Notes under the pieces: generated by a model
Told to the model about the DNA's origin: nothing
The model's database searches: none
The model's input: only the letters and a program-made list of their open reading frames with translations
Translations under genes and position numbers: made by a program
Shown here: positions 1 to 64,000 of the stretch, one piece after another
Layout of the letters: each line of letters begins with the position of its first letter
Numbering within the stretch: position 1 is the first letter of the stretch
Origin: Fabrea salina
Lineage: Eukaryota; Ciliophora; Heterotrichea; Heterotrichida; Fabreidae
Length of the DNA stretch: 64,000 nucleotides
Assembly (NCBI GenBank): GCA_022984795.1
Contig: JALIHJ010000050.1
Span: forward strand, 124,001-188,000
Reading direction: 5' to 3'

Positions 1-1
1 C

Positions 2-622
2 TCTTACGAAACAACCAGGGAAAAGCTTTACTTCAGCTTGCAAGAACTCAAAAACAAACTACCCCAAGTAATGATTTCAGGAATTCCAAGTATAGAAAGA
101 GCTGTGATCAACATGGACAAGTCAGGCACTAAATACAGCTTACTGGTTGAAGGCTACGGAATTGACGAAGTTATGCGCACTACTGGAGTCGACCACAGAG
201 CTTGTGTCACCAACCACGTTATGGAGACTGAAAGCATTTTGGGCATAGAAGCAGCAAGGAACACCATTATCAACGAAATAAAGTACACACTGAAAGAACA
301 CGGAATCTATGTAGACCCCAGACACATTTCTTTGGTAGCAGACGTGATGACCTTTAAAGGACAGGTCCTAGGAATCACTAGGTTCGGAGTTAGTAAAATG
401 CGCGAGTCCACTCTTATGCTTGCTTCCTTCGAAAAGACCACTGACCACTTGTTTGACTCTGCTTACAGAGGCACTGTGGACCCTATACAAGGAGTGTCTG
501 AAAGAATCATTATGGGCAAACCTGTTAGTTTGGGTTCGGGGTTCTGCTCACTGCTGTACATGCAAGGCCAGGAAAAGTCGAGAGTGCCTGCTTGGCGTAA
601 AAAACTTTTGTTATCTTCTTAG
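2..622 (+). CDS. POLR3A: RNA polymerase III largest subunit, C-terminal part (5' truncated by window)
   Basis: This is the last 206 residues of the RPC1 subunit of RNA polymerase III, which makes tRNA and 5S RNA in the nucleus. The frame is open from base 2 with no start codon, so the gene begins upstream. The segment carries the conserved C-terminal block of the family: LGIEAARNTIINEI, then a DPRHISL-type stretch, GITRFGVSKMRES, LASFEKTTDHLFDSA and GVSERIIMG. These match Pol III RPC1 better than RPB1, as there is no CTD heptad tail and the protein stops soon after the GSGFCSLLY segment, as RPC1 does. It ends in TAG. The next gene starts 6 bp later on the same strand. Confidence 0.93.
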   Translation, partial: SYETTREKLYFSLQELKNKLPQVMISGIPSIERAVINMDKSGTKYSLLVEGYGIDEVMRTTGVDHRACVTNHVMETESILGIEAARNTIINEIKYTLKEHGIYVDPRHISLVADVMTFKGQVLGITRFGVSKMRESTLMLASFEKTTDHLFDSAYRGTVDPIQGVSERIIMGKPVSLGSGFCSLLYMQGQEKSRVPAWRKKLLLSS

Positions 623-628
623 TTAAAC

Positions 629-1318
629 ATGGATGAAATAAGTGAGTTAATCCAGATTAAACAAAGAAGTGTTAAAGGACTGCTTAGGGACTTGAAAAGT
701 TTACTAGTTGAAGCCCAGGTTTTCCAGCCAAGAGGCCTGGCAATGGCACTTATACTGGGAATTGTGTTTAAAAACAATAAAAAGTGGTCTTTTAAGTACG
801 GATTCAGCATGCTTAGAGGACTGTTAAAAGACTACAACAGACAAGCTAAGCAAACTAACAGAAAAGGAACTTTAAAGTGCCTAAACGAAGTCTTCAAAAA
901 GAACTTAAGACTGCGTCTCCAAATGTTCCACAAAGCTGCAGCTCAGCACAAAGCACACTTAACTATTTTTCTGAAAGGAATCAGAACTATTTCAAAAGCA
1001 CTCAAAAGACTTGCACTCTCAAAGTGGAAAGTTACTTGTAAATACTCCAAAAAACCCATTAAGGCAACTCAGACACCTATTAAGTACAAGAAAGCTTCCC
1101 CTGTAAGATTTTGCAAAACTCCAAAGTTAAGTAGTGACTCTAGCACTCAGGCTTCTTCTAGGAGCTTGCACTCGCCTTGCAAAAACCTTTTTTTAAATTC
1201 AGTAGTACTGCCTAGCCCCACTTCCATCCACGACTACATTGACGACTTCACAGAACTCAGTCACCACAACCTCAAAGTTGTTTACCACAGCAAACTGAAT
1301 AATTCAAACTATAAATAA
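629..1318 (+). CDS. Basic protein of unknown function, 229 aa
   Basis: I do not recognise this protein. Its N-terminal half (about residues 1-140) is predicted to be mostly helical and rich in Lys and Arg. The C-terminal half is Ser/Thr/Pro-rich and looks disordered, with a short hydrophobic and acidic stretch near residues 185-210. There is no signal peptide or membrane span. The ATG is the first in frame after the RPC1 stop, and the TAA lies one base before the next gene's ATG, so the three same-strand genes are packed end to end. The base composition and codon use resemble the neighbours, so it is probably a real lineage-specific gene. Confidence 0.7.
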   Translation: MDEISELIQIKQRSVKGLLRDLKSLLVEAQVFQPRGLAMALILGIVFKNNKKWSFKYGFSMLRGLLKDYNRQAKQTNRKGTLKCLNEVFKKNLRLRLQMFHKAAAQHKAHLTIFLKGIRTISKALKRLALSKWKVTCKYSKKPIKATQTPIKYKKASPVRFCKTPKLSSDSSTQASSRSLHSPCKNLFLNSVVLPSPTSIHDYIDDFTELSHHNLKVVYHSKLNNSNYK

Positions 1319-1319
1319 A

Positions 1320-3620
1320 ATGGCTTCAGTTCCTAGAGAAGTTCTTAAGTGGATCCACAGTTTGGACTTAGCTTACAGTGTGAAGAACCCCAAAAGGGAC
1401 TTTGCAAATGGGTTTTTAATTGCAGAGATATTTTCAAGGTACTACCCAGACCAAATCAAAATGCACTCCTTCGACTCAGGAACCAACACTGCCAAGAAAC
1501 TTAGTAACTGGGAGTTACTAGAAAAGTTCTTCAGAAAAAACGAAATCCCTATTCCACGCAGCGACTGGGAACCTGTAGTATACAGTGCACCTGAAGCTGC
1601 TTCAGAACTCCTTAAGAAGATTTATAAAATTGTAACAGACAAAGATATCCCAGAACCCCCTGTTAAACCTCGTGCTCACGACAAAACTGAAAAAACTCAG
1701 TCCCTTCTGCTCAAGGAACCCAATGCTCCCCAAGTCAACGAAAAGTCAGTTTCTAAACAGCATCAGTTCCTTATTGAAGAAGAATCTGGGGAACTAGACA
1801 GTTCTGGCGACTTCATGAACTCCCAAAAAAGAATCCCTCGAGGAACTTCTAGACAAATGCAACCAAGTGGTTCCTCACAACTCATGGGAGTCGAAATCAG
1901 GGAAGTAGAAATCAGACCTGTTGAAAGAAGTTTAGTTCAAATCAAAGCTACCAAAAGCATGAGCATGCAAAGGAGCTCCAAAGAGCAGTCTATAAGGCCC
2001 TCTGAATCACCTCAAAAAAACCCAGGCACCGCTGAGCAAACCCTAACAGTTTCCAAACCCATTTCTGAAATCTTGCACGACTTGATTCTGGAAGCTTTAA
2101 GTTACTCTTCTAAGTCAGCAGCTGACTTAGGCTTTGAACCTTCAGTTAGTCAGTTTTTCAGGAACATACAGAATGTTCCTCCAGAAGTAGTGTCTGCTTA
2201 CTTTGAACACTTAAACAAGAAAAAAGAAGAGGTTTGCAATATGGTGCTGAAGAATCAACACGAGTTTTGGTACTTAGTGTCTTCAATGTTTCCTTCGGTT
2301 GAAAAACTGCCTTTTAACTGCGACCAGTTTCTTCTCATCATAGAGTCTTTGTCTTCCATTGGAGAACTTATGGCCCTCAACAGCCCCTCTGAAACCGAAA
2401 ACCTGTTTAACCAGCACTTGCTTGAAAAAGTAACTCAGCTCATGACAAAGAAGCCTGCTAAACGTGAAGTACTGTGTCACTTGTTTTATGCTTTTGTGCT
2501 TCCAGAGCCTCCAGCTAAGTTGCGGGCCATCCACAAATTATATCAGTCTTTAGGGAGTTACGAAGAGCTAGTTAAGTGCTTAGCCATTCTTATCAAGTAC
2601 GACAAAGAGTTTGACGAGGATCTCCACGACATCTTTGTGTACTACGGACTCTTGGGACTTGAACACCCTTCTGCTTACGTGCGGACTGCTGCCTTGGCTA
2701 TTTTCTCCCAACTCACTACTTTAAAGCACGCTGCTGTGTTAGGCATAGTTCCCCAGCTCAGAGCCCTCAGTTCAGACCCTTGGTGGGAAGTAAGGGCCCA
2801 AGTAGTGCAGTGTTCTGGGACCTTGTTGTCTTACCTCGACCAAGACACAGAAGACACGAAAGACCAAGTTTACGCCTTGCAAGAAGCTGTGCTTGGAGCT
2901 TTCCACCCCTTTGCTAACAAAAACATTTTAAGAGTGGGTTTGGTTTACTTAGCACCTGCGCTTCAAAACCATAAAGAACTGCGTAAAGTTTACTTGGACT
3001 GCTTGTTGCAGATGCCTGAAGAGGTTTTAAAGGTGCTTTTAGAAACAAGCATGCAAGACTCCCAAAACTTAATGGAAGAAGGAATGTTTGTGCTAGGCAG
3101 TAACACTCAGAGGTACAAACTAGGAGGCTGTCCTTTAGTATGGGAACCTGGAGTTATTGCAAGTCAACTTGCTGAAGAAGTTAAAAACAACCACGAAAAC
3201 TTAGAATCAAGCCACGTAGAAATCCTGAAAGCAGCCATGCAGAGCAAACTAGAAAAAAAGGACCTTTGGATAGAAGTTTTTGAAAAACTCCAAGAGTACT
3301 TGTTTGTGGGGTTGTGTGACTTAGAAATCTGTAATAGTGTAAAAGAGGTTCTTTACATCTTTTTGACTGACCCTCTTATATATGACACTACAATTGTTTC
3401 TTCCAAAGAAACTCTGTTGAAAGCTATGAACTTAGTGTACTCCTCCACTAAAGACCAAGAATGCTGGGATGCCACAGAGTCACTTCTCAGAGACCTTTAC
3501 AGCTCCCAAATCAAAACTATCCAAGACCACGTCAAAGTTCTTTTAAGGGCTTTTGAAACAAAGTACTCTGAGATATTTTCTGAGTCGCCTTTACCTAACT
3601 TAGTTAAAGAAATTGCATAA
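1320..3620 (+). CDS. CH-domain protein of SPATA4 type with helical-repeat C-terminus
   Basis: The first ~110 residues form a calponin-homology-like domain of the sperm/flagellum class. The motifs REVLKWIHSLDL, RDFANGFLIAEIFSRYYP and LSNWELLEKFF closely follow human SPATA4. A Ser/Pro-rich linker (about residues 120-250) joins it to a long alpha-helical region (about 260-760) that looks like HEAT/ARM repeats. SPATA4/SPEF-type CH domains bind microtubules in axonemes, so a ciliary microtubule role is likely. That role is inferred from the domain, not shown here. The repeats make it much longer than SPATA4 itself. The start ATG directly follows the previous TAA, and the gene converges on the coiled-coil gene 17 bp away. 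Confidence 0.8.
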   Translation: MASVPREVLKWIHSLDLAYSVKNPKRDFANGFLIAEIFSRYYPDQIKMHSFDSGTNTAKKLSNWELLEKFFRKNEIPIPRSDWEPVVYSAPEAASELLKKIYKIVTDKDIPEPPVKPRAHDKTEKTQSLLLKEPNAPQVNEKSVSKQHQFLIEEESGELDSSGDFMNSQKRIPRGTSRQMQPSGSSQLMGVEIREVEIRPVERSLVQIKATKSMSMQRSSKEQSIRPSESPQKNPGTAEQTLTVSKPISEILHDLILEALSYSSKSAADLGFEPSVSQFFRNIQNVPPEVVSAYFEHLNKKKEEVCNMVLKNQHEFWYLVSSMFPSVEKLPFNCDQFLLIIESLSSIGELMALNSPSETENLFNQHLLEKVTQLMTKKPAKREVLCHLFYAFVLPEPPAKLRAIHKLYQSLGSYEELVKCLAILIKYDKEFDEDLHDIFVYYGLLGLEHPSAYVRTAALAIFSQLTTLKHAAVLGIVPQLRALSSDPWWEVRAQVVQCSGTLLSYLDQDTEDTKDQVYALQEAVLGAFHPFANKNILRVGLVYLAPALQNHKELRKVYLDCLLQMPEEVLKVLLETSMQDSQNLMEEGMFVLGSNTQRYKLGGCPLVWEPGVIASQLAEEVKNNHENLESSHVEILKAAMQSKLEKKDLWIEVFEKLQEYLFVGLCDLEICNSVKEVLYIFLTDPLIYDTTIVSSKETLLKAMNLVYSSTKDQECWDATESLLRDLYSSQIKTIQDHVKVLLRAFETKYSEIFSESPLPNLVKEIA

Positions 3621-3637
3621 CTAACTTAGTTAATCCA

Positions 3638-4897
3638 TTACATGTATCTGTTAGCGCGGGCTCCAGCAGCAGGTTTTTCGTAAGAGCCAAGTGGACTGAC
3701 TTTGTTGGGTTTTTCAAAAGGGTCGAAGTTCTTGTTGCGGTTAGTTGTGATAGGAGTGTTGGTGCCAGACCCGTAAAACTTACGTGCGTTTTCTTCCCAA
3801 GAGCTGTTTGAACTAGGTTTTAGCATGCTTTGGGCTCCTCTTTGTAGTTGTGAACGGCCGTCATCCAAAACATGTTTGTTGAGGCGTCTTTCGTGTTCAG
3901 AGAGTTTGTAGGTGCTTAGTTTTAAGTCTTGGTTAATGGCAGCCTGAGTTTTTAGTTGTTCTTTGTACTGCATTTGGGCCATTTTGCGTTGTTGTTCTCT
4001 TTCGGCTTCAATTCTTTTGCTTTCGTAGATTTTTCTGTCAAGTTCGCCAGCTTCTTTCAAAAAGTTGTCCTTTTGGTACCTTTTCTGGATTTCTTTTTCT
4101 TCAAGTTGGGCTCTTAAGGTTTGGTTTACGTTGCTGATGTTTTGTTCTCTTAAGCGTCTTTCGTATTCTTCTTTTTGGGCTTGAAGAGCTTGTTGGTTTT
4201 GAACGTTGCGTTCAATCCACTCGTTGATTTGGTGGTCTTTTTGGTTAACTTTGGAAGCCACTGACTGGTTGTAGCGCATGAATTGGTTATGCTGGTCTTC
4301 GCTGAGTTTTCGGTAGTACTCTCTGTACTGTCTTTCTTTTTCTTCTTCGCGAGCAGCGCGCTGCCTAGCTAGTTCTAGGTCGTAATTTTTTTCCTGTTCG
4401 AACTGTTGTCTTCTTTGGAGTTCTTGATGGTAGCGCATGTTGCGTACAGCTTCTTCTTCAGCTTTGAGGCGTTCTTTGAATTCCATCTGACGGCGTTTTT
4501 CTTCGTCCATTTGGGCTTTGACTCTTTGGAGTTGGAGTTCTTCTTCTTGTTTTTTGGTGAGTTTTTCTTGTTGGTCTCTTTGCTTTAAAAAGTTGTGGTG
4601 GTTCATGTAGTCTTCTGCCATGTACTTTTTGAGTTCGGCTTCTTGCATGCGTTTTTCAGTTTCTTGTTCTTTGAATATCTGAAGGCGGTGGGATAGTTCG
4701 CTGGCTTCTTGTTCTTTTTGTTTGCGTTCTTGTTCGCGTTGCATTTCTCTGAGTTTTTGTTGGAATTCTAGGTCACGCCTGTACAGTTCTTTTTCTTGCC
4801 GCATGCGTTCTCGTTCTTCTGCTTCGCGTTGTTTGTTTATTTCGGCTTGTTTTTGTATTACAACTCCCCACTCGTCAGCTGGTCTTCTGTATGCCAT
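3638..4897 (-). CDS. Long Glu/Gln/Arg-rich coiled-coil protein, 419 aa
   Basis: Residues ~15-340 are a nearly unbroken charged coiled coil dominated by E, Q, R and K, of trichohyalin-like composition. Heptad-like segments include repeated REQ/KEQE runs. A short conserved-looking N-terminus (MAYRRPADEW) precedes it. The last ~80 residues are less charged, with Ser, Asn and Pro, and are probably disordered. There is no membrane span. Such proteins in ciliates are often parts of the basal body, cortex or striated rootlets, but nothing here proves that. The composition makes homology calls unreliable. Two short AT-rich spacers flank it. Confidence 0.8.
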   Translation of the reverse strand: MAYRRPADEWGVVIQKQAEINKQREAEERERMRQEKELYRRDLEFQQKLREMQREQERKQKEQEASELSHRLQIFKEQETEKRMQEAELKKYMAEDYMNHHNFLKQRDQQEKLTKKQEEELQLQRVKAQMDEEKRRQMEFKERLKAEEEAVRNMRYHQELQRRQQFEQEKNYDLELARQRAAREEEKERQYREYYRKLSEDQHNQFMRYNQSVASKVNQKDHQINEWIERNVQNQQALQAQKEEYERRLREQNISNVNQTLRAQLEEKEIQKRYQKDNFLKEAGELDRKIYESKRIEAEREQQRKMAQMQYKEQLKTQAAINQDLKLSTYKLSEHERRLNKHVLDDGRSQLQRGAQSMLKPSSNSSWEENARKFYGSGTNTPITTNRNKNFDPFEKPNKVSPLGSYEKPAAGARANRYM

Positions 4898-4930
4898 TTA
4901 TAACTGTTACTAATTTAGGTATTGTACAAA

Positions 4931-5362
4931 CTAGTACCTTAACTTAAAAATTAAACGCGTAAACAGCACAGAAGCTAGTTCTACTGCAAAAGGAATAAAC
5001 GAGCCAAAAGCAAATATGTACCAAATAACTAAGTAGTTCCAGTTCAGCAAGTAAAACCAAATCAGCGCCAAAACACCTACTCCATGGAAAAACACCGAAG
5101 CTATACTCACTGAGTCAAAGTTAATAGTCATTCCAATAAACAGCACTGCCAACTCAAACAGAAGAAACCCTACCATGAAACTCAAGCAACTCAGCATAGA
5201 AGCTTCTGCGTTTTCAAACTCTGAGTCACTTGGCCGGGCGTCTTTTTTGACTCCAGCGTAGATGTTGTCTTCTCGGGTGTAGTACAGCACTATAACTAAA
5301 AAAAGGTGCCCCAGCAGCACCAAGAACTTGCTTTTAATAAGTGTTTCTGTTGTTTGGTTCAT
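4931..5362 (-). CDS. TMEM107: Transition-zone membrane protein TMEM107
   Basis: This 143-aa protein has four hydrophobic segments (about residues 12-28, 57-78, 86-106 and 110-135), the size and topology of TMEM107. Conserved landmarks are the N-terminal KSKFLVLLGHL, the short YYTREDNI loop and the WYIFAFGS segment in the last helix. In animals TMEM107 is part of the MKS module at the ciliary transition zone and helps control which membrane proteins enter the cilium. Finding it in a ciliate fits the organism. It is transcribed divergently from TBCD, and the two start codons are only 23 bp apart. Confidence 0.85.
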   Translation of the reverse strand: MNQTTETLIKSKFLVLLGHLFLVIVLYYTREDNIYAGVKKDARPSDSEFENAEASMLSCLSFMVGFLLFELAVLFIGMTINFDSVSIASVFFHGVGVLALIWFYLLNWNYLVIWYIFAFGSFIPFAVELASVLFTRLIFKLRY

Positions 5363-5385
5363 TTTTCTAAGTGCGGCAATAAAAG

Positions 5386-8300
5386 ATGGAAGAGTCCGAA
5401 ATCCTAGGCCTGCACAATGCCTACCGCGAAAAATACGAACAGTGCTTTGAAACCAACACCAAAACGTTTGTAGCCGAAAGCGAGGTTGTTCAGAAGTACC
5501 TCCAGGACTTAATGCTCCACAGCTTGGGAGAAGGCCCTTTAAGTTCCCACAAAGAAGCTTTTGAATTGAAAAACAGATGCATATTTATACTTGAACAGTA
5601 CCAGGAACAACCAGGACTCCTAGACCCCCACTTGGAAACTTGGGTCACGCCTATGATGAACCAGGTTTACGAAGCTATTACTAACAAAGGCGACCCTCAC
5701 TTTTTGCTTGAACTTGTGTACGTGCTTTGCAAAGTCAGAGGTCACAAAACCGTAGTGAAGTTCTTTCCCCACGAAGCCTACCACTTAGAGCCTGTGTTTG
5801 AGTACCTTACAACTCTGACCGACAGTGCTGTTTGGCAAAGTCAGTATTCTTTGTTGGTGTGGTTGAGTATGGTGGTTCTAGTGCCTTTTGACCTAGATTC
5901 TATTGACTCCTCAGGGAACTTGATTCCTAGCATCGTAACCCACGCTAAGCAGTTCATGGAACACACTGGAAGACCCAGAGAAGCAGCTGGAATTATGCTG
6001 GCGAAACTACTGACCAGACCTGACATCCAGTCAAGAGGCTTTTTGCAAGAATTCATTAACTGGGCTATTGAAGTTAAAAACACTGACCAAGAGTTTTTGA
6101 AGCTAGGCACTATGCTTACCTTAGTTGAGATCTTTTCGCACGGACAAAGGTCAGAACTCCTAAGTTACATTCCTAGCGTAGCAAGTTTGCTTGAAACTGA
6201 AGGCAACGAAACTATGTTTGTAAGGCAACTGAAAGTTAAGTTAGCAGGAAGGCTAGCTTTAACTCAACTAAGGCCTATAATAGCTTCTTGGAGGTACCAC
6301 AGAGGCTCTCGGTCCTTAGCTGCTGACCTTCAAAGCGTTTCAGAAAGCGTAAAGATCATGACTAACTCTTACCAGTACACCGTTAAGTCCAAAGAAAATA
6401 CCCAGGAAGAAGACCAGTCTGGAATGGACGAAGACGTTAACTTCGAACTTTTAGAGGGACAGATCGACGCACTGCTCGAAGGACTCAGAGACAAAGACAA
6501 CGTAGTAAGGTGGAGTGCTGCTAAAGCAGTTGGCAGAATCACTGGCAGACTCGACCAAGAACTTGGCGACGACATTGTAGAGCAAGTCATTAAACTTTTC
6601 AGCCCGACTGAAACAGACTCTGCCTGGCACGGAGGCTGCCTAGCCCTTGCAGAACTCGCCAGAAGAGGCTTGTTACTTACGCATCGACTAGACGAAGTGT
6701 TTCCACTGATCTACCAAGCCCTGCTTTACGACAAGAAGCAAGGAAACCACTCAATAGGTGCCCACGTAAGGGACGCAGCGTGCTACGTAGCTTGGTCTTT
6801 CGCAAGAGCTTATGCTCCCCAAGACATGCAGAAGCACCTCCACGACTTAGCTAGACACCTTTTGATTGTAGCTTTGTTTGACAGAGAAATTAACTGCAGA
6901 AGAGCAGCTTCAGCTGCTTTCCAAGAACACGTAGGCCGCCAAGGAAGCTTTCCTCATGGAATTGACATTCTGACTGAAGCAGACTACTTTACTTTAGGCA
7001 ACAGAAACCACGCCTATTTGCAAGTAAGTTGCTTTGTGGCACAGTACCCAGAATACCTGCACTGCTTGATAGACCACTTAGTGGACGTTAAGTTGAAGCA
7101 CTGGGACATTGTGATCAGACAGTTAGCTGCTTGTGCACTTTCAGTACTGGCGCCCTTCGACCCTAATTACTACCTTACAAAGGTAATGCCTAAGTTGATT
7201 CCACTCACAGTAGACAACAACTTAGTAGTAAGGCACGGAGCTATTTTAGGTGTAGCTGAGATCTTACTAGGCATGGCTGGCAAAAGTGCCCAGAACAACG
7301 ACCCCAAAACTATTGAAAAGATGATATACAAGCACTCAGTTAACTACTACTTGTTAAAGTCAACCGAAGAACTTACTGAGTCAGAAAAGGCTGTGCTTTC
7401 TGACAGCGAAAACCGCCAAAAATTCAAAGAACTGTACAACAACATCCAGACAAAGCACCACCTAGACAAAATATCACCTGAAATGTTTAGCAGCATCAAA
7501 GAAATCATTTTTAACATTGAGAAAAAAAGACTTTACCGAGGCAAAGGTGGACAAATAATTAGGTCTGCTGTTTGCAGGTTCATTGAGTGCTTGGCTAAGT
7601 CAGAAATTGTTCTAAACACCAGAGAAATAGTTAAACTCCAGGAAACACTTAACGACTGCATCATGCACACTGCAGCAGAAATCCAAGATGCCTCTGCTGC
7701 TGCTATAATAGAGTTCAGCCAAGTTTACCACAACTCTCCAGGCAAAGCTTTAGTGGACAAAACCCTTTTAGTTTGTATTAAAAACTTAAATGACTTCTGC
7801 AACAACAAAGAAGTTCCAGCCAACATTTCCAGAGGGTCTGCTTTGGCTTTGGGGTGCTTTAGTTACTCGCTTATTACAGTGAATCCCCAAAAAATAGTTA
7901 CTACTCTTGTGAACACCACTAAAATCAAAGGAACGGAGTCTGACGACGCTGAAACCCGGAAAAACGCAGCTCGTTCTTTGGGCCAGTTGGTGATTAGTGT
8001 AGTTGAAGCAAGGAGGGTGCCTAATCCCGGAGATGTAAGTTTTGAAGGCGAAAGGGAACTTCAAACCTTTGACATGAGTTTAGTTACGAGCATACTTGAC
8101 TGTTTGTTTAGCTGCAGTGAAGACTACAGTACTGACAAAAGAGGCGACGTCGGGAGTTGGGTAAGGGGTGCTTCTATGCAGTCCATACTAAGTATTTGCC
8201 AAACCAAAGTTAGCATTTCTGAAGACTACTGGAGAGGAGTAGTTGGAGTCTTGCTTAGACAGATTGTTGAAAAAATAGACAGACTCAGACAAATTGCTGG

Positions 8301-9231
8301 GGACATTTTAACTACAATTCTGAAGAACTTCAGTCTTCCAGAGTGGAGTGAAGTCCTTAAAAAGACTTTTGTGGAGAACAAGGACTACTTGGAGTCCTTT
8401 AGACAACACCAAGAAAAAACGCAAAAGGCTGAAGAACTCCCTGACCAGTCAGAGATGCCTGTGCAGTCCTCAACTACTCACTATGAAAGGTCTAACCTTT
8501 GGAGTGTTCCTAACTTTACTTATCCTTTGGTAGTTCCACTTTTAGAAATGCCTGAGTTCAGAAGGGACTTAGTAAGGGGACTAGTAGTGAGTGTGGGAGG
8601 AATCACTGAGTCCACTGTAAGGAGCTCTTCACAGGAACTAGTGAAGCTGATTAGAAAGAGCCTTGGGCTTTCCTGGGACATGCTAGCCGTCTACAAAGAA
8701 CGCGAAGAAAGACTCCACATTCCTTTTATGAAGACTTGGAGTATCCTTCTCAGAGACGTTCCTGAACTCCACACCCAAGAAAACTTTGGCCCTGAACTCA
8801 TGGGGACCACCCAAAACATCATAAGAGGGAGCAAAGACATCCACAAGTGGCTTGCATGTGTAGGAGTGTTCACTGGACTGCTTGACAATTCTGAGTGCTT
8901 CAAAGAGGCACTTCGTGTGATCTTAGGGTGCTTGGGACAAGCCTTTCCGAAAGTAAGACACTTGGCAGCTCAGAACTTGTACAACTACTTGTTAGGAGTG
9001 ACTTCTCACACACAAATTTGTGAGTCTGAAGAAGACTTTAACAAAATAACGTCCCTGCTGATAGGCACTTCTTGGGTACTGAGTGTCAAGGAAATCAGGC
9101 CTGTAAGGAACCAGATTTTTGAAATACTAGGGATGGAGCCCCCCAAAGTCAAGGTTGAAGCCAAACAAGAAGAAACTAAGAAAGAAGAAGATGAAAGCTA
9201 CCAGTCTTTAGTAAGGGAAATGGGTTACTAA
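5386..9231 (+). CDS. TBCD: Tubulin-specific chaperone D
   Basis: This is the 1281-aa tubulin folding cofactor D, which holds beta-tubulin in the TBCD-TBCE-alpha/beta assembly complex and acts with Arl2. The length fits the family (~1190 aa in human). Diagnostic HEAT-repeat motifs are visible: RWSAAKAVGRIT, DSAWHGGCLALAELARRG, GAHVRDAACYVAWSFARAY and NCRRAASAAFQEHVGRQG. Near the C-terminus there is RGLVVSVGGITEST. The final ~25 residues are a Lys/Glu tail. No intron is needed: the frame is open throughout and conserved blocks run unbroken. It ends 6 bp short of the convergent ceramidase gene. Confidence 0.97.
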   Translation: MEESEILGLHNAYREKYEQCFETNTKTFVAESEVVQKYLQDLMLHSLGEGPLSSHKEAFELKNRCIFILEQYQEQPGLLDPHLETWVTPMMNQVYEAITNKGDPHFLLELVYVLCKVRGHKTVVKFFPHEAYHLEPVFEYLTTLTDSAVWQSQYSLLVWLSMVVLVPFDLDSIDSSGNLIPSIVTHAKQFMEHTGRPREAAGIMLAKLLTRPDIQSRGFLQEFINWAIEVKNTDQEFLKLGTMLTLVEIFSHGQRSELLSYIPSVASLLETEGNETMFVRQLKVKLAGRLALTQLRPIIASWRYHRGSRSLAADLQSVSESVKIMTNSYQYTVKSKENTQEEDQSGMDEDVNFELLEGQIDALLEGLRDKDNVVRWSAAKAVGRITGRLDQELGDDIVEQVIKLFSPTETDSAWHGGCLALAELARRGLLLTHRLDEVFPLIYQALLYDKKQGNHSIGAHVRDAACYVAWSFARAYAPQDMQKHLHDLARHLLIVALFDREINCRRAASAAFQEHVGRQGSFPHGIDILTEADYFTLGNRNHAYLQVSCFVAQYPEYLHCLIDHLVDVKLKHWDIVIRQLAACALSVLAPFDPNYYLTKVMPKLIPLTVDNNLVVRHGAILGVAEILLGMAGKSAQNNDPKTIEKMIYKHSVNYYLLKSTEELTESEKAVLSDSENRQKFKELYNNIQTKHHLDKISPEMFSSIKEIIFNIEKKRLYRGKGGQIIRSAVCRFIECLAKSEIVLNTREIVKLQETLNDCIMHTAAEIQDASAAAIIEFSQVYHNSPGKALVDKTLLVCIKNLNDFCNNKEVPANISRGSALALGCFSYSLITVNPQKIVTTLVNTTKIKGTESDDAETRKNAARSLGQLVISVVEARRVPNPGDVSFEGERELQTFDMSLVTSILDCLFSCSEDYSTDKRGDVGSWVRGASMQSILSICQTKVSISEDYWRGVVGVLLRQIVEKIDRLRQIAGDILTTILKNFSLPEWSEVLKKTFVENKDYLESFRQHQEKTQKAEELPDQSEMPVQSSTTHYERSNLWSVPNFTYPLVVPLLEMPEFRRDLVRGLVVSVGGITESTVRSSSQELVKLIRKSLGLSWDMLAVYKEREERLHIPFMKTWSILLRDVPELHTQENFGPELMGTTQNIIRGSKDIHKWLACVGVFTGLLDNSECFKEALRVILGCLGQAFPKVRHLAAQNLYNYLLGVTSHTQICESEEDFNKITSLLIGTSWVLSVKEIRPVRNQIFEILGMEPPKVKVEAKQEETKKEEDESYQSLVREMGY

Positions 9232-9237
9232 GTATAA

Positions 9238-10020
9238 CTAAGCAGCTTGCTTGATTGTAGGGCACTTAAGAATGTAGCCTTCAAGAGTAAGCTTCATGTT
9301 TCCGTGCTTGGCTCTTCTAAGCATCACTTCAAACATTAGTGAGTAGTGACAGCAGCAAGACATAAACATATGCCACCAAGAGTGGAACTGAGGGTTAACT
9401 ACTGTAAAGTACTCACAGAAGTGTATGTCGGTCAAAAAGCACATAAAAGCAACTATCTGGCACGCAAAGTACACCTTAAGCATCATTAAAGTGGTTTTAT
9501 TCCCAAATTTGTATTGAAAGTAAAACATGCACAGAAAGTTAACAGTCAGCATAAACCCAAAGTTAACCTGAAACACCAAAACAAAAGAGTTGAAGCTGTG
9601 CACCAAAGTCCACAAAAACGTATACAGCACAAAAAACAAAGCTAGTTCTTTGCGCCTAATCCATATTTTGTCTTCTAAGGTTAAGTAACAATAAATAGCT
9701 GCCCCTGCTACCCACATCATGGGTACTTCATCGTACATTTGGTTCTCGTACTTAAGTGTCCCGTGGAAGGCTGCAGACCCGAGCCCTACAATTATGAACA
9801 AAACTGCAATGAACCGTTCAATCACCTCCCCTTTAAGATCTTTCAGGACCCACAAATTCAGTAGTCCAACTGCAGAAAAAGCCAAGCTTGAAAGTGCGTT
9901 CCAAAACTCTACTACGTACTCAGACACTTCGTAGTTTTTTTCACACCAGTCAATGCTTGCTGTCATAGGGTCCCAATACCTGCTCATATTTAGTATGGTG
10001 ACATCACTAGTATGTCTCAT
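9238..10020 (-). CDS. ACER: Alkaline ceramidase (membrane CREST-family hydrolase)
   Basis: This 260-aa polytopic membrane protein hydrolyses ceramide to sphingosine and fatty acid, probably in the ER or Golgi. Signature motifs are SIDWCEKNYEVSEYV near the N-terminus, the E-x-WN motif, the S-x3-H metal motif around SAAFHGTLKYENQMYDEVPM, and the C-terminal FHSWWHMFMSC block that carries the other zinc-binding histidines. About seven hydrophobic segments are seen. An in-frame ATG 11 codons in (base 9987) would also give a full domain, so the first ATG is not certain. The gene stops next to TBCD and starts 26 bp after the BTB gene's stop. Confidence 0.92.
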   Translation of the reverse strand: MRHTSDVTILNMSRYWDPMTASIDWCEKNYEVSEYVVEFWNALSSLAFSAVGLLNLWVLKDLKGEVIERFIAVLFIIVGLGSAAFHGTLKYENQMYDEVPMMWVAGAAIYCYLTLEDKIWIRRKELALFFVLYTFLWTLVHSFNSFVLVFQVNFGFMLTVNFLCMFYFQYKFGNKTTLMMLKVYFACQIVAFMCFLTDIHFCEYFTVVNPQFHSWWHMFMSCCCHYSLMFEVMLRRAKHGNMKLTLEGYILKCPTIKQAA

Positions 10021-10046
10021 GTTTACATAAAGGTGAGAGTTATTAT

Positions 10047-11429
10047 CTAGTCAAAAACAAGAGTGACTCTTTGTCCACTTAAAAGAGAAACAGCTGGCGA
10101 CACAGGAGGCTTTATGTTTTTATAAGCCACTCCCAAACTAGCCCCGTTTCTTAAGAACTCAAGAGTTTGAGTTTTGAAGTCCACTATTACAGTGATTCTG
10201 TCTCCTTTTTTGCTGCAGGAAGTGTACTCTTCCCTTGAGTCTCCGTTAGAAATCTTATGTCCTGAGTAACAAGCCAACCCCCACTCTTTCAAAGAAGCTC
10301 CTAAATGCCCCTCTAAGCTTGTTTCAGTTGGGTGTGCTACACCTACTATTATTTGCCAAGAGTTACTTGTAGCACTCACGTTCATTTCCAAAAACACTGT
10401 AAAGGAATGCCTTCCAGCATGCCACTGCACTGAACCTAAAGCTTTTTCCCAGTTAAAGTGGTGTCCTATCACAGTGCGTCTGTCTGCTGAAAGAATCATG
10501 TGCTCTCCTAAAGCTTCTTCGTCCCAACACCAAGGCCTCATTGACCCTACCCTTTCTCTAAAAATACTTCTTGTGTCTTCTTTAAAGCACTCAGGAGCTG
10601 CTTGGTAAGCCATTGCTAAGTAAAGCTTGTCTTTATCTACAAGTTGGTACGGCTCAATTAACTTGATTATGTACTTAGCTTCTATAAGTGGTAACCTAAT
10701 GTGTTCCAGCAACCTCCTCAACTCCACAAGAGTTGACTCGGACACTGACACTTCAAAGTTCTCAGAGTCTTCAACATCTAGTGAACCACTTCCTCTAGCC
10801 CATTTCAAGCAAGCCAAGTACAGTCTTAACTCAGTGAGTCCGTCATACAGGGTGTCTCTTTGAAGAACCAGTTGAACTATTTCTCCAGGCAACTGAAGAA
10901 AAACCTCACTGTTTAAGAAGTCCTCTGTGTTCTGGTCTATGTAGCACAAACACATTTCTTGAACTTCTTCAATTCTAAGGTTGTACGAGTCCACCAGAAT
11001 CCTTGTGATTTGTTCCATTGAGTTCATAGAACAGTCAGTTTGGTCTATAAGTTCTTTAGCAGCGTAAACGAACTCCCGCACTGCTTCATCTACCAAGTAC
11101 TTCTGTGCTGCTTCCAAAAGAGGCACTATATTGTAAATAGTTAAGTCAACTGACCCTGTGTAGATGAATTCCAGTAAACTTTTGAAGGTTTGGGAGTCGA
11201 TTCCAGTTATTTTGACTTCTTTAGTAGTGCCTTCAACAAAAGGTCCGTAAATTGTCCGCGCAAACACAGAACTAGAAGACGCCAGCACTTGACTGTGTCC
11301 AGGAAGTCTTTCACCTGAGTCTTCCACTATCAAAGTGATGTCACTGAAAGTTTCTTTTAAAAGCAGTTGCTTCAGGTTATTAGTTACGCTTGTAAAAGAC
11401 TCTACTCTGTAAGTGAAGTTCTTGTTCAT
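10047..11429 (-). CDS. BTB-BACK-SPRY protein
   Basis: Residues ~20-130 are a BTB/POZ domain (FSDITLIVEDSGERLPGHSQVLASSSSVF, and a FKSLLEFIYTGSVDL core), shown here only as landmarks. A BACK-like helical region follows (~150-290). The C-terminal ~140 residues are SPRY/B30.2-like, with GSVQWHAGRHSFTVFLEMN, IIVGVAHP, WGLACYSG and VDFKTQTLEFLRNG. BTB-BACK proteins commonly act as substrate adaptors for Cullin-3 ubiquitin ligases, with the C-terminal domain choosing the target. That is the likely role by family. The order BTB-BACK-SPRY takes the place of the Kelch propeller seen in the best-known members. It lies 10 bp upstream of HID1's stop on the same strand. Confidence 0.85.
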   Translation of the reverse strand: MNKNFTYRVESFTSVTNNLKQLLLKETFSDITLIVEDSGERLPGHSQVLASSSSVFARTIYGPFVEGTTKEVKITGIDSQTFKSLLEFIYTGSVDLTIYNIVPLLEAAQKYLVDEAVREFVYAAKELIDQTDCSMNSMEQITRILVDSYNLRIEEVQEMCLCYIDQNTEDFLNSEVFLQLPGEIVQLVLQRDTLYDGLTELRLYLACLKWARGSGSLDVEDSENFEVSVSESTLVELRRLLEHIRLPLIEAKYIIKLIEPYQLVDKDKLYLAMAYQAAPECFKEDTRSIFRERVGSMRPWCWDEEALGEHMILSADRRTVIGHHFNWEKALGSVQWHAGRHSFTVFLEMNVSATSNSWQIIVGVAHPTETSLEGHLGASLKEWGLACYSGHKISNGDSREEYTSCSKKGDRITVIVDFKTQTLEFLRNGASLGVAYKNIKPPVSPAVSLLSGQRVTLVFD

Positions 11430-11439
11430 TTAAAATTAA

Positions 11440-13584
11440 TTAATTAGAAGGAACTCCAATTCGGAACAACTTGATTCTGCCTTCGTCAAAAAACCCTAAA
11501 CTTTGAGTCTTCAAAAACACAGTAATCCAAACGTAACTCTTAAACCATAAAATGATTTGCCAGTTGAGTTGTTCTTTCCTTAAAAGAATCCTGTGTGGCT
11601 CAGGCAAAATGCCTACCATTGAGTAATCTTCAACATACTTAACCAGTTCTGAGTCCTTTATTTTTTTCTTTTGCTCTATTAAGTTTTCAACTTTTCCTTG
11701 AAGTTCAGTAATCACTATAAACACTAGCTTGATAGGAAGTTGGTTTTTCCAAGTGTAAAACCACTCAGGAGTAGCAGTCCACTCAGGTTCAGTCTCTGTG
11801 TTCTGCACAGTTTCTAGGTTTTCGCCTCTCTGTGAGTCTTCTTCTTCTTCTTTCCTTTCTTCGATTTCTTCCAAGTTAATTTTGATTTCTCCTTGCGTAG
11901 GGTGTTCTTCCACTCCACTTTCTTCTGGGTTCTCTACTTCCATACGCCAGAGCTTGTAAATAACTCTTTTGGAATTAAGTATCTCCAACACCAAATAAGA
12001 AGCCCCTTCCCAGTGGTACTGGAGTTGGTAGTTGATGAACTCAAACAAGTAAAACACCAAAAAGTGGTTTTGCTTAGCTGCCAACAGCCAGTTTTTAGTT
12101 GAAAAAATACCTAAAAGTTTAAGGATCTTGTTTGCAGAGACTGAGCTTAGTTTCCTAACAAAAGGAGAAATGTTAGCGAGAATTAACAACCAGGTTTGGT
12201 AAAAGGGCTCTGTAGTTTTGTTTCCGTTTTCTATGAGTTTTGAAAAGGTAATTATGAGCAAGTCTGAGTGGTTTCCTTGGAACAAAGGAACTGGAAAAGG
12301 AATGGAGTAGTTCACTGGCTGGTTGAGAAGCACTCCGAAGTTTCTGTTAGAAGACAACTTCATAAACACTGAGTTAATCACCATCACTAAGCCTTGGTGA
12401 GTCACAGAGTTGACGCTTTGGTGAAGTATTAACAAAAGAGGCATTATTACTTTTGCCAAGTCACCTGTGCTGATTGAGTGGGCTTCAAAACTTGGGTTGG
12501 TTTGAATCAGTTTCCAAAGCAAAATAGACAACTCGTTTTCAAATGGAAGTTTTTTCTGGGACTCTGGCAAGTAACTGCTGTAGGAGTAAGCTAAGTTCTG
12601 GAAAAGCCTTGCAAAAGCACTGCTTATAAGTTTAAGTTGGCTAGGTTCGTTAATTGAAACTAACCTTAGAAGCATTTCGTTTTTGTTGTCAGAGTAACTC
12701 TGAATGAGTTCAGAAACTAAAAGGTGGTCTGGTCTGTGGAACTCTTTGTCTTGGGGTGGGTGCTCGAACTCAAACAGCAACATTAAAACATGAAGTGAGG
12801 CCTCTGCTACTTTGTCCTTTAGTGGAGTGTTTAAGTAACTTGAGTAAGGAAGCTTTAGGTAGGCGGAGTTGTCATAACTAACAAACACATTCATGAGTGA
12901 GTAAAACAACTGTGCACTGTGTGGAAAGGCCTGTGAGGTTAAGTACCACACCCAAGAGTTGGGGTTGTCCAAGAGTTCTGAACCCTCGCACTCTAAAGTT
13001 TGCCCCATACAACCAATAAGCAACATCAAAAGTTCATACCTGTTTGAAAGCATTTGTGAAGTGGGTTCAGCTATAACTTGGTCTGAAAGAAGACCTTTGT
13101 CCCAAAGTCTGGCAAGTTCTACTTTGTTGAACTCGTCTAAACTGCTAGGTTCAACTGAAGCAATCAGTGAGTAAGCAGGAGTAAACATAAGTCTTGTGGT
13201 TGCCTTAAGCAACCTTATAGCCAGTGTTTGCTCGTTCCACCAGAACTCTAAGAAGTCTTCTTTCAAAGTAAAAGGCACTAAGCGCGCTAAGAACCGCACT
13301 GAGTTAATGCAGGCTAGAAGTTGGCTTTGGTCATAAGTGTGAACTTGGTGCCAAGTTTGCTCTAAGCAGCTGAGCGACTTAAGAATAAGGGTTTTGGCGT
13401 TTTGGGGGTACTCTGACACTAAGGTGTTGATTTGGGCAGAAGGCAGTTCTTCAAAGACCTGGTTGAAGGTGGTGGGGGTGGTTAAAAGAGTGTGCCAATA
13501 ACTCTCTTCTGTAGACTCGATTTCTTTGGACACAAGAGTTTGGGTGTGGTCTTTCAAACTAGTGGAGCTTTTAGAATTTCCCAT
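11440..13584 (-). CDS. HID1: HID1-family protein (dense-core vesicle / Golgi trafficking)
   Basis: This 714-aa protein matches the HID1/dymeclin family: an N-terminal MGNSKS (a likely N-myristoylation site at Gly2), a YWHTLL-type start of the domain, then long helical repeats with a SLMNVFVSYD block and a PLKDKVAEASLHVLMLLFE block. Animal HID1 is a myristoylated peripheral protein of the medial and trans-Golgi needed for secretory-granule traffic. Heterotrichs have abundant pigment and extrusive granules, so a granule role here is reasonable but inferred. An acidic Glu-rich insert sits around residues 555-600. It is transcribed divergently from the kinesin-RCC1 gene with 35 bp between start codons. 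Confidence 0.88.
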   Translation of the reverse strand: MGNSKSSTSLKDHTQTLVSKEIESTEESYWHTLLTTPTTFNQVFEELPSAQINTLVSEYPQNAKTLILKSLSCLEQTWHQVHTYDQSQLLACINSVRFLARLVPFTLKEDFLEFWWNEQTLAIRLLKATTRLMFTPAYSLIASVEPSSLDEFNKVELARLWDKGLLSDQVIAEPTSQMLSNRYELLMLLIGCMGQTLECEGSELLDNPNSWVWYLTSQAFPHSAQLFYSLMNVFVSYDNSAYLKLPYSSYLNTPLKDKVAEASLHVLMLLFEFEHPPQDKEFHRPDHLLVSELIQSYSDNKNEMLLRLVSINEPSQLKLISSAFARLFQNLAYSYSSYLPESQKKLPFENELSILLWKLIQTNPSFEAHSISTGDLAKVIMPLLLILHQSVNSVTHQGLVMVINSVFMKLSSNRNFGVLLNQPVNYSIPFPVPLFQGNHSDLLIITFSKLIENGNKTTEPFYQTWLLILANISPFVRKLSSVSANKILKLLGIFSTKNWLLAAKQNHFLVFYLFEFINYQLQYHWEGASYLVLEILNSKRVIYKLWRMEVENPEESGVEEHPTQGEIKINLEEIEERKEEEEDSQRGENLETVQNTETEPEWTATPEWFYTWKNQLPIKLVFIVITELQGKVENLIEQKKKIKDSELVKYVEDYSMVGILPEPHRILLRKEQLNWQIILWFKSYVWITVFLKTQSLGFFDEGRIKLFRIGVPSN

Positions 13585-13619
13585 AATATTACAGACTAGT
13601 GCTCAAATAACATTTAAAT

Positions 13620-16600
13620 ATGCACAGCACTCAGAAAGAAGCAATAAAAGTCTGTGTGAGACTAAGGCCCCTTTTGAGGCCTTACGAAGACGAAGAAGTT
13701 TGGACTATTGACAATCAAACAATACTTACTACTGCTAATTTAAATGAGTCAGCTTCGCTTAAAGAAAGTAGAATTCGCTGCAGTGAACACTTAGCTCCTC
13801 AGTCTTTTACGTTTGACTGTGCTTACGGGCCAGAGTGCTCCTCAGAAACTATTTACGAAGAAGTTTGCAGACCTATAGTAAGTGGCGTTTTGCAGGGCTA
13901 TAATGGAAGCATCTTCTTGTACGGACAAACTACTTCAGGGAAAACATACACTATGCTAGGAGTTCCAGAGTCGCCAGGAGTTCTTCCTTGCAGTGTGCAA
14001 AGCATATTTAGAGCTATCAGTCAAGACTCCACTCGGGACTACAGTGTGTGGGTTTCTTACTTAGAAATTTACAATGAGCAAATCAACGACCTTTTAGTGC
14101 CTGGGTCAGTGAACCTTAGAATAAAAGAAGACCCAAAACTAGGGTCCGTAGTAAGTGGAATCAAGCAGCAACAAGTATGGACATTCGACCAAGTGATTCT
14201 ACTCATGAACTACGGTGAAGAACAAAGAGTTTACAAAGAAACCAGCATTCATGAACACTCTTCTAGGTCGCACACTATCTTCCAGGTTACTGTGGAGTCC
14301 AGCGAAGACTCCCAAGAAGCCAGAGTCAAGCATTCTTCTTTGAACTTAGTTGACCTTGCAGGGAGTGAACGCATCAGTGAGTTCGAAGAAAGGAATTCCA
14401 ACAAAACAGAGGAAACAGGTCATATCAACAAAAGTCTGTTTGTGCTTGCCCACGTAGTCAACACCTTGTCTGAAGGCAAAAAGCACATTCCTTATCGAGA
14501 CAGCAAACTCACCAGAATCCTGAGGAACGCACTAGGAGGTAACGCACTAGCTGGGATCATCTGCACAGTCAGTCCTGCTGCTATAAACTACCAACAAAGC
14601 CTTTCTACACTCAGATTTGCGACCAGAGCTAAAAAGGTGCACAACTCTCCTAAAGTTAACGAAATCATCAACGAAAGCCTAAGTATTAACGAGTATAAAC
14701 TAGAAATAAACAAACTCAGAACAGAATTAAGTAGAATCCAGACAGAAAAAGACTACCTAGAAACTTCGAACCAAAGCCTTAAAAAACAAAACAACAACTT
14801 AAAAAACGAAGTCAAACTGAGACAAGACCAACTCAGCAAAATCAAAATAGAATCCTCCACTGAAAAAGAAATTCTAAGTAAACTCGAAGACGCCCTTGAA
14901 AAACAACAAACCGAGTATAGTACCTCCAAAACCCACTTAGAACAAAAAAACCAAAACTTACTAGAAAAACTCCAGTACGAAAGAACCCAAAGGTCCAAGT
15001 TACTCAAAGAACTTGAAAGGTACAAAAGTCTCTACACCAAAGCTGTGAAGTCCGAAGAAGGCAGTCTCAAACACCTAAACGAAATACTAACTTCTGCTGG
15101 AGAAAAGCCTATAGAAATCCCTGTTATGCAGTCAACTTCGCAGGTTCCTTCTGAAACCCACTTTATTGAAAACGTGCTTTTGCACTTGGCTGAAGAAACT
15201 GTGGAGGACCGCAATTACTGGAACAACCAAACCCAAAACATCAAATACTCCTACGAAGCAGAACTCGCTGAGTTGCAAAACAAACACCTAAACTTTCTTA
15301 GCGACTTAGCTAAGCAAGTGCTTCCTAAAAACTCTAAAGTTTTCAGAACGCTTGAAGGCTTCAGAGTTACTTCAGTGGACAAAAACGCTGAGCTCTCAAC
15401 TGTGGACTTTCAGTTCTCAGAGATTCTTGAAGAGTTCATGAAGGACCCCAAAGCATCAGTTGAGTTCGGTGAAATGATTCTAAGCAAACTTAAAGACCAC
15501 AAAGAAGAGTTGGTTCTGCACATAGAAGAAAAGTACCACAATGCCAGAAAAAGAATTGAAAGTTACTTTAGTCAAGAACTCAACAGTTCTTTGAGAAGTG
15601 CTTATGAAATCAGTGAACTCTACCAAGAAAACAACTACTTAATGAAGAAACTCCAAAGTCAGTATGAAGCTTTGATGCAAGATTTAGAGGATAAGTACAT
15701 GCAGAGCCTAAAACTCTATGAGGAGTTTGTATACTCAAGTCCTAGGGAATACGAAGCTTACATGTGGGGGTCTGGTAAGGATGGAAGATGCGGGTTGGGC
15801 TCAGAAGACACTCTGTGTGTGCCTGAAATTCTTCCTAACTTGCAGTTAGCTAATTTGGTGTGTGGGTACCACCACTCAGCAGGAATATCCCAAAGTGGAG
15901 TGCTGTACACTTGGGGAAGAGGAATCTTTGGACAACTAGGACACGGAGTAAGTGAATCTGTTTTTATGCCTACTCCAGTAAAAGGCTTGTCTGATATCAA
16001 GGTAACTCAAGTTGCCTGTGGGTGGCAGCACACCTTAGCTTTAAGTGACCTAGGAATGGTGTACTCTTGGGGAAACGGAGACGAGGGCCAGTTGGGGCAT
16101 TCTGGCACCAAAGACTTCACTTCTCCTAAGTTAATACAAGGCTTGAGTGAAGTTACTTACGTTTCAGCAGGGCACTCCCACAGTGGGTGCATTTCGAACA
16201 GTGTACTTTTTATGTGGGGGGCAAACCCTGACTCTAGACTTTTTGTAAAAGCCCCTGAGTCTTTACTAAGTCCTACTAAAGTCCAGTTGCCTAAAGCCCC
16301 TAAGCAACTAAGTTTAGGCTTGAACCACTCAGGAGTGGTCACTGAAGGAGGCTATGTGTTTGCAGCTGGGTCAGGAGAAGACGGACAACTAGGCTCTAGC
16401 TGCCGCACAGCCCAAATAGTACAAGTTGAACCCTTTAGTTCAGAAAACAGGGCAGAAATGGTTTCGTGTGGAGACTGCTTTACTTTAGTACTAACTAATG
16501 AAGGCAGGGTTTGGAGCTTTGGAAAAGGCAGCAATGGCAGAACTGGACTGGGGTTTGAGCATGCAGTAGAAAACCCACAAGTCATCAGAAGCCTTGAAAA

Positions 16601-16805
16601 CGTTGTGTGGGTTGACGCAGGCTGCAGACATTCTGGAGCAGTTGACTGCTATGGGAATGTTTTTATGTGGGGGTTTAACTTTTACGAGCAGTTAGGAGTA
16701 GGTGAGGGCGACTCTGACAGCTTCAGTCCAGTGCGTCTGGGACTGGAAGGGTGTGCCAAAGTGAGTTGTGGGTACTTCCACAGTGGAGCTTTAGTTAGGA
16801 ACTAA
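13620..16805 (+). CDS. Kinesin motor fused to RCC1 beta-propeller
   Basis: Residues ~8-350 are a complete N-terminal kinesin motor: P-loop GQTTSGKTYTM near residue 102, switch I HEHSSRSHT and switch II NLVDLAGSER. The T in GQTTSGKT resembles the A in the CENP-E/kinesin-7 P-loop, so kinesin-7 is the closest class I can suggest. Residues ~350-700 are coiled coil with charged heptads. From ~713 to the end there are six or seven RCC1-type repeats, each with a VxCGxxHSxxL-like core and a WGxGxxGQLG-like turn. A motor with a seven-bladed RCC1 propeller as cargo or regulatory domain is unusual. The frame is unbroken across the join, so this is a true fusion. Confidence 0.92.
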   Translation: MHSTQKEAIKVCVRLRPLLRPYEDEEVWTIDNQTILTTANLNESASLKESRIRCSEHLAPQSFTFDCAYGPECSSETIYEEVCRPIVSGVLQGYNGSIFLYGQTTSGKTYTMLGVPESPGVLPCSVQSIFRAISQDSTRDYSVWVSYLEIYNEQINDLLVPGSVNLRIKEDPKLGSVVSGIKQQQVWTFDQVILLMNYGEEQRVYKETSIHEHSSRSHTIFQVTVESSEDSQEARVKHSSLNLVDLAGSERISEFEERNSNKTEETGHINKSLFVLAHVVNTLSEGKKHIPYRDSKLTRILRNALGGNALAGIICTVSPAAINYQQSLSTLRFATRAKKVHNSPKVNEIINESLSINEYKLEINKLRTELSRIQTEKDYLETSNQSLKKQNNNLKNEVKLRQDQLSKIKIESSTEKEILSKLEDALEKQQTEYSTSKTHLEQKNQNLLEKLQYERTQRSKLLKELERYKSLYTKAVKSEEGSLKHLNEILTSAGEKPIEIPVMQSTSQVPSETHFIENVLLHLAEETVEDRNYWNNQTQNIKYSYEAELAELQNKHLNFLSDLAKQVLPKNSKVFRTLEGFRVTSVDKNAELSTVDFQFSEILEEFMKDPKASVEFGEMILSKLKDHKEELVLHIEEKYHNARKRIESYFSQELNSSLRSAYEISELYQENNYLMKKLQSQYEALMQDLEDKYMQSLKLYEEFVYSSPREYEAYMWGSGKDGRCGLGSEDTLCVPEILPNLQLANLVCGYHHSAGISQSGVLYTWGRGIFGQLGHGVSESVFMPTPVKGLSDIKVTQVACGWQHTLALSDLGMVYSWGNGDEGQLGHSGTKDFTSPKLIQGLSEVTYVSAGHSHSGCISNSVLFMWGANPDSRLFVKAPESLLSPTKVQLPKAPKQLSLGLNHSGVVTEGGYVFAAGSGEDGQLGSSCRTAQIVQVEPFSSENRAEMVSCGDCFTLVLTNEGRVWSFGKGSNGRTGLGFEHAVENPQVIRSLENVVWVDAGCRHSGAVDCYGNVFMWGFNFYEQLGVGEGDSDSFSPVRLGLEGCAKVSCGYFHSGALVRN

Positions 16806-16818
16806 TTTAGTTGTTAAT

Positions 16819-18474
16819 ATGGCAGAGTATTTGAACAGCATTCCCACCTTGGTTTTGAAAGACCTGCCCAAGCGCGAAAGAGATCAGTACTTCAACTTCT
16901 TACTAGAAAACGAAGTCCAGTTCGTTGAAGACGAAGAAGGGTACTTTGTAGCAGTCATTAAAGTGGTCAACCCTAAACTGCCAGGACTTGAAACAAGTAA
17001 CTCCAAGTCTCCCATCCGTGCTATGCAGGCTACCTTTTCTTTTAGGCAGAAAACAGTAGCTGTGGACAGTCCCAGAACTACTAGGTCTGTAAGTTTTAGT
17101 TAGAAAACTCCAGTCAAGCAACTTTCAAACAGAAACAAATCTAAGTCTCCCATAAGGTCTGACTTTTCACCTAAACAACTCAACGGAATCTCAGAGCTTT
17201 TGAACGAAAAGTCCGAAAAACCAACTCCCAAACCTGCTAAGCCCAAGAACCCTATGAAAGAATTAGTCAAAACAACTAAGTTCACAGAATTGCTGAAGTC
17301 CTTGGAGATCCAAGCAACTTCCCAGTTAAGACCTAAAACCTTGTCTCTAGTCAAGTTAAGAACCGTCATAGAAGAAGTTTACGACTCCAGGTACAAAAAA
17401 GACATTGCCATAGTTGAAGAAGAAATATACAAAAAACACTCTTCCAAACAACCCAAAAGGTTCCCTGAGTTCTTAGGTGAGTTTTTGAAAGACAAGTTCA
17501 AAAACAAAAGAATGGCTGAACAAACAGCAGTAGACATCTGCCAGTCCTTAGACAACTATGAAGCCGAGCACAGCGAAGTAAGGGTGTTTGCTAAGTTCCT
17601 TTCAGAGAACTACAACTTGGACGACTTGATTTTCTTTTTGTTCGTTAGGAGTTCTGTGCAGAAGCATCTAAACATCAGCCTTACTCAAAGTAAACCCTAA
17701 CTAGAGTTCCCGGGACAGAAGTTCACCAAAGACCCTTCTTCAGTTAGTCTTTCTTTGAAGCAGTGCGCCAAAGTCGCAGTTTCTATCTTTCCTGAAGAAG
17801 AAGAACTTCAAAGAGCCTTTATGCTCCAAACTGAAAAGTCGTTTTCTGAAACCCAGCCTTCTATTAAAATCTACGACTTGATGGAACTCTTTGTGGAAAC
17901 TTACTACAGCACTGAAGCCGAAAATAGCCCTTCTAAACCCCCTAAACACGAAGAGACCTTTAATGAAAGTGCCATTAAGCCTGAGTACGAATTTGACGCC
18001 AACAGTGACATTTTCCAGAGCTTAGAAATCAGTCCTATTAAAGGCAATAGCAAGTCCAAAGATCTTTCGCGACAAATCAAAAAAAGCCCTTTAGAAGACA
18101 TGAAGTGGCAACTCATTGACTACTCTCAAAGTCACTTAGTAAGTCAGTTCGTAAACTCCGTTTTGAGTGAAGTAGTTCCAGACACAGGCCTTTTGGAGCA
18201 ACTACAACCTGTTGTAGTCAGCTGGATTAACGAAAAAGTTAAGTCGTTGATAGAAGCAGTTTGTGACTGCGACAAACGCAAGTGGATGGACGAACTAGAA
18301 ACTGAAAGTATGGACTCTCTAAGGTACGTAGAGAGCCTTCAGAAAGAACTCAGACAAATCCAACGCAGAAGAACTCCAATGACTCAAGGTGAAACCCAAC
18401 AGTTGTGCACAACAATCCTCAACGCTCCTGAGTTCAAAGAACACGTATTTAATGTTATTGAACAACTGGTTTAG
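16819..18474 (+). CDS. Helical protein of unknown function, three exons
   Basis: Two 15-nt introns (17089-17103 and 17690-17704) join three open frames into one 541-aa protein: exons 16819-17088, 17104-17689 and 17705-18474. Both introns bring an in-frame stop if retained, and removing them restores one frame exactly. The product has a small N-terminal segment, two helical domains (roughly residues 150-280 and 285-360), an acidic linker and a C-terminal helical region. I do not recognise the family. The repeated pattern of short hydrophobic helices with phenylalanine pairs (RFPEFLGEFLKDKF, RVFAKFLSENY) suggests a conserved ciliate or flagellar protein, but no function can be given. Confidence 0.8.
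17089..17103 (+). other. 15-nt spliceosomal intron
   Basis: Sequence GTAAGTTTTAGTTAG, phase 0. Retention would put the terminal TAG in frame. A lies at position 10, the presumed branch point. Confidence 0.9.
17690..17704 (+). other. 15-nt spliceosomal intron
   Basis: Sequence GTAAACCCTAACTAG, phase 1. Retention gives an in-frame TAA, and removal restores an AAG codon and the downstream frame. A lies at position 10. Confidence 0.9.
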
Positions 18475-18580
18475 GAAATAGTGCTCTTCAAAGTTATACT
18501 GAACGTCTTGGATTCTTCACGCTGTATTCAGGCTCATTGAACTATTATAGGTAATTCTTAAGTGCTTTAAGGGTGCCATA

Positions 18581-19492
18581 ATGGAAAGGTATGAAAAAGT
18601 TAAGTTTTTGGGAAGAGGAACTTATGGAGAGGTTTGGATGGCTTTAGACAATAAAACTAACTCGTCTGTTGCTGTAAAGCAGATACGCATTGTAGAAGAA
18701 GGAGAAGGAATTCACTTCACAGCTTTGCGCGAAATAATGATTCTTCAAGAACTCAAACACCCCAATGTAATCCAACTTTCGGATATTTTTTACAAGAACT
18801 CCAATATTCACTTAGTGATTGAACTAGCTGAGAACGCCCTGAATGACTTAATTCCTAAACTTCCAGAAGACGAAGCCCTGACTAAAGGACTCATGAAACA
18901 AATCTTAGAAGGCGTTGCTTACATGCACGAGAACTCTGTACTCCACAGAGACTTGAAACCTGGGAACTTACTTGTTACTAAAAGTGGGGAAGTTAAAGTC
19001 ACTGACTTCGGAACTGCCAAGATCATCTGTGACAGCGACGCTCCCAAAAGCACAGGTATCTGCACTCTGTGGTACCAGTCACCCGAACTGCTTTTTGGCA
19101 CTAAGCACTACGGCAAGTCCATGGACATGTGGTCAGTAGGGTGTATCTTTGCAGAGTTGCTTAACAAGCACCCTTTCTTTCCAGGCAACTCAGCAATCGA
19201 CCAACTGTCTAAGATATTCAACACCTTAGGCACGCCTTCAGAAGACGAGTGGACAGGAATGAACTACCTACCCAACTATCTGCCCTTCTCGGCTTCCCCA
19301 AGAATCTCTTTTAAAAGAGCTTTTCCCAAAGCAAGCGACTCTGCAATTAAGCTTTTGTCAGAACTCTTCACGTACAACCCTTCGAAGCGGATATCAGCCC
19401 AGGACGCTTTGCAGTCAGACTACTTCACAAGCGAACCTTTTGCTTTAAGTCCTTCAGAAATAAGTTCTGTGATTAACAACTTAACTTGATAA
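18581..19492 (+). CDS. CDK7-like cyclin-dependent kinase
   Basis: This is a compact (~302 aa) Ser/Thr kinase consisting of the catalytic domain only. It has the glycine loop GRGTYGEV (11-18), Lys33 in AVKQI, HRDLKPGN (H122), the DFG aspartate D142 and SPELLFG. The GIHFTALREI helix stands where PSTAIRE lies and matches CDK7, as does the DMWSVGCIFAELL...GTPSEDEW region. It is most likely a CAK/CDK7-type or related kinase. The activation segment reads GICTLWYQSPE instead of the usual T-x-WYRAPE, so regulation may differ. The frame reaches TGA at 19487-19489, followed at once by TAA. If UGA is sense here, the protein gains one C-terminal residue. The next gene starts at the following base. Confidence 0.85.
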
Positions 19493-20524
19493 ATGGAAGA
19501 GTCCAGTGCTCCAAACCCAGCCCAAGACCTTGAGAAAAAGGTCCGACTCCTCAAAAAAGCACTTATAAAAGAACGCGAGGAAAAGAAGTCAGACCTACAG
19601 CACATTGAAAACCTCAAAAAGAAACTCAGCATACTTGAGTTCACCATCACCGAAAAAAACAACCAAATCCAGCTGAAAACCCAAGAAAAAGACAAAATAT
19701 TCGGAGAACTCAAAGCAAAAAGAGAAGAGACCGAACAACTAGGCTTTCCTCAGCCAGAAAAAAAGCTGTCAGCTTCTGACTTAGAACAACAAAACAAAAA
19801 ACTACTAGAAGACTACCACTCTTTGAAACAACAAAACACTGAACTCCAAGCCAAGCACAAAGCTGTCAACGAAGAGTACCAAGAAATCCAAAAAGCAGTC
19901 CAAAACAAAGATGACCACTTAAGAAGGCTAGTAGGCGAACTTCAAAACTCACTGTCTGCAGCTATGCGACAACAAGAAAACCTAGAAAAAGACCTTGCCG
20001 ACGCCCAGTTTTCCCATCAAAACTTAACTGAAACCAACGAACGCCTTAAAAAAGACATCCAGGACTCAAAAGAAGCTTACACAAGCGCCGAAAACGAAAT
20101 CCACGAACTCACTTGTAAAATCAAAGAAAAACAGTCCGAAGTAGCTATGCTTAATGAAAAGTTGGCCAAACACGGCGAAAACGAAGCTAAGCTTTCAAGT
20201 AAGTTAATGCAGTACAAAACCGAGTTGGACGAAGCCGAGAACTTTTACCAGAAGTATGAAGTCACCAAAATTAACAACTTAATTAACCACCCTGCTGCAA
20301 TCACTTTGAAGCGAGACCACACTGGCGAGTTCATTTTGGAGATTGAAGAAAAGCGTAACAAGCTTTTGTATGGAATCAGGTCAATCGACAGTGTGTTTGT
20401 GCAGAGTGAAAAAAGGTTTTTGATAAGATACCTAGATGGAGACTCGATGGAGTTCGAAGTCCAGAACGCAGATGAAGTTGTTAAGAAAATAAGGAACTTC
20501 TTAATGCACGTCACAAAAGAGTAA
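19493..20524 (+). CDS. Coiled-coil protein with small C-terminal globular domain
   Basis: Residues ~8-265 are a long, high-charge coiled coil with regular heptads. The last ~65 residues form a beta-rich segment (HPAAITLKRDHTGEFILEIE, FLIRYLDGDSMEF) followed by an amphipathic helix. That layout resembles golgins and other tethers that carry a small membrane- or partner-binding module at the end, but I cannot assign the module. There is no membrane span. The start codon directly follows the TAA of the kinase gene, with zero spacing. Confidence 0.75.
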   Translation: MEESSAPNPAQDLEKKVRLLKKALIKEREEKKSDLQHIENLKKKLSILEFTITEKNNQIQLKTQEKDKIFGELKAKREETEQLGFPQPEKKLSASDLEQQNKKLLEDYHSLKQQNTELQAKHKAVNEEYQEIQKAVQNKDDHLRRLVGELQNSLSAAMRQQENLEKDLADAQFSHQNLTETNERLKKDIQDSKEAYTSAENEIHELTCKIKEKQSEVAMLNEKLAKHGENEAKLSSKLMQYKTELDEAENFYQKYEVTKINNLINHPAAITLKRDHTGEFILEIEEKRNKLLYGIRSIDSVFVQSEKRFLIRYLDGDSMEFEVQNADEVVKKIRNFLMHVTKE

Positions 20525-20565
20525 CTGTAGGCATATTGACCTAATAATAATCTATTTTAAATACG

Positions 20566-21339
20566 TTACATTAGTGGAGAACTCGGACAAGTAGAGACTT
20601 CGTCCTCTGAACTTAGGTCACTGAGTTTTTTATAGATCAGTTCAAGACAACTTTCAACAGCTTCAAAGTCCACGTTGTAGTGTTTTTCTACCATTTGTGT
20701 CCAGCCTTTCCTAAATTCAAAAAACTTGAATTTGTCAAGCACACACAAAATAGAGGCCAAAGCTACTGTACTGCACCCTTTGCTCATGAGCTTTGAGTCA
20801 GTCATGCACAAGCTGGCGTAGGCTTCGGCGTGCATTGCTAATTTCGAAAAATCAAAAGAACTATCACATGTATTTAACAGTAAAAACTGGATGATTTCGC
20901 ACGGCGTGACCAAACTTAAAGTCCAATTCAACGCGTCAAGCATAAAAAGCTCTAAAGTCACTATAGCATCTAAAGAAAACTTCCCAGCACAGAGTTCATA
21001 AATCTGGTGGGGAAGGATTTCCCGCCCTTCTTCAAATTTCGAAGCGATGCTTAGGGCAGTTACGCCTACTAGTTGTAGAACAGACAAGCTGTTGAGTTGC
21101 TTCTTTCCTAGAAAAGAGTCTACGTAAGAACAAGCTAGCTGGGAAGTCTTGTTTGAAGTTCCGATTTCTGAACTTAAATCCAGAATGTAGTTCATTAGTT
21201 TCTCTCTGTGTTCTGAACAGAGACTTACTGAGTTATGTAACTCAAAGTATTTAAGTGAAGGCCAAGACTAAATAGTATTTACCTGTGAAAAAAGGTGCTT
21301 TAGGTTCTCTAGTTTGTATGCCTCAGCAGAATGTTCCAT
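20566..21339 (-). CDS. Cyclin, two exons
   Basis: Exon 1 (21283-21339, 19 codons from ATG) and exon 2 (20566-21267) are joined by a 15-nt intron (21268-21282) to give 252 aa. Without splicing the cyclin box would lack its first helix and a proper start. The cyclin fold is clear: HREKLMNYILDLS, then VTALSIASKFEEGREI (the helix-3 region with the conserved K and E), and LELFMLDALNWTLSLVTPCEII. A second cyclin fold covers the C-terminal half. It looks like a G1-type (D-like) or A/B-like core, and I cannot settle the class. A CDK gene lies 1 kb upstream of its stop, but pairing is not implied. Confidence 0.85.
21268..21282 (-). other. 15-nt spliceosomal intron
   Basis: Reads GTAAATACTATTTAG on the minus strand, phase 0, with the TAG in frame if retained. 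A at position 10. Confidence 0.9.
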
Positions 21340-21659
21340 TTCTATTGATCAATTTTTACAAGGTTAACTCAGTTCCATTAATAACTGTTATTTACACACA
21401 TGTCGAATTCGATTTAATTATAAAGAAGTTTGTTTGGGGTTTAAGTTTTTTGTGGTTTTAGTTAGTTTAGTGCTCATTTTTACTACCAATAAAACTTTAT
21501 TGGGTTTTTCTGAAGTTGTTTAATTGTTAACACAATAAACTCTGTAGATGTTTGCAGATTGTCATTTGCAAACCATAACCATTTATAGCAACTCAAAAGG
21601 TTCAAAAGCAAAAACTAGTCTTTAACTATTAAACATTTATAAAACTGCCACCCTAATAA
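21340..21659. promoter_or_regulatory. Longest intergenic spacer (320 bp), divergent promoter region
   Basis: This AT-rich region separates the cyclin start from the start of the next plus-strand gene and is the only spacer over 300 bp in the window. No coding frame, tRNA or other RNA gene is visible. It holds palindromes ATTGATCAAT (21344-21353) and TCGAATTCGA (21403-21412), an inverted repeat at 21550-21573, and T-rich runs. Divergent genes elsewhere in the window share 5-35 bp, so this spacer probably carries extra regulatory sites for cell-cycle control of the cyclin. That is inference. Confidence 0.5.
21550..21573. promoter_or_regulatory. Inverted repeat with 7-bp arms
   Basis: GTTTGCA at 21550-21556 and TGCAAAC at 21567-21573 form perfect inverted arms around a 10-nt loop, about 90 bp upstream of the plus-strand ATG. 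It could bind a dimeric regulator or form a hairpin. Nothing else supports it. Confidence 0.3.
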
Positions 21660-22325
21660 ATGCAGTTTAGCACAGCTTTTAATTCAAATCCTAAAAAATA
21701 CCCAGAAGAAATAATACTCCACGAACCACTTAAATACAACCTTAGAAGAGCCCAAAGAAGACCCTCAGTCACCAAAAAACCAAGAAAAAACCCCACTTTC
21801 ATAACGAAGCACTCCCAGAAAAGACTCTCACCCAGCCTTTCCACTCCCAGGTCACAAAACCCTCCAGAACCCCAACCACGTCCTTCACAAATCCCCCAAA
21901 AAAGCTTAAACTTCACTACAAACCTGTGCCTTGACAAGATCTCCCGAGCAAAAGGAAGCCTGATCAGAGGCGCCAAAAGAAAGTCGTCACAGAAAAGGAC
22001 CCAAGAATCAACACTAAGCGGGGTATCCCAAAGCTCGACTTGGGACTTAAGAAGCAGTTACCAAGACACCCCCCAAAACAGAGTCCAAATAGCTTCCAAA
22101 CTGCAACACGAAGTTGAAAAGCGCAAAAAACTAGAACGGTCTTACAAAGACTTGCTTTGGAAGCACCAAAGCTCAACACAAAAAGCAGACACAGCTGTAG
22201 GAACTCATTGCAGCAACGAAGCACTTACTTGGATCCTGCAAGACCTAAAAGAAATTAAGTCCAGACTTTCGAACCTTGAAAGTTTCACATCTAAATTAGA
22301 CCAAAAACTTAGAGTTAACATATAA
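21660..22325 (+). CDS. Basic Ser/Pro-rich protein with C-terminal coiled coil
   Basis: I do not recognise this 221-aa protein. Residues ~1-130 are rich in Arg, Lys, Ser, Pro and Gln and look disordered. Residues ~150-221 alternate a basic helix (HEVEKRKKLERSYKDLLWKH) with a second heptad-like helix (LKEIKSRLSNLESFTSKLDQ). That layout is common for microtubule- or basal-body-associated proteins, but that is only a guess. It is the first gene after the 320-bp spacer and is followed by four more plus-strand genes with spacings of 5-29 bp. Confidence 0.65.
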   Translation: MQFSTAFNSNPKKYPEEIILHEPLKYNLRRAQRRPSVTKKPRKNPTFITKHSQKRLSPSLSTPRSQNPPEPQPRPSQIPQKSLNFTTNLCLDKISRAKGSLIRGAKRKSSQKRTQESTLSGVSQSSTWDLRSSYQDTPQNRVQIASKLQHEVEKRKKLERSYKDLLWKHQSSTQKADTAVGTHCSNEALTWILQDLKEIKSRLSNLESFTSKLDQKLRVNI

Positions 22326-22344
22326 ATACTTTAAACCATTTATA

Positions 22345-22578
22345 ATGCAGTCAGCTGTTGTGTATGCAAGACTTAAAAGTAAAAAAAACAACAACCTCAG
22401 AAAGCAAAGAAGCAAAACTTTTTCCCCACCAAGAGTTTACCAAGTCAACCACTTCAGTTCTGATAACTCTGAAGAGCACCAAGACCCTGGACCGTATAAC
22501 TACTCTGAAGGAACGGAACCAACCAACCAGACTCAAAGATCCCAAGCCAAAAAGACCAGCTGCTGTGCAGTGATGTAA
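22345..22578 (+). CDS. Small protein with C-terminal CaaX prenylation motif
   Basis: This 77-aa basic, polar protein ends in SCCAVM. CAVM fits a CaaX box, with Met at the last position favouring farnesylation. The Cys just before it could be palmitoylated, so the protein is probably tethered to a membrane by two lipids. The rest has no recognisable domain. A second frame over the same bases (22358-22573) is also open, but it overlaps this one almost entirely and has no motif. The CaaX end makes this frame the better choice. Confidence 0.65.
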   Translation: MQSAVVYARLKSKKNNNLRKQRSKTFSPPRVYQVNHFSSDNSEEHQDPGPYNYSEGTEPTNQTQRSQAKKTSCCAVM

Positions 22579-22607
22579 TTTTATAGTCTGTAGATCCACT
22601 AATAAAA

Positions 22608-23189
22608 ATGTTAGCGAAAAGACTACTAAGGTACATACAAATTAAATCCACTCCAAACCCAGCGTGTCTTAAGTTCTTAACTGACGAACAAGTACTTTCT
22701 GAGGGCACTTGTGACTTTGCAGACCCTAAGTTTGCTTCTATTTCGCCACTGGCAACTGAAATCTTTGAACTTCCTGGAGTTAACCGAGTGTTTTTTGCAA
22801 AGGACTACGTTTCAGTAACTAAGAACGAAGAAGTGCCCTGGGAAGCTTTGCAAGACACCATTTCGAGTGTCATAGAGCAGTACTTGACAGAAAAAAGACC
22901 TATTTTCACTGACGATGCTCCTCAAGAAGAAGACAACTACGACTCAGACAGCGAAGTTATCCAGATAATCAAAGAAATTCTGGAAGGCAGAGTTAGGCCC
23001 CACGTGCAAGAAGACGGAGGGGACATTAAGTTCCTCGGCTTTGACGAAGAAACAGGAGTTGTTTCTCTGGAACTCAGGGGTTCTTGTGTAGGGTGTCCTT
23101 CTTCAAGTGCTACTTTGAAGGACGGCATTGAAAAGATGATTATGTTTTATCTGCCTGAGGTCAAAGGCGTGAGAGCAGTAGATAATTAG
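22608..23189 (+). CDS. NFU1: Mitochondrial iron-sulfur scaffold NFU1
   Basis: This 193-aa protein helps build [4Fe-4S] clusters and hand them to mitochondrial enzymes such as lipoate synthase and aconitase. The N-terminal Nfu domain starts at IQIKSTPNPACLKFL and ends near VFFAKDYVSVTK. The C-terminal NifU-like domain has RPHVQEDGGDI and the cluster ligands C160 and C163 in GSCVGCPSS. A short basic N-terminus (MLAKRLLRYI) could act as a mitochondrial targeting sequence. The length fits NFU1 with a short leader. It ends 5 bp before the MPP6 gene. Confidence 0.95.
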   Translation: MLAKRLLRYIQIKSTPNPACLKFLTDEQVLSEGTCDFADPKFASISPLATEIFELPGVNRVFFAKDYVSVTKNEEVPWEALQDTISSVIEQYLTEKRPIFTDDAPQEEDNYDSDSEVIQIIKEILEGRVRPHVQEDGGDIKFLGFDEETGVVSLELRGSCVGCPSSSATLKDGIEKMIMFYLPEVKGVRAVDN

Positions 23190-23194
23190 TAAAT

Positions 23195-23464
23195 ATGAGC
23201 AACCTCTCCAGTAAACTCAAGTCACTTAAGTTCATGACTAAGAACTCTGAAACTCCACAGGAAGCCAAACCCACGCTTGAAGAAAAGTGGACTCTTAAGC
23301 ACATATACAAACCCAAAGTTCAGGAAGAAACCCAAGTTGCCGATGACCCTGTTCCTAGCAGAATTAGTTTTGGAGGCTTCAACCCTGCTTTCGAACTTAA
23401 AAAGCGCAAAAGAAAGAAGAAACAAGGCAAAGCTCCTGAGTTAAGGAAAAGAAAAACTAATTAA
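23195..23464 (+). CDS. MPHOSPH6: MPP6-family nuclear exosome cofactor
   Basis: This is a small (89 aa) basic protein. The N-terminal LSSKLKSLKFMTK matches the conserved LSKNLLRMKFM block of M-phase phosphoprotein 6, and the central RISFGGFNPAFE matches its RMSFRGFNPEVE block. A Lys/Arg-rich tail follows. MPP6 links the nuclear RNA exosome core to the Mtr4 helicase for rRNA processing. The protein is shorter than human MPP6 (160 aa), mostly at the C-terminus. Its last 8 bp overlap the 3' end of the convergent methyltransferase gene. Confidence 0.8.
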   Translation: MSNLSSKLKSLKFMTKNSETPQEAKPTLEEKWTLKHIYKPKVQEETQVADDPVPSRISFGGFNPAFELKKRKRKKKQGKAPELRKRKTN

Positions 23465-24068
23465 CACTGTGTTTAACTAGAGTGAACTGTATGCTTTCAG
23501 AAACATCCAGTTGAACCAAGTCTAAGCTTACTTCCGAAGCAGCTTCGTAAAGAACTTCTTTAGCAGGGGAAAACCTGACTGTGTGATTAGCGAGTAAACA
23601 AGTTCCTTCAGGAGCTAGTGTTTTTTTAATTGTCTGGAGTAAAGGCTTAACTAAGCTGTGGTCGTAACTAAATAAAACTTACATAACATCACTGCCCAAC
23701 ACCAAGTCATAAGTAGTCTGGCCTTCTCCCCAAACTAACTGAGCAGCTTCAGCATCCACACCGTTTAGCTTTATGTTATCTTCTATCAAAGAAACAGCTT
23801 CAGGGTTTCCGTCTGTGATAGTTACTTGGGCTGAGTAGAACTTAGCAGCGTAGAGACCAACTAGTCCTGTGCCAGCTCCCAGTTCAAGCACTTTGGTGCC
23901 GGGCTGAACATACTTGCCCAGTGCTTCACACAAGCACTCAGCTGAAGGCCACAGAGTCAAGTGGAGTTGGGAGTCTACTTGGCCAGAGTCCCTTGGCTTC
24001 ATCTTAAGTGTGACTCCTAGAACTTCTTCTTCTTCAAAGCAAAACTCCTCTGAGAAAAGAAACTCCAT
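23457..24068 (-). CDS. SAM-dependent methyltransferase, METTL21-like, two exons
   Basis: Exons 23683-24068 and 23457-23667 join across a 15-nt intron to give 198 aa. Splicing turns the dead end GSDVM-stop into GSDVIYD, the expected post-motif of family 16 methyltransferases, and continues through a normal C-terminal half. Motif I is VLELGAGTGLVGLYAA, followed by ITDGNPEAVSLIEDNIKLN. Relatives methylate Lys residues on proteins such as Hsp70 or elongation factors; the substrate here is unknown. Its stop (TAG) lies within MPP6's 3' end. Its ATG abuts the SV2-like transporter's stop with no gap. Confidence 0.85.
23668..23682 (-). other. 15-nt spliceosomal intron
   Basis: Reads GTAAGTTTTATTTAG on the minus strand, phase 2. 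Retention gives ATG-TAA and truncates the enzyme. A at position 10. Confidence 0.92.
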
Positions 24069-25460
24069 TTACTTAGAAACTAACTGGTCTAGGGGCTTCC
24101 CCGTTTTGTCTGAAGGCAGAAACAAACTTAACACGAACCCTACCAAAGCCACTGCCCCCATTAACAAGAAAGGGTACTTCACGTCTATTTCGTTTAGCAA
24201 AAATATCAGTATAGGCACTCCTATAGCACCGAACTTAGAAATCATGTTGTAAAAGCCCACTGCTAAACTCCTAATTTCTGTTTCGTAAACTTCGTTAGTG
24301 TAGGCGTAGAGTGTGTTAAACACTATCAGTCCAAAAGCAGTGAGTCCTGCCACACAAACGTAAAAACCACCTGTTTCTATGAGCAAAAGTGCCAGTCCTT
24401 CAAAGACTACCAACATAAAGCACGATAACAAAATAGTGCCTTTTCTGCCTAGTGGAGCCCAGTCTATCATCCAGCCGTTTAAAAACTGAACAGGGAACTG
24501 AATTCCCGAAGCAATAGCCCACCCCAACAACACGTCTGAAGCCGAGCCCCCGAAAGAAAGAGTTTCGGGAAGGATAATTAAAAACCCGTAAAAAACTATA
24601 ATGCAAGCCATCCACATAAACACCAGAATCAGTGACTTCCTGAAGTTTTCTTCATTCCACAAAAAGGGGAGTTTCTCCATTCCAGACTTGTGGGCTGAAA
24701 GCATGAGTCCGTGCAAAGAGTCTTTTTCTTGAGAACTCAAAGGTTCTTTTTTGTTAGTTTGAGCTAAGAAGTCAAGTGTCTCAATACTTTTAGAAATAAA
24801 CCCTCTTTTGAGCAGGAAAAGCGGACTTTCTTTTAAGAAAGCAAAAGTCAGAACCACTGAGATAAAAACAGGCACTCCTACAATAGGAATTACGAACCTC
24901 CAAGACTCAGAGTCCAGGTCTGGCATAACCAAGTAAAGCGTCCCCACTACCATGAGTTCCCCCAACACAAAAAAGGACATCAAAGTAATTGTGAAGGACC
25001 CTCTGTGCTTTGCTGGACACACTTCTGTTCCGTAACCTACAAACACAGGTATCATCACTCCCAAACCAAACCCCACCAAGAACCTGCAGGATATAAATGT
25101 AAAGTACTCCGGCATAAATGGGGAGACCAAGTAAGAAGCTGCTATTGAAAGAGTCCCTAACTTGACCATAACTAAGCGTCCTATGTCGTCAGCGTAGAGA
25201 CTAGAAACTATGATGCCTACTAGTTTTCCTGAAAAAATAAAAGTAGCGTGCAGTGAAGCCACTGAAGAAGACAAGTTCCAAGTTTCCATGAAAACGTAAC
25301 TTAGCAAGGATATAAAAGCCATTTCAGCACCTTCAGCAAACATCCCTCCCAAGCCTACAGCTGCTAGTATTAAGAACTGGTACTTGCCAAAACCAATTCT
25401 ACCTATGATCTCTTCGTAAGGATTTTTAATAAGTGGCTTGATCTCACCCTCTTTGGACAT
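24069..25460 (-). CDS. MFS transporter, SV2/organic-cation-like
   Basis: This 463-aa protein has ~12 hydrophobic spans. Landmarks fit the SV2/SLC22-like MFS group: GFGKYQFLILAAVGLGG at the first span, an LVGIIVSSLYADDIGR loop (a version of the G-x3-D-R-x-G-R signature), FLVGFGLGVMIPV and GYGTEVCPAKHRG. The central loop near ESPLFLL is also typical. The substrate cannot be told from sequence. The protein is likely at the plasma or vacuole membrane. The upstream 21 bp separate it from a same-strand unknown gene. Confidence 0.88.
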   Translation of the reverse strand: MSKEGEIKPLIKNPYEEIIGRIGFGKYQFLILAAVGLGGMFAEGAEMAFISLLSYVFMETWNLSSSVASLHATFIFSGKLVGIIVSSLYADDIGRLVMVKLGTLSIAASYLVSPFMPEYFTFISCRFLVGFGLGVMIPVFVGYGTEVCPAKHRGSFTITLMSFFVLGELMVVGTLYLVMPDLDSESWRFVIPIVGVPVFISVVLTFAFLKESPLFLLKRGFISKSIETLDFLAQTNKKEPLSSQEKDSLHGLMLSAHKSGMEKLPFLWNEENFRKSLILVFMWMACIIVFYGFLIILPETLSFGGSASDVLLGWAIASGIQFPVQFLNGWMIDWAPLGRKGTILLSCFMLVVFEGLALLLIETGGFYVCVAGLTAFGLIVFNTLYAYTNEVYETEIRSLAVGFYNMISKFGAIGVPILIFLLNEIDVKYPFLLMGAVALVGFVLSLFLPSDKTGKPLDQLVSK

Positions 25461-25481
25461 TATGCGTTTTTAACTTATTAG

Positions 25482-26660
25482 CTATAGGAACTCATCCATT
25501 TTGGAGTAAACGTGTTTTAGCTTTGAAAAGACTTTTTGGGAACAAGAGGTTTTCAGAGCAGTTTTTACAGTCCTTTTAATTTCTTTTTTGCCGTGTGGGT
25601 AGTTGTGGTTTTTGGGAAGGGGTACTTTTTTTCGTTGCAGTTTGTGAACGTCTTTTAGGTTTCCGTAAACTCCAGTGAAGTTTCTGAAGAACTTGGGGCT
25701 GTCAACTTCCCAGTGGTTTCTGGGTTTCTTGGACTCTGTGTAGAGTGTTCTAGTTTCTATTTGTACTGTAGATTTGGGAACTAGTTCTCTGTTTAAGTTC
25801 TTTTTTTCTTGTTTCATGAGTTTGCTGATGTAGTTGGGCTTTTTAGTAAGCCTTAGAGTTCCTTGGCTCTTAGTTCTGGAGTGGTTTTGTCGGTAAATGG
25901 TTTCCTCTATGACTTCAGAAATACTCAGTCTTGCTCTTGAAATGAACTGGAACATCTTAGTTACTTCTTCTAGCGCAAATGGCTTCCTCAAGTTTTGCTT
26001 TGCAAGTGTTTTGTAAACAGCAAAGGCACCTTTGAAAGCTTCAGCCTACATAGAAAGTACAGCTTGGGCTAGTGCTGATTTGTTTGTGTGGAAACTTTCC
26101 ACTTCGTCTGTTACTGGGTTGTAGTCGTTGAGTGCAGGAAAGTCTTTAATTTCTAAAAACTGGGGGGAATTAGAGTACTCTACTTAGAACTTACCGAACA
26201 AAATAGACTTAAAGATTTCTCTTAAAAGTCCCAGAAGCTCTTCTAACTTCCCGTTGAAAACCTGGAGTTCAGAGAGTTTAAGTGCTTCTAAACTTAAAAT
26301 TTTAGTTTCTTTTTGGAAGTCTTTATTAAGCTCCTTTAGCTTTTGAAACAGTAGTTTAAGTTCGTCTTCTAAAATATAAACTTGGAAGTGTTGGTCAAGT
26401 AATAGAGGAGTTGGGTACTTTAAGTAAGGAAATGCGTTTAGCAAGTTGGAGGACTTGTGCAATTTAATTCTGAAAACTTGGACTCTGCAACCGTACAACT
26501 TGGAGTTCCTAGTAGAAAAGCAAGTAGTTTCTGTAGTGAAAGTCCTAATGGGGGCTCTGAAGTAAAGGTACGCGCTGTGGTGGTTAGTCCCCATAGGTAT
26601 CTTTTTAACCAACAAGTTCTTTTTGTTGAACGAACCAGAACTTATAGTCATGAATTCCAT
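25482..26660 (-). CDS. Unknown protein, three exons
   Basis: Two 15-nt introns (26046-26060 and 26180-26194) join exons 26195-26660, 26061-26179 and 25482-26045 into 382 aa. Both introns cause in-frame stops if retained and both fit the window's intron consensus. The start is taken as the ATG at 26660 (MEFMTISSG), because farther upstream the frame runs into the next gene's coding end. The N-terminal half looks globular with beta strands and a helical hairpin near residues 110-160. The C-terminal third is very basic (Lys/Arg/His) and may bind nucleic acid. I do not recognise the family. Confidence 0.75.
26046..26060 (-). other. 15-nt spliceosomal intron
   Basis: Reads GTACTTTCTATGTAG on the minus strand, phase 0. 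It is the only one of the set with GTAC in place of GTAA. A at position 10. Confidence 0.85.
26180..26194 (-). other. 15-nt spliceosomal intron
   Basis: Reads GTAAGTTCTAAGTAG on the minus strand, phase 1, with in-frame TAA if retained. A at position 10. Confidence 0.9.
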
Positions 26661-26667
26661 TAAATTA

Positions 26668-27393
26668 TTAAAGACAGTCAATAAAACCTTGCATAGTTTC
26701 AAACAAAGGCAGCCCAGCAACTGACTCAATGTTATTGTGGCCTGCTGCTTCTACGTAGTATGCTAGTTTCTTGGTGCTTTTGCAGTTCTTAAACAAGTCT
26801 TTTGCGTGCTGTATAGGAACGATCTCGTCTCTTGTGCCGTGAATTATTAGTAAAGGACACTTGATTCTTTTAATTCTGTCAATGTTGGGAAACATGTCCC
26901 CTGGAAGAGTGAACCTGAACTCCAAAATCACTCTATACACCGAAGTAAGCGGTGTCTGGAGTATAAGGCCTCCTATCTCAGGGTACTTCTCAGCAATGTA
27001 ACAACTAGGTCCTGAGCCCAGGGACCTCCCGTAAAGCACTATCTTTTGTAGAGGAATCTTGCAGCACTCAGTTAGGAACCACATTGCTGCTTCGATGTCT
27101 GAGTAAACAAACTGCTCTGAAGGGGAGTTTTGGGAGTCCCCGTAGCCTGTGTACTCGTACAGCATAACGTTAACTCGGACTTTGTGGACAAAAACTCTTT
27201 GAACCCACTCCTCAACACGCGAAATGTCCTCTGCGTTTCCATGCGACATGAGTATAGTGTATTCCCTTCCCAAGTTGAAAAACCGAGCTGGAATTTGGTT
27301 GTTTTTAGAAGTCCTTAAGTACAAGGTAGCAGGTTGGCCTCTGGATTTCGGCGGAGGGGGTTGGAAGACTATGTTTGAGCAAGAACATCCCAT
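26668..27393 (-). CDS. ABHD17-type alpha/beta hydrolase (probable protein depalmitoylase)
   Basis: The 241-aa protein starts MGCSCSN, so Gly2 can be myristoylated and Cys3/Cys5 palmitoylated. That is why I start at 27393 and not at the earlier in-frame codons. The hydrolase triad is visible: nucleophile S124 in GRSLGSG, D189 in HGTRDE and H219 in GHNN, with the oxyanion loop at SHGNAED. Animal ABHD17 proteins have a Cys-rich N-terminus and strip palmitate from Ras and PSD-95. The length (241 vs ~300 aa) fits a compact version. It is divergent from the helicase gene with 21 bp between starts. Confidence 0.88.
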   Translation of the reverse strand: MGCSCSNIVFQPPPPKSRGQPATLYLRTSKNNQIPARFFNLGREYTILMSHGNAEDISRVEEWVQRVFVHKVRVNVMLYEYTGYGDSQNSPSEQFVYSDIEAAMWFLTECCKIPLQKIVLYGRSLGSGPSCYIAEKYPEIGGLILQTPLTSVYRVILEFRFTLPGDMFPNIDRIKRIKCPLLIIHGTRDEIVPIQHAKDLFKNCKSTKKLAYYVEAAGHNNIESVAGLPLFETMQGFIDCL

Positions 27394-27414
27394 GATGGAA
27401 TAGATAATCCATAA

Positions 27415-29604
27415 ATGGAACCAAGTTTCGATTTCCCTTTCCCGCCATACCAAGTCCAAACACAGTTCATGCTAAGTTTATATCAAGCACTACAGAGTTA
27501 CAAAGCTGGAGTATTTGAAAGTCCTACTGGCACGGGCAAGTCCCTGTCTATTATTTGCTCCTGTTTTAAGTGGCTTAGAGAACAAAAACAAACCCCTGCT
27601 TCTGACTTTCCTCCTCAACAACAAAGTTTCTACAACGAACCAGTAGAACAGCCCCTTAAGTCCAGAAAGAAAGCACAAGGGGACTCTGCAAGGTTTTCTC
27701 TTTCTGACTCTTGGTTAGCACCTATTCAGTCTTCCAACTCAGGCATTGACTCAAGTCAAGGAGCCCAGAAACCCCTGCGCATTCTTTACGTAAGCAGAAC
27801 ACACACCCAACTCGACCAGTTTGTTCAGGAGATTAAAAGAACTAAGTGGGGAAATGGTCCAGACCAAATCAAAGTAGTTCGTTTAGCTTCAAGGTCGCAT
27901 TTGTGTATTAACGAACACCTAAGTAACTTAAAGTCCAAACAAGCCCTGGACGTTAAGTGCAAAGAAATAATTGACCCAGAAAACCATCAAAAAGAATGCG
28001 TATACTACAGCAACCAAGCTTCAGCCAAACAGAAAATAATGCAGGAAGTATGTGACATTGAGGACTTAGTTAGAGTAGGCAAAGAAGTAAATGCGTGTCC
28101 CTACTTCGGAAGCAGAAGTGCTATGAACGAAGCTGAAGTAATCATAGCTCCTTACTCTTCTGTTCTTAACGAAAGAACCCGCGAAAACATTGGGCTCGAC
28201 CTAGAAAATACCTGTGTAGTTATTGACGAGGCCCACAACTTAGTAGAAGCCATTTGCAGTGCCTACTCAGCAGAGATTGATATGGACAGTGTAAGTGCTG
28301 CAAACTCACTTGTAAACGAGTACTACGAAATGTACACAAAAATTTTAACTCCCAGAACTGGAATGTACCTTAAACAAATCGTCGATGTAACCCACAAACT
28401 CTGCAAATTCATGGCTAACTGTCAAGTGTCAGATTCACTGGAGGCCCGAGATTTGCTAAAGGACCAAGACCTCCTCAGGTACAACTTATTTGAAATCTAC
28501 GGGTGGGTTGAAGAGTTCAGGCTAATTTCTAAACTGTATGGTTTCCGAGCAAGGGCCAGTGCTGCCAGTGACTCTTTGAAATTGCTTAACTCAATAGAAT
28601 TTATGGTAGCTTTGAGCAAGGACCAAAGCGACGGCAAAGTAATAGTTGAAGTGCACCAACCAGAAAAAAAAGCTTTTAGTAAAAGTTCTTCTTTTTTCCA
28701 GAAACCCAAAAAGTTCCAAGAACAGGCAAAAAAAGTTAACTTGAGGTACTTGCTTCTAGACCCCGTAAGGCCTTTCCGGAAGATACTGGACTCTTCAAGG
28801 TGCGTAGTGCTGGCTGGAGGAACTATGGAACCTAGGAACGAATTCAAGTCTTTGTTTGCACACTTGAACCCTTCTCAGGTGATTCACTTTAGTTGCGGGC
28901 ACGTTATTCCCAGTGACCATCTACTGTTAGCTACAGTTTGGGGAGGAAACAAGGGGCCCTTTAGGTTTACTTACGAAAACAGAAACAACGAGTCAATGCT
29001 TGGAGACTTAGTTTCGTTACTAGACGACTTGTGCGGAGTGGTTCCTAACGGAATAGTGTGTTTTGTTCCTTCTTACCAGTTTCTGCAGAAACTCGAAACC
29101 TACTTAAACTCTTCAAGGTACTCTGAAGAAATCAGACGCAAAAAAAGCATATTCTTTGACGACAGAGAAAACAACGTGCTAGAAGAGTACTCCCAGCAAG
29201 CAAAGCAAAGGGGAGCTTTGCTGTTTGCAGTGGTGAGAGGCAAACTAAGTGAAGGAATCAACTTCAGTGACGAACTTGGTAGGTGTGTAGTTATGGTGGG
29301 GCTGCCTTACTTAAGCAGGCATGAAATTGAAATTCGCGAAAAAATGGAGTACTTAGACAACAAAGGCGGAGGCTTCAGAGGAAGGGACTACTACGAAGGC
29401 GCTTGTCACAAAGCCATTAACCAGTCCATTGGAAGGTCCATAAGGCATCACAAAGACTACTCTGTGATAGTACTTATTGACTCCAGACACGAATCGTCTA
29501 TCAGAAACCGACCTCTGTGGATGCAGAAAAGAACTGAGAATTTCCGAGCTCCTACAGAGTTAGTTTCTTCAGTTAGATGTTTCTTTAATAAAAAGTTTAG
29601 TTAA
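27415..29604 (+). CDS. DDX11: DDX11/ChlR1-like iron-sulfur DNA helicase
   Basis: This is a 729-aa superfamily 2 helicase of the XPD group. Walker A SPTGTGKS lies at 36-43 and DEAH at about 271. Four cysteines between them (in LCINEH, DVKC, KECVYY and NACPYFG) should hold a 4Fe-4S cluster. The FPFPPYQVQTQFM start and the QSIGRSIRHHKDYSVIVLID motif VI match DDX11/Chl1 better than XPD, FANCJ or RTEL1. DDX11 resolves DNA structures and supports sister-chromatid cohesion. It is shorter than human DDX11 (~906 aa), mostly in the linker regions. Its stop overlaps the convergent MFS gene by 8 bp. Confidence 0.9.
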   Translation: MEPSFDFPFPPYQVQTQFMLSLYQALQSYKAGVFESPTGTGKSLSIICSCFKWLREQKQTPASDFPPQQQSFYNEPVEQPLKSRKKAQGDSARFSLSDSWLAPIQSSNSGIDSSQGAQKPLRILYVSRTHTQLDQFVQEIKRTKWGNGPDQIKVVRLASRSHLCINEHLSNLKSKQALDVKCKEIIDPENHQKECVYYSNQASAKQKIMQEVCDIEDLVRVGKEVNACPYFGSRSAMNEAEVIIAPYSSVLNERTRENIGLDLENTCVVIDEAHNLVEAICSAYSAEIDMDSVSAANSLVNEYYEMYTKILTPRTGMYLKQIVDVTHKLCKFMANCQVSDSLEARDLLKDQDLLRYNLFEIYGWVEEFRLISKLYGFRARASAASDSLKLLNSIEFMVALSKDQSDGKVIVEVHQPEKKAFSKSSSFFQKPKKFQEQAKKVNLRYLLLDPVRPFRKILDSSRCVVLAGGTMEPRNEFKSLFAHLNPSQVIHFSCGHVIPSDHLLLATVWGGNKGPFRFTYENRNNESMLGDLVSLLDDLCGVVPNGIVCFVPSYQFLQKLETYLNSSRYSEEIRRKKSIFFDDRENNVLEEYSQQAKQRGALLFAVVRGKLSEGINFSDELGRCVVMVGLPYLSRHEIEIREKMEYLDNKGGGFRGRDYYEGACHKAINQSIGRSIRHHKDYSVIVLIDSRHESSIRNRPLWMQKRTENFRAPTELVSSVRCFFNKKFS

Positions 29605-30907
29605 CAGGCTTTTCTTCTAAGTAAGGTCTAAAGACCAACATAAGGAACGAAGGAACTATTGCTACAATGCCAATTAAACCCCAAAGCGCCCAGCAATCCC
29701 TTTCTCCGTCTTCAGGACAGTACTTCGATAAGAGTGCTCCTGCCATTATGCCTGTGACTACAGTGCTTACATGCAAAGGTGCAGCTGCTAAGGACAAAAA
29801 AACTCCTTCTTTGCCTTCCTTTGCAACCTGGAGGGTGTAGTCTGCAAGTCTTGGAGAAGTAATGCCTTCGCCTACTGAAACCACTACTATAAATGCTGCT
29901 ACAGTCCAGTAAGACGCTCCAAACAACAAAGGAATCACTGATAAACTCGAAATAAACGACCCCACCACCAGCAACGAGTAGTGCGTGAAGAAGTAAATGA
30001 GGTAAGTAGTTGCTGGAATCGAAACTAAAATAGTAATGTTAGCCAAGGCTTGCATGTACCCAAAGTGAGCGTCTTCTTCAATGTCTCTGTACATGTAAAT
30101 AGGCAAAGTAACGTCAGCGTGCTTCTGCACTGACTTAACTATAACAAAAAGCATAGCCAACCCCATAAACTTCCAAAAAGTTTTGCTTTCCAAAACCTCT
30201 TTAGTGTGCTCCCACATAGAAAAGTCAGTTTCTAAGTTTGAGTCTTGCCTCACTAGAAACACCAAACCAATGAAAACAGTTATGATTCCTATTTCTATCA
30301 AAAACAGCAACACAAAGGTCGACTCTTCTGTTCCGTTGAGCGAAATCACTAAGTCAACCGTAAGTCCGGAGAGCGCCGCCCCTGTGTAGTAAGCCATGTA
30401 GAAAAAGGAGAACCCCAAACTCCTAGAAGTAGCTTCTGTATACCTCTTCACAGCCAGTTTAGTTGTAGGGAAGAAAATGCACACTATAATAGGTAGAAAC
30501 AAAATGATTGCAACCAGTTTAACAGCCACTAAAGGCACCACAAGCAACACCACAAAGTTGGCAATCATTAAAACTCCACAAGTGAAGAGATTGGTTCTTG
30601 TGTGGAACCTGTCTGCAAAGTATCCTAGCAAGAAAGAAAACACCAAAGCCAGTAGTCCAAAAACCACAAACAACAACCCAGTTACCACGTCTGACAAGTC
30701 CAGCACTTCTGAAAGATAAATACTTAAAGGAATCAAAAACAAACTTATTGCGTACTGACTCAAAAAAATCATCAAAAGCACAATCCAGTACTCACGGGGC
30801 GAACTAGACAGTTCACTGAAGCTAGACTTGAACCTCTGGAAACTAGACTCTCTGTTGTTTTCTCTGTTAAGTAAAGATTTGTCCTCTGTAAAAGTGTCTT
30901 CTTCCAT
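29597..30907 (-). CDS. MFS-family membrane transporter
   Basis: This 436-aa protein has ~12 hydrophobic spans in two halves, split by a loop near residues 215-240. The N-terminal ~35 residues are charged and cytosolic. The first-half loop FLLGYFADRFHTRTNL is a version of the MFS motif G-x3-D-R. The substrate is unknown. It is not closely similar to the other MFS gene in this window (24069-25460). Its start is 14 bp from the divergent small basic gene. Confidence 0.82.
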   Translation of the reverse strand: MEEDTFTEDKSLLNRENNRESSFQRFKSSFSELSSSPREYWIVLLMIFLSQYAISLFLIPLSIYLSEVLDLSDVVTGLLFVVFGLLALVFSFLLGYFADRFHTRTNLFTCGVLMIANFVVLLVVPLVAVKLVAIILFLPIIVCIFFPTTKLAVKRYTEATSRSLGFSFFYMAYYTGAALSGLTVDLVISLNGTEESTFVLLFLIEIGIITVFIGLVFLVRQDSNLETDFSMWEHTKEVLESKTFWKFMGLAMLFVIVKSVQKHADVTLPIYMYRDIEEDAHFGYMQALANITILVSIPATTYLIYFFTHYSLLVVGSFISSLSVIPLLFGASYWTVAAFIVVVSVGEGITSPRLADYTLQVAKEGKEGVFLSLAAAPLHVSTVVTGIMAGALLSKYCPEDGERDCWALWGLIGIVAIVPSFLMLVFRPYLEEKPVN

Positions 30908-30921
30908 TTATAACACCTATC

Positions 30922-31215
30922 ATGTCCAAAGCCTTGCTCAAAAAGTTACTGCCATCCAAAGAACCCCAAGCTCCTTTGAAGCGGAAACATAATTTCTGGG
31001 AAATCTACACAGAGAAAATCCAAGAAGACATTGACAACCGCCTGCTAAGGAAACAAAAACCCAAACACTCCCAAAAACCACAAAAAGCCAAAGCCAAAAC
31101 AGACCAACTCAACCACGAAGAACTCACCCCAGAAGAAAGGTACCGAAGGAACCTAGAAATTCTTGCCAAGCGGATAAAGCACCCTTCTAATAACATTAAA
31201 ATAGAGTACATCTAA
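30922..31215 (+). CDS. Small basic protein, 97 aa, unknown
   Basis: Lys-rich with a helical C-terminus (TPEERYRRNLEILAKRI) and a disordered Lys/Gln middle. No family is recognised. The last base of its TAA is the first base of the next gene's ATG (TAATG), a 1-nt overlap on the same strand. Confidence 0.6.
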   Translation: MSKALLKKLLPSKEPQAPLKRKHNFWEIYTEKIQEDIDNRLLRKQKPKHSQKPQKAKAKTDQLNHEELTPEERYRRNLEILAKRIKHPSNNIKIEYI

Positions 31216-31838
31216 TGGTTGAAGTCCAAGAAAACATCCAAGAAAGAATAGAAAAAGCCTACAAAGAAATACACGAACTCCAAGCAACTGAAAGAAAGTC
31301 CAACGTGATGATCCTTTTCAAGGACAAAGAAATCTGCAGCCTCAAAGACCAACTCCAAGAACTAGAACAACAAATCAAACTAAACAAGTCCACTTACGCC
31401 AAAAGCAACGTCCAAACTGCACTTATGCACCCCCTCGTCAACGAAGAGTTCGAAAACATCAGAGCCGAAATACTTGACCTGAACGACAAAGTCTCAGTGC
31501 TCCAAATGGACAACCACTTTAAAAAACACGGAGACAACAACCCACCCTCTGAACTCAACCGACTCATCAAGTTCCTTGAAAAAGAAAGCAGTGAACTCAG
31601 CAACGAAATCAGCGAAAGCAAAATAGAAACCCTGAAAACAGAAAACGAGAAACACAAAACACACATTAAAGAGCTCCAAACTAAACTTAAAGAAAACACT
31701 GCACTCATCAACCACTACGAACAAGACATAGACCAAGTGCAAGACGCTGTTTTGGACCTCCAAAGCAAAATCAAAGAAGCCGAAACTGAACTAGAAAACT
31801 TGAGGAAAGAAGAGTCCAAGTCGAGAAGAAGGAACTAA
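31215..31838 (+). CDS. Coiled-coil protein, 207 aa
   Basis: The protein is almost wholly coiled coil (about residues 5-60 and 85-200), with a short break around PLVNEEF and an N/P-rich gap. The pattern of heptads, with a long final helix, is faintly like WTAP-type proteins of the m6A writer complex, but I would not assign that. The 1-nt overlap with the preceding gene and 6 bp to the YEATS gene show how tightly the strand is packed. Confidence 0.7.
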   Translation: MVEVQENIQERIEKAYKEIHELQATERKSNVMILFKDKEICSLKDQLQELEQQIKLNKSTYAKSNVQTALMHPLVNEEFENIRAEILDLNDKVSVLQMDNHFKKHGDNNPPSELNRLIKFLEKESSELSNEISESKIETLKTENEKHKTHIKELQTKLKENTALINHYEQDIDQVQDAVLDLQSKIKEAETELENLRKEESKSRRRN

Positions 31839-31844
31839 TAATAA

Positions 31845-32510
31845 ATGGAAAGAACCAAAACTGTAGTTAAAAAAGGAATAGTTTACGGAAGCATGAGCTT
31901 CTACCAAGGAAAAAAGGCAGACGAACACAACTCCCACAAGTGGGCTTGCTACGTAAGGGGTTCTGACGACGAAGACATAAGCACCTACGTCAAAAAAGTA
32001 GTTTTCCAACTCCACCCTAGTTTTTCCAACCCCACTCGTAGTATAGAAAAACCTCCTTTTGAAATACACGAAACAGGCTGGGGCGAGTTTGAAATAGTTA
32101 TTCAGCTGCACTTCTACGACCCCCGTGAAAAACGACTAGACATTCCTCACTTGCTCCAGTTGTACCCTAAACAGCCAGGGTCTTCCCAGTCAACTAAGAA
32201 ACCTGTAGTTTCAGAACACTACGATGAAATCATCTTCACTGACCCTTACCCTGAGTTCTACCAAAAACTCACTGCTGGCGAAGGCACTCCTCCTGACACA
32301 CAACTCCTCGAAAGTTCTTTCCACCAAGAACTCAAGCTCCACTATTCGAACCACAGCGACTCAGCAATGCTCAAAATGCTGGAGGACGCCTACAGCTTCA
32401 TTAAGCAAGAAGCCAACGAAATGAGGGACAAACTCCGAAAAGCTGACTTAGAAATACAAAACTCAAGAAGTGAATTAAGAGAAGAAGAAAAAAAAGCAAG
32501 AGAAGGTTAA
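31845..32510 (+). CDS. YEATS4: YEATS-domain chromatin reader, GAS41-like
   Basis: This 221-aa protein has an N-terminal YEATS domain (about residues 8-140): GIVYGSMSFY, the HKWACYVRG strand, the VVFQLHPSF strand, the PPFEIHETGWGEF loop that forms the acyl-lysine pocket, and LHFYDP. A C-terminal coiled coil follows (~175-221). Size and layout match GAS41/Yaf9, shared by the NuA4 and SWR1-type complexes, which read acetylated histone H3 and deposit H2A.Z. The YEATS pocket residues H, W and G are kept, so acyl-lysine binding is likely. Confidence 0.92.
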   Translation: MERTKTVVKKGIVYGSMSFYQGKKADEHNSHKWACYVRGSDDEDISTYVKKVVFQLHPSFSNPTRSIEKPPFEIHETGWGEFEIVIQLHFYDPREKRLDIPHLLQLYPKQPGSSQSTKKPVVSEHYDEIIFTDPYPEFYQKLTAGEGTPPDTQLLESSFHQELKLHYSNHSDSAMLKMLEDAYSFIKQEANEMRDKLRKADLEIQNSRSELREEEKKAREG

Positions 32511-32525
32511 TTAATTTCGTTAAAG

Positions 32526-32795
32526 ATGGGTTCGATGTGCTCAGAAGAACTTTTGAACTGTAAAGAAATTACTACTGACAAAAACCCTCAGGGAGACTTT
32601 GAGAGTTCTGAGTCCCAAACCAAACAACTTGCAGAGATTGGCTTTTTGCTGAACCTTGCAGAACAAAGAGTCGACTCAAAACAACCCTGTAAAAAAGATG
32701 TGCTTGTAGTAAGCACTCCTAAGTGCAGTGTCATGAAAAGACAAGAGTTCCCTAACTACAGAAAACCAAGAGTTAAGTCTAGAAACTTAAGGTAA
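32526..32795 (+). CDS. Small protein with predicted N-myristoylation/palmitoylation site
   Basis: An 89-aa protein starting MGSMCSEE, where Gly2 and Cys5 could carry myristate and palmitate. The middle is acidic and polar, and the tail is basic. No domain is recognised. Its last 9 bp overlap the 3' end of the hidden twin-CX9C gene on the other strand, including both stop codons. Confidence 0.6.
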   Translation: MGSMCSEELLNCKEITTDKNPQGDFESSESQTKQLAEIGFLLNLAEQRVDSKQPCKKDVLVVSTPKCSVMKRQEFPNYRKPRVKSRNLR

Positions 32796-32942
32796 ATAGT
32801 TACTTAACCGCACACACTTGCCCAACTCCTTAAAGTAAGTTTTGCACTCCTGAGTCTTGTTTCCAGAGTTCTCAATGCAGGTTTCTAAGGACTTGTACTG
32901 CTCAGGGCACTTCTCAACTAGGTTCTGAAGACCAGACTCCAT
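32787..32942 (-). CDS. Twin CX9C (CHCH-type) small mitochondrial protein
   Basis: This 51-aa open frame is below usual ORF cut-offs. It has exactly two CX9C motifs, C12-x9-C22 and C33-x9-C43, the hallmark of CHCH proteins. These are imported by Mia40 into the mitochondrial intermembrane space and fold into a disulfide-locked helical hairpin. Helix-forming residues fill both spacers. Relatives include COX17/COX19/CMC-type assembly factors and small complex I subunits, and I cannot choose among them. It fills an otherwise empty spacer, starts with ATG and ends in TAA, overlapping the convergent neighbour by 9 bp. Confidence 0.8.
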   Translation of the reverse strand: MESGLQNLVEKCPEQYKSLETCIENSGNKTQECKTYFKELGKCVRLSNYLP

Positions 32943-33008
32943 ACTTTACAAGTCGCGTTGGACATATTGACGAACTAATGTTTCTTAACAGCTAGATTCC
33001 TTATAAAA

Positions 33009-33527
33009 ATGCAACGCGCCAAACAAAGAAGGTCGCAAACCCTCACAGTAAACTTCAACACAAACAACTTCAAACACCCAACGAAGCCAGTAAGTGCCTT
33101 CAAGGTTTTTGCAATCAACAAAAGGAAAGAGTCTTTTCTTTCCTTAGAAGAGTGCAAGCCTCTCTGGAAGTCCCTTCCCAAAGACCAAAAAACTCCTTGT
33201 GAAGCAGTTTCCAAAACCCTTAACTCGCAGTACAACAAAGTAGTTCTTCTTTCTAAACAAAAAGTTGCTTTGGAACAAAAACTAAAAGAAGTCCAGGAAG
33301 CCCTAGACTCTGCCCAAACCAGCTACTCCACTGCCAGGGACTTCTATAGCACTGAAGCTCGCAAGTATAAAAGTGCCTTTGCCTTTTATATCCGCGAAAC
33401 CCACAAAAAGTACTCAGGAAGCTCTCGCAAAGAAAAGTTCAACAAAATCTTTGGTGACTGGACTCAGATGACTGAAACCCAAAAAGCTCCTTACTTCAAA
33501 AAGGCTGCTAGAAGAAACCTTAATTAA
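33009..33527 (+). CDS. Protein with two HMG boxes
   Basis: This 172-aa basic protein has two HMG-box-like domains: about residues 22-75 (HPTKPVSAFKVFAINKRKE, then LWKSLPKDQKTP) and about 117-170 (YKSAFAFYIRETHKKY, then IFGDWTQMTETQKAPYFKKA). A coiled-coil linker joins them (~75-115). The boxes keep the pattern of a Pro/aromatic start and a W-x-x-(L/M)-x-x-x-x-K end. It is likely a nuclear or mitochondrial DNA-bending protein of the HMGB/TFAM kind; no targeting signal is clear. The convergent ferlin gene's stop lies 2 bp away. Confidence 0.8.
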   Translation: MQRAKQRRSQTLTVNFNTNNFKHPTKPVSAFKVFAINKRKESFLSLEECKPLWKSLPKDQKTPCEAVSKTLNSQYNKVVLLSKQKVALEQKLKEVQEALDSAQTSYSTARDFYSTEARKYKSAFAFYIRETHKKYSGSSRKEKFNKIFGDWTQMTETQKAPYFKKAARRNLN

Positions 33528-33529
33528 GT

Positions 33530-36500
33530 TTAGTTTAACACAACAAATAGCACCAAAGTAACCGACACTGCTAAAAGCATGCAGCACATTAAAGCTATGT
33601 AGTTTTTGTACTTAAACGTTGCAGAGGCCAACTTAGAGTTTACTTGGTCTATCTCTTGTTTGACCTCTTTAAACGAACGTCCTGTTTCAGGTGGGTGCAA
33701 GGGCGGGTCTCTGTTGGGGGGATCTCTTCCTCTGCCTACAGGCGAGTTTTCAGCTCCTTCTACCAGTAAGAGACTTCCTTCTATTTCAACTCTAGCTACT
33801 TCTAAGTCTGCGTTTTTGACACTGAAAAAGGGAAACCACTCCTTCGGAAGCACTTGTTTGTTCAGCAGTCTCTGTGCTTCCCAGTAAACGTCACTCAAGT
33901 CTATATGGAGAACCCCTATAGGGTTTTCTGGATCTAAAAGTTCTAAGGTTAACAGGGGGTCTGGGCAAGGAAGCTGGACTTGAAACTTGAACCTCCAGTT
34001 AAACTCTGCAGACTCCAAGGCATCCGTGTGGGTGTCTGTGACTTCTTCAAGCAGCTCTCCGTAGTTGTCCAGAATCACTCCTTTCACCCTTAAGTCTGCT
34101 TTTTTGTGGTTGATTTCCTGGAGTCTCCAGACCACTATTCTTAGTTCAAAAGTTTTCTGCGAAAAGTCGGGCAAAGACTCCTGTTGGGTTGTTTTGGCTT
34201 CTTCTGGGTCAAGCAACTCAGCCCACAAGTACAAGTATCCCTCTTCACCAGTTTCTGTGCTTATAGTTCTTTTTTCAATAGGAATTTCACTTAGTCCTGA
34301 AGCTTTTAAACTTTGGTACTGTTTGTTGTGCCACCTAGACTCAATGTTTATTTCATTGGAGCCTATGAGTTGGTCTTCTCCAGAGTCTACTTTGTTCCAA
34401 AAGTTTATTTTCAAAAAGCAGTCGTTGGGCAGCTTGGCTTCATGTTTGAAACAAGAGTTTATCTCAGAACTCTCGTACACCTGGGACTCTACTTGGGTAC
34501 TTTGTGAAGTGACTGTTAAGTAGTACCTGCAGTTTTCAGCGTTGAGTACTGAAAGCTTTTCTACTCTTAAAATGTTCAGTCTGATTGTTATGTTTTCAGT
34601 GTAGTTTCTTTTGATTTCTTCTAGCAACTCACCTCCACCCTTGTAAACAACCTTCATGCTGCAGTTAATCAGCCCTGCTTCTATGAGGTTCCCGTTCTCC
34701 AGAAGTCTTTTGAGTGCAAAAGTTTCAAAAGGCACTCCCCAGTTGTACTCTTCTTCAAAGCTTCTGTCAAGTTGGCGCCTCGAAAAAGCTTTGCTTGAAA
34801 ACCCTGGCCACTTTAAGGTCTTTAGTTCCGAAGAACTTTCTTCTGATTCTCCGCCAATGTTTATAATGCTTTGGTTAGTTGTTTGGTTCCCGTTAAGAAT
34901 CCTGTCAACGTAGTCTTTTGAAAAGCTCTGTTCAAGCACTTTGGGGGTACCTTGAGTAAAGAAGTAGTTCTGGACTTCACTGGTTTGGCTAACCCAGGGG
35001 TAGTAGTTTCCTAAGTTAACAGACACTGCCCCCACAAACTTGTTTTGAACCATGCCTTTTTCAAAAACCTTAATTACAGCACATGGACTGTACAGGGGCT
35101 CCTCCAAAACACCCAAGTCTACTTCCAAGACTTCAAGAAAGTTATGACTACTAGACTCCTCGCTTCCATAGTGGTACCCTACTTTAGTGTCCACCACTGA
35201 GTTGCCTGCACTTACTCTTACAAAAGGATTCTTCACTGAGACAAGTCCAAACTTATTGATTTTCCTCGTGCCTATAATAAGTACTCTCAGCTTGCAGTTA
35301 ATAAGTTTGTGCTTTGGAAAGCTGAACTGGGGAATCTTGTGCACTCTAGACTTCAGAGGAAAGTTCAAAAAAGAAACCAGCACCCTAGGTTTGATTCTGG
35401 AGTTCGAGTTAAGTTGCACCCAGTCAGGCCTGTCAAAGTCCTCAGCTACCTTCAGAGCTTCTAAAGAACACTCAAAATGGCCCAGAAGTTCATCTTGCTT
35501 TGGAAAAGGATTGTAGTTCCACAAGTCCATAGCTAAGCAAGTGCACTCTTTTAAGTTGCTTGGCAAGTCAATTCTCCAAGCTAGCATTTGATTCCACTGG
35601 GGGTTTAAACTTTCGTATATAGTTTTGGTCGCTTTGCACACTCCGTTAACTGAGAAAGTCAAGTAGGGGTCAGAAAGGCCTCCTATGTCTGAGATCTGGA
35701 TGTTTTGGGCCTGGTAAACCAAAACCCTTACTTCAAAAGGTCTATAGCTTATTTGGTGCATTTCAGGCCGGAAGTACCTCAGCTTACCTATAACCGATAT
35801 GTTGAGTCTGAACAGCCCAGACCCAATGAGTTGTTTTTTAGAGTCTTCTTGTGTAGGGTCCATAAACTTAGTGAACTGCCTCCACTCTGGTTTTTGTGGA
35901 AAATGCTCCAACAAGCTTACTGCAGAGTACTCTATAAACCCCAAAAGACATTCAACTGAGTTTTTAGTGCAGTAAACCTTTAAAAGTACTTTAGGGACTT
36001 GGTAAGGGTCCTCAGGGAGTTCTAGCATCCACTCAGGGAGTTTTGCGTACTTTCCCCACAACCACCTGTAGTTACTTCCTTGCATGTAAGTAGTGCTGAA
36101 CTTGCACCAGCCAATCTGGATTTCTAGTTTTAAGTCTTCTTTAGTTTGGAACCCAGCAAGTTCATGTAACTCCATCCAGACCAAGTAGTTTTTAGAAGGG
36201 GGCTCGTTTGCGTCATTGCATTCTTGAGAAGTGTGCAGGGGTTCAGAGGTCTTGACCAAGCACGCTGAAACAAGTATTCTTCCTGCGTAAATTTCTTTGG
36301 ACTCTCCAGTGTACAAGTTTAGCCACTGGGGTTGTGTGTGAACTTTTTTAAGTTCTAAGTGGTTGATTCTAGTTGTGTCTAGAAGTTGGTCTTCAGAGTA
36401 CCTTTGAGAAAAGTAAACTTTTATAGACACTTCTTTTGCCATGCTGGGTTTGAAAAAGGGAATAAGCAGTTGCTCGTTCCAAACGGGACTAAAAGAGTTC

Positions 36501-37051
36501 CTTGAAGTTTTAGTTCTACTGGTGAAGTCGCCAAGTGTAGCTGTTAAGTATATATTGCACTCCATCTGCATAAATATTTTCTGCACTTGGCCTTTGTAAA
36601 CATTGAGTTTTAACTGGTAAGGTTCGAAGTTGTTAACTCCTAGAATGGAGTTGTTTTCTTCCAAAAACAAACTTTTAGAAAAGGTTTCGCCTTGTTTAAA
36701 GACTCCCACTGAAAGCTTAGTAAGTCCCACTACACTTTGTTTCTTTGTTAAGGCGCACCACTGGTCTTTGATTTGGTGACCAATTGCACTGTAAACTTCT
36801 TTAATGCTTAGTTTGAACTTCCCAGTGCCAACTACTGCCACTTGAATATACTCTTCAGAGTACTGCTCAAAAGACATTCTCAAGTTCTCGAAAGCAATAG
36901 TTTCGCAGATGAACCCTGAAGAGCCCTTGAAGTGTTTGGTCCTAGCACTTTTTTTGAGGCACTTCACAGTGAACCTAAAACTCCTTTCACAAGCTAAGTC
37001 TTTAAACTCGAGCAAGTTAACTACTACTCTAAAATTTAAGTCCCGCTCCAT
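33530..37051 (-). CDS. Ferlin-like multi-C2 membrane protein
   Basis: This 1173-aa protein has a series of C2 domains (at least four or five can be seen, including about residues 155-270, 425-560, 595-720 and 850-960) and a single C-terminal membrane span (~1150-1171) with almost no lumenal tail. The domain near residue 430 has FEVRVLVYQAQNIQ, GGLSDPYLTFSVNG and LNPQWNQML, the classic C2 core of ferlins. Ferlins drive Ca2+-triggered membrane fusion and repair. In ciliates that would suit granule discharge or wound healing. The length is shorter than animal ferlins (~2000 aa). Confidence 0.85.
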   Translation of the reverse strand: MERDLNFRVVVNLLEFKDLACERSFRFTVKCLKKSARTKHFKGSSGFICETIAFENLRMSFEQYSEEYIQVAVVGTGKFKLSIKEVYSAIGHQIKDQWCALTKKQSVVGLTKLSVGVFKQGETFSKSLFLEENNSILGVNNFEPYQLKLNVYKGQVQKIFMQMECNIYLTATLGDFTSRTKTSRNSFSPVWNEQLLIPFFKPSMAKEVSIKVYFSQRYSEDQLLDTTRINHLELKKVHTQPQWLNLYTGESKEIYAGRILVSACLVKTSEPLHTSQECNDANEPPSKNYLVWMELHELAGFQTKEDLKLEIQIGWCKFSTTYMQGSNYRWLWGKYAKLPEWMLELPEDPYQVPKVLLKVYCTKNSVECLLGFIEYSAVSLLEHFPQKPEWRQFTKFMDPTQEDSKKQLIGSGLFRLNISVIGKLRYFRPEMHQISYRPFEVRVLVYQAQNIQISDIGGLSDPYLTFSVNGVCKATKTIYESLNPQWNQMLAWRIDLPSNLKECTCLAMDLWNYNPFPKQDELLGHFECSLEALKVAEDFDRPDWVQLNSNSRIKPRVLVSFLNFPLKSRVHKIPQFSFPKHKLINCKLRVLIIGTRKINKFGLVSVKNPFVRVSAGNSVVDTKVGYHYGSEESSSHNFLEVLEVDLGVLEEPLYSPCAVIKVFEKGMVQNKFVGAVSVNLGNYYPWVSQTSEVQNYFFTQGTPKVLEQSFSKDYVDRILNGNQTTNQSIINIGGESEESSSELKTLKWPGFSSKAFSRRQLDRSFEEEYNWGVPFETFALKRLLENGNLIEAGLINCSMKVVYKGGGELLEEIKRNYTENITIRLNILRVEKLSVLNAENCRYYLTVTSQSTQVESQVYESSEINSCFKHEAKLPNDCFLKINFWNKVDSGEDQLIGSNEINIESRWHNKQYQSLKASGLSEIPIEKRTISTETGEEGYLYLWAELLDPEEAKTTQQESLPDFSQKTFELRIVVWRLQEINHKKADLRVKGVILDNYGELLEEVTDTHTDALESAEFNWRFKFQVQLPCPDPLLTLELLDPENPIGVLHIDLSDVYWEAQRLLNKQVLPKEWFPFFSVKNADLEVARVEIEGSLLLVEGAENSPVGRGRDPPNRDPPLHPPETGRSFKEVKQEIDQVNSKLASATFKYKNYIALMCCMLLAVSVTLVLFVVLN

Positions 37052-37055
37052 TATG

Positions 37056-38300
37056 TTAAGTGATTATTGTTGAAATAGTGGAGTAAACTCCCATCAAGCC
37101 AAGCACTACACTTAAAAACCCAGCACTTACTAGCTTTGCTTTGCTGTTTTCAAGCTTGAAGTAAAGAACTCCCGGAATCACAAAAGCTATTGGAACTATC
37201 AAGAAGCCCCCTAAGAAGCTGAAGTACTTTATAGCGTTAGGCACTACCACTGCAATGAACGTTGAGGCGTAAAGGGCTACATAAGTCACTCCGTAGTACA
37301 AAACATAGTTTCTTTCAGACTCTGTGCCACACACTAACTGCTCTACGTTATTCCTGAGTGGAGTCATTTTGAGAGGAACCGCTGCAAGTAAAGTGAAACC
37401 TATCAGGAGTTCAGCAACTATCATGTACCAGTCCGTGCCCCACAAGTACTCCCTTTCTGTAATTAAGTTGGGAGTGTTTGTTCCTAAAGCCAAGTACCCT
37501 GCAGTCCCCATCACTATGTAAAGCAACACACTCAAACCCACTGCCCTGTCTATGACTTTAGTCATTTTCTGGTAACTCTTGTTGGATAACTCTCCGTAAA
37601 TAATCGAAAGTCCTAGTATACCATCAAACGCAAATACACAAATGGTGAACGAGTTAATTAAACTCAGGTCTGTTTTTATGTAGGAGATTTCAACTGCTGA
37701 AGCAGCTAGGTAAGAAGGAAGCTGGACAATCAAAACAACAATGATGTAAAACAGAGCAATTAAGCAAATAGACGAAGCGTACCTTAGAGCTGTCATCTTT
37801 TCAGGAATAGTTAAAGGAGTCAGCACAAGTAAACTTACAACTAAAAGCAAAATAATCCTGGCAGTTTCATAACTCAAGCCTAGGTACTGGATGAAACCCC
37901 CTGCTTGCAGAACGTCTAGAATAAAGCCAGCAGCCAAGACCTGGTACACACACAGAACTCCAAAGGAGAACCCAATGAAGCACAACTCTATAGTTCTGCG
38001 GCCACCCTCGCCTAGGAGCTTCTTAACAGTGCCTGAGTAGTTGTACACTTGGGTTTGGTCGTGTGCTTTAATCAGCACTCTGTAGTAAAAAGCAAAGATC
38101 ACTGCGCCCAGCAAAAGCATCACTATTCCCCCAATAAGCCCTGTTTTACTGAAGACGTACGGAATTGAAAGAAGTCCCGCCCCCATTGAGTTTGCACAAA
38201 GTGTAAGGATCGAAGACCTAACTGACCCTGGCTCTAAGTAACTCGACTTAGACTCCTTTCCAAGTAGTGACTCTTTCATTTCCTCGCTTGATCGCATCAT
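37056..38300 (-). CDS. AAAP-family amino-acid transporter (SLC38-like), copy 1
   Basis: This 414-aa protein has ~11 hydrophobic spans and the AAAP start signature SVRSSILTLCANSMGAGLLSIPYVF, where the small-residue break lines the substrate site. The N-terminal ~30 residues are charged. It is a probable proton- or sodium-coupled neutral amino-acid carrier. Its neighbour at 38308-39549 is a paralogue: same length, same order of motifs (LTLCSSTLGPGFLTLPFAF; TPQVITNRPYYWGTDWW versus TPNLITEREYLWGTDWY), 7 bp apart on the same strand. That points to tandem duplication. Confidence 0.9.
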   Translation of the reverse strand: MMRSSEEMKESLLGKESKSSYLEPGSVRSSILTLCANSMGAGLLSIPYVFSKTGLIGGIVMLLLGAVIFAFYYRVLIKAHDQTQVYNYSGTVKKLLGEGGRRTIELCFIGFSFGVLCVYQVLAAGFILDVLQAGGFIQYLGLSYETARIILLLVVSLLVLTPLTIPEKMTALRYASSICLIALFYIIVVLIVQLPSYLAASAVEISYIKTDLSLINSFTICVFAFDGILGLSIIYGELSNKSYQKMTKVIDRAVGLSVLLYIVMGTAGYLALGTNTPNLITEREYLWGTDWYMIVAELLIGFTLLAAVPLKMTPLRNNVEQLVCGTESERNYVLYYGVTYVALYASTFIAVVVPNAIKYFSFLGGFLIVPIAFVIPGVLYFKLENSKAKLVSAGFLSVVLGLMGVYSTISTIIT

Positions 38301-38307
38301 ATTATTA

Positions 38308-39549
38308 TTAATTCATTACTGCCTCAAATGCCGAGTACACTCCTAAAATTTGGAGTCCCAAACACAGAACTCCTGTAAGCAGAATCTTCCAAGGTTTAGT
38401 TTCTATTTTGCACAGAAGCAGCCAGGGAACTACAATGGCTAAAAACAGCACAAGGGTTCCTACTAAAATGCTAATGCACTTAGTTATGTCTTCCGAAAAA
38501 ACTGAAATGATTGTTGAAATAGCTATGGTTAAGGTTACCATAGGGCAGTAAAACCTTTCTAGTGACTCAAAAGCAAACTGAACTGCTTCCAGCATGTTCA
38601 GGATTCTCAATGGTAAGGTGCCCAGCAAGCTTAGCAGCAACATTGAATTAGCCATCACCATCCACCAATCAGTTCCCCAGTAGTAAGGTCTGTTGGTAAT
38701 TACTTGAGGAGTTTGACTGCCTAAAGCAAAGTAACCCGCAACTGAAACAACTATGTATAAAGTCAAGTTTATACTTGTGCTGTAAGTAACTACCTTTTTA
38801 ATTCTTTTAGTGCTTCTTTTTTGCAACTCAGAATAGATGATCGGAAAAGCTGTTCCGGAGTCAAATGCGTAAACTACCAAAGTGAAGCCCAATAAGGGGC
38901 TTGGACCTAAAAGACTTGGCTCAACTAAGTTGTAAGCCGAGTAGTTTGGAAGTTGAACTACTAGTATAAGGGTCAGCAGACCCACAAAAAAGTTGAACAC
39001 AGAACACAGGTACTTTAAAACTCCTACCTGCATAAAAAGAACCATGGGGAACACCACCAAGATGTTGCTTGCTATCAATAATGGTACTTTTATACCATGC
39101 AAGCCCAGTAACTGCTCCAGAATCCCCATGATGCAATTAATTAAAACCATCTGCGTTACGCAGATCATTCCAAAACGCAGCAAAAGCAAAAACACTTCTA
39201 CTGTCTTTCTCCAGTTCACTCCCAAAAGGAGTTGCACAACTCCTGTGAAACTATAGACTCTAGTCACTTCATGTGCCATAACCAAGACTCTGTAGTGCAG
39301 AGCGTAAATTAAGCCCACAAGCACTAGCACAAACAAACCTGGCAGTAAACCCGCCAATTTAAAAGCAAAAGGAAGAGTCAAAAAACCCGGACCCAAAGTA
39401 CTGCTGCAGAGAGTCAAAACTGACCCTCTGAGTGAGCTTTGTGCAAAAGGCTTAAAAGTGTCCATGAAGATCCCAGGTTGAGTAAGGCTTTCTCTGAGAA
39501 AGTCCTTTTCGGGTTCAAGGCTTTCCTTTACAATCAAGTAACCATCCAT
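38308..39549 (-). CDS. AAAP-family amino-acid transporter (SLC38-like), copy 2
   Basis: A 413-aa paralogue of the adjacent gene with the same ~11-span layout. The two copies share the first-span motif, the GTDWW/GTDWY loop and the (I)SILVG/FLGGFLIV region near the C-terminus, but are otherwise well diverged, so the duplication is old. The substrate may have split between them. A 115-bp AT-rich spacer separates its start from the kinesin gene on the other strand. No other gene is seen there. Confidence 0.9.
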   Translation of the reverse strand: MDGYLIVKESLEPEKDFLRESLTQPGIFMDTFKPFAQSSLRGSVLTLCSSTLGPGFLTLPFAFKLAGLLPGLFVLVLVGLIYALHYRVLVMAHEVTRVYSFTGVVQLLLGVNWRKTVEVFLLLLRFGMICVTQMVLINCIMGILEQLLGLHGIKVPLLIASNILVVFPMVLFMQVGVLKYLCSVFNFFVGLLTLILVVQLPNYSAYNLVEPSLLGPSPLLGFTLVVYAFDSGTAFPIIYSELQKRSTKRIKKVVTYSTSINLTLYIVVSVAGYFALGSQTPQVITNRPYYWGTDWWMVMANSMLLLSLLGTLPLRILNMLEAVQFAFESLERFYCPMVTLTIAISTIISVFSEDITKCISILVGTLVLFLAIVVPWLLLCKIETKPWKILLTGVLCLGLQILGVYSAFEAVMN

Positions 39550-39664
39550 TTTTTGTTTTTAAGAATTTGGTCCAATGTCAAGAAGTTAAATCCTATTATT
39601 TAAACGAGCTGCCCTGTTGAGTTCTCTTTCCTAAAACTCAAGACTCCAAGTTTTAAATAAATTA

Positions 39665-41308
39665 ATGTTTTCAGTGCAAGTAGGCGTCAGAATTAGGCCT
39701 CCTCTGGAAAATGAAATTTCTTCAGAAACAACCATCAAGGCTACCAAGAACACCGTCCAAATAATAGACACCCAAAAAACCCTTGAATCCAGTTTCCACA
39801 GAGTTTTTGACGAGTCCTCCTCTCAAGAGTCTGTGTACTCTTTTTTAAAGCAGTCAATTGGGAGGCTAGGCGAAGGCTTCAGTTTGACTGTGCTTGCATA
39901 CGGACAAACTGGCTCAGGAAAGACCTACACGATGTTTGGTCCGCAGTGGAACAGACAAGTTCCTGACACGTCTTTGTTTGGGGTAGTTCCTAGGTGTGTT
40001 GAAGAGGTTTTTTCAGTTTTACCGGACTTCACTATAAGTTGCAGTGTGCTCCAGCTGTACAACGAAAACATCTACGACTTGCTAGAAGACCCCAAAAGAG
40101 AAAGACCTCTCAAGCTCCGCAATGACAAAGATGGAGTCTATGTGGAAGGAGCCTCTGAGTATGTAGTTAGCAGTGCCAAAGACTGCATTGACCTAGTCCA
40201 CAGAGGAGAGTCCAACAGAGCTGTTAGGAACACTCGGTTTAACCCAGTTAGTTCGCGCTCTCACTTAGTTTTCAGCATAGCGTTTGAGTCAGACTTAGTG
40301 AACCAAAAAGGTAACTTGATTAAAGGCAAAGTCCACCTTTGTGACTTGGCTGGCAGTGAAAGACTTGATAAAACAGGGCCAATGGGGACAGGCCACATTT
40401 TAGAGTGCAACAGTATAAACTTGTCCTTAACCACTCTGGGTTTGATAATCAAGAACCTAGCTTCTAAGAAAAGACAACACATTCCTTACAGGAACTCTAA
40501 ACTCACACACTTGCTAAGGGACCACCTAGGGATGTTTACACCTACTTACTTACTAGCAACAGTGTCCCCGAGTGCCAGTAATATTTATGAAACTATTAAA
40601 ACGGTTAAGTTTGCTAGTTTGGCAAAAAACATAGCAGTCCAACCCAGAACTACCCAAATATCTGCTAACGACCCCCACATGATAGAGAAACTCCAAAAAG
40701 AAGTTAAGTACCTAAGGGAACTTCTGTACATGCGGAATTCAGGCATGGGGACTTACCAAGAACTCCAACAAAAACTGCTGAACTTGCAAGAAGAAAACCA
40801 AAAACTCAAACAGGCTTGGAAACTCTCAGAACTCGAAAGCCTTAAAAAACAAAACAAACAACTCAGAATTGAACTCCAAAAACTCCAAATTCCTAGAGTT
40901 CCCGAAACTCCCGAAACTCCCGAAACAACTCCAAAAGTCCAAGTAAGAATCCGCACTAGAAAAAACACCCTGGAGAAAAGGTCAGTCTCAGTGTTTAAAC
41001 CAAAAGAAGAAGTTCAGTCCCAAAAACTCAGAACTCTCGAACAACTAGAAAACTTCAAAACACAAAAAGTCAAACAAGCCATTAAAAACTGGCAAAAAGA
41101 AAAAAAGAAAGAAAAGTTACTTATGCGCAAAACCCAAATGATCCAGTTCAGACAGTTTTCTGAATTCAGTGCTAAGTGCAAAGACGAACTTCACAGAGCC
41201 AAGTCAAGTCTCATCAAAGCAGAACAAGCCAAAACCAGAGCTATCCTTGACCTCAAAAAACTAAGAGACAAAATAGGCCCAGTTAAAAGAAACCTAACTC
41301 CTATTTAA
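39665..41308 (+). CDS. Kinesin with N-terminal motor, short tail
   Basis: This 547-aa protein has a motor at residues ~1-335: P-loop GQTGSGKTYTM near 80, switch I NPVSSRSH, switch II DLAGSER and the neck-side ATVSPSASNIYET block. A coiled coil (~345-405), a basic linker with a PET tandem repeat and a second Lys-rich coiled coil (~450-535) follow. I cannot place it in a named kinesin class. An axonemal or cortical role is possible but unproven. Its TAA interlocks with the stop of the nucleotide-sugar transporter in a 4-bp TTAA. Confidence 0.92.
   Translation: MFSVQVGVRIRPPLENEISSETTIKATKNTVQIIDTQKTLESSFHRVFDESSSQESVYSFLKQSIGRLGEGFSLTVLAYGQTGSGKTYTMFGPQWNRQVPDTSLFGVVPRCVEEVFSVLPDFTISCSVLQLYNENIYDLLEDPKRERPLKLRNDKDGVYVEGASEYVVSSAKDCIDLVHRGESNRAVRNTRFNPVSSRSHLVFSIAFESDLVNQKGNLIKGKVHLCDLAGSERLDKTGPMGTGHILECNSINLSLTTLGLIIKNLASKKRQHIPYRNSKLTHLLRDHLGMFTPTYLLATVSPSASNIYETIKTVKFASLAKNIAVQPRTTQISANDPHMIEKLQKEVKYLRELLYMRNSGMGTYQELQQKLLNLQEENQKLKQAWKLSELESLKKQNKQLRIELQKLQIPRVPETPETPETTPKVQVRIRTRKNTLEKRSVSVFKPKEEVQSQKLRTLEQLENFKTQKVKQAIKNWQKEKKKEKLLMRKTQMIQFRQFSEFSAKCKDELHRAKSSLIKAEQAKTRAILDLKKLRDKIGPVKRNLTPI
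40901..40927 (+). repeat. Tandem repeat, three 9-bp units
   Basis: CCCGAAACT is repeated twice, then CCCGAAACA, coding for Pro-Glu-Thr three times in the kinesin linker. In-frame 9-bp expansion by slippage is the likely origin. Confidence 0.8.
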
Positions 41309-42360
41309 AATATTAAATTCTTTTCTTGTATTTGGAATCTTTCAAATATCCGATTTCTGTAGTAAAGGTAAATCGAAATCATCACAAGCACCAAAGCACA
41401 AATGAACTCAAAAGTGCAGTTGAAGTCGAAGTACAACACACTGATTATGGTAGTCACTAACATAGCTACTGTAAGCGAGATCACATACACTATGTTGTCC
41501 AAAAATTTAAAAATGAACGACAAACTCACTCCCATTGCCGACTGCGAAACTAACACCTGCACTACGTATATGTCGAACCCAGCAAAAAACCCGTACTCGT
41601 AGTCTGCTTCGTCGTAAGTCAGCACAAGGTAAATGCCGTTCACTAAGACTCCGTAGGTGTAAAGCACTAAGTTTTGGTAAAAGATACTGAGTTCTTGGGT
41701 TTTTTTGTAGTTGAGCTCAATGTAAATGCTAGAAGAAGTGCTGCAGATGCACATCATCACTATAAGAACCAAACCCAGCATGTCCGAAGGCACTGTTTCG
41801 GAAGAGTTTACTTCAGGACTTGCCAGAGTTGCTCCAATAGTTAGGAGAACTAGTGACAGCCACTGAAGTTCTGTTTGTTTCCTCTGCATTATGAACCTGT
41901 AAAGCAGCCCTGCAGTTAAAATTCTGATATTTCCGAAAACGTGGAAAAGTGCTGGGTTGATGTAACTCATTCCGTAGTAAAGCAAAGTGTTAGAAGCCCC
42001 GTATAAAACAGAGGGCACTAAGAAGTGGAGTGACTGTTTAAAAGGCAAGTTGACTAAAGCACTTCTTTTGGCAGGTTCAGTGTTTTTGTAATGCAAGAAC
42101 AACATCACAGCTGAAAACACCAACTTAACGATTTCCACTAGCAACACCATAAAGGTTTTGTTGTAGGTGTAAGACCCATCTGCTTGCTTTGAAGCAGCAA
42201 TGGCTAAGGGCTGCCAACTCTTGATTCCTATTGCCAAAGCTATCATCAAGGCGTAGTTAGCCCAGTCTTTTTGGGAGCTTTTAGAGTTTTCTTTGATTTC
42301 TGACTCAGTTGTGTCCAGAGACGTTTGGGTGTTCTTTAGTCTTTGCCTCACTTCAGCCAT
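41305..42360 (-). CDS. Nucleotide-sugar transporter, SLC35A-type
   Basis: This 351-aa protein has ten hydrophobic spans and an N-terminal ~35-residue cytosolic tail. Motifs fit the SLC35A group (UDP-Gal, UDP-GlcNAc and CMP-sialic acid carriers): ALFHVFGNIRILTAGLLYRF and the following ELQWLSLVLLTIGATLASP. It probably brings a UDP-sugar into the Golgi for glycosylation; the exact sugar cannot be told. Its start is only 9 bp from the UFM1 start codon on the other strand. Confidence 0.88.
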   Translation of the reverse strand: MAEVRQRLKNTQTSLDTTESEIKENSKSSQKDWANYALMIALAIGIKSWQPLAIAASKQADGSYTYNKTFMVLLVEIVKLVFSAVMLFLHYKNTEPAKRSALVNLPFKQSLHFLVPSVLYGASNTLLYYGMSYINPALFHVFGNIRILTAGLLYRFIMQRKQTELQWLSLVLLTIGATLASPEVNSSETVPSDMLGLVLIVMMCICSTSSSIYIELNYKKTQELSIFYQNLVLYTYGVLVNGIYLVLTYDEADYEYGFFAGFDIYVVQVLVSQSAMGVSLSFIFKFLDNIVYVISLTVAMLVTTIISVLYFDFNCTFEFICALVLVMISIYLYYRNRIFERFQIQEKNLIF

Positions 42361-42369
42361 AATATATAA

Positions 42370-42645
42370 ATGTAATCCACACTTAGGTCAGGCGAGAAAA
42401 TCCAGTTCAGGATCGTAAACGCTTCAGACTCCAGACAGCCCTACAGAGTAGTTGCTGTTCCTGAACAAGCGCCTTTCACAGCTGTGATCAAGTTTGCAGC
42501 CGACGAGTTCCGGGTTCCAGCTTCTACTTCTGCTATCATCACTAACTCAGGAGTAGGCATTAACCCCAACCAAACTGCAGGAACTATTTTCCTTAAACAC
42601 GGAGCTGAACTCAAACTGATTCCCAGAGATAGAGTGGGGCACTAA
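42370..42645 (+). CDS. UFM1: Ubiquitin-fold modifier 1, start codon split by an intron
   Basis: Exons 42370-42371 and 42387-42645 give 86 aa. The first two bases of the ATG (AT) lie before the 15-nt intron and the G lies after it. The protein begins [10 protein letters not shown] and carries the family core [42 protein letters not shown]. It ends in Gly85-His86, so removal of one residue by a UfSP protease would expose the conjugating glycine. UFM1 marks ribosomal protein uL24 at the ER for ribosome quality control. Standard ORF finding misses this gene because unspliced RNA reads ATG-TAA. Confidence 0.93.
42372..42386 (+). other. 15-nt intron inside the UFM1 start codon
   Basis: Sequence GTAATCCACACTTAG, flanked by AT and G. 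Unspliced RNA reads ATG TAA, a start followed by a stop, so translation depends on splicing. A at position 10. Confidence 0.88.
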
Positions 42646-43478
42646 CTATTATTTATTTTTGACTCGCACACCCAAGTTTCTTTCCTCATGGTTTCGTTGA
42701 TTAGGCTTTTGAGGACTTTGTTTTCTTCTAGGAGTTTCTGGACCCTTTCGGCGTACTTGTGGATTAACTCGGACTTTTGGGTTTTAAGTGCTTCGCACTC
42801 CTGAACTAGTGACTCGTGCAAGTTAACTGAGTTCTTTTTTTCCCGGGACACAGAAACTATTATGTTTTTGGCTTCTAAAACTGCGTTTTGGAGGTTCAGA
42901 GTGTCTTTGGTTTGTTTGTAGCCGGTCTTCACGGCTTCTTGTATTGCGAAGTTAAGTCACTCTTTTAGTTTGTGCATTTCTTGTTTTAAGGAGTCTACTT
43001 CTTGTTTGAGTTGTTGGGCTTCTTGTTTGGAGGTTTCTAGTTGGGTTTGGCAAGTTTTTAAGTTTTCGTAAAAGGTTGTTTCGTGTTTAGTCAGGGTTTC
43101 TTGTTTTAGGTTCTGGAGTTCTTCTTTAAGGCAATTTAGGTCTTGTTGGGTTTTCAGTGTTTGGTCTGCTTGGATGCTCACTTTGGTTTTGGAAGTGTGG
43201 CTAGCATTTAGAATAGCCGTTTTAAGTAGTTCTAAGGCTTCTTGGAGTTCTTTGTCCGACTTAGGAGTGTTTGGGCATGACTCTACCTTTTCAGAAAAGT
43301 CTTTGAAAAAGCAGCTGTCTACCCAATTACTGAGTTCTTTTATGTAAGTTACTAGGGACTCGCTCTTTTGGCTCCTCGAAGTTTTCTGAATTGAGCTAGA
43401 ACTCCTTTTCATGGTGGATCGGAGTTTGCCTGTTTCTTGCAGAATCTTGTTTTTTAGTAAGTTTAATTTAGGGTTCAT
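42642..43478 (-). CDS. Coiled-coil protein with internal in-frame TGA
   Basis: The frame runs from ATG (43478) for 173 codons to a TGA at 42957-42959. It then continues in the same frame for 104 codons to a TAG. The downstream part has no usable ATG until near its end and keeps the same Lys/Glu coiled-coil character, so both halves belong together. If TGA is read as an amino acid, the protein is 278 aa: a Ser-rich N-terminus, then long coiled coils. No 15-nt GT-AG intron covers the TGA. Its TAG interlocks with the UFM1 TAA in CTAA. The family is unknown. Confidence 0.7.
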
Positions 43479-43510
43479 TTTATAAGCACTTAAAGTTATC
43501 GGTTTTATTA

Positions 43511-45073
43511 ATGTCGGATCTAAGAGCCCTTGAAAAGCGACTGGGCAAAGTCGTCCAAGAGTGCAAAAACTTAAAGGCCCAAGAAAAGTATGAACAGGCT
43601 TTGGACCTTATAATTGCTTACAAAGAAACTTCACTTTACCAAGTTGAGCATGCAGAAGTCATTTGTGAAATAGCTGACTTGTGCTTGACTCTGAGCAAAG
43701 ACCAACCTTTTAAGTATTTGAAACTTGCCCACAACACCCTTTCTAATTGGGTGAACTCTATAAAGTTCCAAAACTTACCAGTGCCTCAAAGGGTTCTTAA
43801 CTATACAGCTTCAACTATGGTTGAGTTAGCTCTCCACTATAGTAGTGAAAAAAAACCTAAAAAAGCTACTTTCTTGCTGAAAAAAGCCTTGAAAGTCTGT
43901 GACTCCTTAGAAAGTGAGTCTAACTTAAGAGTGAAGGCCAGACTTGACCTGTCAAGTGTTTATATCAGTTCAGAAAACTTCAAAAAAGCCAAAAGTTTAG
44001 CTGAAGAAGCTTTGTCACTTCTTAACTCTATGGACTACTCTTCTGAAACTAACTGCCGTCTAGGTGTTTTGGCTTTTTACAACATAGCTGTTTGTCACAG
44101 AAACTTAGACAACTACGAAGAAATGATTAGGGCCTACAAGTCCGTTGAAGCCTTAGGCACTAAGTACCTAGGTGAAGAAGACCCACTAGTTAAAGCAGCC
44201 CAAGAGTCCCTTCCTGTCTTTGACTGTCAAAGCATCTTTGACGAATCAGTGTTTGTAACCTCAAAAAACCAAAAACAGTCCACTCAAAAAATAGAAACTT
44301 CACCCAGAACGTCCTTTAGAAGGAACTCTGCTTCAATTCAAAACCTTTCCCAAGTAAATCCAGAACCTACAATCAAAAGGTACTACTCCAAAGAACAACT
44401 CAACCGCATCTACAACCAAATGCAGTGCAATTCGCCCCAGATAGTGACTGCAGACCAGTTCTTTTTCAGGAAACTCCGCAAACAAATAGACGTAGAAAAC
44501 GACATCCACTACCTGAAAAAAGGACTGAGCCAAAAAGAAATAACCCAACAAGACACCAAAGAACGCATGAAGATCACAGAACTCCGAATGAAAAAAAGAC
44601 CCCTCACTGCCAAAACCAACCAAAAAAGACTTGACGGGCTCCTAGCAAGGATTGACAGACTCCAAGTCGAAGCTGACCAAAACCTCCAAAAACAACAAGT
44701 CAAAATGGCCTCTAAACTAAAAACCAAAGTTTACAAAAACATACTCCGCAACATTAACTCAAACAGCGACAAAAGAGTAGTGCCCCACCAAAGACTTTAC
44801 TTCAAACCTCCTTCCCTCCAGCACTCCCAGTCTTCCATTTCAGAAGTTGGAGTCCAGTTTTCCGAAGACCCCAAAGCCAACGTAGTAAAGCAAGCCAACT
44901 CAGAAATCGAAAAGCGAATGGAAGAAATCCTCCAAGAAATGAAAAGCTTAAACCAACCCAAACACTCTAAAAACCCCAGAAACTCCAGAAGGCTCTCTGA
45001 ACTCTCTAAAAGCCTTTCATCCAAAAAAAGTCCTTCCAAAACATTCTTAACTCGTTCCAAAAAAGTTAATTAA
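43511..45073 (+). CDS. TPR-repeat protein with basic coiled-coil C-terminus
   Basis: Residues ~15-240 hold about five TPR-like helical pairs (for example QEKYEQALDLI, KKATFLLKKALKVCDSL and NFKKAKSLAEEALSLL). Residues ~250-520 are Lys/Gln/Ser-rich, with coiled coil near 290-410 and a disordered basic tail. It is likely a scaffold, possibly at the cytoskeleton, but no known family is clear. It is divergent from the TGA-containing coiled-coil gene with 32 bp between starts. Confidence 0.8.
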   Translation: MSDLRALEKRLGKVVQECKNLKAQEKYEQALDLIIAYKETSLYQVEHAEVICEIADLCLTLSKDQPFKYLKLAHNTLSNWVNSIKFQNLPVPQRVLNYTASTMVELALHYSSEKKPKKATFLLKKALKVCDSLESESNLRVKARLDLSSVYISSENFKKAKSLAEEALSLLNSMDYSSETNCRLGVLAFYNIAVCHRNLDNYEEMIRAYKSVEALGTKYLGEEDPLVKAAQESLPVFDCQSIFDESVFVTSKNQKQSTQKIETSPRTSFRRNSASIQNLSQVNPEPTIKRYYSKEQLNRIYNQMQCNSPQIVTADQFFFRKLRKQIDVENDIHYLKKGLSQKEITQQDTKERMKITELRMKKRPLTAKTNQKRLDGLLARIDRLQVEADQNLQKQQVKMASKLKTKVYKNILRNINSNSDKRVVPHQRLYFKPPSLQHSQSSISEVGVQFSEDPKANVVKQANSEIEKRMEEILQEMKSLNQPKHSKNPRNSRRLSELSKSLSSKKSPSKTFLTRSKKVN

Positions 45074-45086
45074 TTGACTTGTGTAA

Positions 45087-46802
45087 CTAGTTTTCTTCGA
45101 ATTGCAAAATCTTGTCTAAAAGTCTGGGGTTCTCAACATCTTCTTCGTGTTCTAGTTCGTTCTGCACCTTTTGTTGGTTCGTTTCTAGAGTGTAAAGTTC
45201 AGCTGACATAAACCTGTGGTAGTCCATTCCTCCAAATATCAAAACTGAGTTTTGGAAGCCCACTGCAATGTGTCCCCACCTAGGTTCAGGTGGCTCCCCA
45301 ATCACCCTAACGCTTTTCCAAACTAGTTCTTCTAAGTCCAGCACTCCTACTTCTTGGACCAACTCCTGGGTGTCCTTGAAAAGCTGGTCGTTTCTTCCTC
45401 CAAAAACAAAAAGGTACTTATTCACAAAGGTACTTGTGTGACTGTACCTGGGTTGCGGGGAGCCTTGCAAGTCAACTTTTGCCCAGTACAAACCCTTATC
45501 TACTTTCAAAGTCCACAAGTCGTTCAGGGCTTTTCCTTCCTGATCTAGTCCTCCAAACAAGTAAAACCCGCAACTAACTCTGTCTGAATTCAGTTTAGGC
45601 AAGTGAGCTAAGTCCACTTTGGGGTTTTCCAGAACATTGCCGGGAAACACTGGAGTAAGGGTGTGATGGGACCTTCTGCAAGGAAACTTCCCCCTTACAA
45701 AGGGCTTTTCCCAAACTTTGGCTTTTAAGTCCAAAACATAAAGACTCCCCTTAACTTCAGAGTGCTTGTCTACTCCTCCAAACACCAGCATGTGCTTGCC
45801 TAAAACTGCTGCTGAATGGTGCCTTCTGCCAGAGGGCATCTTTCCTAAAGCTATGTGTCTTTGCCAGTTGAGTGTTTTCAAGTTCAGTGTAAGTAACTTA
45901 GAAATGCACCTTCTCATTCCCAACTTAGCTGAGTAACTTGACCACCCTCCGTAAATGATGATTTTTTGTTTGTAAGCAACTGCTGAGTGCCCGTACCTAA
46001 CTTTAGGCGAGTAAGACGTAGTTAGTATTTCCCACTTGCGAGTATAGGGGTGCAGTACTTTAACTTGGTTGTCTTTTGTAATGCCTTGTCCTCCAAAGAC
46101 GTAAACTTTGTTGTTGATTTTAATGCCAGCGGCTCCGTCTCTACTGGGCTGTGAGTTTTTCACGTAAGACTTTTTCCACTTAAAAGTGAGTGGAAACTTG
46201 TTAGTGTTTCGGAAGGTGGGCGAGGATTTTTTTCTTTGAAGCATTAAGTTCACAAGGAAGTCATTTTGCTCTTCTTGGACTTCCGTGAGGTTTTCTGAAC
46301 TGAGCTTTTGGTAAGCTTGGTCGTCTATGATTTGTCCCACTGCTTTTATTTTTTGAGTGTTGGATGCTTTGTCGAATTCCCAGTCTCCTGGCAAAACTAT
46401 TGGGTTGGGAATTTTGGTTTTGGACTTGTGGGGATAGAACCTGTCAATGTGGTCGTAAAATACTTTAAGAGGGTCAGTGAATTCTTCAGGCTTGTCAGAC
46501 TTAACTTCAGTTGGAGTTTCTTGGGCTAAAGGAGGAAGTTTCTTTTCAGAGGTGTTTAGGAACCTCATTGTTTTGTGGAAACTAGACACAAAGTTACTTG
46601 AACTTTCGTCTATGTTTTTTGAATCACTCATTGAAATTGTTTGGGGCTGAGTTTGGACTTTCTGGAAGCTCTTGGTGAATTTGAAGTAACTGGTTTTGTC
46701 AAACCTAATAACAGTGCGTTTGGGCTGAGCGTTGCCTCTTTGTTTCCTTATGCTGATTAAGCCCTCTGAGTTCAGTCTGTGAAGTGGAGTTCTCTTCTTC
46801 AT
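45087..46802 (-). CDS. Kelch-repeat protein
   Basis: Residues ~210-550 form a Kelch propeller of about six blades, each with the GG doublet and a W/H pattern: VYVFGGQG, IIYGGW, HMLVFGGVD, FYLFGGLD, LFVFGGRN and VLIFGGMD. The N-terminal ~200 residues are basic and low in complexity, with a possible helix before the propeller. No BTB domain is present. Kelch proteins of this type act as protein-binding platforms, often in actin, cilia or ubiquitin pathways; nothing here chooses among them. Confidence 0.88.
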   Translation of the reverse strand: MKKRTPLHRLNSEGLISIRKQRGNAQPKRTVIRFDKTSYFKFTKSFQKVQTQPQTISMSDSKNIDESSSNFVSSFHKTMRFLNTSEKKLPPLAQETPTEVKSDKPEEFTDPLKVFYDHIDRFYPHKSKTKIPNPIVLPGDWEFDKASNTQKIKAVGQIIDDQAYQKLSSENLTEVQEEQNDFLVNLMLQRKKSSPTFRNTNKFPLTFKWKKSYVKNSQPSRDGAAGIKINNKVYVFGGQGITKDNQVKVLHPYTRKWEILTTSYSPKVRYGHSAVAYKQKIIIYGGWSSYSAKLGMRRCISKLLTLNLKTLNWQRHIALGKMPSGRRHHSAAVLGKHMLVFGGVDKHSEVKGSLYVLDLKAKVWEKPFVRGKFPCRRSHHTLTPVFPGNVLENPKVDLAHLPKLNSDRVSCGFYLFGGLDQEGKALNDLWTLKVDKGLYWAKVDLQGSPQPRYSHTSTFVNKYLFVFGGRNDQLFKDTQELVQEVGVLDLEELVWKSVRVIGEPPEPRWGHIAVGFQNSVLIFGGMDYHRFMSAELYTLETNQQKVQNELEHEEDVENPRLLDKILQFEEN

Positions 46803-46823
46803 CTTGGAGTTATAATAGGCGTT

Positions 46824-47063
46824 ATGAAGTTAATATGGGTGTGTTTGTTCCTGTGTGCAGTGGCTGACCAAGCTGTGGTGGTTGAAGAAGAAAACATTGA
46901 CTATGGAATTTTAGGAATATACACAGACTACGACTTCGACGAACAGCCCACCCAAATCTCGAACTCCCAAGAAGGAGTTGAGTACTACACGCTTGTTTAC
47001 GAAGACGACGAGTACTTAGTTTCTGTAGACACTTCGAAATTCACTTCTTTCCTGAAGGTTTAA
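46824..47063 (+). CDS. Small secreted or vesicular acidic protein
   Basis: The 79-aa product starts with a signal peptide: MKLIW then a hydrophobic VCLFLCAVA core and a likely cut near A14/D15. The mature part is strongly acidic with many Tyr, Asp and Glu and almost no Lys. I start at 46824 because the signal peptide begins there; the upstream in-frame start would run into the Kelch gene's start. It may be an extracellular, pellicular or granule-content protein; there is no family match. Confidence 0.65.
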   Translation: MKLIWVCLFLCAVADQAVVVEEENIDYGILGIYTDYDFDEQPTQISNSQEGVEYYTLVYEDDEYLVSVDTSKFTSFLKV

Positions 47064-47078
47064 ATTCAGTTATTAAAT

Positions 47079-48206
47079 ATGCAAAACACACTTAAAAGCG
47101 AAGAGACCTTTTTGACTGATACTAACTTAGCAAAGGACTCCTTCGAAAGCCAAGGACTGGTGTTTAAGTTGGAAGACGCCAAACCTCCAGTTTTGCGGCC
47201 TGGAGTTCCAAGTTCGCTTCCAGAGAATGTGAACCTTTCAAGAGTTATAGACAACATTTTCACAACCCTTGAGTCCACCCAAACTAAGTTCAACGACAAA
47301 AACATCCGGAAGAGGTGGAACAACTACTTTATGTCTGAAGACTGCAAAGAAATCATTTCAAGCATGTTTTGGTTTACCATACTTGAGTTGGAAAAAGACG
47401 GCTACTCAAACTACAAACAACAACTTTTAGACAGAATTTGCAAAACTTACTTAAACTTGTTTTTGAACGTTCCCAAAGAAGACAAAGAAATGTTTTTCAG
47501 AAGTTTCTACGACTGCATTGCCCAGGCTGTATTTTACTCCATGTTTTTTGCCTACCCCAAATCAAGGTCCAAAATGAACACCAACGACTTCAAAAGCAAC
47601 TTGTACTCTTTAGTTGCTGAGAGTCTCACAGGAGTTAGTGTGTGCAACCACGGCTACACCAAGTGGGTACTTGACCTAGGTGCAGGAAACATACTTGAAA
47701 AAAAAGAAGCTGCACCTACTCCTGTTTCTGAGTCTCTGCCTCCAATGAAGAACCTGAAAACCACAAGTGTCTTCCGCAAAACCCTCAGAATGCGCTACTC
47801 GCCCTTCGTAGAAAGGTACTTGAAGAACAAAAACTACCAAACTCTAAATAGCGTGAAAACCTGGAACATGAAGTTCTCGAGCAGAGACGTCAACCGGGAG
47901 CAAGAAGTAGCAGACAGGTTCCTCCACAACAAAAGACTAGCTGCTCAAATCGAAAAAGGCATACAGAACCGAAGTCACGAGTACTCTAAGTTCTCCAAAA
48001 AAATAGACAGAGACATCAAAAGCACACACAACAGCTACGCAAAAGAAATCGAAAACATCAGAAACAGAACTGAACAAATCATCAAAAAGAAAAGTGCCAA
48101 AAAGTACGCCAACAAAATAATGAGTAAGTGGATCAAAACTAAGGAAGAAAACCCCGACACCAAAGCTGGCAGCTTCAACTACATCAATTTGCTGATGAGT
48201 GAGTAA
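47079..48206 (+). CDS. FAM227-like (FWWh-domain) protein
   Basis: This 375-aa protein has a central domain (about residues 85-210) that follows the FAM227 FWWh pattern. It starts RKRWNNYF, then an SSMFWFTILELE helix, RICKTYLNLF, an FFRSFYDCIAQAVFYSMFFAYP core and DFKSNLYSLVAESLTG. FAM227 genes are conserved in organisms with motile cilia and expressed in testis, and their function is not established. The C-terminal ~150 residues are basic coiled coil. A role in cilia fits the organism but is inferred. Confidence 0.75.
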   Translation: MQNTLKSEETFLTDTNLAKDSFESQGLVFKLEDAKPPVLRPGVPSSLPENVNLSRVIDNIFTTLESTQTKFNDKNIRKRWNNYFMSEDCKEIISSMFWFTILELEKDGYSNYKQQLLDRICKTYLNLFLNVPKEDKEMFFRSFYDCIAQAVFYSMFFAYPKSRSKMNTNDFKSNLYSLVAESLTGVSVCNHGYTKWVLDLGAGNILEKKEAAPTPVSESLPPMKNLKTTSVFRKTLRMRYSPFVERYLKNKNYQTLNSVKTWNMKFSSRDVNREQEVADRFLHNKRLAAQIEKGIQNRSHEYSKFSKKIDRDIKSTHNSYAKEIENIRNRTEQIIKKKSAKKYANKIMSKWIKTKEENPDTKAGSFNYINLLMSE

Positions 48207-48223
48207 CTATTTAATCATAATTA

Positions 48224-48775
48224 ATGTCTCCTAAAAAACACCCCAAGTACAAAGCCAAAAAGTTCAAAAGACCCAAAAGCGAACTGAACCCTGTTGAAAA
48301 GTGGAGGAGGAAACTCAAAGAAAAGAAGTACGAACGCGACTACTACAAAAAAATCAACAGAAAACAAACTGAACCCTCCAAACAACCCATCAAAAGGTCA
48401 CCTAGTCCTCAATCCAATGACCCTTTGACCCAAAAACTCATAACACCTCATGGACTCAGAGAACCCAAAAAAGAGCATTCTGGAGTTTCTGAGACTCCCC
48501 AGGTCCCTCAGGTCCCTCAGGTTCTTGAAACTCATCAGATCCCTGAAGCCACTCCCCAATTGTTTACTCCTTCCATGCTTACACCCACTCCTGTCGCTAA
48601 GAAACCCCAGTTAACTACACAAGTTTCCGAATCTGAAAGCGAAGAAGACTTTTACCTCAGTGTTCCAAAACCCACTACACAAACAACCAATTCTTCACAA
48701 AGTTACTTTAAAAAGCTTCTTTCTACAGACTCCAAAGTTGCTGACTTCCTTGACCAAGTTTCAGACTTGCTGTAG
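48224..48775 (+). CDS. Low-complexity basic/proline-rich protein
   Basis: 183 aa. The first ~65 residues are Lys/Arg-rich (nuclear-localisation-like), followed by a Pro/Gln/Thr-rich stretch with a QVP triplet repeat, an acidic SESEEDFY motif and a short C-terminal helix. It is mostly disordered and unrecognised. It could be a nuclear or cytoskeletal linker. The strand spacing is 17 bp before it and 11 bp after. Confidence 0.55.
   Translation: MSPKKHPKYKAKKFKRPKSELNPVEKWRRKLKEKKYERDYYKKINRKQTEPSKQPIKRSPSPQSNDPLTQKLITPHGLREPKKEHSGVSETPQVPQVPQVLETHQIPEATPQLFTPSMLTPTPVAKKPQLTTQVSESESEEDFYLSVPKPTTQTTNSSQSYFKKLLSTDSKVADFLDQVSDLL
48500..48526 (+). repeat. Tandem repeat, three 9-bp units
   Basis: CAGGTCCCT occurs twice, then CAGGTTCTT, coding for Gln-Val-Pro, Gln-Val-Pro, Gln-Val-Leu. 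Same 9-bp period as the repeat in the kinesin gene at 40901-40927. Confidence 0.75.
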
Positions 48776-48786
48776 TAATAATAGTA

Positions 48787-49008
48787 ATGGAAAGCAACTA
48801 CGAAAACCTCAGAACCCGGATTCAGAACTTAAGAAGTAACATAAACCAAGTAAGTGAAGTGTACCTAACAAAGCACACCCACTGTACCCAAGATATGTTT
48901 CCTGTTCGGCAAAACAGAAAAGGCGGGTTCTCCTGCCAAAACTGCCAAAAACTCCTGCAAGCAGGGTACTCCACTTCTAATTGTAAGTTCCACCAGTGAA
49001 CCAATTAA
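48787..49008 (+). CDS. Small Cys-containing protein ending at TGA or nearby TAA
   Basis: A 70-aa protein to TGA (48997-48999), or 73 aa to TAA (49006-49008) if TGA is sense. The N-terminus is a short amphipathic helix. The C-terminus has SCQNCQ with further Cys and His in TSNCKFHQ, which could bind zinc. No family is recognised. It ends 29 bp from the convergent CCCH gene. Confidence 0.6.
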
Positions 49009-49037
49009 AGGCAGGAGGTTAATTTTAAATTAGGTAC

Positions 49038-49451
49038 TTAAATCCCTTGCTGTTCTAATTTCTTAAATATTGGGAGCCTTTTTTCGCAGGCATTGTGGTC
49101 CTCAACAGCAGAAGCGTTAATTTTAGAGGCTTTTTCTCTATGTTTAAATTGGCATTTTGGACCGTAAGTGCAGTACCCTTTGCCATAGAACTTTTTGCAC
49201 TTTTCTGACTTGTAATTTACAAAGTTGGATCTGTCTCTGAGTTCGTTTTGTCCGTGCGCAAACACACACTTGTCGCCGAACTCGCAGAATCCAGCTTCCC
49301 AGTTCTTACAAAGTACTGTTTTATATTTTGCCTGGAAATCTGTGGTGGTTTGGTACTTTTTGGAGTTACGTGCAGGGTTGTTTTGGTGTCCATTATCAGC
49401 TGTTGAGGAACCTTGTGTTGCATTTTGATTCACTGGCTTACAACCTTGCAT
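49038..49451 (-). CDS. Tandem CCCH zinc-finger RNA-binding protein (TTP-like)
   Basis: This 137-aa protein has two adjacent CCCH fingers. The first is YKTVLCKNWEAGFCEFGDKC-VFAH (C-x7-C-x5-C-x3-H) and the second SEKCKKFYGKGYCTYGPKC-QFKH (C-x8-C-x5-C-x3-H), each preceded by a lead-in like the (R/K)YKTxLC of tristetraprolin. TTP-family proteins bind AU-rich elements in mRNA tails and speed decay. A Gln/Asn/Ser-rich N-terminus and a short C-terminus complete it. In a genome with very short 3' UTRs the target sites would be compressed. Its start faces the ~200-bp spacer shared with PEPCK. Confidence 0.88.
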   Translation of the reverse strand: MQGCKPVNQNATQGSSTADNGHQNNPARNSKKYQTTTDFQAKYKTVLCKNWEAGFCEFGDKCVFAHGQNELRDRSNFVNYKSEKCKKFYGKGYCTYGPKCQFKHREKASKINASAVEDHNACEKRLPIFKKLEQQGI

Positions 49452-49653
49452 TTTAAATTATAAAAGTTCAACAGCGAACTGTTAAGCATTTTCTGTGTAA
49501 ATTCAAAATCAAAATTTTTTTAACACCAGTACTTCTTAGTTACTCTTAGTTACTTAAAACTTGTAAGCCCTAAGAACCCTACCTAAGTTTACTTAGTAAA
49601 CATCTCCCTAAAATCTGCTTTATTGCTTTAAATATTTAGCCTAATTTGTGTGG
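49452..49653. promoter_or_regulatory. 202-bp divergent spacer upstream of PEPCK and CCCH genes
   Basis: AT-rich and without a coding frame or RNA gene that I can see. It holds a direct repeat of CTTAGTTACT-like units (49534-49555) and an inverted repeat GTTTAC-TTA-GTAAAC at 49587-49601. It is much larger than the usual 5-35 bp divergent gap, so it probably carries regulated promoter elements for PEPCK, a gene often under nutritional control. Confidence 0.45.
49587..49601. promoter_or_regulatory. Perfect inverted repeat upstream of PEPCK
   Basis: GTTTAC and GTAAAC arms of 6 bp around TTA, about 50 bp before the PEPCK ATG. It is a possible dimeric protein-binding site; no factor can be named. 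Confidence 0.3.
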
Positions 49654-51351
49654 ATGTCAAATGGCAATTCAGTCACCCAAAATAATATGAAAAGGTTGAT
49701 TAACAATCTCTGCAGGAACGTAACAACCAAAACCCACGACTTCACAGGCAACACTGCCATGAAAAAACTAGGCATCATCAACCGCCAGATCTATAGAAAC
49801 TTACTAGTCCCAGAATACTACGAACTTTGCCTCGGAAAAGAACCTGCAAATCCTCTCACCAGAGCCACTGCCATGAGCAGCAATGGTGCTCTCTGCGCAT
49901 ACTCTGCCTACGCAACTGGCAGGTCCCCCAAAGAAAAGCGCGTAGTTGAAGAAGAAACCAGTAAAGACAAGATTTGGTGGGGAGATGTCAACATGCCAAT
50001 TTCTGAGTCTTCATGGGAAATCAACCTCCAAAGAGCCATTGACTACTTCAACAACAGACCTTACTTGTACGTAGTGGACGGATACGCTGGCTGGGATCCT
50101 GAGTACAGGTTCAGAGTCCGTGTGGTGACCACAAGGGCTTACCACGCTTTATTTATGCACAACATGCTTATCAGACCCACTGAAGAAGAACTTGCCAACG
50201 ACTTCGACGACGTGGACTACCACATTCTAAACGCTGGTGAGTTCCCTGCAGACCCCCACACTCCTGGCGTGAGCACCCAAACTTCTGTAAACGTCAACTT
50301 GAAGGAGAAAAAGATGGTCATTCTGGGGACCCAGTACGCAGGAGAAATGAAAAAGGGACTCTTTGGAATCTGTCACTACGAACTTCCCCAAAAAGGAGTT
50401 GTGTCACTCCACGCCAGTGCTAACGAAGGTCCTAAAGGTGACACTACTTTGTTGTTCGGTCTTTCTGGAACTGGAAAGACTACTTTAAGTGCTGACCCCC
50501 ACAGAAGACTTATTGGAGACGACGAACACTGCTGGTCTGACAAAGGAATCTTCAACATCGAAGGTGGCTGCTACGCTAAGTGCATCAACCTCAGCCGCGA
50601 AAAAGAACCCGAAATTTACGATGCCATCAAGTTTGGCTCAATTCTGGAAAACATTATGTTCTACCCCGACACTCGTGACGTTAACTTCCAAGACGTAAGC
50701 ATCACTGAAAACACCAGGGTTTCTTACCCACTTGAGTACATTCCCAACGTTAAAATCCCTGCTGTTGGAGGCCACCCTAAAAACGTGATTTTCTTGACCT
50801 GTGACGCCTACGGAGTGTTGCCTCCTGTCTCCAAACTCACTCCAGAACAAACCATGTACCACTTCATTTCTGGGTACACTGCCAAGGTTGCCGGAACTGA
50901 AATTGGAATTATAGACCCAGTGCCTACTTTCTCTGCTTGTTTCGGAGAAGCATTCTTGCCATTGCACCCCAGCGTGTATGCTGAGATGCTTGCAGAGAAA
51001 CTCAGGAAACACGGAGCCCAAACCTGGTTGATCAACACAGGCTGGTCAGGAGGAAAGTTCGGAATAGGCAAAAGAATGGACTTGAAAATCACCAGAGCTA
51101 TTCTAGACGCTATCCACGAAGGCAGACTCGACAACGTGCCTACTAAACAACTGCCAGTGTTCGGACTCCACGTCCCTGAAACCTGTGAAGGAGTTCCTGA
51201 CGAAATCCTTTGGCCTAAAAACACGTGGGCAGACAAAGAAGACTACGACAAAAACCTAAACAAGTTAGCTGACTCCTTCATCAAGAACTTCAAAAAGTAC
51301 GAAAAAGAAGCTTCTAAGGACATCAAGGAAGCCGGACCTAAACTTAACTAA
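49654..51351 (+). CDS. Phosphoenolpyruvate carboxykinase, ATP-type
   Basis: This 565-aa enzyme makes phosphoenolpyruvate from oxaloacetate with ATP, the key step of gluconeogenesis. Motifs of the ATP family are present: YVVDGYAGWDP, RVVTTRAYHALFMHNM, the P-loop GLSGTGKTTLSADP with the following LIGDDEHCW metal site, and VRFGSILEN-like IKFGSILENI. The ATG at 49654 is chosen over the upstream GTG. The N-terminal NNMKRLINNLCRNV could be a weak mitochondrial or glycosomal lead, but is not convincing. Codon use is slightly more regular than in neighbours, as expected for a well-expressed enzyme. Confidence 0.97.
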   Translation: MSNGNSVTQNNMKRLINNLCRNVTTKTHDFTGNTAMKKLGIINRQIYRNLLVPEYYELCLGKEPANPLTRATAMSSNGALCAYSAYATGRSPKEKRVVEEETSKDKIWWGDVNMPISESSWEINLQRAIDYFNNRPYLYVVDGYAGWDPEYRFRVRVVTTRAYHALFMHNMLIRPTEEELANDFDDVDYHILNAGEFPADPHTPGVSTQTSVNVNLKEKKMVILGTQYAGEMKKGLFGICHYELPQKGVVSLHASANEGPKGDTTLLFGLSGTGKTTLSADPHRRLIGDDEHCWSDKGIFNIEGGCYAKCINLSREKEPEIYDAIKFGSILENIMFYPDTRDVNFQDVSITENTRVSYPLEYIPNVKIPAVGGHPKNVIFLTCDAYGVLPPVSKLTPEQTMYHFISGYTAKVAGTEIGIIDPVPTFSACFGEAFLPLHPSVYAEMLAEKLRKHGAQTWLINTGWSGGKFGIGKRMDLKITRAILDAIHEGRLDNVPTKQLPVFGLHVPETCEGVPDEILWPKNTWADKEDYDKNLNKLADSFIKNFKKYEKEASKDIKEAGPKLN

Positions 51352-52229
51352 TATTCCAGAGTTTCTTTAGTTCCTTCTGCTCCTTCGGGCGGCAAACTCA
51401 AAGGTTCTATAAATATGTGTCTCCAGTCCCTTTTGATCCCAAAAGTCAGCGCCTCGAAGTCAGTGTTTTGCAAGGAGTGGTGTCTGTAAGGCTTCACCAC
51501 CCTCAGAAGCCCTGAGTAGTCCCCAAAACTCCCCCCTGACTCTATAAACGCCTCAGAGGATAAAACTGTGTCACTGCAAACTTCCAACAACTCCAGTGTC
51601 TCTGCTGGCAAACTGCCCCCAGCCACTGTTACCAAGCACACTGCGTTCAAACTCGAAACTAAGCTTTTCAAACTCTTCATGAACTGAAGTACTTCAAAGG
51701 AGTCCATGTTCCAAGTAGGGCCCAAAAACCCCTTGAAAAGGATTCTGAGGGGAGTGTTGTCGTCAGAGCTTTCGAGACTCTCCTGGATGTCTTCAATGAT
51801 TGTGTTCCAGAGCTCTCTGTAACTAACTCCTTCCACCCTTTTAAACACCAACTTAGGCACGTTCTTCATAGTTCTGCTGAGGTTGAAAGCGTAGTCTTGG
51901 GACTCAGCCTGTGGGTAATGGGCGTACCTAAAAGCTATTCTAAGGCCAGCGCTTTCTTGAGAACTTAACTTCCTGAGTTCTGGCACAATGTCTTCGTCTT
52001 GGGAGTGGGAGTACACAAACAACTTTTGTTGCAGAGTAGCTCCCTTCCCCAAGAAGCACCTAGCTACTTGCAGTCCGTGTTTGGCCAAAGAGTCGTCTTC
52101 TATCAAGCACACTGTGCCTTCGTAAAAGCCTCCTCGAAGTATCCTGTCCAAAGACTCAATTCCTGTCGACATCTGTTTTAGGGACTGCTTGCTAAGGCCT
52201 TTTCCGCGACGGATAAACACAGGTTGCAT
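51348..52229 (-). CDS. ELP4: Elongator complex subunit 4
   Basis: This 293-aa RecA-like protein forms, with ELP5 and ELP6, the hexameric ring of Elongator, which puts cm5/mcm5-type modifications on wobble uridines of tRNA. The family start STGIESLDRILRGGFYEGTVCLIEDD and the YAFNLSRTM region fit PAXNEB/ELP4. The Walker A motif is degenerate, as usual for the family. Its TAG interlocks with the PEPCK TAA within CTAA. Together with Pol III and TSEN34 it makes three tRNA-pathway genes in the window. Confidence 0.85.
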   Translation of the reverse strand: MQPVFIRRGKGLSKQSLKQMSTGIESLDRILRGGFYEGTVCLIEDDSLAKHGLQVARCFLGKGATLQQKLFVYSHSQDEDIVPELRKLSSQESAGLRIAFRYAHYPQAESQDYAFNLSRTMKNVPKLVFKRVEGVSYRELWNTIIEDIQESLESSDDNTPLRILFKGFLGPTWNMDSFEVLQFMKSLKSLVSSLNAVCLVTVAGGSLPAETLELLEVCSDTVLSSEAFIESGGSFGDYSGLLRVVKPYRHHSLQNTDFEALTFGIKRDWRHIFIEPLSLPPEGAEGTKETLEY

Positions 52230-52248
52230 ATTAATGGGACTTAATTAC

Positions 52249-52962
52249 TTACTCTAGAGTGTCTGGGTTTTTCTGTGCTTGGAACTCTTGTAGTTTGTTT
52301 TTGAGTTTGGTTTCTCGTTCCTGAGTGTGTGTTACCCTGAGTTTAACCTGGGTTTGCCAGAGTCTTCTTTTGGTAGAAGAGTTTTCTTTCCTGGGCTTGT
52401 AAAATATTTCAGGTTGGGTCCTAGTTGCACCTTACTCAGTGAGAATGGAGTCTTTGAAGGTTTCTTGGGTTTTTTGGTGCTTGCAGATCTGTTTAGGGCT
52501 TACCTTTACTTTGAGTTCAGTTTCTTGTATTTGTTCTTCTAGTTGGTTCTTTTTTTGTGTTTCTGCTTTGATGGACTCTTGGAGTTCTTGGACTTGTTGG
52601 CTTTTCAGTGTTTGGGCTTCAAGTCTACATTGCTGGGCTACCTTTTGGTGGGTCCGGGATTGCATTTCTAGAGAAGAGTCTTTTTTAAGCTCTTCTTGGG
52701 CAGTTTGCAAAAAGGATATCATGCCCCGCACTACATTCCGGGACCTTAGTTGTTCGGACCTAGGAGTGCGTTGTTTAGGTGGCCTTTCTGTGTGGTACTT
52801 TTCCCTGGGAGACCTTGACCTCTTGGGGGATGTTTTTGCTACAATTATTGAGTTGGTTTTTTCTTCTTGTTTGGAGAGTTGGTAACTCAGACTTTTCAGT
52901 TTCTTGGAACTTCTGTTGCGTTTCTTTACCAAAGTTTTGAGTTGTTCTTCTGGGTTTTCCAT
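52249..52962 (-). CDS. Coiled-coil protein, two exons
   Basis: Exons 52436-52962 and 52249-52420 join over a 15-nt intron to give 232 aa. The intron fits the window consensus, and splicing adds 56 residues after what would otherwise be a stop. The N-terminus (~1-80) is Lys/Arg/Ser-rich with an SPKRSRSPREK run. Residues ~85-175 and the C-terminal ~40 are coiled coil. No family is recognised. Its start codon lies 5 bp from that of TSEN34, the shortest divergent gap in the window. Confidence 0.78.
52421..52435 (-). other. 15-nt spliceosomal intron
   Basis: Reads GTAAGGTGCAACTAG on the minus strand, phase 2. Retention gives GAG TAA. A at position 10. Confidence 0.9.
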
Positions 52963-52967
52963 TTTAG

Positions 52968-53501
52968 ATGCAAATACAACTCAAAACTGAACCCCAGGGA
53001 ACTTACGGAATCTTTGAAGACGTCGAACTCATGATCCACTTGAGAAAGCACTTAAGACTCCTAGCCACCAGTCTAGGCACACTCCCTCAAGCCCCCAGCC
53101 AAAACAAAGTACTCGGTCCTCCTTTTGTGCTAAGTCCTTTCCAAGTAAGGTACTTGCAGGAACTAGGTTTAGTCTCCCAAGCTACTCCTTCTGAGCCTTC
53201 TTTTGTGTACGAAGTGTTTAAACTGCTCACTTCCAAGCTTTACTACTTAAAAGAAGGCTACAAGTTCGGAGTGGACTTTTTGGTTTACGAAGGAGACCCT
53301 TTAGTCTGTCATGCTAAGTGGTTGTTGCTGGTGAATAGAACGCTAACTGTCCAGAAACTAGTAGAGTTAGGCCGAATTGCAAACTACTCTAAGAAACAAC
53401 TAGTGGTTGCTTACGAACACAACTCACAAGTAAAACTAAAACTAATTAGGTGGACACAGTTGCACCAAAAAAGACAAAAACCTGTTCCTAGAGTACATTA
53501 A
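52968..53501 (+). CDS. TSEN34: tRNA-splicing endonuclease subunit, TSEN34-like
   Basis: This 177-aa nuclease subunit should cut the 3' splice site of tRNA introns. The N-terminal [29 protein letters not shown] is the SEN34 signature. The C-terminal nuclease fold has [21 protein letters not shown] with the catalytic triad Y107, H115 and K142 or K143 (in SKKQL). The length is short compared with human TSEN34 (310 aa), mainly in the middle linker. Its TAA interlocks with the CDC5L TAA in a 4-bp TTAA. Confidence 0.9.
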
Positions 53502-55483
53502 ATTAAGTTTTGGGACTCAAGGTCTTTAATCCACTGCCAGCCTTCTAATGCTTGTTTCAAACTAGAAAGTTCTTGTGTGAGGCTTTGTTCCTCGTTTTCT
53601 AGTTCTTCCAGGGACTCTTTGTAGCTTTGCTTCCGGCTGTTGATGGTTTTGGTTTCCATGTCCAACAACTTACTAAACACACTGTTTTCTATTTCTAAGT
53701 TGTTGTACTTCCTAAGCAGTTTAAGCACCTTTTTTTCGGTCTTTTTGTAGGTTTCTGTTTTAGTTTGGGTTTGTTCCTGGAAACTCTCTTCCAGTGCAGC
53801 AACTTGCAGTTCTAAGTCAGCATACTCCTGCATAACCTTTTCGCCCTGGAACCTGGCAGCACTTTCCTTGTCCTCAGAACTAGCCAGAGTCTCCTCCACA
53901 ACCCCTTTTTGGGGCACATACAAGTAGTTAGGGTAGTTGAAGTTACTTTCTTCTTGAGTTTGCTCTTCAATAAGCGCTTTGGCCCTGTCCAGGTAGTCCT
54001 GGGAGATAAGTTCTTTGTCAGGCACGAACGAAGGAACTTCTTGAGTTCCGTACTTGTGGAGGTCGAAAAGCACTAAGTTCAGCGTTTCTTCTTCAAGTGG
54101 GTCTTTTGCCTCTAGGTACTTTTTAGGGTTGAAGTTCTTGGGAACTGGGAGTTCTTTTTTCATCACAGTGCTGAGAAGTACCTCTTCAGGCACACTTTGT
54201 GTGTTTTCTGTGTCGTCTACCCAGTCTTCTTCTGAAGACTCAGCGTCTAACTCAGGTTCGTCCAACTCCACTTGGTTTTGGGGAAAAGGCAGGGCTTGTA
54301 GTTTGGCTTTGAGTTCTTGGGCTTCTTGTTCTTCTCTGAGTTTGGACAACTTGTCTTCTGTGAGGGGAAGAGGTGCTGAAAACTCGTTGGAGACTTCTAG
54401 GTCTGGTCCTGTTTTTTCAGTTTCTTGAGTAATTGAGTACTCTGTCTGGGGGTTAATGATGCTCAAAGGGTTAAGTGGTTGGTGTTGAGTAGTTAGCAGT
54501 GCGTTAGTTACTGGGTTTTCGCCAACTTCTTGGTACCCCTCGTCTATTTTTCCGTACTCTTGTATTTGTTTGTGGGTGAATTTGGGTTCAGGCAGTCTTA
54601 AAGGAGCTCGTTTTTGGGGCACTTCCACACTGTTGGCTTGGTTTCTTTTCTGGATTGCTTGGGGAAGGTTCATTTCTTTGAGTTTGTTCATCTTCCTTTT
54701 GTCGTCTTCTCTCCTTTTAGCTTCTTCGTAGTCCCTTGTGTTGGCTTCTATTTGCTGAGCAGCAATTCTGAGTTGGTCTTTGGAGGGCTCTTCTGTTTCT
54801 TCAGGCACAAACGGACCATCAGCAGGTTGGTGTTCAAAGGGAATTTCAACGTTGTAGTCCATTTCCCTAACTTTAGGTTTAACTCTTTTTTTCAGTTCCA
54901 TGTCAATCCCAGCTGCCCTTAGTTCGCGTTTTCTTTGGACAGTTGCAAGTCTGCGTCCTTCTTCGAGGTGCTTTTCTCTGATCTTTCTTTTGGCCTTTTT
55001 GCCTTTGGTGTTCGAAAGTCGGGCCCTGGCTTCTTGAAGCATTTCCTTTTCGTCTTCGTCCATGTCTACTGGGTCAGGTCTGGGAGGCCTAGTTTCAGGA
55101 GCAGGGTCTATTTCTCCAGGCTTCAACTTCCTAGGGTCAGCTTCTTCAGGAACTTGCTTCCCAGCTGCTTCTTCGAGCAGTGCTTCGTAGTGTTCAATGC
55201 ACTGAGCTGGAGTTCTTCCAATTACAGGAGCTATGGTGCGCCACTGGTTGGGAAAGAGTTTGACTAAGTGCAGTAGTTTTTCTTCTTCTTCCTTGCTCCA
55301 CTCAGTTTTCTTAATTGAAGGGTCTAGGAACTCATACCACCTTGCTTTGCACTGCTTAGCTGACTTCCTGACCAGCAGTGAGGAAATCCGGGACCACTGG
55401 TTGAGCCCGTACTTCATAACAGCTGCTTTGAGGATTTCATCTTCGATGTTTTTCCAAATTCCGCCTTTGATCATAAGTCTCAT
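53498..55483 (-). CDS. CDC5L: CDC5L/Cef1 spliceosome protein
   Basis: This 661-aa protein is the core of the Prp19 (NineTeen) complex, which activates the spliceosome. It starts [18 protein letters not shown] with two Myb repeats (about residues 5-105; [33 protein letters not shown]). A basic [16 protein letters not shown] stretch and long acidic and coiled-coil regions follow, as in Cef1. The start is set at MRLMIKGG at 55483, because the longer upstream frame runs through the next gene's start. Splicing of 15-nt introns in this organism would rely on such factors. Confidence 0.95.
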
Positions 55484-55496
55484 CCTGTTTATAAAT

Positions 55497-58250
55497 ATGA
55501 GTACTGACGAGGAAGTATCAGAAGTAGTTAAGTGGATACAAGGAGTAAACGACGAAGTACAAAGGAACTCCAACCACAGCCCCAAAGCAGGACAGTTGTG
55601 GTACATCGTAAGTTTGAGTTGGTTGGCCAAGTGGAGGGAGTCCCCAGACCCTGGGCCTCTAGACAACAGGCCTTTAGTTGACAACAGCAGTGAGTGCCTT
55701 AAGTTGAAGGAAGAAGTTGTTTTGAAGCCTGGATTGCAAGAGAAACTAGACTACGAAATCGTTCCTCCGAAAGCCTGGAGTTACTTTTCCAAAAGGTTCG
55801 GAGTGCTGGACAACTTAGTTATTCCTCGCAAAAGCCTGCAACTGAACTCCTGCGAAACCCAAGTAGAAGTTAACTTAAAGCCCTTGCAGATAGTTTTCTG
55901 CACTCCCAAAAAACTAATTGACCAAGAAAAACCCTACGTAATGTTTATCTCCCACAACTCCTCCCTCAAAAAGACTTCAGTCAAACTAAGGAAGATCTAC
56001 CAACAAAGGCACTCAAAAGAAATCTACCAAAAACACCTGAGGTTCTGGAAACTCAGCCCAGAAAAAGACTTCCAGGCTTTGAAGAAGGCAACTTGCAAAG
56101 GAGTCGTTTTTCCTGGAGTTCTTTTGGACGAAAGTGACACTTTGGAAGAGTCTGAAGTTGCTGACTCAGACATAATCGTGGCTGAAATCAGGGACGACAC
56201 CAGCAGCTGGACTTTCAAAGAGAGACACGAAGAACCCAAGTGTGCTTATTGCAAAAAAACCCTTTTGTCCTTCAAAAGGTGTGCTTGCAAAAGGTTTGTT
56301 TACTGTGACTCTACTTGTATGAGACGCGACTCTGACTGGCACCAGTGCACTGGGTTCACTTGCGAGTACTGCTCTGAGAAAATCGAGTCTTTTGAAAAGT
56401 GCGCTTGTGGAAAGTACTTTTACTGCAACTTTGAGTGCATAGAACGCAACAAAAGGTTCCACGACTGCAACAAACCTATGGACTCATTTAAGGGTAAAAT
56501 GGGGTTGTGCGGTCTCCAGAATCTAGGAAACACCTGCTACATGAACTCAGGTCTGCAGTGTCTCTCCAACACCCTAGAACTTACTGAGTACTTTCTGTCT
56601 GAAGAGTACTCCAACCACATAAACACCCAAAACCCACTTGGCACTCAAGGAGTCTTAGTGACTGCTTATGCTCACCTCGTCAAACAGTTGTGGCACGGAA
56701 GTTCAGAATTCATCAGTCCTTGGAAGTTTAAAAAAGCCCTTGGGACCTACGCTAGACAGTTTTCAGGCTACCAGCAACACGACTGCCAAGAAGCAATATC
56801 CTTTTTGCTGGACTTCATCCACGAAGACCTCAACAGAGTCAAAAAGAAGCCCTACATCGAAGAAATTAACACAGAAGGCATGGATGAGCCTGAAATGGCC
56901 CAGAAGTTCTGGGATGTCCATTTGTCTAGGAACCAAAGTGTAGTGGTGGACTTGATGTACGGCCAGTACAGGTCAGAAGTGACTTGTCCCAACTGCTCAG
57001 GCTTGAGCTTGGCTTTTGACCCGTTTATGATGCTTACTCTGCCAATTCCTGACAAAGAAACTACTGACTTAGAAGTTGTTTTTGTGCCAGCAGACCAGAG
57101 TCTTGAAGTTTTGAACTTAAAACTTCTGCTTCCCAAACACTTCACTCTTCAGAACGTCAAGAAAGGCGTTACTGAGTTAATGAAACTAAAAAGTGAAACT
57201 TTAGCCATAGCCTCTGTTTTCAATTACGGCTTCGAAAGCTTTGTTTCCAAAATAGAACATAGAGCCAGTACCTACGTCTACGAGGTTCCTGAAACTTCTC
57301 AAGAAGAAGGAGTTTTCATTCTAGAACAAAGTTTAGCAAAACGCTTGTACAGCATCACTCAGAAAGTAGGAATTGCCCACCCCAGAATAGTTAAGGTTTC
57401 CAAAAACGCCACTTTGGAACAAGTCCACTTTGAAGTATTCAAGTACGTCACTGGGATCCTGGGCACAGAAACTGACCCCCAAAGTGACTTTGCTTCTAAC
57501 TTCTCTAGCCTCTTCGGAACTGGAGACCAAATGCTTTACTGGCTGAACTTAGTTAACTCCAACAAAAGAAGAGGCCAACTCGGCTGCATTTACTGCAAAA
57601 AACCCACCTGCACCAACTGCCCCCTTCCCTACACAGAAGAACCTCTTCAGAAGTACATAAAGTTGTCTGAGGATACTGGACACTTTTTCAAGCTAGAAGT
57701 TATGTGGCCCGACACCTTCAAAAAGGAAGAACTCTCAGTACTCCACTCCAGAAGAAACCACTCTTCAGTCAGCGAAGCAACTAAATTCCTAACCCAAAAG
57801 AAGAACTCAAACACCACTTTAGACGAATGCTTTAAGTTCTTTGCGTCTCCTGAACAACTAGACGCCCAAAACACCACCTTTTGTCCAAAGTGTAAACACC
57901 ACGTGGAAGGCACCAAGAAAATGGACATCTACAAACTGCCCAAAGTGCTCATCGTCCACTTAAAGCGGTTCAAGCAAAGTGGTTACTTAAGTTCACGCAA
58001 CAACAAAGTAGTTGACTTTCCAATTGAAGGACTGGACATGGGCCGTTACGCCATAGCTGACAAGGGGATTTACGACCTCTACGCTGTTTCGAACCACATT
58101 GGGTCTATGAGTTTCGGTCACTACACAAACTATGCCAAGAACTCAGGGAAGTGGTACTTGTACGACGACTCCCGTGTAACTCCAGTCAGGGACTTAAATT
58201 CCATTGTGAGTCAGTCTGCTTACGTTCTTTTCTATAAAAAAAGAGAATAA
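55497..58250 (+). CDS. Ubiquitin carboxyl-terminal hydrolase with DUSP and two MYND fingers
   Basis: This 917-aa protein removes ubiquitin from substrates. It begins at MSTDEE (55497). A DUSP-like domain covers ~20-145, with [16 protein letters not shown]. Two MYND zinc fingers follow (~245-325), each C-x2-C...C-x-C...YC-x3-C...H-x3-C. The USP core has the Cys box [13 protein letters not shown] (nucleophile C347) and the His box SFGHYTNY (H875), with a zinc-ribbon CPKC near residue 800. The DUSP plus USP order resembles USP4/15, while MYND is known from USP19. The combination here is not the usual animal one. Confidence 0.92.
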
Positions 58251-58448
58251 TTAACTAGTTAGGTACCAACTCTCCACAAGTTCTTCTTCACAAACGAGTT
58301 CCAGAATGCTTCTTGGGATGTTTGGAAAGGACACTTCTCCACAAAGGTGAATTGACAGGACTTCTGGGTCAGTGAACTCTCTTCTGCAGAACTTGCAAAT
58401 GTGGGTTTCACTGCAGCCCCAGGACTTGTAAAGTAGTTCCACGTTCAT
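58251..58448 (-). CDS. Small zinc-finger-like protein, 65 aa
   Basis: A 65-aa protein with a single C2H2-type core: C-x2-C in THICKFCRREF, then a spaced H and C in SIHLCG. Its TAA directly abuts the TAA of the USP gene with zero overlap. No other domain or family is recognised. The ATG is 7 bp before the ARV1 stop on the same strand. Confidence 0.65.
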   Translation of the reverse strand: MNVELLYKSWGCSETHICKFCRREFTDPEVLSIHLCGEVSFPNIPRSILELVCEEELVESWYLTS

Positions 58449-58455
58449 AGCCCCT

Positions 58456-59115
58456 TTAAATTAAATTACTAAAGTCAAACTTAAGGGTAGCCCTAGCTAG
58501 TTCCTTTACTACAATTCCCAAACCTACACAAAGTGAAGCTCTGATGTTGTCTATTCCTAAAAGTTCTAAGTAGCACTTACCCCTCACAGCTATTAAGTTG
58601 TTCAAGTATATAAAAAGCCTCATCAACCAAACATGCAGCTGAGTAAAGGACCTAAGTGCTTTTTACCATGTGACAATCAAAAAGTTCCCCAAAATTCCAA
58701 AACTTGATATCAAAACACACCTTAAAAAGTCTAGAATTCCGTACTCCAACCCGAACACTTTAGCTCCTATAAGTGACCCGTAGAAGAACCCTACTACACA
58801 AGCTCCACTTTGGACAACTTCTAAAGAACACTGGACAATTCCATCACACTCGTTGGGCAAAGACTCCAGAACTGAAGCAATCACTAAAAGTTTGAGGACG
58901 TCAGAAATGCTTCTTACACGTGACTCGTTAAACACTAAGTGGCGGTAGACCTGGGGCTTGCACAGAACCAAGTTTATGAAGATTACTGTGTAGTCGTTTT
59001 CAATGTACCTGTCTGCAATGTTGGAGCACTGTGGACAGGTCACTAAAGCAATGTTTCCTTTGATGGGTTCTTCGTACAAAGCTTCCAAACTTTGTTTGCA
59101 CTCAACACATTTCAT
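58456..59115 (-). CDS. ARV1: ARV1 sterol/lipid homeostasis protein, three exons
   Basis: Exons 58667-59115, 58581-58651 and 58456-58565 give 209 aa. The N-terminal zinc module has C3, C6, C27 and C30, followed by ADRYIENDYTVIFINLVLCKPQVYRHLVFN, the ARV1 homology domain, and three or four membrane spans. ARV1 is an ER protein that controls sterol and GPI-anchor lipid supply. Intron 1 is certain, since without it the protein loses its last third. Intron 2 (58566-58580) has no in-frame stop, so it could be retained, but it fits the consensus and the spliced C-terminus lines up better with plant and yeast ARV1. Confidence 0.9.
58566..58580 (-). other. 15-nt intron, in-frame and stop-free
   Basis: Reads GTAAGTGCTACTTAG on the minus strand, phase 1. 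Retention would add five residues and no stop, so it is called from the consensus (A at position 10) and from the alignment of the ARV1 tail. Confidence 0.7.
58652..58666 (-). other. 15-nt spliceosomal intron
   Basis: Reads GTAAAAAGCACTTAG on the minus strand, phase 2. Retention gives TGG TAA. A at position 10. Confidence 0.9.
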
Positions 59116-59124
59116 TTTATAATA

Positions 59125-60570
59125 ATGGCACTTGAAGGAATGACCCGCCCCGAAAAGGTAGTGATTCCTTTGTTCTTCAAAAAGACCGACAGAGGAGAAC
59201 TAACTAAACTCTTCAGAAAAGACTCAGTCCTCAAGTACATGATGGACAACTGGAAAGAAGAAGCTGTGCTTGGACAAATCCAAGAAGACATCCGGCAACT
59301 AAAGGAAACACACCCACAGTCCTCTTACTTAACTACTAAACTCAAAGCCCTCAAAGCTGCTTTTTCCAGAAGTGTCCAAAAAATGCTAACAACCAATGAC
59401 CAACTAGAGTTTGACTCAGAAAAAGCTTTTAGAAAATTCAAAGAAAACTTAGAAAAAGAAGTTGTTTCGAAGGTCTTCAAGTACTACGCCATTTTAGAAG
59501 AACACAAACGACTTGCTAATCTCAAGTATGAACACATCAAACAAAAGCTTTTCTTCACCCTAAAAATCGAAAAAGTCAATAAAAAACTGCTGGAGTTCTC
59601 TAAAGTAGTTAAGTTTGAAACCTGGAACTACATCAAACTGATTCCAGTTGACGAACACAGCACTCAGTTCTCTAGGTGCCAAAAGGCCTTGCACGACAAC
59701 CTTAAGTCAGGAGTCTTCCAAGGAACTTACTTCACAAGCTTGAAACTCCAAAAAGCCTTTAAAATCCAAAACCAGCACCTACTCAAGCACTTTGAAAAAC
59801 TTGCTGCTCAAAAAGAAAACTGCTTTGTAAAGGGGCTTTTCACAAGCGTGTCTAAGAAACAAATTCCAGGACTTACTTTGTTTGGGCCAAAAACTAACTC
59901 CTACATTAAGCAGTCAGCTTTTAGTCTGCTTAAAGAAAAACTCATAAGGGTTCCTAAAAGCGTGCTGGGCAAAAGCAAACTTGAAGAGTTCCTTAGTGAA
60001 ACCAAGGGCTTCAGTAAGTTTTTGGCTTCTAAGTATTCAGTTCTGCAAAAAGACCTTCCGAGAATCCAAGACTCCAACAACTCAGTGTTTTACATAGTTT
60101 TGTCAAGAGTCATCATTGACAAAAAACTAACTCAAGAAGAACTGCTGGAACTCGAAGTCCCAAACATGGACACTGTGTACCCTGAGTACGTTATGATCTG
60201 CACTAAAGAAAAGGGGTACTTTGAAATTGTTCCAGAACATGACATGCTGGTGCCTGCATACATCTCAGAAGCTTCTTACTCAAACCCTGTCCAAAGCAAC
60301 AGAATCAACTCTGAAAGTTTTTTGAACTTGTGCACCAAAGCCCTAGACCAGTCCTTCCACAAAAGAAGAATGCTTAAAAAAGAAACTCTGAGTCTTTACA
60401 GGTGCCAACTCCACTGCAACCCAAACAGAGTGTTGAACGCCAAAAAAGCCTTTGCTGAAGCTTACAGGGACTCTGTAGAGGAACTCCAAAGTGAGCTAGA
60501 AAACTTAAGAAAGTCCTTTAAAAACTTACAAAAGTTGGGTGTTGAAAAAAATGTAATCTGAAAGCATTAA
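59125..60570 (+). CDS. Protein with divergent PARP/ART-like region
   Basis: 478 aa to a TGA at 60559-60561, or 481 aa to TAA if TGA is sense. The N-terminal ~170 residues are Lys-rich and helical. Residues ~200-380 resemble a PARP catalytic domain: FTSLKLQKAFKIQNQHLLKHF lines up with the V-x-x-I-x-x-IQN-x-x-L-x-x-x-F start of the fold, and FYIVLSRVIID plus VYPEYVMI match late strands. The HG and Y motifs that bind NAD+ are not obvious, so it may be inactive or a different ADP-ribosyltransferase-like fold. A helical C-terminus follows. Starts at 59125 (MALEG). Confidence 0.5.
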
Positions 60571-60589
60571 CTCTTAAATAATAATTTTG

Positions 60590-61048
60590 ATGGAAACAGT
60601 TGAACACTTCGAAGACTTCCAAAGTAACTTAAAAGAACTAGAAGGCGTTGTAGCCAAACTCAAAGTGTGCAAAAGCCAACAAGAAATTGAACACTACATG
60701 AAAAAGTACGTCCAACTTGAAGACTCCCTTCTCCTGGCACTACAAAACTTCACAAAGTCAGTTACTAAGTCCCAAGAGGACTTAACTCCCTACTTCCGGA
60801 CTTACAATAAACTCACCTCCAACTTCCAAGATTCCTGGACTCAGAGTTTCTGGTACGTCTACGAACTCGTCAGGAACACCCACAAAAACCAACAAAGACA
60901 AACCCGCATTGAACTCAGCGACACCTACTCAGAGTCTACTAGGTCCTCTCCAGAAGCTAGTGAACCCAACCTAAAGCACTACCAAACTATTTTAAAGATT
61001 CCCGAGTCCCATATTTCTGAGTCTGCTTGCAACTGCAATCTTTTGTAA
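60590..61048 (+). CDS. Small helical protein with Cys-rich CaaX-like end
   Basis: 152 aa. Residues ~5-95 form a helical bundle or short coiled coils, and ~95-140 are Ser/Glu-rich. The last residues are CNCNLL, where CNLL fits a CaaX box with Leu, the type favoured by geranylgeranyltransferase I. No family is recognised. The start is the ATG at 60590, directly after a TTG codon that could be mistaken for the start. Confidence 0.6.
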   Translation: METVEHFEDFQSNLKELEGVVAKLKVCKSQQEIEHYMKKYVQLEDSLLLALQNFTKSVTKSQEDLTPYFRTYNKLTSNFQDSWTQSFWYVYELVRNTHKNQQRQTRIELSDTYSESTRSSPEASEPNLKHYQTILKIPESHISESACNCNLL

Positions 61049-61066
61049 TTCTGAATTCAGAATAAC

Positions 61067-62755
61067 TTACTTTTTTTTAGACTTAACGAGTTTAGTTTGG
61101 GCCTTTTTATGGTCTGAAGAAACGTACTTAGTAACTCCTCTCCTCACTTTGCCTTCTTCCAAAAAGGGCTTGATGCTTTTTTCGTCGTAAGTGAACTTGG
61201 GGTTGTTGTAGGCTAAGTCTGAGTAAAAGTTTTTGAAGTGCTGCAGAACTCCCCACACTCTCAAAGGTTTGTCTTCGCTTTCGTTCAACTTCTTAATGAT
61301 GTGGTGGAGAGGAGTGAGGTTTTCTTTCTTAAAGCGTTCCAGTGCCTCCACCACTCGGTCTGTGTCAGACACCTTCAAAGAAGTCGTTAGGTAGCTGTTC
61401 AGAATAAACATGTCTGGCTTAACTTTTTCTTCGTTCAAAGACTTCCACAGGTTGTTCACGGCCTCTGGGTCGTTGAGCTTGGTGTACATCGTCATGAGGT
61501 GTCTGTAAGTGTGTTTGTCTTTTTTCAGGTTGTACTGTTCGTACAGCGGAAGAACCAGTCCTTCTACTTGGTCTTCCCTGTAAGCTTTTGTGTGCACTGA
61601 AAGCAGCGAGTTAACCACTAAAGTATCTACACAGTTCTGGGCTTCGCACTGTTTAAACAGTTCCCAACTTTCTTTTATGAACACGTCCTTGGCGTTTTCG
61701 TCTGCTTGGAAACAAGCCTCTGCGTAGCAACTCATCAACAGACCGTACTTAGTTTTATCCATTTCAACCTCAAAAGTTTTCATCTCAACCAGCATTTCCC
61801 GTGCCTTAAACAAGTCGCCTAGTCGAGCACAAGCAGTTAAAACAGCGTTGAAGGTCCTTGTGTCTGGAACTATTCCTGCTCCTCTCATTCTTCCGTAGAT
61901 ATCAAGTGCTTGTTCGGAGTAGTCCTGTCTTTTGGCCAAAGCCATCATAATTTCGTTGTAGTGGTAAGCTACCTCCGGGAACCCCATGGACTGCAGTCTT
62001 TCCCACAAAATAAGTGCATATTCTGCTTCGTTGTGCTTACTGCAGGCCCTGATGCCCATAGTTAGCATGTACTCGTCCACTTCTACTTTGGTTTGCCAAG
62101 TTTTAAAGATTTCAATCGCCTTAGCTGCATTGTTAGCTCGCACGTGGGCATGCATGTAGTTCGTGACGTCTACTGCATTTACTACGAACCCTTTGTCTTG
62201 CTTTTCCCTCATCAAAGCTTCGATCTTTGTGTAGTTAGCTGAGGAGGTGTAGGAAGAAATCAAAGCAGTGTACAGAAAGTCTGTGGGTTCAGAAACTTTC
62301 AAAGCTTCGTCGAACATGGACTCTGCAAGCTGGGTTTGGTTTGCTTTTCCTGCAACAGTGATTAAGTGGATGTAACTGTATAAGTTGGGCCTAAGCCCCA
62401 AGTCACTCATTTTCTCTAGAGTGTACAAAGCTTCACTGAGCTTGCCTTGTCTGGAAATGACTTTTAAAAGCAGGTTGAAGTTGGACAGGGTAAAGGGTCT
62501 CTGGGAAAAGAAGTTCTCGAAGGAAGAGTCCAAAGATTCCAGCAACTCCTGGGGTTGGGGAGGTGCTTCTAGCATTTTGTTGACTTCTTTTTTGATGTCT
62601 TCTTTCATCTGGGGAGTGAGGGCTGGCTTTTTGTTGGGCATGTAAGGTTTGACTAAGGAAACCAGTTCTTTGTTGAACCTTTTAGCTTTCACTTGGTTCA
62701 TCCTTTTGCGGGCTCGCCTTGACAAGTACTTTGTTGTAGTCACTAACGAAGACAT
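61067..62755 (-). CDS. Pentatricopeptide-repeat (PPR) protein
   Basis: 562 aa starting MSSLVTTTKYLSRRARKRM, a basic, Ser/Thr/Arg-rich N-terminus that fits mitochondrial import. About ten PPR-like 35-residue units run from ~100 to 500, such as SNFNLLLKVISRQGKLSEAL, RTFNAVLTACARLGDLFKAREML and HTYRHLMTMYTKLNDPEAVNNL. PPR proteins bind RNA in mitochondria or are part of the mitoribosome; ciliate mitoribosomes have several. Upstream start codons are ignored because the region there belongs to the next gene's leader. Confidence 0.85.
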   Translation of the reverse strand: MSSLVTTTKYLSRRARKRMNQVKAKRFNKELVSLVKPYMPNKKPALTPQMKEDIKKEVNKMLEAPPQPQELLESLDSSFENFFSQRPFTLSNFNLLLKVISRQGKLSEALYTLEKMSDLGLRPNLYSYIHLITVAGKANQTQLAESMFDEALKVSEPTDFLYTALISSYTSSANYTKIEALMREKQDKGFVVNAVDVTNYMHAHVRANNAAKAIEIFKTWQTKVEVDEYMLTMGIRACSKHNEAEYALILWERLQSMGFPEVAYHYNEIMMALAKRQDYSEQALDIYGRMRGAGIVPDTRTFNAVLTACARLGDLFKAREMLVEMKTFEVEMDKTKYGLLMSCYAEACFQADENAKDVFIKESWELFKQCEAQNCVDTLVVNSLLSVHTKAYREDQVEGLVLPLYEQYNLKKDKHTYRHLMTMYTKLNDPEAVNNLWKSLNEEKVKPDMFILNSYLTTSLKVSDTDRVVEALERFKKENLTPLHHIIKKLNESEDKPLRVWGVLQHFKNFYSDLAYNNPKFTYDEKSIKPFLEEGKVRRGVTKYVSSDHKKAQTKLVKSKKK

Positions 62756-62783
62756 GATCAATATAAACAAACCGTAACATAAA

Positions 62784-64000
62784 ATGGGATCCAAATGTTC
62801 CAAATGCAACCAAAAAGAAAACCTCGGACACTCCCAGTCTTTTTCAGTCGTAGAAGAAACAGGCCCTGACAAGGTCACCCAAGTCCCCAACAAAGCCCAG
62901 TCTCTAGACGACTCCATGCAAATAAAGAACCTCAAAGAACTCCTAGAAAAAACTCCAGAGAACCCTGGGCTAAACATCAAAGTAGCTTTGCACCTCTACC
63001 AAAAAAACTCACTCCAAGACGCAGAACGCCACTTCGAAGCAGCTATCCAAAACCAAGCCAAACTAGACTTCGAAAGTTGCATGGCTTTAGGAAACATCAA
63101 AAGCACCAAGGGAAACCACAAAGAAGCCTTGGAATTCTTCACCAAAGCCACTAAACTCCAGAGTCACCAGGCAGAACCCTGGTTTAAAGCTGGCGAAGAA
63201 CACCTGCACCTAGAACAAAACCAACAAGCCCTAGAGAACTTCCAAGAAGCTCTTAAGTTCGAAGAAAACCACGAGTGCTACAACATGCTTGGACTGTGCT
63301 ACCTCAACTTGAAAGACTATGATAATTCTATTGAATTCCTCAAAAAAGCCCTCGAACTCAGTCCTGAGTTTTCCAAAGCCCACAACAACATAGGGAACGC
63401 CTACAGAAAAGTGGGCAAAGACAAACGTGCTATAAAGCACTACCTGCTAGCTATTGAAAACACTCCTAAAAGGAAGTTCGCAATAGCTCACTTAAACTTA
63501 GCAACAACTTACTTCGACACAGGAGACACCATTTCGGCTTTGAGGCACTTTGAAGAAGCTCTCCAAGTAGGTTCCCACATACACAAAGTAATGGTTTCTA
63601 AAGGCTACCACTTACTGTTCAAAAACTCCCAAACGAAAGAAGGCATTGAGTTTTTGCTTAGACAAGAGTACCAAAAAGCCGTAGACGTCCTGGTCGAAGT
63701 TGTAAATACCGACCCCGAAAACCCTGCTGTGAACTACTACTTAGGACTTGCCCACTCCAAACTCAACAACCTCGAACAAGCTAATCACTACTATCACCAA
63801 GTAGTTGACCTAGGAACTCGCCCTATACACAGGTCGAAGCAGTTCATAAAGCACTTCGTCAAGAAGTCCAAAAAGGCCATCAGCAAGTACTCCCAGGATT
63901 TAGCCTCTGGGTTCCACGAAAGAGCTTGCAGCCAAGTTTTGGATGCTGATAGTTTCATTGAACTCTTGCTGCCTCACGAACCTTCTTCCCTCAGCAACAG
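62784..64000 (+). CDS. TPR protein with predicted lipid anchor (3' end beyond window)
   Basis: The frame is open from ATG at 62784 to the last base, about 405 residues, and continues beyond. It starts MGSKCSKC, with Gly2 for myristate and Cys5/Cys8 for palmitate. From ~70 to 340 there are seven or so TPR units, each with the W/L-G-Y-A-F-A-P-like spacing (GNHKEALEFFTKA, QQALENFQEALKF, KDYDNSIEFLKKALELSP, DKRAIKHYLLAIENTP, DTISALRHFEEALQVG). It is a likely membrane-bound scaffold. The start is 28 bp from the divergent PPR gene. Confidence 0.82.
   Translation, partial: MGSKCSKCNQKENLGHSQSFSVVEETGPDKVTQVPNKAQSLDDSMQIKNLKELLEKTPENPGLNIKVALHLYQKNSLQDAERHFEAAIQNQAKLDFESCMALGNIKSTKGNHKEALEFFTKATKLQSHQAEPWFKAGEEHLHLEQNQQALENFQEALKFEENHECYNMLGLCYLNLKDYDNSIEFLKKALELSPEFSKAHNNIGNAYRKVGKDKRAIKHYLLAIENTPKRKFAIAHLNLATTYFDTGDTISALRHFEEALQVGSHIHKVMVSKGYHLLFKNSQTKEGIEFLLRQEYQKAVDVLVEVVNTDPENPAVNYYLGLAHSKLNNLEQANHYYHQVVDLGTRPIHRSKQFIKHFVKKSKKAISKYSQDLASGFHERACSQVLDADSFIELLLPHEPSSLSN

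Follow-up and report, generated by a model that had tools for sequence, protein, structure and literature searches.

A putative 15-nt intron within the start codon of UFM1 in the heterotrich ciliate Fabrea salina

The start codon of UFM1 in the heterotrich ciliate Fabrea salina is confirmed, on the evidence of the genome sequence, to be interrupted by a putative 15-nt intron. Very probably this is a chance-placed intron whose splicing would create the productive AUG and whose retention would leave the RNA a dead end. The gene lies in a window of 64 kb, the whole stretch of DNA analysed here (C49:124001-188000), and the genome searched comprised 18.33 Mb in 103 contigs. At window positions 42370-42387 of the plus strand, AT (A at 42370, T at 42371) is followed by the 15-mer GTAATCCACACTTAG and then by G (42387). 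The features of the locus, in window coordinates, are the following.

41305-42360, minus strand: divergent neighbour, an ORF of 351 aa read as a nucleotide-sugar transporter and starting at 42360 (Pfam and ORF reading)
42361-42369, no strand: gap of 9 bases, AATATATAA, separating the UFM1 start codon (plus strand) from that of the transporter (minus strand) (direct reading)
42370-42371, plus strand: coding part of UFM1 exon 1, the AT of the start codon (direct reading)
42370-42375, plus strand: ATGTAA, a start-stop reading confined to unspliced RNA (direct reading)
42372-42386, plus strand: putative intron of 15 nt, GTAATCCACACTTAG, interrupting codon 1 in phase 2; its donor is GTAA, its acceptor TAG, and A10 the inferred branch base (matrix score 13.7; simulation and reversed controls)
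42387-42645, plus strand: UFM1 exon 2, with the G completing ATG, codons 2-86 and the stop TAA at 42643-42645 (Pfam, PDB and genome search)

Direct reading of these positions agrees with the earlier note, which had proposed that AT precedes and G follows an intron at 42372-42386. The note had further claimed that spliced RNA begins with ATG and encodes a complete UFM1, and the translation (86 aa, MSGEKIQF...RDRVGH), together with the Pfam and PDB matches described below, concurs. The unspliced frame, said there to read ATG TAA, indeed translates as M, stop, STLRSGEK..., in frame with UFM1; the 86-aa protein contains no internal Met, the split Met being the sole one, and the putative intron sits inside the start codon with no other in-frame start available. 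The statement that the gene is invisible to plain ORF calling holds for ATG-based callers, but not for reading from stop to stop, where 89 codons are open.

With 9 bases separating the transporter start from the UFM1 AUG, the first exon would be at most 11 nt long, if the two transcripts do not overlap. The start codons of another pair of divergent ORFs in the window (between 52962 and 52968) are 5 bases apart, and the two divergent gaps, of 9 (42361-42369) and 5 bases, are very short shared promoter space. Note also that a coiled-coil ORF on the minus strand contains an in-frame TGA (window 42957-42959), past which the coding signal runs 104 codons further. In the sample, 6 coding ORFs end in TGA and continuation past TGA is seen in this one case, which is either a rare reading of TGA, an error or a broken gene.

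The 86-aa product matches the full Pfam Ufm1 family profile (126 bits, E 5.4e-37, profile positions 1-75 of 75), with a ubiquitin fold over the whole profile, an alignment that runs through RDRVG, and the C-terminal VG placed after RDR. If a UFSP-type peptidase removes His86 from the terminal RDRVGH, Gly85 would be exposed. A PDB search matched 14 sequences (best E 3.8e-36), with alignments extending from query residues 2-6 to residues 80-86, those of the UFM1 chains beginning at residues 2-4 and reaching the end, and the second-best match, ZK652.3, spans residues 2-86, the final VGH included. Because these alignments begin at query residues 2-6, homology itself places the start of UFM1 at the split ATG. 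Protein search of the Fabrea genome gave a single UFM1 match, and one match each was obtained for the conjugation partners UFC1 (E 8.2e-74), Peptidase_C78 (E 7.1e-68) and E3_UFM1_ligase (UFL1; E 3.5e-76), UBA5 and DDRGK1 lying outside the search. No UFM1 relatives were confirmed in the viral and prokaryote collections (viral_contigs and genome_contigs).

Introns of this genome were inferred from broken coding frames that are restored by cutting out GT...AG segments, with lengths of 11-39 nt scanned. The inferred introns peak at 15 nt, with 24 candidates, every other length in this range yielding between 1 and 12; 4 of the 24 were pattern-selected hits, 7 more lay in pattern-selected loci and 13 came from an unselected 244 kb. 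A scoring matrix was trained on 19 of these candidates, from which the 4 pattern-selected hits and an anomalous overlapping site had been removed. GTAA, A10 and A14G15 are present in all 19 training introns, and the UFM1 15-mer, which is outside the training set, has every invariant base (GTAA, A10, AG) and thereby the length, donor, A10 and acceptor of a heterotrich-type 15-nt intron. It departs from the consensus at positions 5, 6, 8 and 9, and its score of 13.7 is on the low side of the training values (11.9-21.0), with 2 of the 19 training introns scoring lower. At this score or above, 29 GTAA..AG 15-mers occur per 488,000 strand-bases of the sample, some of them training introns, and the background amounts to 7 in 2,000,000 simulated Markov-3 bases (1.7 expected per 488,000) and to 1 in the reversed sample. 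With all invariant bases present and a score above background, the proposal that a consensus 15-nt intron interrupts UFM1 is upheld at the level of sequence.

About 95% of heterotrich introns are reported to be 15 bp long (PMC11441545), and Blepharisma is described as having tiny introns, 15 and 16 bp in length (PMC9942806). The UFM1 intron shares the 15-nt length with these tiny introns; it differs from them in its start-codon position, which the available excerpts of the two papers do not mention. For Stentor and Fabrea, the branch-point adenine of introns is reported to lie close to the 3' end (PMC13344042). Elsewhere in the window, three further intron-like 15-mers are found on the minus strand at 52503, 52435 and 52335 (scores 15.4, 11.9 and 13.3), which probably belong to one gene with several introns.

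Genome-wide, the pattern ATGTAAN8TAGG, in which the intron falls between AT and G (AT/G below), gave 47 matches versus 6 for the reversed pattern; the set of 42 that was examined comprised 30 loci, 11 short stretches and UFM1 itself, the other 5 being dropped for a poor intron match. With CAG, AAG or GAG acceptors, 38 AT/G matches were obtained versus 18 for the reversed pattern. Among the 13 of these 38 non-TAG matches that were examined, start-split readings were found for a kinase gene on contig C35 and for a weak candidate, L073. A 14-nt version of the AT/G pattern gave 14 matches versus 3 in the control, and the A/TG pattern 99 versus 9 in the control. The one A/TG match that was looked at, in the window (127-144, minus strand, score 15.8), was rejected: splicing leaves 33 codons before a stop, and the reading seems to run antisense to another gene. 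The 55 AT/G contexts divide into 19 ATG codons flanked by open frame on either side (the kinase L022 among them), 7 start-split candidates, 1 early intron with an upstream ATG, 16 contexts in another frame and 12 weak introns; start codons account for 106 of the 1,107 ATG codons in ORFs of at least 250 aa. The weak candidate L073 (C32:134371-134388), possibly an AT/G split start, reads MLEPLTSKAKKRRIIRPFTSAKNLHSKR after splicing, with 28 codons seen and an intron score of 11.5.

All four members of the AMPK/SNF1-like kinase subfamily in the genome carry an AT/G intron at the N-terminal ATG, at the following locus and contig positions.

L021, 1501-1518 (C28:230736-230753): kinase split start
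L008, 1501-1518 (C9:296102-296119): kinase split start
L061, 161-178 (C35:161920-161937): kinase split start
L022, 1501-1518 (C29:59923-59940): probable kinase split start

L021, the one paralog searched against PDB, has AMPK alpha-1 and alpha-2 as its best matches (E 8.5e-97, query residues 16-335), and it shows the kinase domain and following UBA-like region of an AMPK/SNF1 catalytic subunit. The three paralogs are 71, 75 and 75% identical to it, versus 49-51% for the next kinases. L008, L021 and L022 came from the matches with a TAG acceptor. In L008 and L021, long ORFs run from the split ATG, preceded by an in-frame stop without any intervening ATG, and in the C35 kinase (L061) the AT/G intron has a CAG acceptor and an in-frame TAA stands directly upstream. 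Three of the four kinases are without an alternative in-frame ATG between the last stop and the kinase domain; L022 has one 8 codons upstream of its split ATG. The four introns score 14.7, 16.0, 12.9 and 10.4, the last value, that of L022, lying below the training minimum, and this score together with the upstream ATG rules out L022 as a certain split start. Divergent ORFs are located 89 and 118 bases upstream of two of the kinases and 42 bases upstream of the C35 gene.

We infer that the AT/G intron of the four kinase paralogs was inherited from one ancestral kinase gene, and that the split start of UFM1 arose in a separate event. L056, L063 and L067 have an internal AT/G intron common to related proteins, so that retention of the intron among the kinase paralogs is not unusual by itself. 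L008 also contains, at codons 85-89, a 5-residue insertion (VIPKQ) that is missing in the paralogs and is encoded by GTAATTCCCAAGCAG (score 13.1). This segment is best read as a putative second intron, in phase 0 and without a stop, that would be translated if retained.

How many split starts should be expected was estimated from the 27 introns found per 197,863 coding bases of the sample and from about 13,900 ORFs of at least 100 aa, the latter number obtained by scaling. At uniform intron density, about 1.9 AT/G start introns would be expected genome-wide, a rough figure in which ORFs are equated with genes and weak introns are missed. The firm split starts observed are those of 4 genes (UFM1 and three kinases), corresponding to 2 independent origins; adding the weak candidates L003, L016 and L073 raises the number of origins to at most 5. 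The 4 firm genes exceed the mean of 1.9, and any excess at start codons is at most mild; a stronger-than-chance number of split starts is unsupported when origins are compared with expectation. Split starts look like an ordinary consequence of where tiny introns fall, and the UFM1 intron would then be a chance-placed member of the tiny-intron population.

At UFM1, the spliceosome would remove 42372-42386 and join AT to G, forming the only AUG able to start the protein. Were the intron retained, the G of its donor would make an AUG at the same spot, with UAA next, resulting in a start-stop dead end and no UFM1. Splicing is probably efficient and constitutive, constitutive removal being the simplest reading, and retained RNA would simply be unproductive. 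The earlier note had gone further and described splicing as a strict on/off gate for translation. The part of this claim that stands is that unspliced RNA cannot yield UFM1; a designed switch does not follow from it, since ATG TAA comes with the intron consensus. A phase-2 GTAA intron puts TAA in frame and its donor G completes ATG, so that the start-stop arises automatically and is no sign of design. The gate role that splicing may have at UFM1 is unproven.

A regulated splicing switch, in which the spliced fraction would be varied to turn UFM1 on or off and ATG TAA would trap or destabilise the RNA, appears unlikely. It would draw on the inability of the retained AUGUAA form to make UFM1, on the same anatomy in another stress-linked family, the AMPK/SNF1-like kinases, and on the Arabidopsis NIP5;1 gene, where AUGUAA in the 5' leader leads to ribosome stalling and mRNA decay (PMC11915504). 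As in UFM1, the start codon in NIP5;1 is followed at once by UAA; the NIP5;1 element stands in the mRNA leader, whereas that of UFM1 is a sequence feature limited to unspliced RNA. However, AUG UAA is inevitable for any GTAA intron that separates T from G, there are about as many cases as uniform placement would give (1.9 expected), and the early next in-frame Met of two of the kinases (codon 22 in L008 and codon 7 in L022, compared with codon 100 in L021) means that their retained form would not be strictly off. A broader version, in which start-codon introns would constitute a shared control layer, is decidedly unlikely: intron retention would silence UFM1 and the AMPK/SNF1-like kinases, AUG-UAA would act as a ribosome trap, and stress-altered splicing would release these genes together.

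It is highly improbable that UFM1 starts at an upstream exon or via a longer intron, with the 15-mer not used as modelled. Alternative models were enumerated for GT-AG introns of 11-399 nt, with the acceptor end at 42371-42419 and an ATG after 42000, and four of them join an ATG to the UFM1 frame, one alone having 15 nt. Among the other three, a 39-nt intron removes 8 residues, and those of 134 and 158 nt do reach an ATG, located within the antisense neighbour gene at its 5' end. However, 134 and 158 nt are far from the 15-nt peak, both models begin within the coding region of the neighbour, and under these models the protein would either gain 17 residues or have part of its conserved N-terminus exchanged; moreover, the 150 bases ahead of the split contain no ATG in either frame. 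Least probable of all is that there is no intron and that UFM1 is made by non-AUG initiation downstream of TAA or by TAA readthrough, for although the frame is open from TAA onward and the length of the 15-mer is a multiple of three, a match to the matrix as good as that of the 15-mer is expected 1.7 times in 488,000 bases, and TAA acts as a real stop rather than a sense codon, closing 88 of the 106 long ORFs of the sample. When kinase-domain matches were read through in six frames, stops were met in 7 of 148, all of them TAA or TAG, as would be expected of GTAA...TAG introns and unlike a reassigned code.

The chance-placed start-codon intron that we favour for UFM1 belongs to a rare kind already on record. 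Nielsen and Wernersson (2006; PMC1626468) described position-1 introns in phase 1 or 2, which disrupt the start codon, as relatively rare, in line with the rarity that had been claimed for split start codons at the outset. The cases in the available part of that study resemble UFM1 in having an intron at codon 1 and a short conserved protein; their abundant class is in phase 0, right after ATG, whereas the UFM1 intron is in phase 2, between T and G, and 15 nt long. In Yarrowia lipolytica, 42 introns form a class similar to the UFM1 case, their 5' splice site lying behind the first, second or third base of the start codon (PMC13309789); unlike UFM1, the median intron there measures 196 nt, and splicing is highly efficient according to RNA data. 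A 2025 preprint describes an AUG engineered to be split at its U. A literature search of limited depth turned up no description of an intron-split start codon for UFM1, for SNF1 or in a heterotrich. What is new here is that all four AMPK/SNF1-like kinases carry an AT/G intron.

An AUG would be found at one and the same place in spliced and unspliced UFM1 RNA, since in the latter the role of the exon G falls to the donor G. ATG-dependent gene callers miss UFM1 entirely and would truncate kinases such as L021, in which the next Met is codon 100. Stop-less introns like GTAATTCCCAAGCAG of L008 are visible by paralog comparison alone, and annotation would call them coding. The occurrence of the AT/G intron in 4 of 4 AMPK/SNF1-like paralogs indicates that a split start can outlast gene duplications while the intron sequence itself diverges.
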